Counted from the stretch's first letter, positions 1 through 64,000 are shown. The stretch: 64,000 nucleotides of DNA from an uncultured Algibacter sp. (GCA_947502405.1 CANMZT010000003.1:186001-250000); one strand, 5' to 3'. Notes: generated by a model from the sequence alone, not told the origin. Translations and numbers: made by a program.

Positions 1-235
1 AATCACCCCACAAATGGTAGTGGCTATAAAACTTATCAGACTGTTTGTTTCCCATTCCAGTATCTATCAAAATCAAACGGTTATCGTCTTCAATCAACAA
101 ACAGCGTGTTGCAATATCAATCATGTTGTTAGCATCAGCAGGATTGGTGCGCGACCATATTGATTTAGGCACTACCCCAAACATGGCACCTCCATCAAGC
201 TTCATATGTCCAGCGTTTATGGGATATAAGTTCAT
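1..235 (-). CDS. MBL-fold metallo-hydrolase, N-terminal part (runs off the left edge)
   Basis: Minus-strand reading from ATG at 235 gives MNLYPINAGHMKLDGGAMFGVVPKSIW...RLILIDTGMGNKQSDKF, open to the window edge; typical MBL-fold N-terminus. Confidence 0.75.
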   Translation of the reverse strand, partial: MNLYPINAGHMKLDGGAMFGVVPKSIWSRTNPADANNMIDIATRCLLIEDDNRLILIDTGMGNKQSDKFYSHYHLWGD

Positions 236-289
236 AGGAATGTAAAATTAAGAAATCTATATCATATCCTTAAAAAACTTAAGAATATA

Positions 290-2491
290 TTAAGAAATAA
301 CTTGCTTTAAACGCTTGCCAAAATCGTAAAGCGCTTTAATTTCTTTAATGCTAGCTAAACGCTCTTTTCCAAAAATTAGTAAAGCGTTTTCATTTGATTC
401 CACATGGTAATAAGGGTTGCTTTCAAAAAAATGGGTCACATCATCGTCAAAAAACCTGGCAATACCCGTTTCGTTTTCACCTTTAAGATAGAAACGATTA
501 GAGAAATCATCATGATTTTCGATAGGAATGTCTTTAAATCCCGCAAATGCAGATACTTTTTCTAAAAACCCCTCTTTGTCAAGTGTAAATTCAGGTATTG
601 AAACATTTAAATCAACATAAAGCATGGTTTTTCTAATGACTTCTTTTGCGATAAATTCGCCTTCGGAAAACTCAATGTCAAAGAGTGTAATATGGTTGTT
701 TTTGTCGGATAGTTTATTGTAAATATGATTGATTTGTTTTGTTCTGAAAAAAGCAAAATTATTTAAGAATAATACCTCTTTTTTCTTTTCAGATTGGTAG
801 CTTAAGTTATAATCTTTGGCTAGAGCCTCCATACTCGATTGTCTTCTGGTAAGACTATTTTTTATGATATTTGGAACTGGTAATAATCGTCTTGAAGCAA
901 ATGGATGCTTGGTTTCAGTATCGTGCATATCTAAACCAACAACATCAAAATGCCCACCACGTTTAGTAAATAATTCCTGGTAATTATTAATATTTTCTAG
1001 TACAGTATCATCAACAAAATTACAAAGCGAAAAATCTAAAATCACATCCTGATCTTCCGGTATGGCGTCTAAGTGATTTTTTAATCGGAAGTAGTTTATA
1101 AAGCTACAAAAGTGCTTAACGCTCACATAGTAATTATCTTTGTCTCCTTGTTCCTTATACATAAGAACATTTGGTTTCAACAGATTCCTAATGAATAAGC
1201 CATAACCTAAATGCTTATTTATTATAACATGGATAATAAATGTAGCTAAAACACCTGCTAGAATACCAGATATTAAGCCAATTTTTAAAGTAATAATTAA
1301 GGTTACAAAAAATATAATAAGTTGCTCTTTACCGATTGAGAACATTTTAGTTATTACCTTGGGTGATGCCAACTTATAGCCAGTATATACCAAAATAGCC
1401 ATAAGCGCAGGAAGAGGAATTCGAGTTAATTGTGTGCTAAAAAACGCTATAAATAATACCAAGAAAAATGCATGAAAAAAGTTTGAAGAACGATTACTAG
1501 CACCTTGATTTACATTTACGGAGCTTCGAGCAATTACCGTAACTACATTTAACCCACCTAATAAACCACTGCCAACTGTTGCTAAACCAAGAGCTTTTAA
1601 ATCTCTATTAACGTTAGAACGACGTTTTTCAGGGTCTAATTTATCAACAGCTTTGATACTTAAAAGTGATTCAATACTTGCAATAAGTGTTAATGCTAAA
1701 ACGCTTCCCCAGAAAGAAAAACTCCAGACATTGCTAAAATCGGGTACAGGTAAATCGGCTATAATATTTTTAAGGCTTGGTATTCCTGAAATCATATATT
1801 CTGGAGCGATGGGATTTGGTTCATGCAGTCCCAATTCAAAATAATAACTAAACCCTACTGATAAAATAACAATCCACATAGGAGCTGGGATTAGTTGCAA
1901 ATATTTATTTCTAATTTTTGAATAAAAGAGCATAATGGTTAAGCTTATTACACCCGCCAAAGCAGCAAAAATTAACCCCTTATTTTCATAATGAACAGCA
2001 TCATTAATAGTAAACGGAATTTCTAAAAGATAGTCAATAGTATCAACGCGATTGATTTTATGAGCAAGCATAATATGAAATTGTTTGCCCAAAATAATTA
2101 ACCCAATAGCGGCTAACATACCTTGTATTGCTGATGAAGGAAAAAAATCAGCAAGAGCCCCCATTCTAAAAAAACCAAGAAGTAAAAGCAAGATTCCAGA
2201 GCACATAATGGCTACATAAGCACTCTCTAATCCTAAAGAGGATATAGCTACCAAAAGCACACCAACTAAACCGTTTCCCGGACCAACAATGGTAACATGA
2301 CTACCACCCAAAAAAGAAACAACAATACCACCAACTATAGCTGCAATAATGCCAGAAATAGGAGGTGCATCACTAGCCATAGCAAGCCCCAAACCTAAAG
2401 GTAATGCAATAAGGCTAACTACAAAACCAGAAAAAATATTTTTAGGAAGTGTTTTAAAGAAGCCTTTTATGTTATTTTTTTTTGGACTCAT
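290..2491 (-). CDS. SulP family inorganic anion transporter with STAS-like C-terminus
   Basis: 733-aa ORF; N-terminal GFVVSLIALPLGLGLAMASDAPP, many TM segments, SulP-like. Confidence 0.88.
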   Translation of the reverse strand: MSPKKNNIKGFFKTLPKNIFSGFVVSLIALPLGLGLAMASDAPPISGIIAAIVGGIVVSFLGGSHVTIVGPGNGLVGVLLVAISSLGLESAYVAIMCSGILLLLLGFFRMGALADFFPSSAIQGMLAAIGLIILGKQFHIMLAHKINRVDTIDYLLEIPFTINDAVHYENKGLIFAALAGVISLTIMLFYSKIRNKYLQLIPAPMWIVILSVGFSYYFELGLHEPNPIAPEYMISGIPSLKNIIADLPVPDFSNVWSFSFWGSVLALTLIASIESLLSIKAVDKLDPEKRRSNVNRDLKALGLATVGSGLLGGLNVVTVIARSSVNVNQGASNRSSNFFHAFFLVLFIAFFSTQLTRIPLPALMAILVYTGYKLASPKVITKMFSIGKEQLIIFFVTLIITLKIGLISGILAGVLATFIIHVIINKHLGYGLFIRNLLKPNVLMYKEQGDKDNYYVSVKHFCSFINYFRLKNHLDAIPEDQDVILDFSLCNFVDDTVLENINNYQELFTKRGGHFDVVGLDMHDTETKHPFASRRLLPVPNIIKNSLTRRQSSMEALAKDYNLSYQSEKKKEVLFLNNFAFFRTKQINHIYNKLSDKNNHITLFDIEFSEGEFIAKEVIRKTMLYVDLNVSIPEFTLDKEGFLEKVSAFAGFKDIPIENHDDFSNRFYLKGENETGIARFFDDDVTHFFESNPYYHVESNENALLIFGKERLASIKEIKALYDFGKRLKQVIS

Positions 2492-3336
2492 TGAAGAATT
2501 AAAACATCGGTTGGTAATTCGGTTAAAATATGTTCTATATCATGTGGAAATAACCTGTCCCAAAATGTCATTTTTGAAGGCGCATTCATCACTAATAAAT
2601 CGGCTCTTGAAATTTGAGCAAAATGCCCTATAGAATATCCGCGCTTACCAAATATAGGCTGTAATTTTATGTTTTTATTTTTAGTGTAAGCTTCGGGTAT
2701 ATGGCTTATTATTTCTTTGATTCTGGCATTTTCTCTCAGCTTTATACGCTCCTTAGCAATAGTTGCTCTTCTTAACGATTTATCATCATCAACCTTTACA
2801 GCAATTTCATCTTGCTCAATCTCTTCAACTATAGTTATTTTATTAGATTTCAGCTTTTGTGCAACATAAAATGCAGAGGTAATAGTGTGTTCTGTCTTAG
2901 GGTCTTTTAATCCGTTAACAACAATATGCTGACAAGGTATCCGATCAACAGAAGGTTTAATTAATAATAAAATTGAACATTTAGCTTTTCGAGTAATTTT
3001 TCTAGCAATAGAGCCTACATAATATCTTAGAATTTTTTCACGTTGAACTGCTCCAAGAATCAAAAGATCTATTTTCTTTTCTTCGGAAGTAGATAATATA
3101 ACATCTACAGGGTCACCAGTTTTAAAAACAATTTCATAATCTAATTTGTCTTTTTCAAAACTTTTAAGTATGATGCTTAACATGTTAGCCTTATCTTCAG
3201 AGGCATCACCAACATGAATCAAAAATAATTTTGCGCCAAAGAAAACAGATAATCGTGCAGCCTCAAAAAGATTAGCTTTTAAGTTTGGGGAGTAAGCTAC
3301 CCCAATTCCAATACTTTTAAAAGGCTTTATAGACAA
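2488..3336 (-). CDS. Universal stress protein (UspA-like)
   Basis: 282-aa ORF overlapping the SulP start by 4 nt; Usp-like repeats (LLILGAVQREKILRYYVGSIARKI). Confidence 0.8.
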   Translation of the reverse strand: MSIKPFKSIGIGVAYSPNLKANLFEAARLSVFFGAKLFLIHVGDASEDKANMLSIILKSFEKDKLDYEIVFKTGDPVDVILSTSEEKKIDLLILGAVQREKILRYYVGSIARKITRKAKCSILLLIKPSVDRIPCQHIVVNGLKDPKTEHTITSAFYVAQKLKSNKITIVEEIEQDEIAVKVDDDKSLRRATIAKERIKLRENARIKEIISHIPEAYTKNKNIKLQPIFGKRGYSIGHFAQISRADLLVMNAPSKMTFWDRLFPHDIEHILTELPTDVLILQ

Positions 3337-3441
3337 AGGTTTTGATTAAAATTTAGACAAAGTTGAAAGATAACGTTTTTATGAAAATAAAAAACCGAAC
3401 GTTTTACTTAAATTAGTGTTTTTAAAAATAACAGATAGCCT

Positions 3442-5307
3442 ATGTTAGAACTTGCTGGAATAATTATTTTAGGAATATTAGCCCAATGGTTTGCTTGGAA
3501 ATTCAAAATCCCAGCTATATTGCCTTTAATTTTAATTGGACTATTGGTTGGCCCCATAGCTGCAGCATTTTTAAGTGAAGATGGATCTAAATGGATTGAG
3601 CCTATTTGGAATGGAGAAAAGGGGCTGTTTCCAGGTGAAGGCTTATACTATTTTGTTTCTTTAGCCATTAGTATTATTCTTTTTGAAGGTGGTTTAACCT
3701 TAAAACGCTCTGAAATTAGAAACGTAGGGCCTGTAATTACGAAGTTAATTACGTTAGGGTCAGCTATTACCTTTTTTGGCGCGGGCATGCTGGCGTATTT
3801 TATTTTTAATCTAAGTTGGGAGCTTTCATTTTTATTTGCAGGTCTTATTATTGTTACAGGTCCTACAGTAATTACACCCATTTTAAGAAATATTCCGTTA
3901 AAAAAAGATATTTCTACGGTTCTAAAATGGGAAGGTATTTTAATTGACCCTATAGGAGCTTTAGTGGCGGTTTTAGTGTTTGAATTTATTAGTGTTGAAG
4001 GGGATAGTGGTTTTACAAAAACAGCTTTAATTGAGTTTGGTAAAATTGTATTATTCGGAACAACCTTCGGGTTTACATTTGCTCATGCACTAGCATTTGC
4101 CATTAATAAGAAGTTTATTCCGCATTATTTATTAAATGTAGTGTCTTTATCGACTGTTTTGTTGGTTTTTGTTGAATCTGAAATATTTGCGCATGAGTCA
4201 GGATTATTAGCAGTTGTTGTTATGGGAATGGTTTTAGGTAATGGGAAACTAAATAACCTAAAGGAATTACTTTATTTTAAAGAATCTTTAAGTGTATTAT
4301 TAATTTCCATACTTTTTATACTTCTTGCTGCCAACATTAATATTGAAGATTTAATGTTGCTTTATACCTGGAAAACAGCAGCTCTTTTTGCTTTAGTGGT
4401 GTTTTTGATAAGGCCACTTGCCGTTTTTGTAAGTACTCACGGCTCTAAATTGAAGTTTAATGAAAAACTATTTATCAGTTGGGTTGGGCCTAGAGGTATT
4501 GTTGCTGCAGGTATTGCTTCGCTTTTTGGAAGCAAACTTATTAAACAAGGGGTTGAAGGTGCAGAATATATTACTCCACTTGTGTTTATGATTGTTTTAG
4601 GAACCGTATTGCTTAATGCAACAACGGCACGTTTATTTGCGAAACTGGTAGGTGTATTTCTTAAAAAATCTGAAGGTATTTTAATTGTTGGTGCTTCTAA
4701 AGTTTCTCGATTGTTAGGGCATTACTTGGTTTCTAATAATAGACATGTGGTACTTATTGATAGTAATGAGACTAATATTGAAGCCGCTAAAGAGTTGGGT
4801 TTAGAAGCCATAAGTACCAATATTTATTCTGAAACATTAACAGATAATATAGAGTTAAATGATGTTGGTTATTTGATGGCACTTACTGGGAACCCAGATA
4901 TTAACAAATATGCTATCAATAAGTTTAGCAACCAGTTTGGAGAAAATGGATCGTTTAGGTTGGTAACATCAAAAGAGATTTTGGATGATACAGATAATCC
5001 TAAAGAAGGTTTGTTTTCTCATAAAGACGATTATAACAGGTTGATGGAATTAACCCAAAAACACCCATCTATTCAAGAGATTGATTTACAGGACATAAAT
5101 CACTACAAGAAACTTATTGAAATTTCGAATAATGATGAAGACATCATCCCTTTGTTTGTAAAAGATAACGAAGGTGAACTTCACATCATTTCATCATATA
5201 GTTTAGAGTTTGAAAACATTAAAAAAGGCTATCAACTTGTGTACTTAGGAAAGCCTTTTGATGTTGATGAAGTGCCTACTTTGGCGCAGGGTAATAGTAA
5301 AGATTAA
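3442..5307 (+). CDS. Cation:proton antiporter (NhaP/CPA1-type) with TrkA-N-like C-terminus
   Basis: 621-aa ORF; WVGPRGIVAAGIASLF motif plus GILIVGASKVSRLLGHYL nucleotide-binding segment. Confidence 0.88.
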   Translation: MLELAGIIILGILAQWFAWKFKIPAILPLILIGLLVGPIAAAFLSEDGSKWIEPIWNGEKGLFPGEGLYYFVSLAISIILFEGGLTLKRSEIRNVGPVITKLITLGSAITFFGAGMLAYFIFNLSWELSFLFAGLIIVTGPTVITPILRNIPLKKDISTVLKWEGILIDPIGALVAVLVFEFISVEGDSGFTKTALIEFGKIVLFGTTFGFTFAHALAFAINKKFIPHYLLNVVSLSTVLLVFVESEIFAHESGLLAVVVMGMVLGNGKLNNLKELLYFKESLSVLLISILFILLAANINIEDLMLLYTWKTAALFALVVFLIRPLAVFVSTHGSKLKFNEKLFISWVGPRGIVAAGIASLFGSKLIKQGVEGAEYITPLVFMIVLGTVLLNATTARLFAKLVGVFLKKSEGILIVGASKVSRLLGHYLVSNNRHVVLIDSNETNIEAAKELGLEAISTNIYSETLTDNIELNDVGYLMALTGNPDINKYAINKFSNQFGENGSFRLVTSKEILDDTDNPKEGLFSHKDDYNRLMELTQKHPSIQEIDLQDINHYKKLIEISNNDEDIIPLFVKDNEGELHIISSYSLEFENIKKGYQLVYLGKPFDVDEVPTLAQGNSKD

Positions 5308-5322
5308 TAGATTTAGAAAATT

Positions 5323-5369
5323 ATAATTCAAAAAGCCTCACTTTTTAAAAGTGAGGCTTTTTGAATTAT
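5323..5369. terminator. Bidirectional intrinsic terminator
   Basis: ATAATTCAAAAAGCCTCACTTTT..AAAAGTGAGGCTTTTTGAATTAT inverted repeat between convergent genes. Confidence 0.85.
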
Positions 5370-5381
5370 GTTTAAGTTTTA

Positions 5382-7799
5382 TTAGCCTATGATATGCAAC
5401 TCGTTAAACTCCTTAGTAAGTGTTAATGTATTGTTTCCATTAAGCTTAAGTTCTTTTAAAGGAATTTCAACATTGTCAACCTCTACTTTTGAAATTTTGA
5501 ACGGTAACCCATGTAAATTCAATTTAAAGGTTTTGTACGTGGTAATAAATTTACCAGATTTGTGTTGTTGGATAATCAGTTCCTTCTTCTTACCAGACAG
5601 CTTAAAAGTTCTTAAGCTATATCTACCTTTAATGTAGTCATAACCATCAGTAGCATCTTCATAAACCTCAGAGTTTTCCTTACCTTCTTTGTAATATACA
5701 TCTAGTAACAACTCGTCTATAGTCTTTTCTCCAACATACTGTTGTACGGGGTATTTAGGTATAATTGCACCTTCTTTTACAAAAATTGGCATGCTATCTA
5801 AATCTGCATCAACCCATTGTTCTGTACCACCATCAATAACTTCATCATTCCAGAAGTTGTACCATTTTCCTAATGGAAAATACATGCGTCTTCCGTTTTG
5901 GTTTGGTCCTGTAATTGGGCATGCTAATATCTTTTCACCAAAAACAAACTCATCATTTCTATAGTGTGTCTGCGGATCTTCTTGATCGTAAAGTACTAAA
6001 GATTTTAAAATAGGTGTTCCTTCTTCAGCATATCTCCAAAATGCTGTGTATAAGTAAGGTAATAATTGATACCTAATTTCAATAAATTTTCTAACAACGT
6101 CTGTTATTGTTTTTCCGAAAGCCCAAGGTTCTTGATCACCATGGTCTCCAGAAGAGTGTGTTCTACAAAACGGATGGAAAATACCTAATTGAATCCATCT
6201 GGCATATAATTCGCCATTAGGTTGTTCAGCAAAACCACCAATATCAGATCCAATAAATGAGAACCCTGACATACACATACGTTGTGCTTGTAAATTCGCA
6301 ATGGTTAAATGATCCCAAGTTGCTATATTATCTCCAGTCCAACTTGATGTGTAACGTTGCGTTCCAGAATAGGCAGCTCTTGTAATTACAAAAGGTCTTT
6401 TTGGGTAAGAGAACTTCTTTAAACCTTGGTACGTAGCACGTGCCATTTGCATACCATAAACGTTATGTGCTTTTCTATGGCTACAGTGGTTTCCATCATA
6501 GTCATGTCTTACATCATTAGGAAATGTTTTTCCAGGAACGTCCATTACAGCAGGTTCATTCATATCATTCCAAACCCCTTTTACGCCTATGTCTTCTACG
6601 AGTTCTTTGAATAAATCAGACCACCAATCTCTTACTTCAGGATTTGTGAAATCTGGAAAATAGCATTCCCCAGGCCAAACTTTACCCTTCATGTAAGGGC
6701 CATCAGCACGCTTACAGAAGTAATCTTTATCAAGCCCTTCTTTAAACACAGAATAATCCATATCTATTTTAATACCAGGGTCAATGATTACTATGGTTTT
6801 AAAACCATCATCAGCTAATTCCTTAACCATTCGTTTTGGATCTGGAAAATATTCTTTACTCCAAGTAAAGCATCTAAAACCTTCCATGTAATCAATATCT
6901 AAGTAAATGGCATCACAAGGAATTTCTAATTCTCTAAATTTAGCGGTTATTTCCTTTACATTAGATTCTGGGTAGTAACTCCATTTGCATTGATGATACC
7001 CAAGCGTCCAAAGCGCAGGCATTTCATGAGGCTTACCAGTTAAATCTGTGTAACTTTCAACAACATCTGACATTTTAGGACCGTAGATGAAATAATAATT
7101 CATTTCACCACCTTGTGCCCAAAAACTAGTTATATTTCTACGTTCATTACAAAAATCGAAAAATGACCTAAACGTGTTGTCAAAAAACACACCGTAAGAC
7201 TTTTTGTTATGTAATCCCGTGTAAAAAGGAATGGCTTTATAAATGGGGTCTGTATCTCTGCCATAAGCATAAGAATCTGTCACCCAATTTTCAAATCGTT
7301 TTCCTTTCAAGTTGTTATCTACTGGTTTATCACCTAAGCCATAATAACTTTCTCCTGGTTGCGCAGTTTTTGACATCTTTACTATGTCTCCACCAAACTC
7401 ATAGCTTTCTTCCCAGTGGAAACCAAGCTCATCTTCACATATTAGAGATTTGTCTATAGCATCATAGATAGATGTTCTTAAATCTAATTTTGAAATATGA
7501 CAGATTAATTTTGAAGTTGTAATGATGTAGTTATCTTCATCTTCAGTTACATCTAAATGATTATAACCTCTGCTTGCGTATTTTGTAATAGCATATGAAA
7601 AATCTTTTTCAAAAATCCCTGTTGTAGTGAATCTGAAACGTAATATACTATCCCTTCTTACAGTAACTTCCAATACTACACCGTTTTCTGTGGTGAAGGA
7701 GAGTACATTTAGGTTCTTTTCGTATTTTATTATTTTAGAAGGAAATAGGTTTCCTTTATATTCTAATTCTGTATTTAATATCATAAAATGATGAGTCAA
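5382..7799 (-). CDS. Glycoside hydrolase family 31 (alpha-glucosidase-like)
   Basis: 805-aa ORF; GVWNDMNEPAVM and GSDIGGFAEQP motifs of GH31. Confidence 0.93.
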   Translation of the reverse strand: MTHHFMILNTELEYKGNLFPSKIIKYEKNLNVLSFTTENGVVLEVTVRRDSILRFRFTTTGIFEKDFSYAITKYASRGYNHLDVTEDEDNYIITTSKLICHISKLDLRTSIYDAIDKSLICEDELGFHWEESYEFGGDIVKMSKTAQPGESYYGLGDKPVDNNLKGKRFENWVTDSYAYGRDTDPIYKAIPFYTGLHNKKSYGVFFDNTFRSFFDFCNERRNITSFWAQGGEMNYYFIYGPKMSDVVESYTDLTGKPHEMPALWTLGYHQCKWSYYPESNVKEITAKFRELEIPCDAIYLDIDYMEGFRCFTWSKEYFPDPKRMVKELADDGFKTIVIIDPGIKIDMDYSVFKEGLDKDYFCKRADGPYMKGKVWPGECYFPDFTNPEVRDWWSDLFKELVEDIGVKGVWNDMNEPAVMDVPGKTFPNDVRHDYDGNHCSHRKAHNVYGMQMARATYQGLKKFSYPKRPFVITRAAYSGTQRYTSSWTGDNIATWDHLTIANLQAQRMCMSGFSFIGSDIGGFAEQPNGELYARWIQLGIFHPFCRTHSSGDHGDQEPWAFGKTITDVVRKFIEIRYQLLPYLYTAFWRYAEEGTPILKSLVLYDQEDPQTHYRNDEFVFGEKILACPITGPNQNGRRMYFPLGKWYNFWNDEVIDGGTEQWVDADLDSMPIFVKEGAIIPKYPVQQYVGEKTIDELLLDVYYKEGKENSEVYEDATDGYDYIKGRYSLRTFKLSGKKKELIIQQHKSGKFITTYKTFKLNLHGLPFKISKVEVDNVEIPLKELKLNGNNTLTLTKEFNELHIIG

Positions 7800-7994
7800 T
7801 ATTAATTGACGAAAATACTAAATTTAAAAGACCTTACATGCTTCTTTTTACTAAAAAATAAAGCTAAAAATTGCATAAAAACTAAATAATGAATGGATTA
7901 ATTATGGAAAATTTAATGCTAAGTCAATCAGCAGATATTTAGTGACTTAGTCGATATATGAATACCATAGAATGATCTATTTTTCTACAAAAAA

Positions 7995-8035
7995 ATGGCT
8001 CTAATATTCATTTTAAAAATAAATATTAGAGCCAT
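7995..8035 (-). terminator. Intrinsic terminator of the glg operon (minus strand)
   Basis: ATGGCTCTAATATT/AATATTAGAGCCAT inverted repeat followed by a T-run in minus orientation. Confidence 0.8.
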
Positions 8036-8055
8036 GCAATGTCTATGTTTTTATT

Positions 8056-9960
8056 TTAAGCCTTAAAGGAGAAAACTGTTACCGCTAATGGTGGTAAATT
8101 AATTTCTGCAGAATATTCTTTACCATTCCAAGGGTCTTTTTTAATGGTTATTTGTTTTTTATTACCAACACCACTACCTCCAAACTCTTTAGCATCACTA
8201 TTAAAAATTTCAATAAGTTTTCCCTTATTAGGAACGCCTATTTTGTATTTCTTTCTAACAGTTGGAGTTAAATTACAAACTACAGCTACATTTTCTTTAT
8301 AACCTTTTCTGATGTATGAAATAACACAGTTTTCATGGTCGTCATAACTTATCCACTCAAATCCTTCTCCGCTAAACCCTTGCTCATAAAGTGCTGGGGT
8401 GTTTTTATATAATGCGTTAAGTGATTTATAATAATTTTGCATGTTTTTATGCGGAGCAAATTCCAATAGGTTCCAATCTAAACTTTCTTGGAAATTCCAC
8501 TCATTGTATTGCCCAAATTCACCACCCATAAATAATAATTTAGTACCAGGGTGTGTAAACATATAGCCATATAATAAGCGTAAGTTTGCAAAACGCTGCC
8601 ATTCATCACCAGGCATTCTACCTAAAATAGAGTTTTTACCATAAACTACTTCATCATGAGAAAGCGGTAACATAAAATTCTCTGTAAAAGCATAAGCTAA
8701 ACTAAATGTAATTTCATTATGATGATATTTTCTGTAAACAGGATCTTTAGCAAAATATTCTAAAGTATCGTGCATCCAACCCATCATCCATTTCATTCCA
8801 AAACCTAAACCGCCAACAAATGTTGGTTTAGATACCATTGGAAATGCCGTAGACTCTTCTGCAATAGTCTGTACATCAGGAAATGAAGCATATATTTCTT
8901 CATTTAATTCTTTTAAGAAGCTTATAACAGCAAGGTTTTCTCTACCGCCATAAATATTTGGTTCCCACTCGCCATCTTCTCTTGAATAATCTAAAAACAG
9001 CATAGAAGCAACAGCATCAACACGCAAGCCATCGGCATGATATTGATCCATCCAAAACACAGCATTACTTATTAAGAATGAGCGCACCTCGTTACGTTCA
9101 TAATTAAAAATTAAACTTTTCCAATCTTGATGATACCCCTTGCGTCTATCTGGGTGTTCGTATAAATGTGAACCATCAAAAAATCCTAATCCATGTGCAT
9201 CTTCTGGAAAGTGTGATGGTACCCAATCTAATATAATACCCACTCCTGCTTGGTGCAATTTATCTACTAAATATTTAAACTCTTCAGGGTACCCAAAACG
9301 CGATGTTGGCGCAAAATATCCTGTTAATTGATACCCCCAAGACGGATCATAAGGATATTCCATAATTGGCATTAACTCTACATGAGTAAAATTCATATCA
9401 CTTACATAGTTAACTAAGTCATCAGCTAACTCATAATAAGACATAAAACGATCTTCTTCAATATGGCGTTTCCAAGATCCTAAATGTACTTCGTAAACAG
9501 AGAATGGTGCATCAATAGCATTATTCTTTTTACGGGTTTTCATCCAGCTTTTGTCTTTCCACTTATAATCATCATCCCAAACAATTGATGCTGTTTTGGG
9601 AGGATGTTCAAAACGTCTTGCGTAAGGGTCTGCTTTTTCTGTTTTTATATCGTTATTATGACTTTGTATTTTGTATTTGTAGGAAGTACCTTTGCCAATT
9701 AGTGGAATAAAACCTTCCCAAATACCACTTGAATCCCAACGAACATTTAATTGGTGTTCACCTTCCATCCAATAATTAAAATCTCCAATAACAGATACTT
9801 GTTTAGCTGTAGGAGCCCAAACTGCAAAATATACACCATCGATACCATCAACGGTAACTATATGAGATCCAAACTTCTCATAAAGTCTAAAGTGTTTCCC
9901 TGCCTTAAAGAGATTAATATCGAATTCGGTAAATAAACTGTGAACTTTTACTTGTGCCAT
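8056..9960 (-). CDS. glgB: 1,4-alpha-glucan branching enzyme
   Basis: 634-aa ORF; CBM48 and GH13 motifs (DWVPSHFPEDAHGLGFFDG, HADGLRVDAVASM, LPLSHDEVVYGK). Confidence 0.95.
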   Translation of the reverse strand: MAQVKVHSLFTEFDINLFKAGKHFRLYEKFGSHIVTVDGIDGVYFAVWAPTAKQVSVIGDFNYWMEGEHQLNVRWDSSGIWEGFIPLIGKGTSYKYKIQSHNNDIKTEKADPYARRFEHPPKTASIVWDDDYKWKDKSWMKTRKKNNAIDAPFSVYEVHLGSWKRHIEEDRFMSYYELADDLVNYVSDMNFTHVELMPIMEYPYDPSWGYQLTGYFAPTSRFGYPEEFKYLVDKLHQAGVGIILDWVPSHFPEDAHGLGFFDGSHLYEHPDRRKGYHQDWKSLIFNYERNEVRSFLISNAVFWMDQYHADGLRVDAVASMLFLDYSREDGEWEPNIYGGRENLAVISFLKELNEEIYASFPDVQTIAEESTAFPMVSKPTFVGGLGFGMKWMMGWMHDTLEYFAKDPVYRKYHHNEITFSLAYAFTENFMLPLSHDEVVYGKNSILGRMPGDEWQRFANLRLLYGYMFTHPGTKLLFMGGEFGQYNEWNFQESLDWNLLEFAPHKNMQNYYKSLNALYKNTPALYEQGFSGEGFEWISYDDHENCVISYIRKGYKENVAVVCNLTPTVRKKYKIGVPNKGKLIEIFNSDAKEFGGSGVGNKKQITIKKDPWNGKEYSAEINLPPLAVTVFSFKA

Positions 9961-9963
9961 AAA

Positions 9964-11592
9964 TTAATGATTTATAATATTAGATATTCCTTTTAAAGGA
10001 ATGACTGCCCATTGGGGACGTGAATTGAGTTCGTAACCCAACTCATAAACTGCTTTTTCTAATAAACAGTATTTTAATATAAATATACGCTCTTGATTGT
10101 ATCCTAAATTTAGATTTGCATTTTGAGTTTCAGTAACATAAGTTCCTAAGAACAAACCGGTTATATATCTGTATAATACCTCGCCAGCTTTAAATAATGA
10201 TTCTTGAGATTCTTTGTATTTACTAATATTATTAAAAATATTGGCATAAATAGCGTAATGAAAAGATCTGAACAAGCCTGCAACATCTTTTAATGGGGGT
10301 TGTTTTACTTTTCTATCTCGAATGGTGCTTTCTGGTTCTCCTTCAAAATCTAAAATGTAAAAATCACTATCTTTTACTAACACTTGCCCTAAATGATAAT
10401 CGCCATGAATTCTAATGCGTTCACCTTTGAGTTTGGTCCAATCAAAATTAACAAAACGTTTTCTTATGCTGTTTTTTTTATCTAGAAACTCGTGAGCTAA
10501 ATTAGCTGCTAAACCTTCTAGTTTATCTAAGCTGTTTTCAATAATATTTAATCGGTTTTGAAACTGATAGAGCATTTTGTTTTTTAACCAAACCTCATAG
10601 TCACCATTAAAATGCGCTGGTGTAAAGGCTGTTTCTTCAAACTCAGAGCCAAGGGCAATATGCATTTCTGCAGTGCGTTTAGCTAAGGTTTTTACTTGAT
10701 TGAATAAATTTAAACCAGCCCAATCTATAATTTGAGGTGCAATACCTTCTATGGTTAAACGCTGGTATAGTTCTGCGTTTGGAAGCGTTTCAATATTAAT
10801 TTTTTTGTATTCTAAATTTGAAAATACTTTGTGTAATTCTTTAAGCATGTAATCCCAAGCATCTCCTTCATTTGGAATCATTTCCTGCATCAATCCAATT
10901 GTAATATTAGTATTTTCAGAGTCTACTAGATTTATACTGCCTAAGTATAAAGGTGTATTTTTAAATTCCTTTTTTTCTGATAAAAAACGACTCATTTCGT
11001 AATCAGGATTTTTATCTCCAAAAATTCTTCTAAAAAATTTCAACACATACTTATCGTTATATACCAGAGACGTATTACTTTGTTCTAAGCCCATAAATCT
11101 TGATGAGTTATAGGTTATGTTTTCAAATAAAAGGCTTTTATGGTATTGAACTTTTGTTGTGTCTTTAGGTTGTGCAGTAGCAATTCGTTCAAAAACCAAT
11201 TTTCTAAACGATTCTAAATTAACGGCATCAATTATAAATCCATCTTTATTTTGAATACTAATTGGAAGTATCCTGTCTTTTTGTGCAAAATTTTCATCTG
11301 TTACAAAAGCAATAGGAAGAAAATAATGTTGATAAAATGCTTCAACAAAATTAACCTCTAAAATCAACCCAAAATAAATCTCACCATGTTGCTGAATTTT
11401 AAAGTATTCTGCAAGTTCTATGTATTTTAGTTGACTTGATTTACCACCATACCAACGTTGCTGTAGAATATAAGCTTCAAGGACATCAGATAGAAATATT
11501 TCAACAAACGCTTCGTTATCGAGCAATACTTCCCAAGAATCGTTAGATTCAAACAGAGGCTTTGTAGATGCTATTGAAGCGTGCTTAGCCAT
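9964..11592 (-). CDS. Maltokinase-like protein
   Basis: 542-aa ORF; kinase motif IRIHGDYHLGQVLV..DFYILDFEGEP; located between glgE and glgB. Confidence 0.85.
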   Translation of the reverse strand: MAKHASIASTKPLFESNDSWEVLLDNEAFVEIFLSDVLEAYILQQRWYGGKSSQLKYIELAEYFKIQQHGEIYFGLILEVNFVEAFYQHYFLPIAFVTDENFAQKDRILPISIQNKDGFIIDAVNLESFRKLVFERIATAQPKDTTKVQYHKSLLFENITYNSSRFMGLEQSNTSLVYNDKYVLKFFRRIFGDKNPDYEMSRFLSEKKEFKNTPLYLGSINLVDSENTNITIGLMQEMIPNEGDAWDYMLKELHKVFSNLEYKKINIETLPNAELYQRLTIEGIAPQIIDWAGLNLFNQVKTLAKRTAEMHIALGSEFEETAFTPAHFNGDYEVWLKNKMLYQFQNRLNIIENSLDKLEGLAANLAHEFLDKKNSIRKRFVNFDWTKLKGERIRIHGDYHLGQVLVKDSDFYILDFEGEPESTIRDRKVKQPPLKDVAGLFRSFHYAIYANIFNNISKYKESQESLFKAGEVLYRYITGLFLGTYVTETQNANLNLGYNQERIFILKYCLLEKAVYELGYELNSRPQWAVIPLKGISNIINH

Positions 11593-11595
11593 ATC

Positions 11596-13533
11596 TTATT
11601 TATTGATATTGAAAATATGAAAGGGCATAGTTGGATGCAACTCCACAAAACACCATTCATTATTCCAATTGTAACGACTATCTGTAATTAAATCGTGCAT
11701 TTCAAGGTTATGCCCATGGTACACTCCAATATCGTGTAAAGGTACCTGAATTGTACCTTGTTGCGAATTGTGAGCATCTAAACTGATAATCACTAATATC
11801 TGATTAGTTCTGTCGTCATTCCATTTATAGAATGCTATTAAATTATCGTTGTTTATATGACAAAATTTAATATTATTGGTTTGTTGCAATGCAGTGTTAT
11901 GATGTCTGATATAATTTATTTTCGCGATTATGGTCGTAAGTTTGTTTTGGATTTCCCAATTGTAATGCGTGATTTGGAATTTCTCAGAATTTAAGTACTC
12001 TTCTTTTCCTAATAAAGAATCAGAAAGCATGTATTCAAAAACAGGCCCATAAATACCAATACACGAACTTAGTGTTGCTGCAAGTGCATACCGTTGTATA
12101 TGCTTAGATTCATTAGCTCCCTGTAAATGATACGGGTTAATATCTGGAGTATTTGGCCAAAAGTTTGGTTGCATGTACTCTTTTAATTCTGATTTTGTTA
12201 ACTCTTCAACATATTCAGTAAGCTCATGCTTATTTTCACGCCAAGTAAAATAGGTATAAGATTGCGTGTAGCCTTGTTTGGCTAGCTGTTGCATAACTTT
12301 AGGTGCTGTAAATGCTTCGGCTAAAAAGATAACATCGGGGTGTTTTGCTTTTACTTGAGTAATTATCCAGTTCCAGAAATAGAATGGTTTTGTATGCGGA
12401 TTATCTACTCTAAAAATGTTTATACCACAGTCAATCCAATGCATTAAAATGTCCAAACATTCATGCCAAAGGTTTTTGTAGTCTTCGCTTTCCCAGTAAA
12501 TTGGTAATATATCTTGATATTTTTTTGGTGGATTTTCAGCGTATTGAACCGTACCGTCTGGTCGCCATTTAAACCAAGATGGATGTTCTTTTACCCATGG
12601 GTGATCTGGTGCTGCTTGTAAAGCATAATCCATGGCTATTTCAAGATTGTTTTCTTTAGCCTTTTGAATTAAAGATTTGAAATCATCTAATGAACCAAGT
12701 TGTGGATGAATATCTTTATGTCCACCATACTGAGAACCAATACCCCAAGTGGAACCTACATCACCTTCTTTGGCTTCAGTAGTATTGTTTTTACCTTTTC
12801 TATTAACCTCGCCAATGGGGTTAATTGGCGGTAAATACACCACATCAAAACCCATATTTTTTATTCGCGGTAACAACCTTTCGCAGTCTTTAAATGTACC
12901 ATGAACCCCTTCTTTTTCTGAAGCAGAACGAGGAAAAAATTCATACCAAGTGCTAAATCTCGCCTTTTTTCTATCTACATAAACTTGATATTCTTTGGAA
13001 GTATTATCAAGAATCTTTACAGGGTTATTAAAGAAAATCTTATAAAGTTTTTCATTACTTGCTTCTGTAATGGCTTCTCCATAATCATCTTCATTTTTGA
13101 AAAGCTTATGAAGGTGTTTGAGATAAGATTTATCATCTCCTTTTACTTTACCTAAAACAGCGTCGATATATTCAGCACCTTCAAGTAATTCTGAAGATAC
13201 ATGCTGTCCATCATTTATTTTTCTGATTAATCCATAGCGCCAATTTAAGGCATAATCTACCCAAGCCTGTACTTTATATGTGTAAAAACCTTGTTTTTCA
13301 ACTGTAAAAGTAGCTTTCCATTCATCATTGGAAATCAAGGTCATTCGGGTTTCTTTCCAGATTTTGTCTTTTTCGTGTTTGTATAATACAGATGCTCCTA
13401 AAACATCATGACCATCCGCCATAATGTGAGCTTCTACATTAACAATTTCATTAACAACACGTTTAATATAAAACTCACCACAATTAACACTAGGTGAGAT
13501 ATGGTCAATTACAACTCTTCTTTGGTCTTGCAT
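11596..13533 (-). CDS. glgE: Alpha-1,4-glucan:maltose-1-phosphate maltosyltransferase
   Basis: 645-aa ORF; GlgE-like (TFKDCERLLPRIKNMGFDVVYLPPINPIGEVNRKGKNN, GINIFRVDNPHTKPFYFW). Confidence 0.92.
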   Translation of the reverse strand: MQDQRRVVIDHISPSVNCGEFYIKRVVNEIVNVEAHIMADGHDVLGASVLYKHEKDKIWKETRMTLISNDEWKATFTVEKQGFYTYKVQAWVDYALNWRYGLIRKINDGQHVSSELLEGAEYIDAVLGKVKGDDKSYLKHLHKLFKNEDDYGEAITEASNEKLYKIFFNNPVKILDNTSKEYQVYVDRKKARFSTWYEFFPRSASEKEGVHGTFKDCERLLPRIKNMGFDVVYLPPINPIGEVNRKGKNNTTEAKEGDVGSTWGIGSQYGGHKDIHPQLGSLDDFKSLIQKAKENNLEIAMDYALQAAPDHPWVKEHPSWFKWRPDGTVQYAENPPKKYQDILPIYWESEDYKNLWHECLDILMHWIDCGINIFRVDNPHTKPFYFWNWIITQVKAKHPDVIFLAEAFTAPKVMQQLAKQGYTQSYTYFTWRENKHELTEYVEELTKSELKEYMQPNFWPNTPDINPYHLQGANESKHIQRYALAATLSSCIGIYGPVFEYMLSDSLLGKEEYLNSEKFQITHYNWEIQNKLTTIIAKINYIRHHNTALQQTNNIKFCHINNDNLIAFYKWNDDRTNQILVIISLDAHNSQQGTIQVPLHDIGVYHGHNLEMHDLITDSRYNWNNEWCFVELHPTMPFHIFNINK

Positions 13534-13568
13534 TTTTGTTGATTATAAAAAAATATAAGGTTTGATTT

Positions 13569-14834
13569 TTAGATGATGGTACCTTTAGGGATTGTGGCGC
13601 CATTTTTAACCACCACGATGCCATCTCTAACACAATAAGTGTCTGTTTCAGAATCTTCTAAATGTGGCCCACCTTTTATTCTAACATCATCTCCAATACG
13701 ACAATTTTTATCGAGGATACAGTTTTTAATAAAGCAACGTTCACCTATACCCATTAGGTTTTCGATTTTATTACTTTCCATATCTTCAAGGGACTCATAA
13801 TAGTCGGCTCCCATCATATATGTATTAATTACTGTGGACTCTTTGCCTATTCTAGAGCGAATACCAATAACCGATTTTTCAATTTTTGCAGCACTAATAA
13901 TACAACCTTCTGAAACAACAGCTTTATCTAGAGAAGTACCAGCAATTTTTGTTGTAGGCAACATTCTGGCATGCGTGTAAATGCGTTTTTCTTTATTGTA
14001 TAAATCAAATTTAGGAATATCATCGGTTAATCCTAGGTTGGCTTCAAAAAAGGAATCGATAGTTCCTATATCAGTCCAGTAGCCTTCATATTGATAACTT
14101 AATGTTTTGTGTGAATCAATGGATTGGGGTATGATTTCTTTACCAAAGTCAATGGTATCAGGGTTTTTCATCAATTCTACCAATAAATCTCTATTAAACA
14201 CATAAATACCCATTGAGGCTAAATAATTGCGCCCTTGTGCTTTCATATCGTCGCTCACCTCTGATGTCCAATCAGGTAATAAACTGGCATCTGGTTTTTC
14301 AATAAAAGAGGTAATAATATTCTCTTTATCAGCTTTAAGAATACCAAATCCTGTAGCATCTTTGGCATTTACAGGAATAGTAGCAATAGAAATTTTGGCA
14401 CCACTTTTTTCATGAGCTTCAATCAACTTATCATAATCCATTTGGTAAAGTTGATCACCAGATAATATTAAAGCATATTCAAAATCATGGTTTAAAAAAT
14501 GATGCATACTTTGTCTTACTGCATCAGCAGTTCCTTGAAACCAAGTTTTACTCTCTGGAGTTTGTTCTGCAGCTAGTACATCTACAAATGCACTACTAAA
14601 AAAACTAAAGTGATAGGTGTTTTTAATATGTTTATTTAAACCTGCTGAATTAAATTGTGTTAGTACAAAAATCCTTTTGATATCTGCATTAATACAGTTA
14701 GAGATTGGAATATCAACTAATCTGTATTTTCCAGCTATAGATACCGCTGGTTTTGAACGTCTATCGGTTAAAGGATATAATCTTGAACCTTGACCACCAC
14801 CTAATATTATGGATAAAACTTTATTGTTAATCAT
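13569..14834 (-). CDS. glgC: Glucose-1-phosphate adenylyltransferase
   Basis: 421-aa ORF; ILGGGQGSRLYPLTDRRSKPAVSIAGKYRLVDIPISNCINA. Confidence 0.96.
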   Translation of the reverse strand: MINNKVLSIILGGGQGSRLYPLTDRRSKPAVSIAGKYRLVDIPISNCINADIKRIFVLTQFNSAGLNKHIKNTYHFSFFSSAFVDVLAAEQTPESKTWFQGTADAVRQSMHHFLNHDFEYALILSGDQLYQMDYDKLIEAHEKSGAKISIATIPVNAKDATGFGILKADKENIITSFIEKPDASLLPDWTSEVSDDMKAQGRNYLASMGIYVFNRDLLVELMKNPDTIDFGKEIIPQSIDSHKTLSYQYEGYWTDIGTIDSFFEANLGLTDDIPKFDLYNKEKRIYTHARMLPTTKIAGTSLDKAVVSEGCIISAAKIEKSVIGIRSRIGKESTVINTYMMGADYYESLEDMESNKIENLMGIGERCFIKNCILDKNCRIGDDVRIKGGPHLEDSETDTYCVRDGIVVVKNGATIPKGTII

Positions 14835-14863
14835 ATTTTTTAGTTTTTAGTTAGTTGATTTCG

Positions 14864-16066
14864 TTAAACTAGTGTTTTATATAATGCTTCTACTTGTTTA
14901 GCAATGGCTACCCAATCAAAGTAATCTTCAACTCGTTTTCTACCATTTTTTGCCATAGTTTCTCTTAATGCTTTATCTCCAATAACCTTGTTTACACCAT
15001 TTGCTAAATCTTGTGCGAACTTATCAGGATCAATGGGCTCAAAAGGTGCTTCGGTTTGTTGTTCTAAAGGAATTAAAATACCTGTTTCACCATCAACTAC
15101 AACCTCTTTTATACCGCCTACAGCACTTGCCACTACTGCTGTATTACAAGCCATCGCTTCTATATTAATAATACCAAAGGGTTCGTAAATGGATGGACAA
15201 CAAAACACATCAGCATGTGAATAAAGTTGAATGATCTCTTCTTTAGTCACCATTTTATCAATCCAAATAACATTATTACGAGTTTTTTTAACTTCATTCA
15301 CAGCATCTTCCATTTCCTTACCAATTTCTTTAGTATCTGGAGCACCAGCACATAATACAATCTGAGTGTCTGGATCTATATATTTGATAGCATTTACAAG
15401 GTGAATAATACCCTTTTGACGGGTAATTCTACCAACAAAAAGCACATAAGGTTTTGTTTTATCTACACCGTATTCGTCTAAAGTTGAACTTTCGCTTGTT
15501 TGTACATATTGCTGGAGGTTAATGCCGTTATAAATAACCTTAACCTTATCTTCATCAACATTAAAATGTTTTATAACATCTTCTTTTGTTTCTTCTGAAA
15601 CAGCGATTAGCGCATCGGCCATTTCTATAGCTGTTTTTTCAACCCATGAAGAGGCATCGTAACCTCGCCCTAATTGTTCCCGTTTCCATGGGCGTAATGG
15701 TTCTAAGGAATGAGTTGTAATAACTAGTGGTGTACCGTAACACAGTTTTGAAACTATACCTGCAAAATGGGCGTACCATGTGTGGCAATGTACCACATCT
15801 GCATCAACAGCATCAGCATTCATATGAAGAGCCGTACTTAATGTTTTGAAAACAGATTTCAATTTATCGTCGGCATCTTTAAAAACACCATCTTCAAAAG
15901 GAAACCCTTTTACGCTTAGATTACCATCATTTGAATTTTGATCTCCAAAACACCTAACATCTAATTCCATGAGTTTTGATAGCTCTTCAGCTAAATATTC
16001 AACATGTACTCCCGCACCTCCATAAACGTATGGAGGAAATTCTCTAGTGTAAAAAAGTGCTTTCAT
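14864..16066 (-). CDS. glgA: GT4 glycogen synthase (actinobacterial GlgA/GlgM type)
   Basis: 400-aa ORF; YTREFPPYVYGGAGVHVEYL, short GT4 form. Confidence 0.88.
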   Translation of the reverse strand: MKALFYTREFPPYVYGGAGVHVEYLAEELSKLMELDVRCFGDQNSNDGNLSVKGFPFEDGVFKDADDKLKSVFKTLSTALHMNADAVDADVVHCHTWYAHFAGIVSKLCYGTPLVITTHSLEPLRPWKREQLGRGYDASSWVEKTAIEMADALIAVSEETKEDVIKHFNVDEDKVKVIYNGINLQQYVQTSESSTLDEYGVDKTKPYVLFVGRITRQKGIIHLVNAIKYIDPDTQIVLCAGAPDTKEIGKEMEDAVNEVKKTRNNVIWIDKMVTKEEIIQLYSHADVFCCPSIYEPFGIINIEAMACNTAVVASAVGGIKEVVVDGETGILIPLEQQTEAPFEPIDPDKFAQDLANGVNKVIGDKALRETMAKNGRKRVEDYFDWVAIAKQVEALYKTLV

Positions 16067-16447
16067 ATAAATTTATGGTCAGTTTTCAGTCTAAAATCTC
16101 GTCAAAAGAAAGGATTTTTAATTAACGTATTATCCTTTTTAAGACATTACTTCTAAAAATTGTTAAATCTGTTTTTCAAGGTTGTAATCGTTTGAAATAT
16201 AATAAAGTACACCCTAAAAGAATATGAAATTGTTAATAACAATTTCGGCTTTTCTGTGTTAAAACTCAATAATGCCAAACGATTGGAACATAGTATTTTT
16301 GGGCTTTCTGACTGTTTATACTACAAACACATACGCCAGAGATGTAATTTACAAAATAAATTATTAACAATTTAAAAGCTAAAAACTTTTACAGAAAAAT
16401 AGGTGTTTTTAAGCGAAAAAGACATTTTTAACAAAAAATCAGTGGTA

Positions 16448-16624
16448 ATGTTTAAAACCTTTGAAGAATATTAAGCATATCTTAAAAAAGATGAGAAAAC
16501 TAGAATAGTTATACCTGATTCTATTGAGAATAGTTTTTACATACTTAAACCATCTGCTTCTGATACAAAAGTTATAAATGAAGCCCAAAAACAACCAATT
16601 CATCCTTTTTTTCACCCATTTTAA
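16448..16624 (+). pseudogene. Small interrupted ORF
   Basis: MFKTFEEY*AYLKKDEKTRIVIPDSIENSFYILKPSASDTKVINEAQKQPIHPFFHPF* read in one frame with one internal TAA. Confidence 0.35.
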
Positions 16625-16688
16625 AAAAAAGATATTCTTTTAAATATACTTTTTTAGGAGTTTTACAGTATCAAAAAACGATACACTT

Positions 16689-19073
16689 ATGAAATCAAAA
16701 CTCTATTTTATCTTAATCTTTTTAGTAGGCTTTTTTTCAGCTAATTCACAAAACACGATTTCTGGAACTATTAAAGAACCTAATGGTCGTGTTTTAGAGT
16801 TTGCCAATGTGATACTTTATAATGCAGATACCAAAAATGTAATTACAGGTGTAATATCTAATGATGAAGGAATTTATCTTTTTAAAGATGTTGCAATAAG
16901 CAAGTATTACATTGAAGTATCTACACTAGGTTTTAAAACTGAAAAATCTGAAGTTTTTAAACTAATTGAAAACAAAATTTTAGACTTTACTTTAGAAGAA
17001 GAAACGCAAGTTTTAGATGAGGTTGTGGTAAAAAGCAAGCGACCTGTAATTAGACAAACTGCAGAAAAATTGGTGGTGGATTTGGAAAAATCTGAAATGA
17101 TTAATTCTAATTTACAAGATGTTATAAAGCGTGTTCCTGGAATAGTAGTGACTAACAACGGTATCAACTTTGCTGGAAGAAGCGATGTTAGAATCCTCAT
17201 CAATGGTAAAACAACCAATTATATGGATATGAGAACATTGCTTCAAGACCTACCAGCAGATAATATTGCTCAAGTAGAACTTATAGAACAACCAGGAGCA
17301 GAGTTTGAGGCAGAGGGTTCAGGCCCAATTATCAATATTATTTTAAAGAAAAATGTAAGGTTAGGCACACATGGAAGCGTAAATGCTTGGGTTGGTGAAG
17401 ATGAAGGTTTTGAGCATGGTACAAGTTTCTCTATAGCCAGCTACAAAAATAAATTAAATTGGCAAGCTAATATTGGACAATCAAGCCCAACATGGCGAGA
17501 CGATTTGTTTATAAAACGACGCGTACAAGATCCTGACTCACAAGAAGAAACTGTTTACGACCAAGCCACCATTGAGCCTTACGACCCCAAAACCTTTAGA
17601 CTAGGAGGCGGTCTTGATTATTACATCAACGAGAAACATTCAATTGGATTTAGTTCAAGATATATCCATACAAATTCCGATAGGATATCAAACAGTAATA
17701 CATCAATAACCTCTCCAAATTTTAACGAAATGTTGGTGTCTCAAAATTCATTTGATAGAGCGCGACGCACCATAAACATCAATCCATATTACGAGTTTAA
17801 AACAGAAGGGCATAAGTTAGTAGTCGATTTTAATCACGTTAACTATACAAACGATAATATAGATGAAGTTTTTGCGGCTAATGGTAATACAGTACCCTTT
17901 ACCAACCAACGTTATTTACAAGATGGGACATTTGCAATCAACACCTATAAAGTGGATTATATCAGGACGTTTTCAGATGATTTAAAATTAAGTTTTGGGA
18001 GTAAGTTGGCTGAAGTAGATACTGATAGTGATTTAAAATCATTTACAGAAAATAACGCAACAGGAGAGTTTGAATTTCAAGAAAATAATAGCAATCGTTT
18101 TTTAATTGATGAAACTATTTTTGCTTTATATGGTAAAGTAAATGCCCAATTTGGGAAATGGTCGCTCTCTGCGGGCATACGTTTTGAGGATAGTAATACA
18201 GAAGGTATTTCAACAAACGCTAATGATAGTAGAACACGAAAAATCACAAGATTCTTTCCAAGTGCTTCAATAAGCAGAAAGATAAATGAAAATTTAGGTG
18301 CAAATATAGCTTACAGCAACCGCATAAGAAGACCATCTTATAATAGTTTAAATTCATTTGTACAGTTTTATGATCCTTTAACTTCAGAAGTGGGAAACCC
18401 AAATTTAAAGCCTTCTTTTACTAATAATTACCAATTTAACTTAACTTTTGATAGTCAACCATTTTTCACCATAGCTTATAGCGAAACCAAAGACGATTTA
18501 TTTCTATTCATTTCTCAAGATGACGCTACAGCTCAAATAAATCGTACCACAATTAATTTATCAGAACGAAGAAACTGGAATTTCAGGATATTTGGGCCTC
18601 TGGATTTTATAAAAGGCGTGGAAGGTTTTTCGGGTTTCATAGTGGATTATAATGAGTTTATGTCTTTCGATTTAAACCCACAATTAGAACTTTCTAAATG
18701 GAATATTGGTTGGTACACGCAAGCGAGCTATGAGTTACCTTGGGAAATAAACGCAGAAATGTCTAGCTATTTTGGTTCAGGAGCATTGGAAGGGCAAATT
18801 GATGTGGGATGGATTGGAGATTTAAGTTTCTCTTTTGGAAAGAAATTTATGGACGACAGATTAAAAGTAAATTTAGGCATTAATAAGGTATTAAATAGAG
18901 GTTTTGTTGGAACGGTAAACTATGATAATATTGATGCAGATATTGAAAGTAATGGTTCTAGACAAAATGTGCAATTACGATTAGCGTATAGTTTTGGTTC
19001 TAAATTCGGGAAAAAGAAAAGCAGAAGAAATTCATCTAGAGAAGAGCAAAACAGAATTGAAGAAAATAACTAA
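16689..19073 (+). CDS. TonB-dependent receptor-like outer-membrane beta-barrel protein
   Basis: 794-aa ORF; signal peptide, CarboxypepD_reg-like N-terminus, plug-like region, barrel. Confidence 0.85.
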   Translation: MKSKLYFILIFLVGFFSANSQNTISGTIKEPNGRVLEFANVILYNADTKNVITGVISNDEGIYLFKDVAISKYYIEVSTLGFKTEKSEVFKLIENKILDFTLEEETQVLDEVVVKSKRPVIRQTAEKLVVDLEKSEMINSNLQDVIKRVPGIVVTNNGINFAGRSDVRILINGKTTNYMDMRTLLQDLPADNIAQVELIEQPGAEFEAEGSGPIINIILKKNVRLGTHGSVNAWVGEDEGFEHGTSFSIASYKNKLNWQANIGQSSPTWRDDLFIKRRVQDPDSQEETVYDQATIEPYDPKTFRLGGGLDYYINEKHSIGFSSRYIHTNSDRISNSNTSITSPNFNEMLVSQNSFDRARRTININPYYEFKTEGHKLVVDFNHVNYTNDNIDEVFAANGNTVPFTNQRYLQDGTFAINTYKVDYIRTFSDDLKLSFGSKLAEVDTDSDLKSFTENNATGEFEFQENNSNRFLIDETIFALYGKVNAQFGKWSLSAGIRFEDSNTEGISTNANDSRTRKITRFFPSASISRKINENLGANIAYSNRIRRPSYNSLNSFVQFYDPLTSEVGNPNLKPSFTNNYQFNLTFDSQPFFTIAYSETKDDLFLFISQDDATAQINRTTINLSERRNWNFRIFGPLDFIKGVEGFSGFIVDYNEFMSFDLNPQLELSKWNIGWYTQASYELPWEINAEMSSYFGSGALEGQIDVGWIGDLSFSFGKKFMDDRLKVNLGINKVLNRGFVGTVNYDNIDADIESNGSRQNVQLRLAYSFGSKFGKKKSRRNSSREEQNRIEENN

Positions 19074-19074
19074 G

Positions 19075-19623
19075 ATGATAACCAAAAGTAATTTATTAAT
19101 TTATACAGGAGCTATTATATTAGCTACATTTTTAACGTTCTTTTTTCACGAAATGTTTCATTGGGTTGCTTATGAAATAATGGGATATGATGCTGGTTTT
19201 ACTCTTAATACATCGAGCTTAAAAAACCCAAAAATAGAGCTTTCTAAAACGCAAAGAATTATAACTAGTGGTTCTGGTCCTTTATTTACAATATTACAAG
19301 CCATTGTTTTCTATTTTATTTTAAGGAAAAGAAACAACCTAATGTTATACCCTTTTTTATTTCTTCCTTTTGTGATGAGGTTTGGTGCAGGTATTGCTAA
19401 TGTTTTTGAACCCAATGATGAAGGAAGAATAAGCTTATACTTAGGCTTAAACTTGTATGCAATATCTATTATTGTTGTTTCTTTCTTATGGTATCTAGTT
19501 TATAAAACATCTAAGAGAGCGAAGTATGGAATAAAAACCAATATCTTTACTTTTATAATGGCATTATTACTAATACTTTTAATTAGCTACGCAGACCAAA
19601 AATTTAATCTAAGATTTATTTAA
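19075..19623 (+). CDS. M50-like membrane protein with HExxH motif
   Basis: FFHEMFHWV (HExxH) in a multi-TM protein; start at MITKSNLL preferred to the track's 18994 start because the latter overlaps the upstream gene. Confidence 0.55.
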   Translation: MITKSNLLIYTGAIILATFLTFFFHEMFHWVAYEIMGYDAGFTLNTSSLKNPKIELSKTQRIITSGSGPLFTILQAIVFYFILRKRNNLMLYPFLFLPFVMRFGAGIANVFEPNDEGRISLYLGLNLYAISIIVVSFLWYLVYKTSKRAKYGIKTNIFTFIMALLLILLISYADQKFNLRFI

Positions 19624-20633
19624 TGAATACTAAATTAAACAAGTCCGACTTTATAATTCTTACCGTATACTTTTTGGTTTCTTTAACTATACAGGCTGAT
19701 GATTATTATGCTAGAGATGCCTTTTTAATAGAGTATTTAGTTGATTTTCCAGCGCAGATAATAGCCATTTGTGGTACTATTTTCGTGTTTGTTTTTTGGC
19801 TAATTCCAAAATTTGTAAATGATAAAAAGAAATACTTGCGCTTTGCTATATTTGGAGTATTAACGCTTATTTTCTTTACTGCTTTTGAATACACTGTTGG
19901 TTTTTGGTCTGGTAATAACGACTGGAATAAATATCCTAAAGGCTTAAATTTTGTAATTCGTATGATAAATATAGGTTCTCAACAAACGGCTTTTCCTTTT
20001 GCACTGTTGCTTACCAAAAAATTCTATGAGGGGCAAAATCAATATTTAAAAATTGAAAAGCAGCAAAAGGAGAACGAACTTAAATTATTACGCTCACAAA
20101 TCGACCCTCATTTTTTGTTTAATAACCTGAATACTTTAGATTCATTAATAGATAGCAATACAGAAAAAGCTAAGGAATACATCAACAGACTGTCGTTAAT
20201 ATATAGATACCTCATTCAAACCAAAGATGCTGAGGTAATGGAACTTTCCAAAGAAATAGAATTAGCTGAAAATTATATATTTTTAATAAAAACACGTTTT
20301 GAAAACGATTACGACTTCAAAATAAATATTAAAACTCAAATTGAAGATAAATTTATTCCCACAGGAGCGTTACAAGCACTTCTAGAAAACGTTGTTAAGC
20401 ACAATAAACCTCAAAACGGAAAAGAGATTGTAGCAGAAATTATTATAGAAGATGACGTTTTAAAAGTCATTAATACAAAGTCTAACACAAAATCTAAAAA
20501 TGAGTCTTTTGGCACAGGTTTAGAAAATTTAAAAACACGGTATCAGTTACTATCAGATAAAGAAGTCATTATCATAAATACAGATAAAGAATACCATATT
20601 TCCATTCCGATTATTAAACTTATTGAATCATAG
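19623..20633 (+). CDS. LytS/YehU-type sensor histidine kinase
   Basis: LRSQIDPHFLFNNLNTLDSLI H-box; followed by a LytTR regulator. Confidence 0.9.
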   Translation: MNTKLNKSDFIILTVYFLVSLTIQADDYYARDAFLIEYLVDFPAQIIAICGTIFVFVFWLIPKFVNDKKKYLRFAIFGVLTLIFFTAFEYTVGFWSGNNDWNKYPKGLNFVIRMINIGSQQTAFPFALLLTKKFYEGQNQYLKIEKQQKENELKLLRSQIDPHFLFNNLNTLDSLIDSNTEKAKEYINRLSLIYRYLIQTKDAEVMELSKEIELAENYIFLIKTRFENDYDFKINIKTQIEDKFIPTGALQALLENVVKHNKPQNGKEIVAEIIIEDDVLKVINTKSNTKSKNESFGTGLENLKTRYQLLSDKEVIIINTDKEYHISIPIIKLIES

Positions 20634-20638
20634 TTAAG

Positions 20639-21403
20639 ATGAAAATTTTAATTTTAGAAGACGAAATACCAGCATATAAAAAGCTTCAAGCCTTTGTGAA
20701 CGAATATTTTCAAACTGAAGTAGCTCATGATTGGGCAAGAACAAATAAGGATGGAAAAACCTTTCTTGAAAAGAATAAGTACGACTTTATATTATCAGAT
20801 ATTCAACTATTGGATGGCATCTCGTTTGATTTGTTTAACGACATAGAAACATCAGCTCCAATAATTTTTTGTTCCGCGCATGATGAGTACCTGTTTCAAG
20901 CCTTCAATACCAACGGTATCGCATACATTTTAAAGCCATATACAAAATTAGATTTCCGTAAAGCCATAGAAAAGTATCAAGCCCTATTTAATCAAGGCGA
21001 TTACAATACATTAAATAAGCAAACCATAACCGAATTAAAATCCGCTTTAAAAGAAGAGCATACCAATTATAAAAAACGATTCGTCATAAAAAAAGCCAAA
21101 GGCATTCAGTTGTTAAACGTATCAGATATCAATCTAATTGAGGCCTCGGGAGATTTTTGTATCGCCACAGATAATAAGGGAAAACGGCACACTATTTCAC
21201 AAAATCTAGGATCTATCCATCAGCAGTTACAACCCAATAAATTTTTTAAAATTAACCGTAGTGAGATTATAAGTATCGATTATATCGACAACATAGAAAG
21301 CCATTTTAAAAATAGGTTACTCATTAAAATGATTAATGTAAAAGAAAAAGTAATGACCAGCTCCTCCACAACATCAGATTTTAGAAAGTGGTTAGAGCAA
21401 TAA
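20639..21403 (+). CDS. LytTR-family response regulator
   Basis: Receiver domain plus LytTR C-terminus (ISQNLGSIHQQLQPNKFFKINRSEIISIDYI). Confidence 0.92.
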   Translation: MKILILEDEIPAYKKLQAFVNEYFQTEVAHDWARTNKDGKTFLEKNKYDFILSDIQLLDGISFDLFNDIETSAPIIFCSAHDEYLFQAFNTNGIAYILKPYTKLDFRKAIEKYQALFNQGDYNTLNKQTITELKSALKEEHTNYKKRFVIKKAKGIQLLNVSDINLIEASGDFCIATDNKGKRHTISQNLGSIHQQLQPNKFFKINRSEIISIDYIDNIESHFKNRLLIKMINVKEKVMTSSSTTSDFRKWLEQ

Positions 21404-21409
21404 TATTTT

Positions 21410-21580
21410 GGGCGTTACCACAAGGGTCGGGCTTTCCGTTATATCTTTTGTTTTTTGTCATTCCTGCGAAGGCAGGAATCCATAACATAGTTTTAGCATT
21501 TCATAAAACCAATTTGTTTATTCAATAAAAAAACAAAAGGATGCCACTGCAATCCCTAACGCAGCTATGTGCTAAAGCAG
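21410..21580 (+). repeat. Dispersed flavobacterial intergenic repeat, copy 1
   Basis: GGGCGTTACC..GGGTCGGGCTTTCCGTTATATCTTTT...AAAGGATGCCACTGCAATCCCTAACGC..GCTAAAG; shared with copies at 32202 and 36921. Confidence 0.7.
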
Positions 21581-21593
21581 TTGCTAGTCATTC

Positions 21594-21707
21594 AGCTTCA
21601 ATACCGCCATTAATGCTTGTTGTGGTATTTCTTCATTACCCACTTGGCGTATACGTTTTTTTACCTTTTTTCTGTTTTTCTAGAAGTTTATGCTTTCGCG
21701 AAATATC
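21594..21707 (-). pseudogene. Truncated, frameshifted copy of the lepA 3' end
   Basis: Minus-strand translation [17 protein letters not shown][frameshift][23 protein letters not shown] matches the lepA C-terminus [40 protein letters not shown]. Confidence 0.9.
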
Positions 21708-21850
21708 AATGTGTAATATTTTGACTAAATGTTTTGTATAGTAAAATACTATTTTTTTAAAGGTTATTTCTTATTTCTTTGTAAGAAATTTTTTTAAATA
21801 TATTAAGTTCTTATATTAGCAACTAATTTTTAACAAAACTTATATTAATT

Positions 21851-22903
21851 ATGAAAAAACTTATATTAGGGGTTCTTCTGATTGGAACTTTTGGATTTAC
21901 ATCATGCAGTAATGATGTTTTATCTAATCAAAGAGAAGAAAGTAATACTTCAATTGTAGAACCATTAGCTATTCCAAAAACAATTTTAAATTTTGAATCT
22001 TCCGAAGACATAATAAAAAAAGTAGATTCTATCAAAATGCTAAAACAAGAGAAAGAAAGGGTTATTTTTGAAAAAATATTGTTAAGAAATAATCTAACGC
22101 TAAAAGATTTGGAGGAAGTAGGCTCTTCAACTAAACTAGATAAAGAAGAGACTTTATTAATAGAGGATATTAAAAAAGATGTAATATTCTATCACAAGGA
22201 AATGTTAAATTCAATTCATGAATTACGTTCAGAGATAGAATTTACAAGTATACAAAGTATTGCTGATGAAATTAATTTCTTAAAGCTTTTAAATAAAAAA
22301 AAATCAGATTCTTTATTCAATAAATATAGAGATTTTTTAACGAAAGATAAATTTCTAGTTTATGCACTTTCGAATTCAAAATTAGCTGAGGTTTCAAATT
22401 TAGAAGGAAAATTGTTATTAAATAAAGAAGAAGTTATATATAATAGTAATAAAAAATTATCGAAAAACCATGGTAAAGTTCCTGGCGACAAGATTGATTT
22501 TAAAACTGGAATTTTAGTTAATAATTCTTTTTTTGCGGTGACATATCATGCTGGATGGCGAGAAGGCGGTTTTCAACTAAATGATCATGACTTTCTTTAT
22601 TCTGAATTAAGATCGTTTATTACAGTTAATGGTACCTATTTACCTTATCCATGTGTTATTCAAACTAGTTTAAGTTCTAAGTCTTACTTTTACAAGAGTG
22701 CTTTTGAAGCTGTAGCAAACATAGGGGCTAAAGGAGTTGTCTCTTTTAATTCAGTTAATTCTGGCATTATTTCTTCAAATGAAGTACCTTACTTTAATCG
22801 TTTTTCAAATGAAGTATCATATGCTAAAGGACATGTAACTGGAATATGTATGTTTCCTGCTTCAGGAAGCATTGTCACATTGATTGGATCAAAGGACTTT
22901 TAA
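21851..22903 (+). CDS. Hypothetical lipoprotein
   Basis: 350-aa ORF; lipobox GFTSCSND; no family recognised. Confidence 0.75.
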   Translation: MKKLILGVLLIGTFGFTSCSNDVLSNQREESNTSIVEPLAIPKTILNFESSEDIIKKVDSIKMLKQEKERVIFEKILLRNNLTLKDLEEVGSSTKLDKEETLLIEDIKKDVIFYHKEMLNSIHELRSEIEFTSIQSIADEINFLKLLNKKKSDSLFNKYRDFLTKDKFLVYALSNSKLAEVSNLEGKLLLNKEEVIYNSNKKLSKNHGKVPGDKIDFKTGILVNNSFFAVTYHAGWREGGFQLNDHDFLYSELRSFITVNGTYLPYPCVIQTSLSSKSYFYKSAFEAVANIGAKGVVSFNSVNSGIISSNEVPYFNRFSNEVSYAKGHVTGICMFPASGSIVTLIGSKDF

Positions 22904-22995
22904 AATAAAAGAGGTTATAATTACTCTACAAATAAAAAGTTTTATTGTTTGTAATAAATAAAATAAATTTATTTAAAAATAAGTCATTAATTACA

Positions 22996-23028
22996 AAAAG
23001 GCAATCTCTCATGTAAGATTGCTTTTTT
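22996..23028. terminator. Bidirectional intrinsic terminator between the lipoprotein gene and lepA
   Basis: AAAAAGGCAATCT..AGATTGCTTTTTT. Confidence 0.75.
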
Positions 23029-23032
23029 ATTT

Positions 23033-24829
23033 TTAATCATTCAACTTCAACACCGCCATAAACGCTTGCTGCGGGATTTCAACATTACCAACCTGTCGCA
23101 TACGTTTTTTACCTTTTTTCTGCTTTTCTAAAAGTTTACGTTTACGCGAAATATCACCACCATAACATTTAGCAGTAACATCTTTACGAAGAGCCTTAAC
23201 AGTTTCACGAGAAATAATTTTAGCACCAATAGCCGCTTGAATCGGAATATCAAATTGTTGACGCGGGATAAGTTCTTTTAGTTTCTCACACATTTTACGC
23301 CCAATAGTTTGTGCATTTTCAGCATGTATTAAAGCCGAAAGCGCATCAACAGATTGCGCATTCAAAAGGATATCCAAACGCACTAATTTTGAAGGTTTCA
23401 TACCAATTGGATGATAGTCAAAAGAGGCATACCCTTTTGAAACTGTTTTGAGTCTGTCATAAAAATCAAAAACAATTTCTGCCAAAGGCATTTCAAAAGT
23501 TAGCTCTACACGCTCTGTAGTTAGGTATGTTTGATTAATAATAAGTCCGCGTTTTTCAATACACAAAGACATCACATTACCAACAAAATCAGCTTTTGTA
23601 ATAATAGTAGCTTTTATAAAAGGCTCTTCCACACGGTTTAAGGTAGAAGGTTCTGGTAAATCTGATGGGTTGTTTACAATGATAACTTCATCAGGCTCTT
23701 TATTTGTAAAGGCATGGTAAGACACGTTTGGCACGGTAGTAATTACCGTCATATCAAACTCACGCTCTAATCGCTCTTGGATAATTTCCATGTGCAGCAT
23801 GCCTAAAAACCCACAACGGAAACCAAACCCTAAAGCCGCAGAACTTTCTGGAGCAAATACTAAAGAAGCATCATTTAATTGTAGTTTTTCCATTGAAGCA
23901 CGAAGTTCTTCATAATCTTCAGTATCTACTGGATAGATACCTGCAAAAACCATAGGCTTTACATCTTCAAAACCTTCAACAATATTGGTAGTAGGTTTAG
24001 AAAAATCGGTAATGGTATCACCAACCTTGACTTCTTTAGCCGTTTTAATACCCGTAATCAAGTAACCAACATCACCTGTTTTTACGGTTTGTTTTGCAAC
24101 TTGATTTAATTTAAGCGTTCCAATTTCATCCGCATAATAATCTTTATCAGTCGCTACAAACTTTATATGTTGGCCTTTTTTAATTTCACCATTAAATACT
24201 CTAAAATACGTTTCTATACCTCTAAAAGTATTATAAACCGAATCAAAAATTAAGGCTTGTAGCGGTGCATTTGGGTTGCCCTCTGGAGCAGGAACACGCT
24301 CAATAATGGCTTTTAAAATATTGTCTACACCAAAACCTGTTTTTCCGCTGGCATGAATCACTTCTTCAGGGTCACACCCCAATAAATCTACAATATCATC
24401 GGTAACTTCTTCTGGGTTGGCACTTGGTAAATCTACTTTGTTAAGCACAGGAATAATTTCCAAATCGTTCTCTAAAGCTAGATATAAGTTAGAAATCGTT
24501 TGCGCTTGTATGCTTTGTGCGGCATCTACAATCAACAGCGCACCTTCGCATGCAGCAATTGACCTAGAAACTTCATAAGAGAAATCGACGTGACCAGGAG
24601 TATCAATTAAATTTAAAACATATTTTTCGCCTTCATATTCATAGTCCATTTGGATGGCGTGCGACTTAATGGTAATACCACGCTCTCGCTCCAAATCCAT
24701 ATTATCCAATAGTTGGTCTTGCTTTTCTCTAGCCGTTACCGAACCGGTATAATCTAATAATCGATCAGCAAGCGTACTCTTACCATGATCTATATGTGCA
24801 ATAATGCAAAAATTTCTAATGTGCTTCAT
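23033..24829 (-). CDS. lepA: Elongation factor 4
   Basis: [25 protein letters not shown]; full-length LepA; start at 24829 preferred to the track's 24862. Confidence 0.97.
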
Positions 24830-25006
24830 AGTCAATAAGTGCCGTTTAAACAGCGATTGCAAAGATAGTTAAATATGTTTGTGTATGGAATAGCTTTAAG
24901 CATCTTAATTATTGCAGTTGGCAAGCCAAATTTGCAGTTTACAAGAAAGTGGTTTTTAAAGGAGTTTTATACCTGTTCTTTTGTGGTATAAATATTTAAA
25001 TTTACT

Positions 25007-26857
25007 GTGATGAAGACAACGTTTTATTTTTTGTTAGTTATGCTCTTAGGAGATTATTGTTATGGTCAAGATGTTGAAAAGTTACCAACCCAACCTTGGG
25101 AGGAATTGGTTGAGATGAATAACAACATATATTATAAAAATAAAAGATGGAAAAAAGACATAAATGTTGAACTTGAAGGGAGTTACACAAAAGAAGATTC
25201 ATTACATGTAAAAAAAATTCTTAAAAAGTTTGATAGTATAACAGAAACAATTTCTATTAAATTATCAAATTTCCCACCAGAATTAAATTTTAAAATTAGA
25301 TTTATAGACTCGATAATACCCGATACACGTCTAGATGAATCAAATTATTATCATTTTGTTGGGTATGAAGAAGAGGAAAAAAGTTATTTTAGAGCAAGGG
25401 TTTTTATTTACAAAAATTATAATAAAGATTTTCAATTAAAAAATACTTTAGAAGCTAAATTTGCTAGTTTTTTGGTTGGTGGAAGATTTGAATATTCAAA
25501 AACGAAAAGATATAGTGTATTTAACCCTTATTTGGGTCATGGAAATAATAATATTCCATTAGTCGATGAAGATTTAAACATTATTAAAGAAGTTTATAAA
25601 AAAGGGTTTGAGGAACGGTTGCAAAAAGCAGAACAACAATTTTCTTATGTTTTAGATAAATTAGAATATGGTAAGATTATCACAAGAGACCGCAATTTAT
25701 GGTGGGTAAAAAACCCTATCGCCGTTATTTTTCTCCCAACTTTAGTTTTAGTTCTGTTTTTTATATTTCTTACAAGTAAAATAAAGCATGCAATACAAGT
25801 AAAAAACGAACTTCTTCGTTTTACTGTCTTGTCATTTGTAACATTACTATTTGCAGGTTTTGTTATTGTATTTTGTGTTTCGTTTTACGATTTCTTAACG
25901 ACACCAAAGAGCTATGGCTTTTCCTTAGTAAGATATGATACTGTTTTTACTACAGCAGTTTTACTACTTTTTTTGTTTCCTTTTCTATATTTATTTCGCT
26001 TTATTGAGTTGAAAATCCAAAACACGGGGAAGAGTGTGTTTACAAAAACAGCACTTATCTTTTTGTCAACAGGTTTTTTGCCTTTTGCAATAGTTTCAGT
26101 ATTATTCTTCATAAGTATTAGAGAGGGTCAAAATTATCAAGGAGGCTACTTAACCTTATCAAAAATGTTTGTAGGAGCAATGATTATTGCGTCACTAAGA
26201 GCATTAATAAGTTATTTTGTTTTTAAAGAACGGAGTTTAATCATAGAAAACGAAACCAAACTTTCAAAATTGAGAGAGTTAAAATCTAAAGCAGAATTAA
26301 AATCTTTACAATCCCAAATAAACCCACACTTTTTATACAACTCATTAAACTCCATAGCCAGTTTAGCGCCAATAGATGCCAATAAAACCCAAAAAATGGC
26401 ACATTCTTTATCCGATTTGTTTAAGTATTCTATAAACCGAAAAGGCAAAAAAATGAGTACTGTTAAAGACGAAATAGAGATGGTAACATCATATTTAAAT
26501 ATTGAAAAAATACGTTTTGGCAACCGTTTACAATTTGATATTGAAGTTGATGAAACCCTAATGAATAATGAAATACCCTTATTTTTAATTCAGCCACTCG
26601 TAGAAAATGCTGTAAAGCATGGTATTTCTCAAAATGAAGGAGAAGGAACAATTCGTTTAAAAATTGAAAAAGTGGACAATCAATTAGTGATTTCGGTAAA
26701 CGATAATGGACCAGATTTCCCAGAAGGTTTAGTAAGTGGTCATGGTTTGCAAACTGTTTACGATTTGTTGCGTTTAAGCTATGAGGATAGCGCCGCATTG
26801 CATTGGACAAACACACCAGAAAAAACAATTACCATTACCATACCAGAAACTATTTAA
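25007..26857 (+). CDS. LytS-type sensor histidine kinase
   Basis: 616-aa ORF; LQSQINPHFLYNSLNSIASL; C-terminal ATPase motifs. Confidence 0.88.
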   Translation: MMKTTFYFLLVMLLGDYCYGQDVEKLPTQPWEELVEMNNNIYYKNKRWKKDINVELEGSYTKEDSLHVKKILKKFDSITETISIKLSNFPPELNFKIRFIDSIIPDTRLDESNYYHFVGYEEEEKSYFRARVFIYKNYNKDFQLKNTLEAKFASFLVGGRFEYSKTKRYSVFNPYLGHGNNNIPLVDEDLNIIKEVYKKGFEERLQKAEQQFSYVLDKLEYGKIITRDRNLWWVKNPIAVIFLPTLVLVLFFIFLTSKIKHAIQVKNELLRFTVLSFVTLLFAGFVIVFCVSFYDFLTTPKSYGFSLVRYDTVFTTAVLLLFLFPFLYLFRFIELKIQNTGKSVFTKTALIFLSTGFLPFAIVSVLFFISIREGQNYQGGYLTLSKMFVGAMIIASLRALISYFVFKERSLIIENETKLSKLRELKSKAELKSLQSQINPHFLYNSLNSIASLAPIDANKTQKMAHSLSDLFKYSINRKGKKMSTVKDEIEMVTSYLNIEKIRFGNRLQFDIEVDETLMNNEIPLFLIQPLVENAVKHGISQNEGEGTIRLKIEKVDNQLVISVNDNGPDFPEGLVSGHGLQTVYDLLRLSYEDSAALHWTNTPEKTITITIPETI

Positions 26858-26858
26858 A

Positions 26859-27620
26859 ATGAATAAAGCATATACCACCATTATTATAGACGATGAAGCC
26901 CCTGCAAGATTGGGTTTAGAAAACATGCTTAAGGCATTCTCCGAAACATTTAAGGTGATTGATACAGCGCAAAATGTAACCGAAGCTAAAGCAAAAATAG
27001 AGCAGCAACATCCTGACATTATTTTTTTGGATATAGAAATGCCAGAGCAAACAGGTTTCGATTTATTGGCACAATTAAAAACAATTCCTATTGTGGTATT
27101 TTGCACCGCTTACGACCAATATGCTTTAGAAGCTTTTGATACCAATAGCATCGATTATTTAGTAAAACCTGTAAAAGAAGAACGGCTGAAAAAAACAGTA
27201 GAAAAGCTAAAAACGTTTAGTAAACATAAATCTTCGGAAGAGATACTCCATGTTTTAAAAGAAATTTCGAACAATAAAGCGGTTAAAAAAATGACCTCCA
27301 TAACCGTTAAAAAAAATGATAAACTTATTTTTATAAAATTAGAAGATATCGCTTTTTTTGAGGTCAATAATAATTACACTACCATAGATAGCGCGTCTGG
27401 AAACTATTTAAGTACAGAGTCTATTGCTACTCTAGAAAACAAATTACCAGACAATTTTTTACGTATTCATAGAAGCATTATCATCAATAAGGATTATGTA
27501 AATAACATTCAAAAATATTTTAATAGCCGGTATATTATTACGCTAAACAATAAAAAACAATCGCGTTTAACCTCTGGCAGAAGTTATAACGATGCTATTA
27601 AAGAATGGATGAACATTTAA
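26859..27620 (+). CDS. LytTR-family response regulator
   Basis: MNKAYTTIIIDDEAPARLGLENML; receiver plus LytTR domain; start moved to 26859. Confidence 0.92.
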   Translation: MNKAYTTIIIDDEAPARLGLENMLKAFSETFKVIDTAQNVTEAKAKIEQQHPDIIFLDIEMPEQTGFDLLAQLKTIPIVVFCTAYDQYALEAFDTNSIDYLVKPVKEERLKKTVEKLKTFSKHKSSEEILHVLKEISNNKAVKKMTSITVKKNDKLIFIKLEDIAFFEVNNNYTTIDSASGNYLSTESIATLENKLPDNFLRIHRSIIINKDYVNNIQKYFNSRYIITLNNKKQSRLTSGRSYNDAIKEWMNI

Positions 27621-27632
27621 CTAACTTCAAAA

Positions 27633-28733
27633 TTAGTCCTGCCACTCAGCAATAAACAAATTAGTATCGCGCCCGCCACCATTGTTTCTGTTAGAAGAAA
27701 ACGCAAGATATTTTCCATCATTTGAAAACACAGGAAACGCATCAAAGGTGTCGCTATGCGTAACGCGTTCAAGGTTTTTACCATCAATATCAATTAAATA
27801 TAAGTTGAAGGGAAAACCACGTTCTGCTTCAAAATTAGATGAGAATAAAATCTTTTTTCCCGATGGATGAAAAAACGGACTCCAATTGGCATTTCCTAAA
27901 TCGGTTAGCTGTTTTAAGTCGCTGCCATCAGCATTGCAAATGTAAAGTTCCATATCGGTAGGTTCTACCAAACCTTCAGCTAAAAGCTCCTTATATTCTT
28001 TAATTTCTTGTTCGGTTTTAGGGCGCGAGGAACGAAATATAATTTTTGTGCCATCTGGCGAAAAGAAAGCACCACCATCGTAACCCAATTCATCAGTAAT
28101 TTGTTTAACATCGCTACCATCAAGGTTCATGGTATACAATTCTAAATCGCCACTACGGGTTGAGGTAAATACAATTTTATCACCTTTTGGGGATACAGTA
28201 GGCTCAGCATCATAACCTTTTTCATTAGTCAGTTGCTTAACGATGTTACCTTCCAAATCAGCAATAAAAATGTCGAAAGTATCATATACAGGCCAAATAT
28301 ATTTACCGTTTTTGCGTAACGGTGTGTCGGGGCATTTTTCGTCTCCTAAATGTGTGGAAGCGTAAATGATATGTTTATTATCTGGTAAGAAATAAGAGCA
28401 GGTTGTACGCCCTTTTCCTGTAGAAATCATGGGAGGAATTTTATTTTCGAAAGTTTCACCAACATTCATTAAAAACATTTGGTCGCAACCCACATTCCAA
28501 TTCTTATTATTGGATTGAAACACAATTTGTTTATCATCAAAACTCCAATAGGCCTCGGCATTATCACCTCCAAAGGTAATTTGTTTTATAGATTTAAAAT
28601 GTTTTTCACCTGGATAGATTAAGGAGTCCTTAACTTCAACAGTTTCTTCAAGGGTTTCACTAGTTTTTTTTGGTTCATTTTTACAACTAAAAACTAAAAG
28701 AACTAATGCTATAAGTGATGCGTATTTCGTCAT
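27633..28733 (-). CDS. TolB/WD40-like (PD40) beta-propeller lipoprotein
   Basis: Repeated FSPDGTKIIFRSSRP / VSPKGDKIVFTSTRSGD motifs; lipobox LVFSCKNE. Confidence 0.85.
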   Translation of the reverse strand: MTKYASLIALVLLVFSCKNEPKKTSETLEETVEVKDSLIYPGEKHFKSIKQITFGGDNAEAYWSFDDKQIVFQSNNKNWNVGCDQMFLMNVGETFENKIPPMISTGKGRTTCSYFLPDNKHIIYASTHLGDEKCPDTPLRKNGKYIWPVYDTFDIFIADLEGNIVKQLTNEKGYDAEPTVSPKGDKIVFTSTRSGDLELYTMNLDGSDVKQITDELGYDGGAFFSPDGTKIIFRSSRPKTEQEIKEYKELLAEGLVEPTDMELYICNADGSDLKQLTDLGNANWSPFFHPSGKKILFSSNFEAERGFPFNLYLIDIDGKNLERVTHSDTFDAFPVFSNDGKYLAFSSNRNNGGGRDTNLFIAEWQD

Positions 28734-28767
28734 AATAATTGGTTAAATTTGTGTAAAATTAATATTT

Positions 28768-29997
28768 ATGAAAATGAAATACAGTATACTTTTCTTTTTT
28801 TTATTGTTTTTAGCAAGTTGTAAATCAGAAGTTAACGAACCTGTTTCAATTGAATCCGATGTTGCTTTTCTTTCTGATGATAGATTGGAGGGTAGACAAA
28901 CAGGAACTGAAGGCGAGAAGGCAGCAGCAGCATATATTGCAAAACGTTTTGAAAATCTTGGTACAGAAGGGAAAGGCACCAATGGTTTTTTACAACCTTT
29001 TACTTTTAAACCCAAAACAAACCCACACCAACAGGTAAATTATACTGTAAAAGATGGCGATAGCACTATTACAGGTACTAACGTCATAGGTTTTTTAAAT
29101 AACAATGCTGAAAACACGATTGTAATTGGCGCGCATTACGACCATTTAGGTTATGGCGCTGAAGGCTCATTACATCGTGGTGAAAAAGCGATCCACAATG
29201 GTGCTGATGATAATGCAAGCGGTGTAGCAGTTATGCTCAATTTAGCACAAAAACTTAAAGGCAAAAACACAAATAACAACTATCTTTTCATGGCGTTTTC
29301 TGGTGAGGAAATGGGCTTATTGGGCTCTAATTATTTTGTTAAAAACCCAACAATAGACACAAAAAAAGTGAACTACATGATTAATATGGATATGGTGGGA
29401 CGCTTAAAAGCAGATAGCACTTTGGCGGTTTATGGTGTTGGCACATCACCCATTTTAAAACAAACACTAAAGGCACATAACGAAAGTTTTAAACTCATTC
29501 AAAAAGAATCGGGTATTGGCCCGAGCGACCATACGTCTTTTTATAATGCCGATATTCCTGTGTTGCATTTTTTTACTGGGCAACACGAAGATTATCATAA
29601 ACCAAGTGACGATTTTGAAAAGTTGAATTACAAAGGCATGCAAACCATATCAAACTATATTTTTGAAGTGATTTCTGATTTGGACGACAATGGAAAATTA
29701 CCATTTAGAAAAACAAAAAATGAAAGTGAAGAAACGCCGAGGTTTAAAGTTGGTCTGGGTGTAATTCCTGATTATTTATATGATGGTAAAGGCATGCGAA
29801 TTGATGGTATTAGTGAAGATAAACCCGCACAAAAGGCTGGACTACAAAAAGGTGATATTGTTGTGAAACTGGGTGATAGCACTGTAGTAGATATGATGAG
29901 TTATATGAAAGTATTAGCCACTTTTGAGAAAGGAGATACCACTAATGTAATAGTAGATAGAGAAGGCGAAGAGATAGAAGCTAAAATTGAATTTTAA
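28768..29997 (+). CDS. M28 family metallopeptidase with C-terminal PDZ domain
   Basis: VIGAHYDHLG..GADDNASGVAVMLNLA..FSGEEMGLLGS; PDZ-like C-terminus. Confidence 0.93.
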   Translation: MKMKYSILFFFLLFLASCKSEVNEPVSIESDVAFLSDDRLEGRQTGTEGEKAAAAYIAKRFENLGTEGKGTNGFLQPFTFKPKTNPHQQVNYTVKDGDSTITGTNVIGFLNNNAENTIVIGAHYDHLGYGAEGSLHRGEKAIHNGADDNASGVAVMLNLAQKLKGKNTNNNYLFMAFSGEEMGLLGSNYFVKNPTIDTKKVNYMINMDMVGRLKADSTLAVYGVGTSPILKQTLKAHNESFKLIQKESGIGPSDHTSFYNADIPVLHFFTGQHEDYHKPSDDFEKLNYKGMQTISNYIFEVISDLDDNGKLPFRKTKNESEETPRFKVGLGVIPDYLYDGKGMRIDGISEDKPAQKAGLQKGDIVVKLGDSTVVDMMSYMKVLATFEKGDTTNVIVDREGEEIEAKIEF

Positions 29998-30006
29998 AAT
30001 CAGCAA

Positions 30007-30390
30007 ATGCTAAAAACCAAACAGGACTTTATAAACAAAATTCACCTAATAATTTCGTTGATTATTGTTGTTCCTGTAGCGTTTTTGTATGGTTTCAATC
30101 CAAGTTCAGAATTTGATATTCATTTAGACACCATAGATGAACTCAATGCCTTTAAAGCCATCATGGGCTTATATTTAGGGTTTTCAATACTATGGATTCT
30201 AGGGGTTTTTCAAAAGAAATATCTAAAACTAGCTCTAGTTAGTAATATAATTTTTATGTTGGGATTGGGCTTTGGTAGGTTACTAAGTTTAGCCTTGGAT
30301 GGCATGCCAACATTTGCCTATATTTTTGGAACTGTAGGAGAATTGATTTTAGGATTTTACGGGTTATGGGTATTAAAATCCAGCAATTAA
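30007..30390 (+). CDS. DUF4345-like membrane protein
   Basis: 127 aa with four predicted TM segments; family call tentative. Confidence 0.5.
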   Translation: MLKTKQDFINKIHLIISLIIVVPVAFLYGFNPSSEFDIHLDTIDELNAFKAIMGLYLGFSILWILGVFQKKYLKLALVSNIIFMLGLGFGRLLSLALDGMPTFAYIFGTVGELILGFYGLWVLKSSN

Positions 30391-30582
30391 AGCACCACAA
30401 ATACCTAAGCTAATTATAAGATATACCACAGCAAGAATAAATAAAACTTTAGCTGCTTTTTTATTCTTTTTTAATACGAATGCTCCAATTATAGCCAATA
30501 AAATTGCAGGACCAAACATAATGGCAATAATTAGCACCAATAATCCGTCTAAGTTCATATTTGGGCCTAAAAGTGTCATCAT
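30373..30582 (-). CDS. Small two-TM membrane protein (paralog A)
   Basis: 69 aa; similar to the adjacent 30579..30797 ORF. Confidence 0.55.
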   Translation of the reverse strand: MMTLLGPNMNLDGLLVLIIAIMFGPAILLAIIGAFVLKKNKKAAKVLFILAVVYLIISLGICGALIAGF

Positions 30583-30797
30583 TTCAATTCATATAAAATT
30601 ATCCCACAACTTCCGATTCCAATAATCGTATAAACAACCGCAATAATTTGTAAAATTTTAGCTGTTTTTGGTTTTTTTCCTTTCATTTTAGAGCCAATGA
30701 GCGAAATTATTATTGCTGGACAAAGAGCTACAAGTAAAATTAATAACCCTAACCAAGTAAAATCATAATTACCTTCATTTACACCTTTTATCATCAT
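30579..30797 (-). CDS. Small two-TM membrane protein (paralog B)
   Basis: 72 aa; shares the PAI..L.IG...K.KK..AK.L.I.AVVY.II..G.CG pattern with paralog A. Confidence 0.55.
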   Translation of the reverse strand: MMIKGVNEGNYDFTWLGLLILLVALCPAIIISLIGSKMKGKKPKTAKILQIIAVVYTIIGIGSCGIILYELK

Positions 30798-32185
30798 GCC
30801 TTTTGTTTCAATTCCTCCAACCGCTCCCTTTTATCATCCCGATACAATAAATTCATCGTTTCAAACGGAATAATCTTATTGTCTTTATCCACAATATGCA
30901 CACACGATTTTTTTATGGCGCGCACATCAAAGTTATAAGCATCAATAAATTGCATGATAATAATACGAAATAAATTGTCGTATCCCAGATTTGGCGCATC
31001 AATATTTGGCAAACAACACATAATACTTTTTAGGTTTTCCTCAGCAACTTCCACCGAATTTCCTGTGCTAAACAGCTCAATCATTTTACCGTGTAGTTGC
31101 TCATCCTGCTCGTAAATAATGGTGTTTTTGCTGTTGTCTAGTAAATCATTCGGGTTGATATATCGTGTTAACGGAAATACCTCGCCATCCAATTTTAAGG
31201 CATAACCCATCACCAAAGCATCAGGATTACAAGGTACGGGCAATAAATCGTCCCCCGTAAAAATATCGGTTTGCTCCATAATTTTTCGGCGCACTTCAGT
31301 TAGTGTCATCCTATCCGTTTCAGGATTAAAATTCTCTAAACGGCCAGCAATTTGTGTCGGCTGAAACGTCACACCCCGAACACACTTTTGTTGCAATGCG
31401 TAGTCAATAATTTTTCCAATCTCATGGTCGTTCAACCCTTTTTGAAGCGTTACCACCAAGGTGGTAGATAAGTTCAAGGCATTCAAATTCTCCAAGGCCT
31501 GTACTCGAATATCCCATAAATCTGCACCGCGCAATTCATGCAATACGTTATTCTCAAAAGAATCAAACTGTAAATAAATTTCAAAATCGGGTGTGTAGGT
31601 TTTTAAACGCTTAGCAAATTCAAAATCCTTGGCAATTTTAATGCCATTGGTATTCAACATCAAATGCCTAATCGGTAAGGATTTCGCATAATCCATAATT
31701 TCCCAAAACTGTGGATGAATCGTTGGTTCTCCACCCGAAATTTGCACCACATCAGGTTCCTTTTCGTTCCGCACAATAGTATCTAGCATTGCTTTAACCT
31801 CATCAAAAGTGCGATGCCTCCCGTATGTTGGCGACGATCCTGCATAACACGTCGGGCACGTTAAATTACAGCGGTCTGTCACCTCCACAACCGTAAGGCA
31901 AGAGTGCTGCTCATGGTCAGGGCACAACCCACAATCATAGGGGCAACCATAGTGCGTTTGTGTGTTAAATTTATATGACGTTTCGCTCGGTTTATTGTAG
32001 TTTCTAATGTTTTTGTAGTACTCAATATCATCTGCAATCAATACTTTAGAATTTCCATGCTCATTACACCGTTTTAGCATGTAAACATTACCATTTTCAA
32101 ATACAATTTTTGCGTCTACACGCCGTAAGCATTCGGGACAGAGGCTTAAGGTAAAATCGTAATAGGTGTATTTTCTCGTTGGCAT
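30794..32185 (-). CDS. Radical SAM protein, COG1964/MJ0619-Tes-like
   Basis: CNLTCPTC cluster motif; N-terminal Cys motif HYGCPYDCGLCPDHEQHSC. Confidence 0.85.
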   Translation of the reverse strand: MPTRKYTYYDFTLSLCPECLRRVDAKIVFENGNVYMLKRCNEHGNSKVLIADDIEYYKNIRNYNKPSETSYKFNTQTHYGCPYDCGLCPDHEQHSCLTVVEVTDRCNLTCPTCYAGSSPTYGRHRTFDEVKAMLDTIVRNEKEPDVVQISGGEPTIHPQFWEIMDYAKSLPIRHLMLNTNGIKIAKDFEFAKRLKTYTPDFEIYLQFDSFENNVLHELRGADLWDIRVQALENLNALNLSTTLVVTLQKGLNDHEIGKIIDYALQQKCVRGVTFQPTQIAGRLENFNPETDRMTLTEVRRKIMEQTDIFTGDDLLPVPCNPDALVMGYALKLDGEVFPLTRYINPNDLLDNSKNTIIYEQDEQLHGKMIELFSTGNSVEVAEENLKSIMCCLPNIDAPNLGYDNLFRIIIMQFIDAYNFDVRAIKKSCVHIVDKDNKIIPFETMNLLYRDDKRERLEELKQKA

Positions 32186-32201
32186 AGTTTAATTTTTATT
32201 T

Positions 32202-32320
32202 GGGCGTTCCCCAAAAGGGGTCGGGCTTTCCGTTCCAAGTCCTCGCTTCTGCGCTAAGGCGCAAAAGCTGTGGGCTTTCCACTACAATCCCTAACGCGGG
32301 TGTGTTTGCTAAGGTAGGGG
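32202..32320 (+). repeat. Dispersed intergenic repeat, copy 2
   Basis: GGGCGTTCCCCAAAAGGGGTCGGGCTTTCCGTT...CTACAATCCCTAACGCGGGTGTGTTTGCTAAG. Confidence 0.7.
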
Positions 32321-32390
32321 TTTATCCTTTTCGGTGTGCTTTTTTGGAGAGTTTCGTTTAACAATTGTTATGTAGAATTTCGAAATTATA

Positions 32391-32471
32391 CTTTAAAGTT
32401 GAATTATTGTTAATAAAATGTTTAAAAACAACCTTTAAAGTTGATTTTTTAATAATATTGTCTATATTTGC
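32391..32471 (+). promoter_or_regulatory. Toxin-antitoxin promoter/operator candidate
   Basis: Two copies of CTTTAAAGTTGA (32391-32402, 32433-32444) spaced 42 bp, then TATATTTGC fitting the Bacteroidota -7 box (TAnnTTTG). Confidence 0.55.
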
Positions 32472-32492
32472 AAAGAAATCAACGCATTAATT

Positions 32493-32843
32493 ATGGTAGA
32501 CAGATCAGTTGTAAAATCTTTTTTACAAGAACTGAAACAAATAATTAAAGTATGGGGTATCATCTTCTCCAATCGCCCCAAGAATAGCATTCAGAATCTT
32601 GCAGATTTAAGTATTACAGCTAAAATGCGTGAAGAAATAATTTTCAATTTAGAGTTTGAAGATTATAGTGAAGGTCCTTTAGAGGAAACTCAACAAGGAG
32701 GAACAGAAATGTGGGTTTTTGGTAAAATAATCAAAGGTCAACAAGTATACATTAAGTTAACTATTTCTAGAATTTCTGGTGGCGCAATTTGCATTTCTTT
32801 TCACAAGGCTGAATTCCCAATGAAATTCCCTTTTAAGGATTAA
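32493..32843 (+). CDS. Putative toxin of a type II toxin-antitoxin pair (MqsR-like by position and size)
   Basis: 116-aa ORF immediately upstream of an MqsA/Panacea-like antitoxin. Confidence 0.6.
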   Translation: MVDRSVVKSFLQELKQIIKVWGIIFSNRPKNSIQNLADLSITAKMREEIIFNLEFEDYSEGPLEETQQGGTEMWVFGKIIKGQQVYIKLTISRISGGAICISFHKAEFPMKFPFKD

Positions 32844-32864
32844 AAACTAATAAAATTAAAGATT

Positions 32865-33872
32865 ATGAAAAGTCCATTCACAGGTAAGGAAATGACCTTA
32901 CAAATTGAAAAAAGTATTTTGGTTTTTCGAAAGGAAGAATTTGAGTATCATCATAAAAGTTATTATTGTGAAGATAGTGGGGAATCATTTACAACAACCG
33001 AGTTAGATGAATTCAATTTGAATCAAGTATATAATCAATATAGAGATAAACATAATATCCCGTTTCCTGATGAAATAATTAAGCTAAGGGATACTTATGG
33101 CTTATCGGCTGGAATGATGTCCAGAATATTAGGTTTTGGTATTAATAGTTATAGAAATTATGAAAAAGGAGAAGTTCCAAGTTTGGCAAATGCTAACTTA
33201 ATTAAGACCATTTCAAATAGTATACAGAATTTTAAATTGTTGGTTGACTTGAACAACGATTTGAGCGGTAATGAAAAGGAAAAAATTCTTAAAAAGATTA
33301 AAATTGTTATCGATAATTACAGGGAAAATAAAGATGATAATAAATATGTAGGTATCTTATTTGAAGATAGATTGCCTGATAATTTTTCTGGATATAGAAA
33401 GCCAAACATGGAAAAAATGTCGCATATGATTATGTTTTTTGCGCAAAAATTAAATCCTACTGAAACTACCATGAATAAGTTATTGTTTTACTCTGATTTT
33501 TACAATTACAAAAAAACAGCTTACTCAATAAGTGGAGCAAATTATAGGGCTCATAATTATGGACCTGTCCCTTTTAGATATAGTGGGATTTTTGACTATG
33601 CGGCTACAAAAGGATACATTTTCATGAATGTTGAAGATTACGGTAATGGGTATTGGGGCAAATGTTTTTATAAATCGAAAACGAAGGATTTTAATTCAGA
33701 ACTATTTACTGTAAATGAACTAGAATCCTTAAACCTTGTTTCAGAAAAATTCAAGGGTTTTAATGCAACACAAATTATGGAGATAAGTCACGAAGAGAAA
33801 GCATGGATTGAGAATGAAAAAAATAAATCTTTAATAGACTACAACTATTCCTTTGAATTACTTCATGTTTAA
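32865..33872 (+). CDS. Antitoxin with MqsA/YgiT-like HTH and C-terminal Panacea (SocA-like, DUF4065) domain
   Basis: IKLRDTYGLSAGMMSRILGFGINSYRNYEKGEVPS (HTH) plus KMSHMIMFFAQKLN...LLFYSDFYNYKKT...ANYRAHNYGPVP (Panacea signature). Confidence 0.85.
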   Translation: MKSPFTGKEMTLQIEKSILVFRKEEFEYHHKSYYCEDSGESFTTTELDEFNLNQVYNQYRDKHNIPFPDEIIKLRDTYGLSAGMMSRILGFGINSYRNYEKGEVPSLANANLIKTISNSIQNFKLLVDLNNDLSGNEKEKILKKIKIVIDNYRENKDDNKYVGILFEDRLPDNFSGYRKPNMEKMSHMIMFFAQKLNPTETTMNKLLFYSDFYNYKKTAYSISGANYRAHNYGPVPFRYSGIFDYAATKGYIFMNVEDYGNGYWGKCFYKSKTKDFNSELFTVNELESLNLVSEKFKGFNATQIMEISHEEKAWIENEKNKSLIDYNYSFELLHV

Positions 33873-33912
33873 TTTTTTCATTGTATTTAGATTTTTATAT
33901 TGAACCAGAATT

Positions 33913-34668
33913 TCATTCCGTTACCCGTTCCTCCCCCGCGGGGAGGTTAGGAGGGGCTTTTAAATAATACAACCAACAACCAACACATAAAACTTGAATC
34001 GTACTCAACCCCAACACATAAAATACATTTGGTTTTAAAAATTCAATACAAAAGCGAAACCCAAAGTACAAAATCATAAACCATTTAAAGAGGTCGCCAT
34101 TTTTTAAGTTGGGGCTATTTTGAAGTCGTTTCAACCCAAAAAATAATAAAATTAAAAATACCAATTCGTATAGCGAGGTTGGGTGCCGCAATATGCCATC
34201 ACCTAAATCCATTCCAGTAAAAAATGCGGTTTCTTTACCATAGGTAAATTCATTAATGCCCGATAAAAAACAACCAACACGCCCAATAAAAATGCCCAAA
34301 ATAATAGGAAACACAAATAAATCGCCTGATGATTGTGTTTCGCTAATATATTTTTTAGCCAACTCAACACCTAAAAGTCCACCAAATAAACCACCCATAA
34401 TGGTTTTCGTATTCAACAACTGAATGACGTTTTGTTGTGACCACTCAAATACAGGATTTTCTAAAACACCAACAACGCGAGAACCAATTAAAGCACCCAA
34501 AGCAGCGCCAAGAATAATAGACAAGCGATTGTTTGAAGAAATAGCATCGTTAGATTTTCGTCTTAAAATCACATAATACCTAAACGCTAAAAAGAACGCT
34601 AAATACTCTAAAACCAAGTGAATGTTTATGTTATAACCGAATAATTGTGGTTCAAAAGGGATTTGCAA
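33913..34668 (-). CDS. Prolipoprotein diacylglyceryl transferase-like
   Basis: GRVGCFLSGINEFTYGKET...RHPTSLYELVFL. Confidence 0.85.
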   Translation of the reverse strand: MQIPFEPQLFGYNINIHLVLEYLAFFLAFRYYVILRRKSNDAISSNNRLSIILGAALGALIGSRVVGVLENPVFEWSQQNVIQLLNTKTIMGGLFGGLLGVELAKKYISETQSSGDLFVFPIILGIFIGRVGCFLSGINEFTYGKETAFFTGMDLGDGILRHPTSLYELVFLILLFFGLKRLQNSPNLKNGDLFKWFMILYFGFRFCIEFLKPNVFYVLGLSTIQVLCVGCWLYYLKAPPNLPAGEERVTE

Positions 34669-34726
34669 GGGTTGAATTTTTTATAAATATAGAGAAAAGC
34701 AGTAGTTTTGCTGAAAAATTAAACTT

Positions 34727-35719
34727 TTGGTAAAAATAGACAACATAGAACTTGGTGAATTCCCATTGCTTTTAGCACCAATGGAAGATGTGAGTGATCC
34801 GCCATTTCGTGCCTTGTGCAAAGAGCAAGGTGCCGATGTGGTGTACACCGAGTTTGTGTCTAGTGAAGGCTTGATTAGAAACGCAGCCAAAAGCGTGATG
34901 AAGTTGGATATTTACGAAAAAGAGCGTCCTGTTGGCATTCAAATTTTTGGGGCTAATCTGGATAGTATGCTGCAAACCATTGATATTGTTGAGCGTTCCA
35001 AACCAGATATTATCGATATTAATTTTGGGTGCCCCGTAAAAAAAGTAGTGAGCAAAGGTGCAGGCGCAGGTATTTTAAAAGATGTGTGTTTGATGGAAAA
35101 ACTCACTGCTGAAATGGTTAAGCGCACCAATATTCCAGTAACTGTAAAAACACGTTTAGGTTGGGACCATGATTCTATAAAAATAGTTGAGGTTGCCGAA
35201 CGCTTACAAGATGTCGGTATAAAATCTATTGCTATTCACGGGCGTACACGCGCACAGATGTACAAGGGTAGTGCCGATTGGAAACCCATTGCAGCCGTAA
35301 AAAACAACCCCAGAATGCACATTCCTATATTTGGAAATGGCGATGTGGATACACCAGAAAAAGCAGCCGAAATGCGAGACAGTTATGGACTGGATGGCGC
35401 CATGATTGGTCGTGCAAGTATTGGTAATCCTTGGTTTTTTAAGCAAGTCAAGCACTTTTTTAAAACAGGCGAACATTTAGCACCCATTTCTTTAGAAGAA
35501 CGTGTGGAAGCAGCACGCCGTCATTTACAAATGTCCATAGATTGGAAAGGAGAGGTTTTAGGAGTTTTTGAAACCCGTCGTCACTACACCAACTACTTTA
35601 AAGGGATTCCACATTTTAAAGAATACCGTATGAAAATGGTAACTTCAGACCACTCTGAAGATGTTTTTGCAGCCTTTGATGAGGTGTTAGATAAGTTTGC
35701 AGGTTATCAGTTTACATAG
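34727..35719 (+). CDS. dusB: tRNA-dihydrouridine synthase
   Basis: LLAPMEDVSDPPFRALC..DINFGCPVKKV..GAGAGIL; TTG start. Confidence 0.92.
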   Translation: MVKIDNIELGEFPLLLAPMEDVSDPPFRALCKEQGADVVYTEFVSSEGLIRNAAKSVMKLDIYEKERPVGIQIFGANLDSMLQTIDIVERSKPDIIDINFGCPVKKVVSKGAGAGILKDVCLMEKLTAEMVKRTNIPVTVKTRLGWDHDSIKIVEVAERLQDVGIKSIAIHGRTRAQMYKGSADWKPIAAVKNNPRMHIPIFGNGDVDTPEKAAEMRDSYGLDGAMIGRASIGNPWFFKQVKHFFKTGEHLAPISLEERVEAARRHLQMSIDWKGEVLGVFETRRHYTNYFKGIPHFKEYRMKMVTSDHSEDVFAAFDEVLDKFAGYQFT

Positions 35720-35785
35720 TAGGTGTTTCTTTTAAGTCTTATCATTTTTATACCTTAGCTAGCATCTATTTAAAAATTAATTGCT

Positions 35786-36913
35786 ATGCTTAAATTCACC
35801 CTTTTGCTATTCGGATTTTTATTATCATTTACTACCATTACCGCTCAAGAACCTTATCAGTTCACCGAAGTTATAGATTTAGAAGCTACACCCGTAATCA
35901 GTCAAGGGCGCACGGGAACATGTTGGAGCTTTTCAAGCACATCCTTTTTAGAATCTGAAATTATTAGGCTTACCGGAAAACAAATGGATTTATCCGAAAT
36001 GTATACAGTACGCAATACTTATCCTAAAAAGGCAGATAATTTTGTAATGCGACAAGGTAAAGCACAGTTTAGCGAGGGTGGTTTAGCGCATGATGTCATG
36101 AATTCTGTGGCGGAATATGGCTTGGTACCTAATACAGCTTTTAGTGGTTTGTTTCAAGGTGAGACTAGTCATAATCATGCAGAATTAGTGGCTGTTTTAA
36201 AAAGTATGGTAGAAACGTATGTAGGTAATCCCGGAAAGAAATTAAGCAAGAAATGGAAGCCTGCCATTGATGCGGTACTATCAACTTATATAGGAGAAAA
36301 CCCTGAGACTTTTGTGTACGAAGGCAAAACCTATACACCACAATCGTTTTTGGAACTAACTAAAATTAATCCCTCGGATTATGCAAACATCACCTCATTT
36401 GCGCATGCGCCATTTTATGAAAAATTTATTTTAAATATTCCTGATAATTGGAGCAATGGTAGTTTTTACAATGTGCCGTTAGATGCCATGATGCAAACTA
36501 TTGATAATGCTTTGGAAAACGGATTTACTGTAGAGTTAGATTGCGATGTGAGCGAACGTACATTTTCCTCAAAAAGTGGTGTTGCCATAATTCCCGAGTC
36601 TGCTGAAAACAATAAAAAGGCTTTGGAAGCTATTTATCCTGAAAAGCAAATTACGCAAGAGTATAGACAGGACGAATTTGAAAACTTTACAACAACTGAC
36701 GACCATTTAATGCACATCACAGGCATTTTAAAAGACCAAAACGGCACCAAATATTACAAGGTAAAAAACAGTTGGGGTACAGATGCCCACAGAAATGCAA
36801 ATGGTGGTTACGTGTATTTTAGCGAAAGCTATATGCGTTTAAAAGCTATTAGTATTACGGTGCATAAGGATGCGATACCTAAAACAATTGCTGGAAAGCT
36901 AGATATTGATTAG
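35786..36913 (+). CDS. C1 family (papain/bleomycin-hydrolase-like) peptidase
   Basis: SQGRTGTCWSFSSTSFLESE; DDHLMHITGI; YKVKNSWG. Confidence 0.92.
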   Translation: MLKFTLLLFGFLLSFTTITAQEPYQFTEVIDLEATPVISQGRTGTCWSFSSTSFLESEIIRLTGKQMDLSEMYTVRNTYPKKADNFVMRQGKAQFSEGGLAHDVMNSVAEYGLVPNTAFSGLFQGETSHNHAELVAVLKSMVETYVGNPGKKLSKKWKPAIDAVLSTYIGENPETFVYEGKTYTPQSFLELTKINPSDYANITSFAHAPFYEKFILNIPDNWSNGSFYNVPLDAMMQTIDNALENGFTVELDCDVSERTFSSKSGVAIIPESAENNKKALEAIYPEKQITQEYRQDEFENFTTTDDHLMHITGILKDQNGTKYYKVKNSWGTDAHRNANGGYVYFSESYMRLKAISITVHKDAIPKTIAGKLDID

Positions 36914-36920
36914 GAAATTA

Positions 36921-37028
36921 CTTTAGCAAACACACCTCGCGAGAAGGATTGCAGCGGCATCCTTTTTGCTTTTTCTGCAAAAAGATATAGCGGAAAGCCT
37001 GTTTGCCATTTTTTATGGCAACTCGCCC
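36921..37028 (-). repeat. Dispersed intergenic repeat, copy 3 (reverse orientation)
   Basis: Reverse complement reads GGGCGAGTTGCC..GGCTTTCCGCTATATCTTTTTG..AAAAGGATGCCGCTGCAATCC..GTGTGTTTGCTAAAG. Confidence 0.7.
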
Positions 37029-37035
37029 AAAACCT

Positions 37036-38241
37036 TTATAATTGTTGTACTAAAGTTTTTGTGATTCGAACGGATGCAATTTTTGATGCTATAATGCCTA
37101 ATACCGAAATGGTTAGGAATACGATAAGCAAATTTTCGACTTTTATGGTTACTGGATAAGCTAAGGTTGGGGTTATCATGACCAGACTGAATGCTTTTTG
37201 AAGTGCTGTGATGATAAGGGCAAGAACCAAACCTAGGAGACCGCCAACAACGCTCATTAAGCTACCTTGGAAAAAGAAAATTTTACGAATATCTTTTACA
37301 GTGGCGCCAATATTGAAAAGGGTATTTAAGCTTTGTTTTTTATCGAGAATCATCATAATTAATGATCCGATAACATTAAAAAATGCGATGATTAATACTA
37401 GTGTGAAAATAAGGTAAACAGCTAGGTTTTCGGTGTTTAGCATTTTGTAAAGCGCATCGTTTAATTGTGCTCTGTTTTTTAGGGTGACTTTATCACCCAA
37501 AATAGCTTTTATGTTGGTTTTTACTTGGTTTTCGTTTGCACCGTTTTTAAGCTTAAATTCTATAGATGAAATTTGATTGGGTTTGTAATTAAGAAGGTTT
37601 TTAGCCAAATCTATAGGTGCAAAAACGTAGGTGTCGTTTAAAGTTTCGTTAATATAAAAGACACCAACGTTGATGGCTTTTATACTATTAAATGCGTTTT
37701 TTGTAGATGTTATTTGCCCTTTTCCAGGTTTAGGCACATAAATAGTTATGGGCTTTGTAAAGTTTAAAATACCAAGTGACAAGCTATTTGAAATACCCCA
37801 GCCTACAACAAGTTGATTTGATTTTTGCTCAAACCAACTGCCATGATCTAGTGTTGAATCTATAGCAACAACGTTTTGAAAATGTTCGTCAACACCCTTT
37901 ATTACTGCTAATGTGTTTTTATCATCGGAGGCTAAAAAAACACGCTCTTCTACAATTTTGGAGAAGTTAGCAATACCGTTTAAGTTTTCAAGTTTAGAGA
38001 TTTCTTCTTGAGTTAAGAAAAAGGATTTTCCTAGTGCAGCTTCTGCTTTTAGATCGGGATCAACCTGACTTGTAAATTGCAGTGTGAAATCTTTTAGTCC
38101 AGCAAAACCAGATAACACAACAAATAAAGATGCAGAACCTAAAATAACACCTATTAAAGCAATGTAGGTTATAAAATTAATAGCATTGTTAGTGCTTTTT
38201 GAACGTAAATACCGCTTTGCTATGTATAAGGAAACATTCAT
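37036..38241 (-). CDS. ABC transporter permease (LolC/FtsX-like)
   Basis: 401 aa; IAKRYLRSKSTNNAINFITYIALIGVILGSASLFVVLSGFAGL. Confidence 0.88.
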   Translation of the reverse strand: MNVSLYIAKRYLRSKSTNNAINFITYIALIGVILGSASLFVVLSGFAGLKDFTLQFTSQVDPDLKAEAALGKSFFLTQEEISKLENLNGIANFSKIVEERVFLASDDKNTLAVIKGVDEHFQNVVAIDSTLDHGSWFEQKSNQLVVGWGISNSLSLGILNFTKPITIYVPKPGKGQITSTKNAFNSIKAINVGVFYINETLNDTYVFAPIDLAKNLLNYKPNQISSIEFKLKNGANENQVKTNIKAILGDKVTLKNRAQLNDALYKMLNTENLAVYLIFTLVLIIAFFNVIGSLIMMILDKKQSLNTLFNIGATVKDIRKIFFFQGSLMSVVGGLLGLVLALIITALQKAFSLVMITPTLAYPVTIKVENLLIVFLTISVLGIIASKIASVRITKTLVQQL

Positions 38242-38334
38242 AATCTATAATATTATAAAAATATAATGACAAAATGAATGTTCAAGCAGACCATTGAAAA
38301 AACAATAAAAATTACCTGGTTAAAACGCAATAGG

Positions 38335-38730
38335 CTAAGACTTTTTTCTTTTATCTAGAATATCAGGATTTTTAATAGGGTTTTCGTCTCCTTTTAAAGA
38401 TTTTTCTATTTGGTCAATATACTCCAAGGAGTCATCAATAAAAAACTCTAAATTCGGCATACGCCTCAATTGATTTTTAGTACGTTGTGCTAATTCATGA
38501 CGGATTAAGGGTGTATTAGATTTAATACCTTCTAGTAATTCGGCACCTTTATCATTTGGAAAAATGCTTAGATATACTTTTGCTACACCTAAATCTACGG
38601 TAACTTTTACTTTAGTAACCGAGATTAAAATACCGCGCATACCACCTTGTGTTGCGGCGCCTTGTAAAACATCAACTAAATCGTGTTGTAAAACCGAAGC
38701 TATTTTTTTCTGTCTTTGACTCTCTTCCAT
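38335..38730 (-). CDS. rbfA: Ribosome-binding factor A
   Basis: 131 aa; MEESQRQKKIASVLQHDLVDVLQ...SVTKVKVTVDLGVAKVYLSIFP. Confidence 0.93.
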   Translation of the reverse strand: MEESQRQKKIASVLQHDLVDVLQGAATQGGMRGILISVTKVKVTVDLGVAKVYLSIFPNDKGAELLEGIKSNTPLIRHELAQRTKNQLRRMPNLEFFIDDSLEYIDQIEKSLKGDENPIKNPDILDKRKKS

Positions 38731-38833
38731 ATTATATAGCTTTAATTCTTGCTACGCTGCAAAAATAACGGATATTTAAAGATTATGTTACTTTTATAAG
38801 TGATTTTCATATCTTGAAGGTAAAATTAGCTTT

Positions 38834-39238
38834 ATGAACAAAATAGAACACATAGGAATTGCGGTAAAAAGTCTAAAAAATTCTAATGAATTGTTTTCTA
38901 AGCTTTTTGGAATGCGACATTATAAAGTTGAAACTGTTGAAAGCGAGGGTGTAAACACATCGTTTTTTCAAGTTGGTGAAAATAAAATAGAGTTGTTAGA
39001 AGGTACAAAAGACGATAGCCCAATTACAAAGTTTATTGAGAAAAAGGGGGAAGGGATTCATCATATTGCTTTTGATGTTGATGATATTGAATTTGAGATT
39101 GAGCGTCTTAAAAATGAAGGATTCAAGGTATTAAATGAAACTCCAAAGAAGGGTGCAGATAATAAGTTGATAGCTTTTTTACATCCAAAATCGACAAATG
39201 GTGTTTTAATTGAGTTATGCCAAGAGATTAGGGAATAA
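38834..39238 (+). CDS. mce: Methylmalonyl-CoA epimerase
   Basis: 134 aa; IEHIGIAVKSLKNSNELFSKLFG...GEGIHHIAFDVDDIE..HPKSTNGVLIELCQ. Confidence 0.93.
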   Translation: MNKIEHIGIAVKSLKNSNELFSKLFGMRHYKVETVESEGVNTSFFQVGENKIELLEGTKDDSPITKFIEKKGEGIHHIAFDVDDIEFEIERLKNEGFKVLNETPKKGADNKLIAFLHPKSTNGVLIELCQEIRE

Positions 39239-39313
39239 ATTTCTTGTAGAGTTTTAAGAAATATAGTAATATTGCACACTCTTATTTTTAAGAGCATTAC
39301 ATTTTATGTAATA

Positions 39314-39387
39314 GGGCCTATAACTCAGTTGGTTAGAGTATCTGACTCATAATCAGAAAGTCCCTAGTTCGAGCCTAGGTGGGCCCA
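39314..39387 (+). tRNA. tRNA with CAT anticodon (elongator Met or Ile2)
   Basis: 74-nt cloverleaf; acceptor GGGCCTA/TGGGCCC (one G-T wobble), anticodon loop CTCATAA, T arm CCTAGTTCGAGCCTAGG. Confidence 0.92.
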
Positions 39388-39393
39388 CAACAC

Positions 39394-39419
39394 AAACCCC
39401 GTTAATAATAACGGGGTTT
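39394..39419 (+). terminator. Intrinsic terminator after the tRNA
   Basis: AAACCCCGTTAATAATAACGGGGTTTC followed by T-rich sequence. Confidence 0.75.
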
Positions 39420-39465
39420 CTTTGTTTTTGTGTGTAACCTTATTGTAAAAATAATTTTGTTTTTA

Positions 39466-39494
39466 GTGCTAAAAAGTGCTAAAATTGTGCTAAA
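39466..39494 (+). repeat. Three direct repeats GTGCTAAA upstream of the integrase
   Basis: GTGCTAAA at 39466, 39476 and 39487; followed by ATGTATGTAAAATGTATGT. Confidence 0.6.
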
Positions 39495-39517
39495 TATGTA
39501 TGTAAAATGTATGTCAT

Positions 39518-40756
39518 TTGAAAGCCACAATAACCTTATTAACATCACAAAGAGAAACTAAAAAAGGTTTTCCTATTTGTGTGGAACTATTTATATCATC
39601 TAAAAACAGACCACGAAAAAACATAGGTGCTTCAAAAATTGAGTACTGGGATAGTCAAAATAACATACCAACAAAAGATCATCCAGAATACTACGTGCTT
39701 TACCCAAAAGTACTAGAATATGTTTCTAAAATAACCAAAATAAATCATAACGATTATACTCCAGAAGAAGCTGCTAATTTCCTGTTTTCTGATAATAAAA
39801 AAGTCAGTACTAAAAAAGGTATTGGTTATATCGATTTTTTTAATGTCAGAATAAACGAAAAGGCCGCAAGAAAGGAAGCTACCAAAAATTACAAAGAAAT
39901 AAGGGATTTAATAAAAAATTATTTGGACAACACAGACGTTTTAATGCATGATTTGGATTATGAGTGGGTAAATGAGTTTATTAATTTTAAATACCAAACA
40001 GGATGCAATGAAGGTGGTGTAATGAGTTATTTAAGAACCATGAGTGCGGTTTATAATGAAGCATCAAAACGATCATCTTTAAATATTACAAACCAAAACC
40101 CGTTTAAGGCACATTTAAAAAAGCCCAAAAAGAAAGATGTTATAGTTATTCCAGAGCAGGAACTTTTAAAGCTTACTAATTTTTCACCTCATAAATTTGC
40201 TACTGAAAAATCTAAATTTAATATGCAACGAGCGTTAGCGGTTTGGCGTTTTCAGCTTTTTGTTGGTGGGCATGATTATATTGATATGTCGCAATTAAGA
40301 TGGGAGCAGATAAAAAATAACAGAATCAAATTTAAACGCTACAAAAATAGAGAGGAAGAAAATGGCGGTCCAGAAATTGATAATTATTTGTTTGATGAAT
40401 TGCTTTCTATAATTAAAGCCTACGGCACACCAAATAGTAGCCGTATTTTTTCTTTTATTCCAGATCCAGTTAAGGATAACCAAAGGTATATTATTTACAG
40501 GCAAAATGTTAGTAGAACATTAGCCAAAATAGCTAAACAATCTGGTATGAAACATAAAATGAAAACAAAATCTGTAAGGTATATTTTTAAAACCTATGCA
40601 GAAGAAATAATGACACATGATACTATTATAAAAAAGTTAATGGGCCATTCTTTACGTGGTGTATCTTTTAATTATTTAGGTAAGCTTTCTTATAGCGTTG
40701 TTGATGATGCACACCGTAGAATTATAGATTATATTTTAAATCCACCACAACACTAA
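39518..40756 (+). CDS. Tyrosine recombinase / phage integrase
   Basis: 412 aa; Arm/SAM-like N-terminus; FQLFVGGHDYIDMSQLRWEQI, KTKSVRYIFKTYAEE and LMGHSLRGVSFNYLG catalytic-region motifs; TTG start. Confidence 0.9.
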   Translation: MKATITLLTSQRETKKGFPICVELFISSKNRPRKNIGASKIEYWDSQNNIPTKDHPEYYVLYPKVLEYVSKITKINHNDYTPEEAANFLFSDNKKVSTKKGIGYIDFFNVRINEKAARKEATKNYKEIRDLIKNYLDNTDVLMHDLDYEWVNEFINFKYQTGCNEGGVMSYLRTMSAVYNEASKRSSLNITNQNPFKAHLKKPKKKDVIVIPEQELLKLTNFSPHKFATEKSKFNMQRALAVWRFQLFVGGHDYIDMSQLRWEQIKNNRIKFKRYKNREEENGGPEIDNYLFDELLSIIKAYGTPNSSRIFSFIPDPVKDNQRYIIYRQNVSRTLAKIAKQSGMKHKMKTKSVRYIFKTYAEEIMTHDTIIKKLMGHSLRGVSFNYLGKLSYSVVDDAHRRIIDYILNPPQH

Positions 40757-40974
40757 TTACGGGTTTACCACAGGTGTTTTTTGTTATTTTGGTGATTAGT
40801 TAAAAAAAACCAGATTTTCTTCTTTTTGAGTGCGAAAATATTACATACTTTCGATTAACGGTAAAAATCAGTCTTAACTCATAGGTATTTTGTCGATAAA
40901 TTTGGTATTTCATCTACTTTATTTATCTTAGTTTCCTCAATTACAACAAAGTAATTGTTTTAAACCCCAAACCT

Positions 40975-41112
40975 ATGAATAAAAAACACCTATTGGTGCT
41001 ATGTTTTAGTGCCTTTTTTGCAATGACGTTTTTATCTTGTACTGAAACAAGTTTAGATAATGATGATGTTCAAATTGAAAAAGATAAATATAAACCACCT
41101 ACAGACGGCTAG
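40975..41112 (+). CDS. Small lipoprotein
   Basis: MNKKHLLVLCFSAFFAMTFLSCTETSLDNDDVQIEKDKYKPPTDG*; lipobox; ATG after CCCCAAACCT. Confidence 0.6.
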   Translation: MNKKHLLVLCFSAFFAMTFLSCTETSLDNDDVQIEKDKYKPPTDG

Positions 41113-41578
41113 GAGTTTTAAATTTATTACAGGGCTTGCGCTTGCATCGTTTATAGTAGCAAGCCCTTACCTTTTTTACTTATACAGAATACCACAGGAA
41201 GGAGCGCAAGAATGGTATGTGTTAGGTGTTAAAATAAAGGCATCTGGTTTTTACGATGTTTCTTCATATTTGCATGCAGTTTTCACAAAATTAGCATTAG
41301 TCTTTCTAACTTCAATTAGTTTTCTTAAAATACAAAGCTGGTGGAAATGGACTTTACTTATTCCTTTAATCATGTTTTTGTTTCAGCTTTTCAGCGTATT
41401 AAACAAAAACTGGAAAGTTTTTGACGAATATAGCTTTTACTACTCTCTTATTCCAACATTGCCTATAGTTGGAGTTTTAATTTATAGCACATTAAAAATA
41501 AACGACAAAATTAACCATTTAGATTTACTGGATCAAATTGATGCAGAGATTGAAAAGGTGAAATCTACAGTAGAATAA
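41060..41578 (+). CDS. Hypothetical membrane protein (start uncertain)
   Basis: 172-aa ORF with several TM segments; overlaps the lipoprotein gene, so a later start is possible. Confidence 0.55.
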   Translation: MMMFKLKKININHLQTARSFKFITGLALASFIVASPYLFYLYRIPQEGAQEWYVLGVKIKASGFYDVSSYLHAVFTKLALVFLTSISFLKIQSWWKWTLLIPLIMFLFQLFSVLNKNWKVFDEYSFYYSLIPTLPIVGVLIYSTLKINDKINHLDLLDQIDAEIEKVKSTVE

Positions 41579-41784
41579 TGCACTATAAAAAAAGCCAACA
41601 CTTAAAAAAACTCAATCAGTTAATTAAAATGAAACATACCATGTCATCAGATGTGTATTTGTCGAGATTGAAAACCCTTGAAGCGGAAGTAAAAAAAGAA
41701 TTAATCAATGATATTGATGTTACTTTAGGTGAGAATGATGTAATTGATGACTTTTATAGCATTATAAAACCTAGCCTTAACTAA
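41578..41784 (+). CDS. Hypothetical small protein
   Basis: 68-aa ORF, ATG overlaps the upstream stop. Confidence 0.5.
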   Translation: MHYKKSQHLKKLNQLIKMKHTMSSDVYLSRLKTLEAEVKKELINDIDVTLGENDVIDDFYSIIKPSLN

Positions 41785-41793
41785 AAGAGTGCT

Positions 41794-42264
41794 TTAGTTT
41801 AAATAAATATCTTTAATAATGTTAATTGAGTTCCATAGATAATGATACATTTTAATTGTATCTTCAGAAGTGTTGATGCTAGGTTTGTAAAAGTCAGATT
41901 CAGACTTTGTAAGCAGTTCTTTATCACTATCATCATTAATCAAAAAACTGAAAACTTTATATTTTGTGTCTCGTCTAATAAACTCCACTAAAATACCACA
42001 CTTGTAATTATCACTTTCTCTAATAACGGTGTATATTTTAATTTCTCTTAAAGCTAATTTAGTTTCAGAGTATTTTCCAAGCTTATATTCAAGCCTTGTA
42101 GACGATCTGTTAACGCTTTCAATTTTGTAACCGCTTTTTATGTCTCTGCCGCTTTCTAAATCTTCAGCATAATATTTAGAAAAGTAAGTGTATTCCTTTT
42201 CGGTGGTTTGCGCTACGGCAATGCTACTTAAAAATAATGCGAATAAAAAGTGAGTAATTTTCAT
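41794..42264 (-). CDS. Hypothetical secreted protein
   Basis: Signal peptide MKITHFLFALFLSSIAVAQ; start moved to 42264. Confidence 0.55.
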   Translation of the reverse strand: MKITHFLFALFLSSIAVAQTTEKEYTYFSKYYAEDLESGRDIKSGYKIESVNRSSTRLEYKLGKYSETKLALREIKIYTVIRESDNYKCGILVEFIRRDTKYKVFSFLINDDSDKELLTKSESDFYKPSINTSEDTIKMYHYLWNSINIIKDIYLN

Positions 42265-42268
42265 AAAA

Positions 42269-42817
42269 TTAATTATTAGCGTTTTGTTGTTTTTTAACAG
42301 TTTGTTCAATCTCGTTTTGTATTTTAATTAAGGCTTGTAGCTTGTCTAAAAACGGACTTTGTTGATTTACTCCGTTTTGGTTAAGTAGCGTTTCAAGCAT
42401 TATTAATTGTTTTTCAAGGCTTTCAATAGTTTTATCAAGCACAGAAATTCTAATCATCCGTTCTTCAAGAAGTTTGTCTTTAGTTAAAACTAATTCTTCA
42501 TAATTACTAATTATTTTGTTGTAAGCTTCAATGGTTTTGCTATCAATGTCTTTTTCGTAATTAGTCTCGGGTTCTTTTACAAAGTGCTTCGAGGTGTTTT
42601 TGCCTTTTGATAAATCAGTGTTTATAAAATCATCAATACTAATTTCAAAATGTTTAGATAGCTTTTGGAAAAATTCAATTTCAAAATGTTTTTTCTTATT
42701 ATTTTCTAAGGCACTAATAAAATCTCTATTAACACCACAAACACTTGCTAAATCAGGTTGAGTTAAATAATTTATCTTTCTTAGATAGATGGAATTTATT
42801 GAAATAAAATTATTCAT
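42269..42817 (-). CDS. XRE-family HTH regulator (CI-like) with coiled coil
   Basis: LTQPDLASVCGVNRDFISALENNKKKHFEIEFFQKLSKHFEIS; divergent from the early block. Confidence 0.82.
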   Translation of the reverse strand: MNNFISINSIYLRKINYLTQPDLASVCGVNRDFISALENNKKKHFEIEFFQKLSKHFEISIDDFINTDLSKGKNTSKHFVKEPETNYEKDIDSKTIEAYNKIISNYEELVLTKDKLLEERMIRISVLDKTIESLEKQLIMLETLLNQNGVNQQSPFLDKLQALIKIQNEIEQTVKKQQNANN

Positions 42818-43042
42818 AAATAAATATGATGAAAATATTTTGCTAGTATAATAATCTATTAATCAAGTGTTTGTGTGTGGTAAAAGACAATATCCAACGT
42901 TAAAAATTATTTACGTCTTGTGTAATCTAAAAATCCTCTTACCTTTACAATATCAATCTAAAAAAAATAACTTTAGATTCATAAACATTTGTTAAAACAA
43001 TTACTGTGCCATCAGTATTTTTTCAGATAAAAACAAAAAAAA

Positions 43043-43068
43043 GCCGCAAAGAAACCACTCTTTACGGC
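43043..43068 (-). terminator. Minus-strand terminator-like hairpin in the divergent control region
   Basis: GCCGCAAAGA AACCAC TCTTTACGGC preceded by an A-run (T-run on minus strand). Confidence 0.55.
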
Positions 43069-43088
43069 AGATACTTAAAACCACACCC

Positions 43089-43145
43089 ATGAAAAACATG
43101 AGTGCAGAAAAAATAACCGCTTACCACAGCAATTATTTGCTGTAA
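43089..43145 (+). CDS. 18-aa leader-peptide candidate
   Basis: ATACTTAAAACCACACCC-ATG; MKNMSAEKITAYHSNYLL*. Confidence 0.35.
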   Translation: MKNMSAEKITAYHSNYLL

Positions 43146-43151
43146 AGGTAA
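43121..43151 (+). promoter_or_regulatory. Hairpin overlapping the leader ORF stop
   Basis: TTACC ACAGCAA TTAT TTGCTGT AAA GGTAA, nested inverted repeats. Confidence 0.5.
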
Positions 43152-43166
43152 ATAAAATTTAAAACT

Positions 43167-43445
43167 ATGAGTATAACCTTTACAAAAAAAATACCCCCTA
43201 CAAACGCCAGACTTCTAGGTGTTAGAAAAACCACCGAAAAATACGATACGGATTACGCTTTATTCCATTTTACATTTATAGGCTACAATTTTTTTTGCAA
43301 CCACACGCAAGAGGTAAAAACTAAACTCCAGGTGTTTTTAGCCAATAAGCAACGTGCTTTACAAATGGCTAATACATTAATGGTGCCCGCTCAATACTCC
43401 CTTATAGAATACACACCAAACAAATTACGTAAACATGTCGCTTAG
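43167..43445 (+). CDS. Hypothetical early protein
   Basis: 92-aa ORF, first substantial ORF after the divergent control region. Confidence 0.55.
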   Translation: MSITFTKKIPPTNARLLGVRKTTEKYDTDYALFHFTFIGYNFFCNHTQEVKTKLQVFLANKQRALQMANTLMVPAQYSLIEYTPNKLRKHVA

Positions 43446-43749
43446 TTTGGACCAAAATACTATGGATGCCGTAATGCAGACTTTAAAGGCTAATAACTTG
43501 GTAGTTGTACCAGAAAAAGTTGCTAAATATTCAGAGAAATTTTATAAAAAACGCACCAACTTATTAAAACGAAAATGGGTTAGCGCATGTGCTATAGCTG
43601 ATTATGATTTGCTAAACACAAAACCATCAAGACAAACAGTAAGGAATATGATTACTGATAACAGAATTTTTAAAACAGAAACCTATAAAAACGAAAAAGG
43701 TGTGCAAATGGTATTAGTTGATGCCATACACCGATTAAACAATAATTAA
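43435..43749 (+). CDS. Hypothetical protein, possibly DNA-binding
   Basis: 104 aa; basic, C-terminal helical segment KPSRQTVRNMITDNRIFKTETY; family uncertain. Confidence 0.55.
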   Translation: MSLSLDQNTMDAVMQTLKANNLVVVPEKVAKYSEKFYKKRTNLLKRKWVSACAIADYDLLNTKPSRQTVRNMITDNRIFKTETYKNEKGVQMVLVDAIHRLNNN

Positions 43750-43767
43750 TACTTAAAACCACACACT

Positions 43768-44160
43768 ATGTATTCACAACACGAATTAAAACAATTTGAA
43801 AAAGCCGCAGTAAACACACCTAATTTAAAAGACTACAAAGAAAAAGGGTTAAATGCTCGAAGAGAGTTAAAAGAAGGCTTTATTAGGCTTAAAGATAATA
43901 GAGTTGTTAAAGTTTCTGATCTCCAAGCAGAAACTAAACCAGAGCAAGAAAAAGTATCTCCAGAGGTTGCTGCACAAATTGAAGCACAGGCCAAAGCGCA
44001 TCCAAGCTTATTTAATTGCATTGGTATTGGAATTGATAAAGCCACAGGAAAAGTTAAGAAAGGTTTTTACCAACTAGAAAGTGGTAAAGTTATTTCTATA
44101 AACAAACTTAATGCAGCTGTTACTGAAGCTGCAAAAAACGTTCAAACTTCTACAGAATAA
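43768..44160 (+). CDS. Hypothetical protein with two internal repeats
   Basis: LKEGFIRLKDNRVVKVSDL and VKKGFYQLESGKVISINKL; preceded by the leader motif. Confidence 0.6.
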   Translation: MYSQHELKQFEKAAVNTPNLKDYKEKGLNARRELKEGFIRLKDNRVVKVSDLQAETKPEQEKVSPEVAAQIEAQAKAHPSLFNCIGIGIDKATGKVKKGFYQLESGKVISINKLNAAVTEAAKNVQTSTE

Positions 44161-44300
44161 TATTAATCTGAATTGGATTAATTAATAGCACCATAACGGC
44201 GTTGCAAATTGCAATATCCTAACACTTCCAGATGCAAAATATATGCTTTTAATAGACTGAAAAGCATCTGGAAGTTATTACAACATTAAGCACCTACCAC

Positions 44301-44555
44301 ATGAAAAAACTTAGTGATTTATCATTGCAAGAGTTGATTTTGTTACATGAAAATTGTCATGATGAAAATCAAAAAAAAATAAGCGAAGAATTTTATTCAA
44401 GATACGGTGTTAAACTTCCTTACACATCAAAAACAGAAAGCACTATGGTAAGTATAGTTATAGGAGCATCAATAGGAATACTCTTAGGTACCTGCATTAT
44501 GCTAATAGTTTTTCTTAAAAAAGCAGATTACATATTAGAAATAATAACCCCATAA
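44301..44555 (+). CDS. Hypothetical protein with one TM segment
   Basis: 84 aa; VSIVIGASIGILLGTCIMLIVFL. Confidence 0.5.
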   Translation: MKKLSDLSLQELILLHENCHDENQKKISEEFYSRYGVKLPYTSKTESTMVSIVIGASIGILLGTCIMLIVFLKKADYILEIITP

Positions 44556-44566
44556 ACCACATACCC

Positions 44567-44662
44567 ATGCAATACACCCCAAACCTACAAAAACTTATTA
44601 CGGATTATTTAGATAAACAAACGGCTTGTAAAAACTACAATACCGTATGCTATAATACTTAA
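44567..44662 (+). CDS. Small ORF
   Basis: MQYTPNLQKLITDYLDKQTACKNYNTVCYNT*; its stop codon lies inside the next gene's leader motif. Confidence 0.4.
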   Translation: MQYTPNLQKLITDYLDKQTACKNYNTVCYNT

Positions 44663-44674
44663 AACCATACACAA

Positions 44675-44872
44675 ATGACTAAAACAATAATTCAAGTAAA
44701 TGAGACTAAAACCCCAAAAGGGATTAAAATAAAAGCCCATAGAGCAGACAAAAAACAGATTGATATTGTTGCTTTTTTTAAGCCTTACTATAAAAAAGGC
44801 TTAACTATAAAAAAATTCTTTTACGTAGTAAAAACAGGATTTTTAACAGCTACTCTGGTAGCTAAAAATTGA
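44675..44872 (+). CDS. Hypothetical protein
   Basis: 65-aa basic ORF preceded by leader motif. Confidence 0.5.
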   Translation: MTKTIIQVNETKTPKGIKIKAHRADKKQIDIVAFFKPYYKKGLTIKKFFYVVKTGFLTATLVAKN

Positions 44873-44881
44873 TAAAACACC

Positions 44882-46636
44882 ATGAAACCACAACACCACA
44901 AACCGCAATTACACATCGTGTTTAATAATGCCATCCCTAATACTCCAGATGGTGATTTACAAGTTATTCCAAAAATAATCCAGCACCAAAACATACACTT
45001 AGCACAACGCCGTATTATGTTGGAAAAATACCGCCACTACGTGCAAAAATACGCCAACTCTTGCCCAATACTAAATAAAGAGGTGCTGCAATACAATGCT
45101 AAAGTTATGGCCCATGTAGAGCAAACCAAAAACCATGACTATGCAAAACAGGTTACTGATGCTTTTAATGAAGATTTTAATAAAGTAAGCATCCAAGAAT
45201 ATAACCACGCTGTAAGATTGCGAAACATAGAACTTGCACAACCTTTAATAAAGCTTAAAAAATTTACTCCTGTAAAAAAGAGTACAGAACATGTGTTTAG
45301 CATGATATTGTTTAAGTATGCTATGCAGGTTACAGAAAAAAACAACATTCTAAAAAGTTGTGGTGCTACAACTACTAGAGGTATTCAAAAAATACAAATA
45401 AACCATTATGAATTAGCAAACACGGTTATTGATGAAGTTTTTACACTCCCCTATTGTAAGCGCACTATACACAACCACATTAACCGTTTGGTTGAAGCTG
45501 GGGTGTTGTTCGATTATACATTTAAAGGCCGTGAAAAGCCTGTTGAATACCATCTAAACGCTCAAATTCTAACCTTGTTTTGCCTGAAAAAGCGAAAACC
45601 CTTTTGCGCTCAAAATCAGCTTTTTACCTTTTCATTCGAGAAAGAGTTGCATAATAATGATATAGATACTAGAACATATATAAATAAAAAAGAAATAATA
45701 GAGCCTGTTAATAAACAGTCTCGAATAAAGGATACGGAAACCCTGTCGGGTGTCCTCTCGAAAATGCAGTTATCGGAAAAAACCGATAACAACCAGAACA
45801 ATAACAGGAACACCATCCAGCGTAGCAATTCTGAAAAAGAAAAACACACCAGCGGCGCGAATTTTGGCGCAAAAACCCAAGTTGATATGGCTAGTTTTCT
45901 ATTAAAAAATATAGATGATCGGCAAACATTAATAGAAAAGTTTAGCCACGGCCATTTTAAAAACTGGCGATTTTACGAAAACGCTCCCAAAAAGAACCCT
46001 TATGCTTTAGTAACCATGCAACATTTAGAGTATGAGCAAGATTACGGTATTATGCTAAAAGCCGATTTTTTAGAACTCCTGCAGCAAATTCTTTTTAAAA
46101 TGTGCGGTAATATTTATAGAAAATCTAATAAAAACGGACTTTTTAACTACGCAGGACCATCATACAAAGGTTACATGCAAATAGAAACCTTGTTACTTAA
46201 TAAAAATGGCACCGTACCCACAAAAAAAGTATTGCTTTCAACCTTTAAAGGCCTGTTGTGGCGTATAAAATTTGCATCAAACTACTACAATAGTAAATCT
46301 ATAACCCCACTTTTTATAAATGAATATCTGGACCCAACACGTACCACAAGTAAAGAAGGTGGTTTTGCATACACCCTACAGTTTTATAAAAACCATTTAG
46401 AATTGCAGCATTTCTCTGAAAAAGTAATTAAAACAAAGCAGCTTCAGCAAGAAAAAGCAAAAGTTAGAAAGCAAAAAATGAAAGCTATTGAATTGGTTGA
46501 AAAACAAATTAATAAGCTTAAAAACGGACAAATAAGCATTGTAAAATTACACGATTACGTTAGTAATAACGCACATATACCCCAAAGCATCAAAGCAAAA
46601 TTACCCGAGTATATTCAAAGAGCTTATAGTGTATAA
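44882..46636 (+). CDS. Putative replication-associated winged-helix protein
   Basis: 584 aa; HTH-like TLPYCKRTIHNHINRLVEAGVLFDYTFKGREKPVEYHL in the early block; family inferred. Confidence 0.4.
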   Translation: MKPQHHKPQLHIVFNNAIPNTPDGDLQVIPKIIQHQNIHLAQRRIMLEKYRHYVQKYANSCPILNKEVLQYNAKVMAHVEQTKNHDYAKQVTDAFNEDFNKVSIQEYNHAVRLRNIELAQPLIKLKKFTPVKKSTEHVFSMILFKYAMQVTEKNNILKSCGATTTRGIQKIQINHYELANTVIDEVFTLPYCKRTIHNHINRLVEAGVLFDYTFKGREKPVEYHLNAQILTLFCLKKRKPFCAQNQLFTFSFEKELHNNDIDTRTYINKKEIIEPVNKQSRIKDTETLSGVLSKMQLSEKTDNNQNNNRNTIQRSNSEKEKHTSGANFGAKTQVDMASFLLKNIDDRQTLIEKFSHGHFKNWRFYENAPKKNPYALVTMQHLEYEQDYGIMLKADFLELLQQILFKMCGNIYRKSNKNGLFNYAGPSYKGYMQIETLLLNKNGTVPTKKVLLSTFKGLLWRIKFASNYYNSKSITPLFINEYLDPTRTTSKEGGFAYTLQFYKNHLELQHFSEKVIKTKQLQQEKAKVRKQKMKAIELVEKQINKLKNGQISIVKLHDYVSNNAHIPQSIKAKLPEYIQRAYSV

Positions 46637-46645
46637 AATATAAAA

Positions 46646-46948
46646 ATGAGTGATAAAAAAAGCAATTTTAAAGCAACAAATCATGCATATAAAAGAGCCA
46701 AAGAACGCCTTAAATGGAAACCTAAAGTTTTAGATAGAATGATGGTTATAGCATTTAATAAAGGTATCAAACATTCTGATACTAAAGGCAATCTAAATAA
46801 GTACATTACTAACCTTTGGAGTAATAATAAGAGTTGTAATAATATTAGAATTTATGGAGAAAATGTGTATTTCTTCTGCAAAAAAAAAATGATAACAATT
46901 TATAGATTAAACAATAAAATTATTAAGCATATAAAAAATAATAAATAA
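46646..46948 (+). CDS. Hypothetical protein
   Basis: 100-aa basic ORF. Confidence 0.5.
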   Translation: MSDKKSNFKATNHAYKRAKERLKWKPKVLDRMMVIAFNKGIKHSDTKGNLNKYITNLWSNNKSCNNIRIYGENVYFFCKKKMITIYRLNNKIIKHIKNNK

Positions 46949-46974
46949 CAATTTACTTAAAACCACATTACCAC

Positions 46975-47592
46975 ATGAAAAATAAACCAAACATCTACGA
47001 TTTTATTTTAAAATACTTCACAAGTAAAGATGATCTGCGAATAAATTTAACAAAACCAAATCCACAAGGTAATTATATATATGCTACCGATGCACATGCT
47101 ATTGTTAGAATACCAAAAGAATTATCTGGAATTGAATATAAAAATAATCCTAAATACCCAAATAAAGTTAATGATGTATTTAGAATAGAAATAGAAAAAC
47201 CAAGTACACAAACTTTTGAAATTGAATCATTGCTAGTGTCAATTTTTGATTGTCAATTAACTACCGAAAAAGATTTTGAAACATGTAAAAAATGTAAAGG
47301 TGAAGGTTCAAAATACTGCAAGTGTTGTGGTTTTAATAACGATTGTAAAACATGTAATGGTGAAGGCCATAAAGAAGTAACCAAACCTTACGCAATGCCA
47401 TATTTAAATGGAACTGCGGTAAGGTTTATGGATAAAATAGTAAAACCTAGTTTTTTATATAAAGTTATACATACCGCATTATTACTTGGCTGTAATGAAA
47501 TAAAAGTAACTGAATCTGCACCAACAAAATTACTCTTTAAAGTTGGAAAACTAGAAATTATAATAATGACATTATTAGAATCTCAATCATAA
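46975..47592 (+). CDS. Possible sliding-clamp-like protein with DnaJ-type Cys insert
   Basis: YATDAHAIVRIP resembles the DnaN ATDGHRL motif; insert CKKCKGEGSKYCKCCGFNNDCKTCNGEG. Confidence 0.45.
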   Translation: MKNKPNIYDFILKYFTSKDDLRINLTKPNPQGNYIYATDAHAIVRIPKELSGIEYKNNPKYPNKVNDVFRIEIEKPSTQTFEIESLLVSIFDCQLTTEKDFETCKKCKGEGSKYCKCCGFNNDCKTCNGEGHKEVTKPYAMPYLNGTAVRFMDKIVKPSFLYKVIHTALLLGCNEIKVTESAPTKLLFKVGKLEIIIMTLLESQS

Positions 47593-47616
47593 AAATACTT
47601 AAAACCACATTACCAC

Positions 47617-48186
47617 ATGAAAAATTTTAAAAAGAAACTTCTGGTTTTCCTATTACTCTGCTTTACAGTATTAGTAAAAGCCCAAAGCATCCAATTTCCA
47701 AAGCAAGAATATTTGGTTGCAAAACTACACACCCATTATCATTTTTTAGAAACCAATGCCAACTATCCAGGACTTAATTATGTTTTTGAAGCAGGTTACT
47801 CTGGTAAAATGTATGCTGTTTTAGGTTTCGAGCGTTTTAGCGCATTAAAAGGCGGTGTTATAGATGGTAAAAAAATTAATGGCTACACCAGCTTTAATTT
47901 TTCTACAGGTATAAATATAACACATGGCCACAGAAACCAATTTAATTATAACGCAGGAATAAGATTAGTAAAAGCTTATCGTGGTCCAATAAAAGAATCA
48001 AGATTTAGGCCTTTTATTGGTTGGGAAGCAGCTGCAATTTACCAATTTAAAAACAGGTTAGGTATAGGTATTCGTGCAACTATTGATAATAGGCAGGATC
48101 AAGATATTTTCAATTGGAAAATCAATAATGTGTTTAGTAGTTATCTAAGCATAACTTACAATATAATAAAACTATCAAATAAATAA
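47617..48186 (+). CDS. Hypothetical secreted/outer-membrane beta-barrel-like protein
   Basis: Signal peptide KKLLVFLLLCFTVLVKAQ; Gly/aromatic alternating segments. Confidence 0.6.
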   Translation: MKNFKKKLLVFLLLCFTVLVKAQSIQFPKQEYLVAKLHTHYHFLETNANYPGLNYVFEAGYSGKMYAVLGFERFSALKGGVIDGKKINGYTSFNFSTGINITHGHRNQFNYNAGIRLVKAYRGPIKESRFRPFIGWEAAAIYQFKNRLGIGIRATIDNRQDQDIFNWKINNVFSSYLSITYNIIKLSNK

Positions 48187-48212
48187 AATCAATCAATATA
48201 ACTTATAATAAA

Positions 48213-48632
48213 ATGAAAAGTATATCAAAAATTTCAATCAATAAAGCATTAATTCTAGTGTTGTGTATTTATATAGCTATTTGCGCTTATATAATTAACT
48301 ATTTTAAACTTAATATACCTGTTAGTATTCTACTCTTTTTGTCAGGTGGTGGTGTTATTATTTTAATTAATCCGTTTCTAAAACCATTAGTTAAATTAAA
48401 GCAAAAGGCCTATGATAAGAAGCAGAAAAAAATTGACTTTCATATTAATATTGCTAAAAAATCTGGTAAAAGATCATTTGCAATGGGACCAGATAAAAAG
48501 CATACGGTTTGGGCAGTTAATATAGTTGAAGCTGCAAAACTTTATAACCTACATATAAAACCAAAATTAATAAAACACCCCAATAAAAGCTTTTGGTACA
48601 TATCTAAATTGTGCAATAATACAAGTAAGTAA
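48213..48632 (+). CDS. Hypothetical two-TM membrane protein
   Basis: 139 aa; LILVLCIYIAICAYIINYF and ILLFLSGGGVIILI. Confidence 0.55.
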   Translation: MKSISKISINKALILVLCIYIAICAYIINYFKLNIPVSILLFLSGGGVIILINPFLKPLVKLKQKAYDKKQKKIDFHINIAKKSGKRSFAMGPDKKHTVWAVNIVEAAKLYNLHIKPKLIKHPNKSFWYISKLCNNTSK

Positions 48633-48634
48633 TT

Positions 48635-48910
48635 ATGGCAAATAAACGATGTTGCAGTCAATTTATAGATCGTGCTGGTTGCTGCCCTGTACATAGTAAG
48701 TATAAGTTAATATTTCAGTTAAAACCAGAATATAAAACTATGGATAGTAGCCCTACTTTTTATAATTGGGTGTATGAGAACAATAAATCTTACCAATTGA
48801 TTTTTCAAGGTATGATTAAAAGACTAGAAAAATACTTTACAGGTAAGTATAACGTAATAGAATTTTACGAACAAGGAGCCGAAAAACCTTTAATTGAAGC
48901 AAAACCATGA
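48635..48910 (+). CDS. Hypothetical Cys-rich small protein
   Basis: MANKRCCSQFIDRAGCCPVH. Confidence 0.5.
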   Translation: MANKRCCSQFIDRAGCCPVHSKYKLIFQLKPEYKTMDSSPTFYNWVYENNKSYQLIFQGMIKRLEKYFTGKYNVIEFYEQGAEKPLIEAKP

Positions 48911-49242
48911 GCGAGCAAATAAAACTTACTAAAATACCACACAGTAAACTAAAAGCTATTGAGGTGGTTATTGCAGAATATATAATGTCTTTTCCTCCAG
49001 AAGATTTAACAGATGAAGTTAAAGACAAATTAAGCATTATTACTGCATTTTATCATAACAAATTAAAAAGCAAAGTTAATAGTCATTTTCCTAGTGAAAC
49101 GCATAAACTAAAATTTTATTTCCATGAAGCACGGGTAATGGTAGATGCTTTTTTAAGCTATCAAAATAACCATAATGTAAGCGAATTAAATTATTCTATA
49201 GTTGAAAATTTTAAGATCGATTTGTATAAGCAATTGATGTAA
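48907..49242 (+). CDS. Hypothetical protein
   Basis: 111 aa; start overlaps the upstream stop. Confidence 0.5.
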   Translation: MSEQIKLTKIPHSKLKAIEVVIAEYIMSFPPEDLTDEVKDKLSIITAFYHNKLKSKVNSHFPSETHKLKFYFHEARVMVDAFLSYQNNHNVSELNYSIVENFKIDLYKQLM

Positions 49243-49247
49243 CAGAT

Positions 49248-49340
49248 ATGATACAAATTATAGATAAAATAATAATGATAATAGGGGTAGCAGCAATAGT
49301 AATTGTATGTGCGTGGGCTTGCTACAGAGATTTAAAATAA
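49248..49340 (+). CDS. 30-aa single-TM peptide
   Basis: MIQIIDKIIMIIGVAAIVIVCAWACYRDLK*. Confidence 0.4.
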   Translation: MIQIIDKIIMIIGVAAIVIVCAWACYRDLK

Positions 49341-49348
49341 TAATTTAA

Positions 49349-49399
49349 AAACAGTAGTGGTTTTTGCAACGTAGCAAGGGTTGCATTTCGAAACTGTTT
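49349..49399 (+). repeat. Intergenic hairpin
   Basis: AAACAGT/ACTGTTT outer and TGCAAC/GTTGCA inner stems. Confidence 0.5.
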
Positions 49400-49428
49400 A
49401 CGGTAATAAAATATAAAAATTAATAATT

Positions 49429-49926
49429 ATGATACGAAAATTTGTAAAAGAAGGACCGGATAAAAACGGAAAAACACACATAATAGAAGTTGATGAAGTT
49501 AAAGAATCTTCTACTAGAAATGTGATTAGATTTATATGCGAAGTTCAAAATCAAGAAACAGAAGCAGAAACAGAAATGGTAACAGAATTGCTTTTAGATA
49601 ATCTTAATACTGATTTAGCATTGAAGCAAAGTCGTTTAGGAAACTTTGAATCTAAATTTAAAAACGGAACACCAGTAATTGTAAATAATCAGTTTATGGC
49701 TATTGTTTTTAGTAGCTATAATATGTTTAAAGATAAACGAAATGTTATTTACAAAGTAATTGCTGATGCTAATGAAATTGCTCATAGAGTAAGAAACAAA
49801 AATTACCAAGATTTTGAAGTTGAAACAGATAAGCATCTTTATAATGAAGATTATGAATGTTTACTTTTTGAAACTGACCAAGTGTGTTTATTGGAAGTTG
49901 GCGAAGATGAATTAAGGGCTTACTAA
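49429..49926 (+). CDS. Hypothetical protein
   Basis: 165-aa ORF. Confidence 0.55.
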   Translation: MIRKFVKEGPDKNGKTHIIEVDEVKESSTRNVIRFICEVQNQETEAETEMVTELLLDNLNTDLALKQSRLGNFESKFKNGTPVIVNNQFMAIVFSSYNMFKDKRNVIYKVIADANEIAHRVRNKNYQDFEVETDKHLYNEDYECLLFETDQVCLLEVGEDELRAY

Positions 49927-50118
49927 CCTTTGAATTTATCTAAAAGTTAGCAAAGCGAAAGCGGATAAAAATAAATGTGCTTGATAAAGCTCTTTTATTT
50001 GTGCGGTTGCAAAAAGCGTGGGCTTCTTTTTAAAAATTGCGTGCCTTTAGGACATTGCCACCAACGGTTTGGCTATGTGTAGTTGCGTGAATTAAAGACT
50101 AACTTAAAAAAATAAGAA

Positions 50119-50421
50119 ATGAACAAAGATAGCGAACAAAAACAAATGAAGGATTTACCACAATGGTTGCAAAGACTTTGGGAAATTAGCCCAATGTTAG
50201 CTAGAACAGCAGAAAATGACTATATAAACCTTAAAGAGCAATTACGTATAGGTGGTGTTAGCATTAGTGATTCTTTGGATATGAAAATAAAAACACTAGA
50301 ACACATTGACGAACTAATTGACCAAAAATTGGTTTGCTTTAAAAGTATTCCAGAACTTCAAAAAAAAAGAATTGAACTGAATGCACAAATTAAATTATTA
50401 CGACACTTAAAGAATAATTAA
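50119..50421 (+). CDS. Hypothetical protein
   Basis: 100-aa ORF between cassette-like repeat cores. Confidence 0.5.
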   Translation: MNKDSEQKQMKDLPQWLQRLWEISPMLARTAENDYINLKEQLRIGGVSISDSLDMKIKTLEHIDELIDQKLVCFKSIPELQKKRIELNAQIKLLRHLKNN

Positions 50422-50548
50422 TGCTAACGTTTACGTGTATGAAATGTAGCCATTAATAAGCCTAAAATATTGATTAAGAACGGAACAGAATAGTAAAATA
50501 TATTTTTTTTAGAAATGCAAATGGCGATAGCCAAAAAACACACAAATT

Positions 50549-50968
50549 ATGAAATTAGAATTAGGACACCTAACACCTTATTTAGCTTTTGAATTAAAAA
50601 TAAAAAGCGGTAAAAATGTTGTACGTGAATTATCTGAAATGTCAAAGGCTTATGACTTGCCTAGAAAATATACGCATTTGTACAATGTTATAAATGGAAT
50701 AGGTCATAGACCAATTTTAAGACCGCTTGACACACTTAAAAAGGAAATTACACATAATGGAAAAACGTTTATTCCTCTTCACGAATTATTAAAAGACAAT
50801 TGCTTTAATTTGGAAGAAATGACCGATGAAAGAATAAATGAGTTTGAACAAACTTTTATGGATGCTTATACTTGGTCTTACAAAGACGTAATAACTCTAT
50901 GCTCTTGGCATTATGACATTTTTAACCTTATAGAAAAAGGTTTAGCAATAAATTTAAACAAAATATAA
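50549..50968 (+). CDS. Hypothetical protein
   Basis: 139-aa ORF. Confidence 0.55.
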   Translation: MKLELGHLTPYLAFELKIKSGKNVVRELSEMSKAYDLPRKYTHLYNVINGIGHRPILRPLDTLKKEITHNGKTFIPLHELLKDNCFNLEEMTDERINEFEQTFMDAYTWSYKDVITLCSWHYDIFNLIEKGLAINLNKI

Positions 50969-51196
50969 ATGAAAAAGTTTATTAAATGGCTCTCTGATAT
51001 TAGCGGTGTTACAGACCAAATTGAAAAAGAAACCGCTGTAAGTATTGGTTATAGAATGCACGATGCTTCAAGATGGATTGCTTCAAACAAGCCACTTGCA
51101 AAAGTTATTGATACTTATGCCGAATATTTAAAAAAAGGGCAATTGAATTTGTATGGAAACCAATTTGAAAAGTGGCGTAATGACGTAACAAGCTAA
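50969..51196 (+). CDS. Hypothetical protein
   Basis: 75-aa ORF directly following the 50549 ORF. Confidence 0.5.
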   Translation: MKKFIKWLSDISGVTDQIEKETAVSIGYRMHDASRWIASNKPLAKVIDTYAEYLKKGQLNLYGNQFEKWRNDVTS

Positions 51197-51270
51197 AAAG
51201 AGCGCAAAGGCAAAAAATATATTTTACTATGGCTAAACAGACAATGAACTTTAAATTAAGCACTTACTTA

Positions 51271-51384
51271 GGCTATTTTTTATACACGGTGTTACCAACT
51301 GGTGCGCTAACTATTTATCCGAGTGAGTATTTACAAAGCGCACTTGTTGGTAACGTTAAAGCATATGAAAAGTAGCGTGTTAAA
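51271..51384 (+). repeat. Structured intergenic element C
   Basis: GGCTATTTTTTATACACGGT then GTTACCAAC-TG-GTGCGC / GCGCAC-TT-GTTGGTAAC hairpin, loop GAGTGAGTA, 3' core AACGTTAAAGCATATGAAAAGTAGCG. Confidence 0.75.
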
Positions 51385-51457
51385 TCACGAAAATTAATAA
51401 ATAAACAATAACCCTCATCGCTTCTTTTTTGTAGCGGTGGCAAAATCACAGAACAAA

Positions 51458-51715
51458 ATGAAAAAAACAGAACAAAGATTAGTAACAGCCTACGAAGATG
51501 CCTTAGATGCTATAGAGCCAACAAGGGGTATGTGGACAATGCAAGGTTTTAGCGGTAGCGCAGTAAATGTTGGAAAAGTAGAACTAAAGAGCGGTAAAAT
51601 GGCTCTTGTTAAAATTAGTATAGAAGCCGATGAAGATGAAATAGAATGTGAATGTGATGATTTTGAAGCCTTAACTGAATTAGAGCGTTTGGAAAAAAAA
51701 GAAGCTACAAGCTAA
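51458..51715 (+). CDS. Hypothetical acidic protein
   Basis: MKKTEQRLVTAYEDALDAIEPTRG...; start moved from the track's 51437 to ATG at 51458. Confidence 0.5.
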   Translation: MKKTEQRLVTAYEDALDAIEPTRGMWTMQGFSGSAVNVGKVELKSGKMALVKISIEADEDEIECECDDFEALTELERLEKKEATS

Positions 51716-51717
51716 AT

Positions 51718-51855
51718 GTTATTTGATAAACGACGACCCTAGCTATTTTTTATATGCGGTGTTGTGGTCGTCGTTTGCCAAATAACCGTTATGAGTGAGT
51801 AAGAGTAAGGCAAATGCGCCACAACGTCAGCCGTGTATCACGTAGTCGGGCGCGC
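51718..51855 (+). repeat. Structured intergenic element D
   Basis: AGCTATTTTTTATATGCGGTGTTG block; GTTGTGG..TTTGCC / GGCAAA..CCACAAC hairpin, loop GAGTGAGTA, 3' core AACGTCAGCCGTGTATCACGTAG. Confidence 0.7.
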
Positions 51856-51895
51856 CCGACGGAGAGTGATAAACGCGCCCGATTCGGGATACACG
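51832..51895 (+). repeat. GC-rich inverted repeat D2
   Basis: CGTGTATCACGTAGTCGGGCGCG / CGCGCCCGATTCGGGATACACG; contains the 16-bp perfect palindrome GTCGGGCGCGCCCGAC at 51845-51860. Confidence 0.75.
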
Positions 51896-52022
51896 TTGTT
51901 AGATGCTGTCGACTAAGCGGTAAGTATGGAAGTTAGATGACAGTCTATTAGAAAGTTAGGGCGTGTTTACGGATGACGTTAGAGGCAATCGAGCATACAG
52001 AGGAAAACATTTATAAAAAATT

Positions 52023-52178
52023 ATGGAAATAAAAACTATCAAATCTAAATATTCAAAAATGATAATTTCTATTAATAAGCAAATAGAAAATAATACTAAT
52101 TATGAAAAAGACATTATTCTAAAAACTAAAAGAAATGCTTACAAGCTTTTTATAAAAGACCTTAATAATTTTTTATAA
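52023..52178 (+). CDS. Small hypothetical protein
   Basis: MEIKTIKSKYSKMIISINKQIENNTNYEKDIILKTKRNAYKLFIKDLNNFL*; lies between 15-bp inverted repeats. Confidence 0.4.
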   Translation: MEIKTIKSKYSKMIISINKQIENNTNYEKDIILKTKRNAYKLFIKDLNNFL

Positions 52179-52334
52179 ATGTTTCTGGATGCGTCCGCAG
52201 GCGATTGCCTCTAACGGTTAGCGTATGATTAGTGGCTATGACAAGCCAAAAGATTGAATTATTAACAGACCCTTTTTCTTTTATTTTTTGAGCGAGGGCA
52301 AATTAGTGAGGTACGAACTAAAATCACATAACAA

Positions 52335-52514
52335 ATGAAAAATTATACAATTAAAGAATTTAGAATATTAAAAAATAGCACCCATCCAGAGATTAGAACT
52401 TTTGCAAAAGAAGCGATGAGTGTAGATGATTTACTTTACGACCTGCAAGGCTCGATTAGCAAAAAAGTATCTAAAGAGACCAAAGAAATAATAGTAACCA
52501 TTAAAGAAGTTTAA
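52335..52514 (+). CDS. Small hypothetical protein
   Basis: MKNYTIKEFRILKNSTHPEIRTFAKEAMSVDDLLYDLQGSISKKVSKETKEIIVTIKEV*. Confidence 0.5.
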   Translation: MKNYTIKEFRILKNSTHPEIRTFAKEAMSVDDLLYDLQGSISKKVSKETKEIIVTIKEV

Positions 52515-52515
52515 C

Positions 52516-52890
52516 ATGAAAGCAAACGAATTAAGAATTGGAAACATTGTAATATGGGGCTATAATGATGAATTGTGTACTTTATTAAAAATTAGCAAAA
52601 ACGAATGTACATTTTTAGCCGATGGTAAAACTTAATCTACCTATTGTGATTTAGATTATTTAAAGCCAATACCTCTAACTGATGAATGGTTGCATTGGTT
52701 TGGTGCTGAAATTAATTACAAAGACCATGTATATGACAGGTTTAGATTAATTTGGAAAGAAGCCTATAAATACTGGTATGTAGTTGATAAAGAAAGTTTG
52801 ACTTATCTGACTAAAGTTGAATCTGTACACGAATGGCAAAATTTTGTATATGTAATGAACTCACAAGAGTTGGTGGGAAGAAAAAAATAA
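52516..52890 (+). pseudogene. Bacteroidota phage-type hypothetical (MKANELRIGN... family) with in-frame stop
   Basis: MKANELRIGNIVIWGYNDELCTLLKISKNECTFLADGKT*STYCDLDYLKPIPLTDEWLHWFGAEINYK...; TAA at 52633-52635 in the same frame. Confidence 0.7.
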
Positions 52891-52955
52891 AAGAAAAAAC
52901 AAGTACACCTTAACCTTTGATTAAGCATAAACCCAAGCCATTAATTATACGCATT

Positions 52956-53017
52956 GTTATAAACTGGTGGCTTTTATAGGGTTTGAGTGCGTACAGATTG
53001 AGCCACTTGTTTATAAC
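52956..53017 (+). repeat. Structured intergenic element F
   Basis: GTTATAAAC-TG-GTGGC / GCCAC-TT-GTTTATAAC, loop GAGTGCGTA; same geometry as element C. Confidence 0.75.
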
Positions 53018-53048
53018 ACATTTATATAACCACTATAACCAAAGCAAA

Positions 53049-53273
53049 ATGAACACAATATCAGTACATTACGATTTGAAGTGGAGATATAAAAAACACC
53101 ACAATTACCAATGGACAACTTGTTGTAAATTAATAAATACTCAAACAAGTAAAGTCATAAAAAAAACTGTAAATGGGCGTTCTGTTGGTTATTGGATAAA
53201 AGGAAAATTTGTAACGTTAAATAACTTAAGAAGTGATTTAGAATTAATACCTCCAGAAACTTACCCCTTTTAA
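53049..53273 (+). CDS. Hypothetical protein
   Basis: MNTISVHYDLKWRYKKHHNYQWTTCCKLINTQTSKVIKKTVNGRSVGYWIKGKFVTLNNLRSDLELIP; start moved to 53049. Confidence 0.55.
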   Translation: MNTISVHYDLKWRYKKHHNYQWTTCCKLINTQTSKVIKKTVNGRSVGYWIKGKFVTLNNLRSDLELIPPETYPF

Positions 53274-53305
53274 AAATATAAAAATACTTAAAACCACATT
53301 ACCAC

Positions 53306-54985
53306 ATGAAAACCAAAACCTTATTTCTTTTTGAAACGCAAAACTTTATAAACCATGTAAAGCAAAATTATAATCCAGACGAGCCACTTGTTTTTTGGAT
53401 AGATTTATTTTGTGGTGCTGGCGGCACATCAACAGGTATTCACTTTACAGGTGAAAATAATTTTGTTGCAGCATGTGTAAACCACGATTTAAACGCTATT
53501 AAATCGCATGAAAAAAATCATCCTAATACTATTCATTTTGTAGAAGATATTAGAGATTTTAAAGTTGTAGAAAAATTAGCCTATTTAGTTAAAAAACTAC
53601 GTTTAATATTTCCTAATTGCACTATTAATCTTTGGGGATCGTTGGAATGTACAAACTTTTCAAAAGCTAAAGGCGGCCAACCACGAGATGCAGATAGCCG
53701 TACACTAGCCGAACACATGTTTATGTACTTAAAAGCATTAAAACCTAGTTATTTTTGGGTTGAAAATGTTCGCGAATTTATGAGTTGGGGCCCGCTTAAT
53801 GAAAACGGCAAACCTATTTCCAGAACAGAAGGCAAAGACTATATAAAATGGATTAAAAAAGTAAAATCTTTTGGATATAAATATGATGCAAAGTTGCTTA
53901 ATGCTGCAAATTTTGGAGCATACCAAAGTAGAGAGCGATTATTTATTCAATTTACAAAAAAAGGATATCCAATTTCATGGCCAGAGCAAACGCACACCAA
54001 AGATAAAGTTGAAAACTCGTTGTTTCCTATGGAAAAATGGAAACCCGTAAAAGATGTTTTAGATTTGAATGATGAAGGTGTTAGTATTTTTCAGCGTAAA
54101 AAAGAACTTTCAGACAACACACTAAAACGCATCTATGCAGGATTATTAAAGTTTGTAGCTAACGGTGAGCAAGTATTTACAAAACGGTATAATGGTGGCA
54201 AAGTAAATCCGCACCAAAAAGTAAATTCAATTAACAAACCATTAGGCACAATTTTATCAAATAATACGCATGCGCTTGTAAAATCAGTGTTCATAAAAAA
54301 ATACTTTTCTGGTAGACCAGAAGGAAAAGTAATTAGTGTAGATGGTCCAGCAGGAACAGTTACTACTTCTGGTGGTCAAGCTGTGGTTACATCATCCCAC
54401 TTATCAACCTACTATGGTAACTTTGGTTTACACTCTATAGAAAATCCTTCACCCACCATCACCACAAAAGATAGAGTTACCAAAATAGATGTTAATTTTT
54501 TAGACGAGCAATACGGTAAAGGATCTGCACGAACCATTGAAAAACCAATTGGCGCACTTACTACAATTCCAAAATTTAATTTAGTAAAAGCAAAACAATA
54601 CATCTATAACCCAGGATGGGGTGGCACACACGGTAATATAGAAAACCCGTGTTGTACCGTTGTGGCTAGACAAGACAAAGCACCATTGTATTTAGTATCT
54701 ACAGAGTTAGGACAAATTACAATACCAGTCTATAAAAGTGATAGCGAAACCATGATTAAAATAAAAGAATTTATGGTAACACATGGTATTGTAGATATTA
54801 AAATGCGAATGCTTAACATACCAGAGTTAAAGCAAATACAAGGCTTCCCTAAAAATTATAAGCTAGTAGGAAACAAAACCCAACAAAAAAAGTTTATTGG
54901 TAACGCTGTAGAAGTAAACCAAGCTAAGGCATTGGTAAAAAGTAACTACCAAGCTATACAAATGTATTTTAATAATGCAGCATAA
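53306..54985 (+). CDS. C5 cytosine DNA methyltransferase
   Basis: WIDLFCGAGGTSTGIHF (motif I), GSLECTNFSKAKGG (motif IV, Cys), FWVENVREF (motif VI), LKQIQGFPKNYKLVG..FIGNAVEV (IX/X). Confidence 0.93.
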   Translation: MKTKTLFLFETQNFINHVKQNYNPDEPLVFWIDLFCGAGGTSTGIHFTGENNFVAACVNHDLNAIKSHEKNHPNTIHFVEDIRDFKVVEKLAYLVKKLRLIFPNCTINLWGSLECTNFSKAKGGQPRDADSRTLAEHMFMYLKALKPSYFWVENVREFMSWGPLNENGKPISRTEGKDYIKWIKKVKSFGYKYDAKLLNAANFGAYQSRERLFIQFTKKGYPISWPEQTHTKDKVENSLFPMEKWKPVKDVLDLNDEGVSIFQRKKELSDNTLKRIYAGLLKFVANGEQVFTKRYNGGKVNPHQKVNSINKPLGTILSNNTHALVKSVFIKKYFSGRPEGKVISVDGPAGTVTTSGGQAVVTSSHLSTYYGNFGLHSIENPSPTITTKDRVTKIDVNFLDEQYGKGSARTIEKPIGALTTIPKFNLVKAKQYIYNPGWGGTHGNIENPCCTVVARQDKAPLYLVSTELGQITIPVYKSDSETMIKIKEFMVTHGIVDIKMRMLNIPELKQIQGFPKNYKLVGNKTQQKKFIGNAVEVNQAKALVKSNYQAIQMYFNNAA

Positions 54986-55012
54986 TTAATACTTAAAACC
55001 ACATTACCACAC

Positions 55013-55900
55013 ATGAGCGGAAATATTAATAATAAAATAGCTTTTGATTATTTTGGAGGTAAATTCTCTTGGATTAAACATTTGTATCAATATTTTCCAA
55101 ATGATTTTATACATCTTGTAGATGTTTTTGGAGGAAGTTTTTCTGTAACGCTTAACTATGATAAAAAAGTTATTAAAACAGCTAACGAAATAAATAGCAA
55201 CATCACTAACTTTTTTGAAGTATTAAGAGACAGAGAAGATGAATTGTTAAACGCTCTTGAACTTACTCCTTGTAGCAGGGAAGAATATGATAGATGTTGG
55301 GAATATGACTTATCTCAAGATAAACTAGAAGCAGCTAGAAGATTATATGTAAGATTGAGACAATCCTTTTTTTCTTTAGGTTCAGCTCGTAAAAATAAAG
55401 GCTGGCACATGGCCAAGACACAAGTTAATTGTTCAGGAGGTGAAACCGTAAGTAAATGGAATAATGCTATTCCAAAATTACGAGATGTGGCAATTGAATT
55501 AAGAAAAAATATTCAAATAACTAATTACGACTTTTTAGAATGTATTGAAAGAATAGATTTTACTGGAGCATTTTTTTATTGTGATCCACCTTATCCTTAT
55601 GAAACTAGAGCGTCTAAAGATGATTATTTGTTTGAATTTACAACAAAACAGCACGAGCAGCTGGCAGAAAAATTACATTCAGTAAAAGGTAGAGCAATGA
55701 TAAGCAGTTACAATTCTGAAATGTATGATATATTATATTCTGATTGGACAAAAATAGAATTACCAAAGAAAAAAAACAATATTAGATCCGGAGAAGTGCA
55801 AGAGGTTATATGGTTTAACTATCCAATTGAAGAAACAAAACAATTTCATCTAAAAGTTGAAGATGAAAACTACGGCACACAATTAAAAATTGATTTATAA
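55013..55900 (+). CDS. D12-class adenine DNA methyltransferase (Dam-like)
   Basis: FDYFGGKFSWIKHLYQYFP, FFYCDPPYPYETRASKDDY. Confidence 0.9.
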   Translation: MSGNINNKIAFDYFGGKFSWIKHLYQYFPNDFIHLVDVFGGSFSVTLNYDKKVIKTANEINSNITNFFEVLRDREDELLNALELTPCSREEYDRCWEYDLSQDKLEAARRLYVRLRQSFFSLGSARKNKGWHMAKTQVNCSGGETVSKWNNAIPKLRDVAIELRKNIQITNYDFLECIERIDFTGAFFYCDPPYPYETRASKDDYLFEFTTKQHEQLAEKLHSVKGRAMISSYNSEMYDILYSDWTKIELPKKKNNIRSGEVQEVIWFNYPIEETKQFHLKVEDENYGTQLKIDL

Positions 55901-55922
55901 ATACTTAAAACCACATTACCAC

Positions 55923-56453
55923 ATGAACGCATCATTCACAACAAAATTTTCAAACAAAGCAAACCAATTAATAGCAGACAAATACACCTATTTTGTACCA
56001 AAAATATTAAAAGGTATAGAGCAGCTGCAACCAACCAACGAAAACCTGTATTTCTATTACCAGGAGTATGTTATGCTTCAGAGGAAATTAAAAAAGGATT
56101 ACAAAATTGATGTATTACACCCAAAAATACACACCATAAGAGAAGATAAGCACAACCGTTGGAAAGCAGGAAACCTTATTCATTTTTACATCTACACACG
56201 TACAAAAAACCAACTATTGTTTGCACCAATACTAAAATGTAAAAGTGTACAAAGTATAGAGGTTTTATGGCACGATCCAGATGGGTTTTTAACAGCCACA
56301 CCAAGAGTTTATATAAACCAACGTTGGATAATTGGCGATGAACTAAAAAAACTAGCTTTAAATGATGGTTTTGAATCTACAGAAACATTTTTTGCCTATT
56401 TCAACACTGATTTTAAAGGTAAACTAATTCATTGGACAGATTTAAAATATTAA
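55923..56453 (+). CDS. ASCH-like domain protein
   Basis: HPKIHTIREDKHNRWKAGNLIHFYIYT resembles phage ASCH-like proteins; start at the leader-motif ATG 55923 rather than the track's 55890. Confidence 0.5.
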   Translation: MNASFTTKFSNKANQLIADKYTYFVPKILKGIEQLQPTNENLYFYYQEYVMLQRKLKKDYKIDVLHPKIHTIREDKHNRWKAGNLIHFYIYTRTKNQLLFAPILKCKSVQSIEVLWHDPDGFLTATPRVYINQRWIIGDELKKLALNDGFESTETFFAYFNTDFKGKLIHWTDLKY

Positions 56454-56455
56454 AC

Positions 56456-56614
56456 ATGAATACCCTAACCATAACTATAATAAAAGCACACCCCTCTATG
56501 TGGTATAATGCCAATATTAAAGCGCAATTTAAAGTTATAGACACACCATACAATTATTACAAATACAAAGGCAAGAAAATAATTTTTAAATCTGATGCCT
56601 TAGTTAATAAATAG
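56456..56614 (+). CDS. Small hypothetical protein
   Basis: MNTLTITIIKAHPSMWYNANIKAQFKVIDTPYNYYKYKGKKIIFKSDALVNK*. Confidence 0.45.
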   Translation: MNTLTITIIKAHPSMWYNANIKAQFKVIDTPYNYYKYKGKKIIFKSDALVNK

Positions 56615-56619
56615 ATACC

Positions 56620-56895
56620 ATGAAATTATCAAACAAAACAGAAACAATTAATAAACCTTATGGTTGTTACGAAGAAAGAGAAAGTGCAGGCTTCAAATAT
56701 AAGTCTGGAGTGTATTACCATCCAAAAGGTATAGTATCAGTTTATGCTAGTGCTTTTAAAACAAATTTTATAATGTTTTCGTTCATCTACAACGGTACGA
56801 AGTATGAACGTAAAATTACAGGATCAAAATCTATAAGCGATAAAGCTATTAACACTAGGGCTAATCAGTTTGTAAAATCGTTATTTATTAAGTAG
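56620..56895 (+). CDS. Hypothetical protein
   Basis: 91-aa ORF. Confidence 0.5.
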   Translation: MKLSNKTETINKPYGCYEERESAGFKYKSGVYYHPKGIVSVYASAFKTNFIMFSFIYNGTKYERKITGSKSISDKAINTRANQFVKSLFIK

Positions 56896-56902
56896 GACTT
56901 TT

Positions 56903-57115
56903 TTAAGTTTTATTCTCTTCCAACTCGCCAAAAGCTTCCATAATAATGGTACATTCTTTTTTGGTGAGTTTTTTTATTTTTTTGGCTTCTTCAAGCGTTA
57001 TTCCACGCTGTTCTTTAATAGTTTTATTAGTAAATTCAGCTAAATAAGCATCTCTACTGCCGTTAATGTGTGTGTGTAACCGCCCTTTATTACAGGCGCA
57101 TGGTAGTGGTTTCAT
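56903..57115 (-). CDS. Hypothetical small protein, reverse strand
   Basis: 70 aa; carries the leader motif TACTTAAAAACCACACCAC-ATG in minus orientation. Confidence 0.55.
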   Translation of the reverse strand: MKPLPCACNKGRLHTHINGSRDAYLAEFTNKTIKEQRGITLEEAKKIKKLTKKECTIIMEAFGELEENKT

Positions 57116-57197
57116 GTGGTGTGGTTTTTAAGTACTTCAAATTTAATAAATTATATCTATAAAAAATACTTTCTGCATAGTTTTTAGGTATGTTATA

Positions 57198-57264
57198 ATA
57201 ACGAATAGTAAAAAATAGTAAAAAATCGTGGCTAATCGTGGCTTACGTTAACGAATCGTAAAAC
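57198..57264 (+). repeat. Iteron-like short direct repeats
   Basis: TAACGAATAGTAAAAAATAGTAAAAAATCGTGGCTAATCGTGGCTTACGTTAACGAATCGTAAAAC. Confidence 0.5.
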
Positions 57265-57412
57265 CATCACACACTTATATCTCATCTTTATAACCTGATA
57301 AGAGAAATTTTAATCATGCACAATGAAAAGTTTTGAATTAGTTAAGTAAGGTTATTTATAAGCGCAAGGTGGTTCTTGCGCTTGTTTTGTTCTTTGAAAT
57401 TGATAAAAAAGT

Positions 57413-59074
57413 ATGACGTCAGAAGAAATTAACACAGCATTATACAGGCCCATTTTAAGTGGCGATAAGTATAATGGTTTATTTCCTTCAAGCGCATGTA
57501 AAACAGTAAAGCTTGCTAAAGGTAATACCAAGGTAGCTATTACTCAAATGGCTAAATGGGCCAAAAAGTATGTAAATCATACTAAAAAAATAGCACCCAC
57601 TTTTATAGCAAATACGCTAGAAGAAACTTTGAATAATATTCAATGGTTTTTGTATTGGCATATTAACTACAAAATTGATGGTACAGATCAAAACCTAAAA
57701 AGCCCTGCATGTTCATGGGAAACAAGATTTGATGGTACTGATTGTAAAAGCTACAGCATTTTTGCAAGCACTATACTTTTAAACTTAGGTATCAACCATT
57801 TTCTGCGGAGAATTAAACAAAACGATGGCAGTAACGCCTTTACACATGTTTACGTAGCAATACCTATAAATCAATCACAAAAAACACTTACTAAAAACGC
57901 AAAATTTGGTAAAGACTATCTAATAATTGATGGCACCATAGAGCATAATATAGAATTACCCTTCAGAGATAAAGATGATATTTATATGGAAACTAAATTA
58001 CCAATATACGGATTAGCAGCACCACACAGAGGTATGGGTTGTAGTTGTGGTTGTAACAATTATCAATCACCAGATATAGTGCCTATGGTAACACCAGATG
58101 TAATGCCTGTGGTGGCAATGGCTGGTTTAGGTTCTGATAGAGTAACTCAAATTCCTATTAATGGTATAACAAAAGGGTTTAACCTACCTACATTAGAAAA
58201 CACTACATATAATCAATTACCTATTGGTACTAACAGCGGTTTTGACCCATTAAATCCAGTAAATTCTCTGATTTCTTTAATACCTGGTGGGGATATTATA
58301 AATTCTGTAGTGCCAGTTGGCGAAATACTTGGAAACATTACTAAGTATGCTGGCGATATGTTTTCTACAAGCTTATCGTGTTATAAATCTACACATACAC
58401 CCTCGCAAACTGAAACGTCTATCAATAATGTGTTGATGCCTTTTATTACAAACGAGTTAAGTCTTGTAGATTCTAATAATCCAGAATTGGCTTTAGTACA
58501 ACTAGAAACCATTATGAAGTATGCTAAAGGCGGATATAGTGGCGTTGAAGGTGCTTTAACTGAAAGCAAATGGAAAAAATGCAGTAGAGAAAGCTTAAAA
58601 ATGTTTAGCAAATGGTGGAACAAAACCTTTAATGAAGTTAAAGCAAAAAGAGACAAGCTAGTTTCTCAAATGAAAGCCGCAGGTTATGTTTTAGATAGTA
58701 AAACGCAATCTTTTGATTCCAGAACATGGGACGTAGGCGATAAACCTAACACCTATGAAGGCGATATAGGATTAAATGTATATGGAGCCAAATATGATAA
58801 TACAGGTTTTGAAACATTTAACATGAAAACATACAGTATCAAGTACGCTCCTGAAAATACAAGTATTTCTTTGGATGGTAGCACTCCAGATATTGTTTCC
58901 AGTTACGTTGATACAAATGGCGAATTGGTTTTTTTAGATGCAAACAACCAAAAAGTAAATACTAAAAAACCAAAAACACAACAAGCTGGTTTTGGTTTAA
59001 TGGGCGGTATAGTTATAACGGCCATAATTGTAGGTGCTGTTGTTTTAAACAAGAATGATAAACCAAAAGAATAA
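57413..59074 (+). CDS. Transglutaminase-like domain protein with C-terminal TM (first late gene)
   Basis: 553 aa; DGTDCKSYSIFAS...AFTHVYVAI...YLIIDGT Cys-His-Asp order; C-terminal FGLMGGIVITAIIVGAVVL. Confidence 0.65.
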   Translation: MTSEEINTALYRPILSGDKYNGLFPSSACKTVKLAKGNTKVAITQMAKWAKKYVNHTKKIAPTFIANTLEETLNNIQWFLYWHINYKIDGTDQNLKSPACSWETRFDGTDCKSYSIFASTILLNLGINHFLRRIKQNDGSNAFTHVYVAIPINQSQKTLTKNAKFGKDYLIIDGTIEHNIELPFRDKDDIYMETKLPIYGLAAPHRGMGCSCGCNNYQSPDIVPMVTPDVMPVVAMAGLGSDRVTQIPINGITKGFNLPTLENTTYNQLPIGTNSGFDPLNPVNSLISLIPGGDIINSVVPVGEILGNITKYAGDMFSTSLSCYKSTHTPSQTETSINNVLMPFITNELSLVDSNNPELALVQLETIMKYAKGGYSGVEGALTESKWKKCSRESLKMFSKWWNKTFNEVKAKRDKLVSQMKAAGYVLDSKTQSFDSRTWDVGDKPNTYEGDIGLNVYGAKYDNTGFETFNMKTYSIKYAPENTSISLDGSTPDIVSSYVDTNGELVFLDANNQKVNTKKPKTQQAGFGLMGGIVITAIIVGAVVLNKNDKPKE

Positions 59075-59128
59075 AAGAACGTGCATTGAAGCATACTTTA
59101 TATAATTATTAATTAACAACAAAAAAAG

Positions 59129-59545
59129 ATGAAATTACAGAAAGTAACCTCTAAAAAAGCATTAGATGCTGGATTAGTAGCCCTTGAAGCAGGCGTAGGA
59201 TTCGCAGCTTCAAATGCAGCGGTTGGACCTCTTAATTCGTTAGTAAACAATAAAATGGCTTCAAAAGGGATTTTGGCTGTTGTAGGTTTAACATTAGCGA
59301 TTGCAGTTCCTAACAACCACGTAAAAGCCATTGGCGCAGGTATGGCAGCTAAACAAACTTTTGATTTAGTAAAAGATGCTGTTGCACCACATGTACCTAG
59401 TGATGGTATTATTGCTGATGCATTAGAAATTGAAGCAGCACCACAAGCTGCACCCGAAGGTATGGGACGTTTAAACCGTGCTATGGGTAATGCAGAGCCT
59501 TTTAGAATAGGAAATCCATTAGGAGTAAACTATCAATTAGGTTAA
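59129..59545 (+). CDS. Hypothetical small hydrophobic late protein
   Basis: 138 aa; GILAVVGLTLAIAVPNNHVKAIGAGMAA. Confidence 0.6.
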   Translation: MKLQKVTSKKALDAGLVALEAGVGFAASNAAVGPLNSLVNNKMASKGILAVVGLTLAIAVPNNHVKAIGAGMAAKQTFDLVKDAVAPHVPSDGIIADALEIEAAPQAAPEGMGRLNRAMGNAEPFRIGNPLGVNYQLG

Positions 59546-59607
59546 ACAAAAAGGATCAAACACACACACAAACACACACAAATAAAAACAAATTAAAAAA
59601 AGTAATC

Positions 59608-60243
59608 ATGTTAGAAATACAGAATAAATTAAGAGCAATTGCTTGGATGCGTGACACAATGAAGCCAAAATTATTTACAGTATTAAGCTTTTTAGTACTA
59701 GTAAGTAGTCAATTGTCTGCTAACACTCAATTGTTAGCAGCGCAAGGTAAAATTAACCCTAGAGATAGAAGTATAACAGTTCGCAATAAAGTTGTAGCTG
59801 GAGGAACTATCAATTTATTAGATGGCTATAATGCCATGATTAAAGGTAAGAATGATTTTAACGGTAATAAGTTATCAAACAACTTAAATTTTGTTTTAGA
59901 TTCACTTCAACTGAATTATGGAACAGGAGTAACCGCAACGGTTGGTGATAAATATGATTTAGTAGATTTCACATCTTCATTGCCACCTGCTTTAAAATCA
60001 GCTATTTTAATTATTGAGCAAGACGATAAGGTGATTAGAAAACTTTCAATTGCAGCAATTAATGAAGCTAAAAGTACTGATAACCGTTTTTATGAAACTC
60101 AACTAGCTTTATTGAAAAGTGACACAATAACAGGTCTTAAAATCGAATTTGGAGAGAATGCTGCATTCACTTATACAGGTGGTGATGACGCTTCTTATGT
60201 GGAGTTGATTTTACAAGGTTTTGAAACCGCAACTACATACTAG
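59608..60243 (+). CDS. Candidate major virion protein
   Basis: 211 aa; beta-rich composition after an N-terminal hydrophobic stretch; own intrinsic terminator; family inferred from position only. Confidence 0.4.
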   Translation: MLEIQNKLRAIAWMRDTMKPKLFTVLSFLVLVSSQLSANTQLLAAQGKINPRDRSITVRNKVVAGGTINLLDGYNAMIKGKNDFNGNKLSNNLNFVLDSLQLNYGTGVTATVGDKYDLVDFTSSLPPALKSAILIIEQDDKVIRKLSIAAINEAKSTDNRFYETQLALLKSDTITGLKIEFGENAAFTYTGGDDASYVELILQGFETATTY

Positions 60244-60268
60244 ATAAAACACAAAATTATAATAACAA

Positions 60269-60306
60269 AAGCCTTTATGCATGTATTGTGCTTAAAGGCT
60301 TTTTTT
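60269..60306 (+). terminator. Intrinsic terminator
   Basis: AAAAGCCTTTA...TAAAGGCTTTTTTT. Confidence 0.85.
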
Positions 60307-60320
60307 AAATCCAAAAAATC

Positions 60321-60704
60321 ATGGAAAATAGTAATGTTAAGCATCTTTACGATAAAGTAAATATTGTCATCCCTGTTGGTTCGCCTAGTTTTAGTAAATC
60401 AATTTCTATTAAAAAAGGAAAATGTGTTGGAGTTAAACTTATTCATATTTCTAGCGCACAAGCCGTTAATCAAAACTTAAATCTTGGGGTATCAGATGGT
60501 AATAATCCATTAGTTAACGCTACAGATTTTAGAGATTTTATTCAGCTTGGTGGCGGTTATAAAGATGGTTTTAAACCTTGTAATTTCGATTCTAGCTTAG
60601 AAGTATCTGTTGATGCCATTGCTGAAAGTAATATTGCAGGTGCAGATTTTAAGGCTCAACTCATTTTTATGATTGAGGAAGAGTGTAACGCAATTAATAA
60701 CTAG
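60321..60704 (+). CDS. Candidate minor virion protein (beta-rich)
   Basis: 127 aa ORF in late block; beta-rich pattern. Confidence 0.5.
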   Translation: MENSNVKHLYDKVNIVIPVGSPSFSKSISIKKGKCVGVKLIHISSAQAVNQNLNLGVSDGNNPLVNATDFRDFIQLGGGYKDGFKPCNFDSSLEVSVDAIAESNIAGADFKAQLIFMIEEECNAINN

Positions 60705-60705
60705 C

Positions 60706-61110
60706 ATGAATACTCAAACAGCTTTATCTGGTGTTTTGCCAGAAGGTAATCACCGAAGTTTTTTATATATCATTTTATTGCTTAGACGTTTGGTTTTTGG
60801 CGTTGAATACGTAACCAGAGTAAAACGTTTTAGCCAGCAACAAAATTTTGATTTAAAAGACTTAGGCGGTAAGCTAGGTGTAAGAGGTTTTACGCTTAGA
60901 AATATTGGCGGCCATATTATTTATGTATCAACAAGTAGTTTAGATGAAAAAGAGCCAGTATATCCAGGAGAGCATTTTGCAATATCTGGAGAAGGCAGAT
61001 GTGTAGATCAAAGCATTAAAATAATTTTTGATGATAATGCTTACGCAGAAAACAACACACCTTTTTCTGGTAAAAATGCTATTGTACGGTACAAAGTAGA
61101 CGTATGTTAA
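60706..61110 (+). CDS. Hypothetical late protein
   Basis: MNTQTALSGVLPEGNHRSFLYIILLL...; start moved to 60706 to avoid overlap with the upstream gene. Confidence 0.55.
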   Translation: MNTQTALSGVLPEGNHRSFLYIILLLRRLVFGVEYVTRVKRFSQQQNFDLKDLGGKLGVRGFTLRNIGGHIIYVSTSSLDEKEPVYPGEHFAISGEGRCVDQSIKIIFDDNAYAENNTPFSGKNAIVRYKVDVC

Positions 61111-61141
61111 ATCCATAAAAAAACAACAACCCTTCAAACTT

Positions 61142-62071
61142 ATGGAAATTAAAACAAAAGCAGATTTAATTCAGTATCTCGAAGCTCATTTAAGTAAAAA
61201 TACTGGGCGTGTTTCTGTTATTCAAGATACTAATAAGCGCAAAAAAGAAAACGCTAGATATCAAAAATTTGTCTGGAGTAAAGATGATATTTTAAAAGAG
61301 AGTGGCAGCATTGAAACCTTTATAGACACGCTTCCGCAATTTGGATTCACAAGTGGTGCAATACTTCAAATTAAAAGGATGGAAGGTGTTACTGCAAAAA
61401 TTAAAGGCGAAACTACTTTAACATTTCCTGATGCGCCAAAGCCTGAAACATCGGCACCACAATCAGCACAAAAACCCTCTGTAATGGAACAAATCGAAAA
61501 AACTCAAACTTCAACCGCAAGTCAGTCATCACCACCTGCCCAGTATCAAGGTATGGGAAACCCAGGACTAGGATTTGTAGCAGTACAACAACACGAAGTG
61601 GTTAGCATGAAGGTGAAAGCTGAACGCTATGATGAGTTAGTTGATAAGGTTTCAACTTTAAAAGAAGATTTAGCCGATTGTAAAGCCGATTTAAGAACTG
61701 AAAAAATTGCACGTTTTGATGCCGAAAGAAAGTTAGAAACTTTAGAGGATAAAAAGGAATTTGAAAAAACAAGGGCATTAGCCGAAAAAGAAAATGCTTT
61801 TGATAAACTAGCAAAAAATGAAGCCGTGGTTAACGGTTTAGGAACGCTTTTAGCCAGCCTTCCTGAAATGATAAAAAAACCACAAGCGGTTGGTATGGGT
61901 AATCCTATAGCTAATTTATCTGAAGCTAAACAGCAATTTGCAGCACAGTTGCAAAATATTCCAGATGAATTAATCCCTATTTTATTTCAAACATCACAAG
62001 GCTTAATATCAAATGATGAGTTTCAGCAATATGTTATTACAGGATTAAATCAAATTCAATCCAATTCATAA
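61142..62071 (+). CDS. Coiled-coil late protein with GMGNP motifs
   Basis: 309 aa; YQGMGNPGLGF, heptad-rich middle, AVGMGNPIANLSE. Confidence 0.6.
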   Translation: MEIKTKADLIQYLEAHLSKNTGRVSVIQDTNKRKKENARYQKFVWSKDDILKESGSIETFIDTLPQFGFTSGAILQIKRMEGVTAKIKGETTLTFPDAPKPETSAPQSAQKPSVMEQIEKTQTSTASQSSPPAQYQGMGNPGLGFVAVQQHEVVSMKVKAERYDELVDKVSTLKEDLADCKADLRTEKIARFDAERKLETLEDKKEFEKTRALAEKENAFDKLAKNEAVVNGLGTLLASLPEMIKKPQAVGMGNPIANLSEAKQQFAAQLQNIPDELIPILFQTSQGLISNDEFQQYVITGLNQIQSNS

Positions 62072-62074
62072 AAA

Positions 62075-62269
62075 ATGGCAACAATATTACAAGTTACAGG
62101 TGCTAACGCAGCCGACGAAAAAAAGAGACACGAAGCCTTTTCTGATTTAAACGAATTAGATACGGTGGTTTTAACTCGCATTGCAGAGTTAAGTAAAAGC
62201 CCAAAGGCATTAAGTTATTTTAAAACAACAATAATGTTCGCCGCAGTTAAAAAGTTTTTAGGAGTGTAA
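62075..62269 (+). CDS. Small late protein
   Basis: 64-aa ORF closely following 62071. Confidence 0.5.
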   Translation: MATILQVTGANAADEKKRHEAFSDLNELDTVVLTRIAELSKSPKALSYFKTTIMFAAVKKFLGV

Positions 62270-62284
62270 ATAAACAGCAATACT

Positions 62285-62899
62285 ATGTCAAAAACACCAA
62301 CACATAAACTTGGAAATCCAGTAGCTATAGCAAATGTTGCTAGTGCTGCAAGTAAGGCGGCTCCTAAAGTTAAAAAAGCTACTAAAAAAGTTAATGCGGA
62401 CACCAAAGGTGCATTAAGCTGGGTTATTGTTGCTGGTGTAGCAATAACAGGGATTGTTGTATTAAAAGCTTTAAATAATGCTTCAAAAGTAACTAACATA
62501 ATTGGGTCTGGTGCCGAAGTAGCATCTGCTACTCTTGATGAAATTACTAAAGCAATAAAAGATCCAAATCTAAATGCTAGCGATTCGACTGTAGGAAACG
62601 CAGGAGAAATACCTTTAACAATTACTGAAGCTGAAGCGCAAAACAGAGCCAACTTATTACTTGAAGCTATGAATTGGCCCGGTACTAACTTTCAAAGAAT
62701 TAAACAAGCATTAACAAATATTACTCTTGCTGATTATGTTTTAATAGCTGAAAAGTTTGGCACACCAAGATACAATGGTGTAACAGGTACTGAAGCGTAT
62801 TGGCCTATGCCAAAAAGAAACCTTAGTTATTGGTTAGTGGCAGAACTTGATGATAATGAAGTTAAAGAAATAACAACGCTTTTACCAGGAATATTTTAA
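62285..62899 (+). CDS. TM-anchored late protein with annexin-repeat-like segment
   Basis: TM LSWVIVAGVAITGIVVLKAL; LLLEAMNWPGTNFQRIKQALTNITLADYVLIAEKFGTPRY. Confidence 0.5.
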   Translation: MSKTPTHKLGNPVAIANVASAASKAAPKVKKATKKVNADTKGALSWVIVAGVAITGIVVLKALNNASKVTNIIGSGAEVASATLDEITKAIKDPNLNASDSTVGNAGEIPLTITEAEAQNRANLLLEAMNWPGTNFQRIKQALTNITLADYVLIAEKFGTPRYNGVTGTEAYWPMPKRNLSYWLVAELDDNEVKEITTLLPGIF

Positions 62900-62909
62900 A
62901 CCAATAATT

Positions 62910-63380
62910 ATGGGACCATATATACAACCACATTTAGCTTGTCCGTGTGATAGAAGCGAAATGTATAATCCTTTTAAGATTATGACAAAGCAAACACAAA
63001 TAGTTGATTTTAGTACAGCATTGCCCGTTGCAAACGTAAATGTTTACTTAAAAGACAACCCAAGTATAGGTACAATAACCAATGAAAACGGAGTTTTTAC
63101 TTTTGAAGCTAAACCAGATGATATTATAGTATTGTCTCATGTAGCTTATGGCAAATATCCTATAAAATTTAAAGAGGTTCAACCCGTAGAGTACATCGAA
63201 GAAAAATCTAATACGCTTGATGAAGTTGTGGTATTAGCTAAGAAAAAGAAAAGCTGGTTAGTAGCTGCTGGACTTGCGGTTTTAGGTTTATTTATTATCA
63301 CTTCAAATAGTGAAGAAGAAGAAAAGCCATCACCAAAGAAGCCAACACCAAAAAAGAATACTGTAAAAGCTAAAGTGTAA
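62910..63380 (+). CDS. CarboxypepD_reg-like domain protein with TM anchor
   Basis: VDFSTALPVANVNVYLKDNPSIGTITNENGVFTFEAKPDDIIVLSHVAYG; TM SWLVAAGLAVLGLFIIT. Confidence 0.7.
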   Translation: MGPYIQPHLACPCDRSEMYNPFKIMTKQTQIVDFSTALPVANVNVYLKDNPSIGTITNENGVFTFEAKPDDIIVLSHVAYGKYPIKFKEVQPVEYIEEKSNTLDEVVVLAKKKKSWLVAAGLAVLGLFIITSNSEEEEKPSPKKPTPKKNTVKAKV

Positions 63381-63943
63381 TGTCAAAATTTGATTTATAT
63401 GCGCCATTATTAGTTGCCGTAGAAGGTGGTTATCAAAAACTACCTAATGATTCTGGTAACTATAATTCCAGAAACCAGTTAGTAGGTACAAATCACGGTA
63501 TTAGCGCACCTGTTTATGAAAAATGGATTGGTAGAGTACCAACAGAACAGGATATGCGAAGCATAACTAAAACCGTTGCTTTTGAGATTTACAAAGCATG
63601 GTATTGGAATAAAATAGGAGCATCACAAATTAAAAATCAAAGTATAGCAAACATAATTGTAGATCATGCTGTTAATGCAGGAGTTGGTGCTTCAAGTAAG
63701 CTAGTACAAAAAAGCTTAAATAAAGATTTTGGTTTTAATCTAGCCGTAGATGGTATGATAGGTGAAAAAACCCGTAAAGCAATTAATAGTGTTGATGCAG
63801 AAAAACTACATGAAAGCATTAAAACAGCAAGACACCATTTTTACTTAAATATTGGTGGTGCTTTTTTAAATGTGTGGCTAAATAGGTTAAGCAATTTTGT
63901 TTTTACCGAAAAAAAAAAGCAGCAACGGCATTGGTGGGCATAG
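63380..63943 (+). CDS. GH108-type lysozyme / N-acetylmuramidase
   Basis: LLVAVEGGYQKLPNDSGNYNSRNQLVGTNHGIS; C-terminal peptidoglycan-binding region LAVDGMIGEKTRKAIN. Confidence 0.88.
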   Translation: MSKFDLYAPLLVAVEGGYQKLPNDSGNYNSRNQLVGTNHGISAPVYEKWIGRVPTEQDMRSITKTVAFEIYKAWYWNKIGASQIKNQSIANIIVDHAVNAGVGASSKLVQKSLNKDFGFNLAVDGMIGEKTRKAINSVDAEKLHESIKTARHHFYLNIGGAFLNVWLNRLSNFVFTEKKKQQRHWWA

Positions 63944-64000
63944 TGTCACTCTTAACTTTTCTAGGTTTAAGGCATTATTTGAAGCAATCAAAAAATACAA

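Follow-up and report, generated by a model that had tools for sequence, protein, structure and literature searches.

What kind of particle, if any, is encoded by the ten genes at positions 57,413 to 63,943 of this stretch of Algibacter DNA? The sequence-only reading of the window (the whole stretch analysed, 64,000 nucleotides) regarded these genes as a late block rich in small membrane-anchored proteins, with a capsid gene and a lysozyme, and proposed an internal-membrane virion or a membrane-spanning particle. All ten open reading frames of the block were recovered at the same positions (Table 1). We conclude, with a probability of roughly 0.85, that the block is the virion module of an integrated, temperate 36.6-kb tailless dsDNA phage related to SSIP-1, whose tailless virion has an internal membrane, capsid proteins of two types and T=49 (PMC6356626, PMC6260650).

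Boundaries and gene content of the element

The element is integrated in a tRNA-Met gene. Its right attachment site, an exact 20-bp repeat of the tRNA, lies at window-equivalent position 75981, 12 kb beyond the window end. In a congeneric genome free of the element (G044, L182), both flanks are joined with a 46-bp overlap inside the same tRNA gene, and the boundaries and the size of 36.6 kb are therefore firm.

Table 1. Features of the provirus within the window (positions counted from the first letter of the window)
Feature	Position	Strand	Evidence
tRNA-Met(CAT), integration target	39314..39388	+	ARAGORN; 3' part = attL
attL, 20-bp core	39346-39365		exact 20-bp repeat at window-equivalent 75981
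Putative tyrosine integrase, 412 aa	39518..40756	+	PHROG integrase E 1.3e-4 over aa 256-379; adjoins attL
C5-cytosine DNA methyltransferase, accessory	53306..54985	+	Pfam PF00145 E 6.8e-35
D12 N6-adenine DNA methyltransferase, accessory	55013..55900	+	Pfam PF02086 E 4e-18
Gene A, 553 aa, transglutaminase-like domain and C-terminal membrane anchor; SSIP-1 gp34 homolog	57413..59074	+	alignments, hhalign prob 96.5
Gene B, 138 aa, Gly/Ala-rich hydrophobic membrane protein; SSIP-1 gp44 homolog	59129..59545	+	profile scores, reverse search, anchor
Gene C, 211 aa, putative single-jelly-roll major capsid protein; SSIP-1 gp45/gp46 homolog	59608..60243	+	AF2, PDB match, hhalign
Intrinsic terminator 3' of gene C	60268..60305	+	-18.0 kcal/mol, z -4.7, then T7
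Gene D, 127 aa, eight-stranded jelly-roll-like, putative second capsid protein, at gp47 position	60321..60704	+	AF2
Gene E, small protein, family length 84-145 aa (upstream start uncertain), at position of SSIP-1 structural gp48	60673..61110	+	family in 38 loci
Gene F, 309 aa, SSIP-1 gp33 homolog	61142..62071	+	family in 81 loci; gp33 match
Gene G, 64 aa, conserved	62075..62269	+	56 loci
Gene H, 204 aa, N-terminal membrane anchor, conserved C-terminal domain	62285..62899	+	69 loci
Gene I, 156 aa, CarboxypepD_reg-like beta domain and C-terminal membrane anchor	62910..63380	+	Pfam PF13715 E 9.8e-9
Gene J, 187 aa, GH108 peptidoglycan hydrolase	63380..63943	+	Pfam PF05838 E 4.5e-20; PHROG endolysin E 1.5e-30

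Genes A to H obtained no name above the cut-off from Pfam, PHROG or NCBIfam, the weak match of gene A to the transglutaminase-like Pfam family DUF553 lying under it. Cys111, His145 and Asp173 of the gene A product are invariant in 12 of 12 aligned members, SSIP-1 gp34 among them, and the retention of this Cys-His-Asp triad makes it plausible that the protein acts catalytically when the virion matures or enters the host. The lysozyme noticed in the block was confirmed as the GH108 enzyme of gene J. Protein L, encoded further downstream, is a RecA/RadA-like ATPase (RadA, E 3.5e-13; phrog_6891, E 1.5e-25) fused to a zincin-type polyvalent protein, which is clearest in L039 (ArdC-N and MPTase-PolyVal), and we infer that it is a candidate packaging ATPase.

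Two other proteins of the element bear on whether it could be a tailed phage, or the remnant of one, with head and tail genes that have diverged beyond recognition. A 1082-aa protein matches PHROG tail-fibre families and a 786-aa protein gives PHROG 'major tail protein' matches; moreover, GH108 endolysins are found in tailed phages. However, when the ORFs of the element, except for a few short ones, were scanned with Pfam and PHROG, no terminase, portal, HK97-fold capsid, tape measure, tail-tube or conjugation match was returned, and a jelly roll is predicted for the gene C product. The 'major tail protein' matches fall on aa 579-763, an Ig/fn3 stretch, and this assignment was rejected as coming via an Ig-like domain. 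A tailed phage is highly improbable on these grounds, and the two large proteins can be attachment proteins.

Membrane anchors were scanned by the Kyte-Doolittle method with a 19-aa window and a mean of at least 1.6. Of the hydrophobic segments noticed by the sequence-only reading, those of the products of A (aa 527-545), B (aa 43-61), H (aa 42-60) and I (aa 116-134) were recovered, whereas neither the N-terminal segment ascribed to the gene C product, where AlphaFold2 places helices, nor the stretch in the product read from 60706, within gene E, exceeded the threshold. The latter stretch may reflect the choice of start codon, because the homolog in L020 starts later, without the stretch, in a single side-by-side comparison. 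The richness in membrane proteins did not hold up as a count, since 4 of 10 products carry a transmembrane segment, compared to 36% of background ORFs, which is not significant alone, and the count was rejected as evidence. The unusual trait of the block is the conserved placement of anchors across loci in five families. A hydrophobic anchor lies within the last 60 aa of 76% of the A members and 91% of the I members, compared to a background of 27%. Within the first 60 aa, one is present in 94% of the B, 91% of the H and 97% of the K members, compared to 36%, the module loci being related rather than independent samples.

Capsid candidates

The gene C product is the best capsid-protein candidate of the block, with a predicted single jelly roll, and its earlier designation as a possible major capsid protein is thereby strengthened, together with the remote homology to SSIP-1 described below. 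The AlphaFold2 model, obtained from 71 sequences (pLDDT 90.9, pTM 0.85), shows N-terminal helices (aa 2-31) followed by an eight-stranded barrel pattern. In Foldseek searches, the best solved match was the capsid protein of Sulfolobus polyhedral virus 1 (SPV1; 6oj0_A), with an E value of 7e-4, a probability of 1.00 and a modest TM score of 0.46/0.53. Next below it stood plant satellite and picornavirus jelly-roll capsids, among mixed weaker matches. In the viral structure library BFVD, the model scored with I1ZBH9 (211 aa) and I1ZBI0 (256 aa), which are equated with SSIP-1 gp46 and gp47 by length and order rather than by accession. The model of D (pLDDT 88.2) has eight strands in a jelly-roll-like arrangement and matches generic jelly rolls and beta sandwiches. 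Sequence searches of the PDB yielded nothing useful with the profiles of C, SSIP-1 gp45/46 and A, and only chance-level matches with that of D. Neither of the two proteins folded, C and D, was predicted to have the fold of a tail or conjugation component.

The strong terminator that had been noticed behind gene C is present as described, at about 60268-60305 (AAAAGCCTTTA...TAAAGGCTTTTTTT), with a stability equalled by none of the shuffled sequences. It was missing from the output of the pattern scan.

The sequence-only reading had named the PM2, FLiP and PRD1 groups as possible relatives. A double-jelly-roll membrane phage of this kind would share with the element the membrane proteins, the lysozyme and the absence of a tail, and Flavobacterium is infected by FLiP and related phages (PMC7654751). 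FLiP and the Finnlakeviridae are indeed membrane-containing phages of Flavobacterium, but they have ssDNA genomes of 9 kb and a double jelly roll, and no similarity to the provirus was seen. Instead, a single jelly roll of about eight strands, with one barrel apiece, is predicted for both C and D, which are 211 and 127 aa long; no PM2, FLiP or PRD1 capsid is among the matches listed for C in the PDB and the viral library; and the ATPase matches RecA/RadA rather than FtsK/HerA. We regard membership of these groups as highly improbable.

Correspondence with SSIP-1 and distribution of the module

SSIP-1 has a genome of 43.8 kb, is unclassified and is known from one salt-pond isolate. Its record lists gp34, gp40, gp44, gp45, gp46 and gp48 as structural proteins, and gp40 has been predicted as a packaging ATPase (PMC4124505). 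The family profiles were scored against SSIP-1 proteins (n=29) and against reversed and shuffled decoys. The matches of A to gp34 (51 bits, E 6.9e-15), L to gp40 (42 bits) and B to gp44 (14.9 bits, E 1.2e-3) were each the top score among the 29 proteins and the decoys, and C reached 15.7 bits with gp46, compared to 7.6 for its best decoy. F gave 23.7 bits with gp33 (E 1.9e-6), a score possibly raised by low complexity, E gave 9.7 bits with gp48 (E 0.05), and J matched gp31 at an E value of about 1e-7. Profile-profile comparisons were made with hhalign in a 9 x 5 matrix, in which the SSIP-1 proteins were supplemented with sequences of Bacteroidota proviruses outside Flavobacteriaceae. C matched gp45/46 with a probability of 90% (E 1.7e-6) and B matched gp44 with 33% (E 4.6e-4); all remaining cells were at or below 4.3%, the top one being E with gp48. 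In reverse searches, 31 of 54 matches of the gp45/46 profile fell on C and 32 of the 61 matches of the gp44 profile on B, the individual scores being weak (best E 0.03). In addition, gp47 is an internal tandem duplication (hhalign E 4.5e-5), the N half of which aligns along D with a borderline E of 0.011 and without support from the reverse search. Homology of D and gp47 was not established by either approach, the reverse search gave no support to the pairing of E with gp48 either, and the correspondence of D with gp47 and of E with gp48 is weak, resting mainly on position.

Collectively, these profile comparisons show A, B, C and L to be remote homologs of the SSIP-1 virion proteins gp34, gp44, gp45/46 and gp40. 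An internal-membrane virion is suggested as the best reading of the block, in line with the earlier proposal, by the remote relation of C to gp45/gp46 of a membrane phage together with the predicted jelly roll and the conserved placement of anchors, and the provirus probably has an inner membrane in its virion.

Relatives of the element occur in dozens of Flavobacteriaceae genomes. When 400 genomes of this family were searched with the 211-aa product, it was matched in 10 more of them, from 10 other genera, and gene A was matched in 23 of 400 sampled genomes of the family, 16 of them at E <= 1e-40, the window's own included. A scan with the gene A alignment, using one genome per species, gave 85 loci, of which 80 were kept; 70 distinct C sequences came from the scan. 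Iterated profiles were run over 93 loci, with a few genomes present twice, and genes A, B, C, D and F occur in at least 80 of these. The order A-B-C-D-E-F-G-H-I is fixed in about 80 Flavobacteriaceae loci, and J, K and L come after I where the contig is long enough. The hosts include Flavobacterium, Tenacibaculum, Capnocytophaga, Kordia, Aquimarina, Maribacter, Bizionia and Mesonia, and clear SSIP-1-like proviruses also occur in Bacteroidota outside Flavobacteriaceae. Among 50,697 phage records, SSIP-1 was the sole virus of this kind to surface, its gp34 being the only match of an A protein of Persicobacter (E 1e-7). The tblastn search of INPHARED with A and C of the window gave no match because of sequence divergence. 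IMG/VR scans returned two relatives of A, one in a 37-kb Mesonia UViG and one weak, and SSIP-1 itself; the alignment of C was too divergent for a pattern scan there to be feasible. The openly accessible literature yielded no paper that ties SSIP-1 to prophages of Flavobacteriaceae and, as far as this literature goes, these proviruses are undescribed.

Several relatives of the element are located on plasmids, and no replication initiator was recognised by the scans in the element of the window. Both points would suit a mobile element, domesticated or non-viral, in which a capsid module is reused, for example as a gene-transfer particle or a vesicle system. Such an origin is very unlikely in view of the intact att sites, the empty site and the intact ORFs, the attachment-like proteins and accessory DNA methyltransferases, and the likeness to an infectious phage, SSIP-1. 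The data support a temperate provirus with an SSIP-1-type virion module.

Proposed working and comparison with known systems

Upon induction, the integrase would release the element from its site in tRNA-Met. An icosahedral shell would be built from the jelly-roll protein C, together with D, over a membrane vesicle that may hold the products of A, B, H, I and K by their anchors, and the ATPase L would drive or assist DNA entry. The 1082-aa and 786-aa proteins would attach to the host, and the GH108 enzyme of gene J may open the peptidoglycan at entry or lysis. We infer particle formation, the inner lipid, the role of each protein and packaging by L.

SSIP-1 has until now been a lone unclassified membrane phage from a hypersaline site. 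The same virion module is now seen in proviruses of culturable Flavobacterium, Tenacibaculum, Capnocytophaga, Kordia, Aquimarina and further genera and in Persicobacter plasmids, and a virus type scarcely present in current phage databases thus gains many potential laboratory systems. The series from one capsid gene to two paralogs, and from a single to a doubled domain, bears on the origin of two-capsid-protein and double-jelly-roll shells. Moreover, prophage finders based on tails may miss a common prophage class.

Among known systems, SPV1 (Portogloboviridae) resembles the provirus in the capsid protein that best matches C, but it has an archaeal host and no detectable sequence link, and it is without a packaging ATPase (PMC8812541), whereas the window provirus has a candidate. 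The viruses of Helvetiavirae / Singelaviria (Sphaerolipoviridae, Simuloviridae, Matsushitaviridae, e.g. P23-77), with which SSIP-1 has been grouped by architecture (PMC5332951), are likewise tailless and membrane-containing, with single-jelly-roll capsid proteins. Their packaging ATPases are modelled on FtsK/HerA-type folds (PMC5332951). In contrast, the sole ATPase found in the provirus is RecA/RadA-like, and SSIP-1 gp40 matches AAA_25/KaiC. Membership in this group fails because the ATPase is not of the FtsK/HerA type, and no helvetiaviral capsid is among the matches listed for C. As to the two single-jelly-roll major capsid proteins of the group, both C and D have such a predicted fold, D being a putative capsid protein. 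Two other elements were considered and set aside as different: the transposable prophage fF4 of F. columnare, which has a contractile tail (PMC7761591), and the Charybdis elements of 4.6 kb (PMC12324425). Plasmids CP012856 and CP012854 of Persicobacter sp. JZB09 carry K-A-C-D-E-F-H-L in the same order, CP012856 also having J, but they are circular replicons of 47.6 and 48.8 kb, and they are likely phage-plasmids.

SSIP-1 itself shares with the proviruses the order of gp44-gp45/46-gp47-gp48, which matches B-C-D-E, and with the window provirus the possession of an integrase. It differs in having the two paralogs gp45 and gp46, whereas the Flavobacteriaceae proviruses have one C-type gene and the related proviruses outside this family have one ORF each, matching both gp45 and gp46. 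In addition, D of the proviruses is half the length of gp47; the ATPase is free-standing in SSIP-1 and lies behind a zincin-type polyvalent protein in the proviruses; the latter have the additional conserved genes H, I and K; and the window provirus integrates at tRNA-Met in a different host family. It is conceivable, though we hold this only tentatively and with rather more doubt than belief, that the proviruses represent a separate major lineage of jelly-roll dsDNA phages of Bacteroidota that has retained a simpler capsid (a lone C-type gene and a D of one domain) and in which a packaging ATPase of the RecA/RadA type would replace the FtsK/HerA motor; SSIP-1 and its line would have been derived from it by doubling of C to gp45/gp46 and of D to gp47.

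Putative attachment and anti-restriction proteins

Two large proteins encoded beyond the end of the window both have signal-like N-termini. The 1082-aa protein, which contains long internal repeats (KYESNPDTNVFTDAEKTKLAAQSG...), likely functions in host attachment, and the 786-aa protein may be a depolymerase or an attachment protein. The ArdC-N domain found in the compared locus L039 suggests that the ATPase-polyvalent protein fusion could be a virion-borne anti-restriction protein. C5 and D12 N6-adenine DNA methyltransferases are also encoded by the element (window 53306-55900), and the role of these two enzymes is probably anti-restriction.

Coordinates of the features (window-equivalent numbering continues past the window's end; L008 holds the element's right part)
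Feature	Location	Domain or match
1082-aa protein	window-equivalent 64332-67580 (L008:1332-4580)	tail-fibre families
786-aa protein	window-equivalent 67582-69942 (L008:4582-6942)	pectate-lyase-like, Big_2, fn3
ATPase fused to zincin-type polyvalent protein	window-equivalent 72091-75909 (L008:9091-12909)	
ATPase fused to zincin-type polyvalent protein	L039:17788-20172	ArdC-N
Lytic-transglycosylase-like gene	L024:11826-12308	SSIP-1 gp54
Lytic-transglycosylase-like gene	L073:16635-17117	SSIP-1 gp54
Lytic-transglycosylase-like gene	L079:16380-16862	SSIP-1 gp54

Related plasmids and proviruses

In L024, a locus examined throughout, GH108 is replaced by the lytic-transglycosylase-like gene, whose product has a hydrophobic C-terminus. 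Three Persicobacter plasmids, L113 (CP012856, 47.6 kb), L114 (CP012854, 48.8 kb), and L115 (NZ_AP025302, 53.2 kb), look like phage-plasmids of the element's group; the last carries anchored protein H and the ATPase, with a match to the transglutaminase-like protein A at the plasmid start. Within gp47 of the tailless internal-membrane phage SSIP-1 (L112:36043-36813), there is a tandem duplication (hhalign E 4.5e-5), of which no mention was found in the accessible portions of the literature on SSIP-1. The proviruses L166-L177, whose hosts are in another family of the phylum ('f24'), show the gene order gp43-44-45-47-48-54 as in SSIP-1 and are its close relatives.
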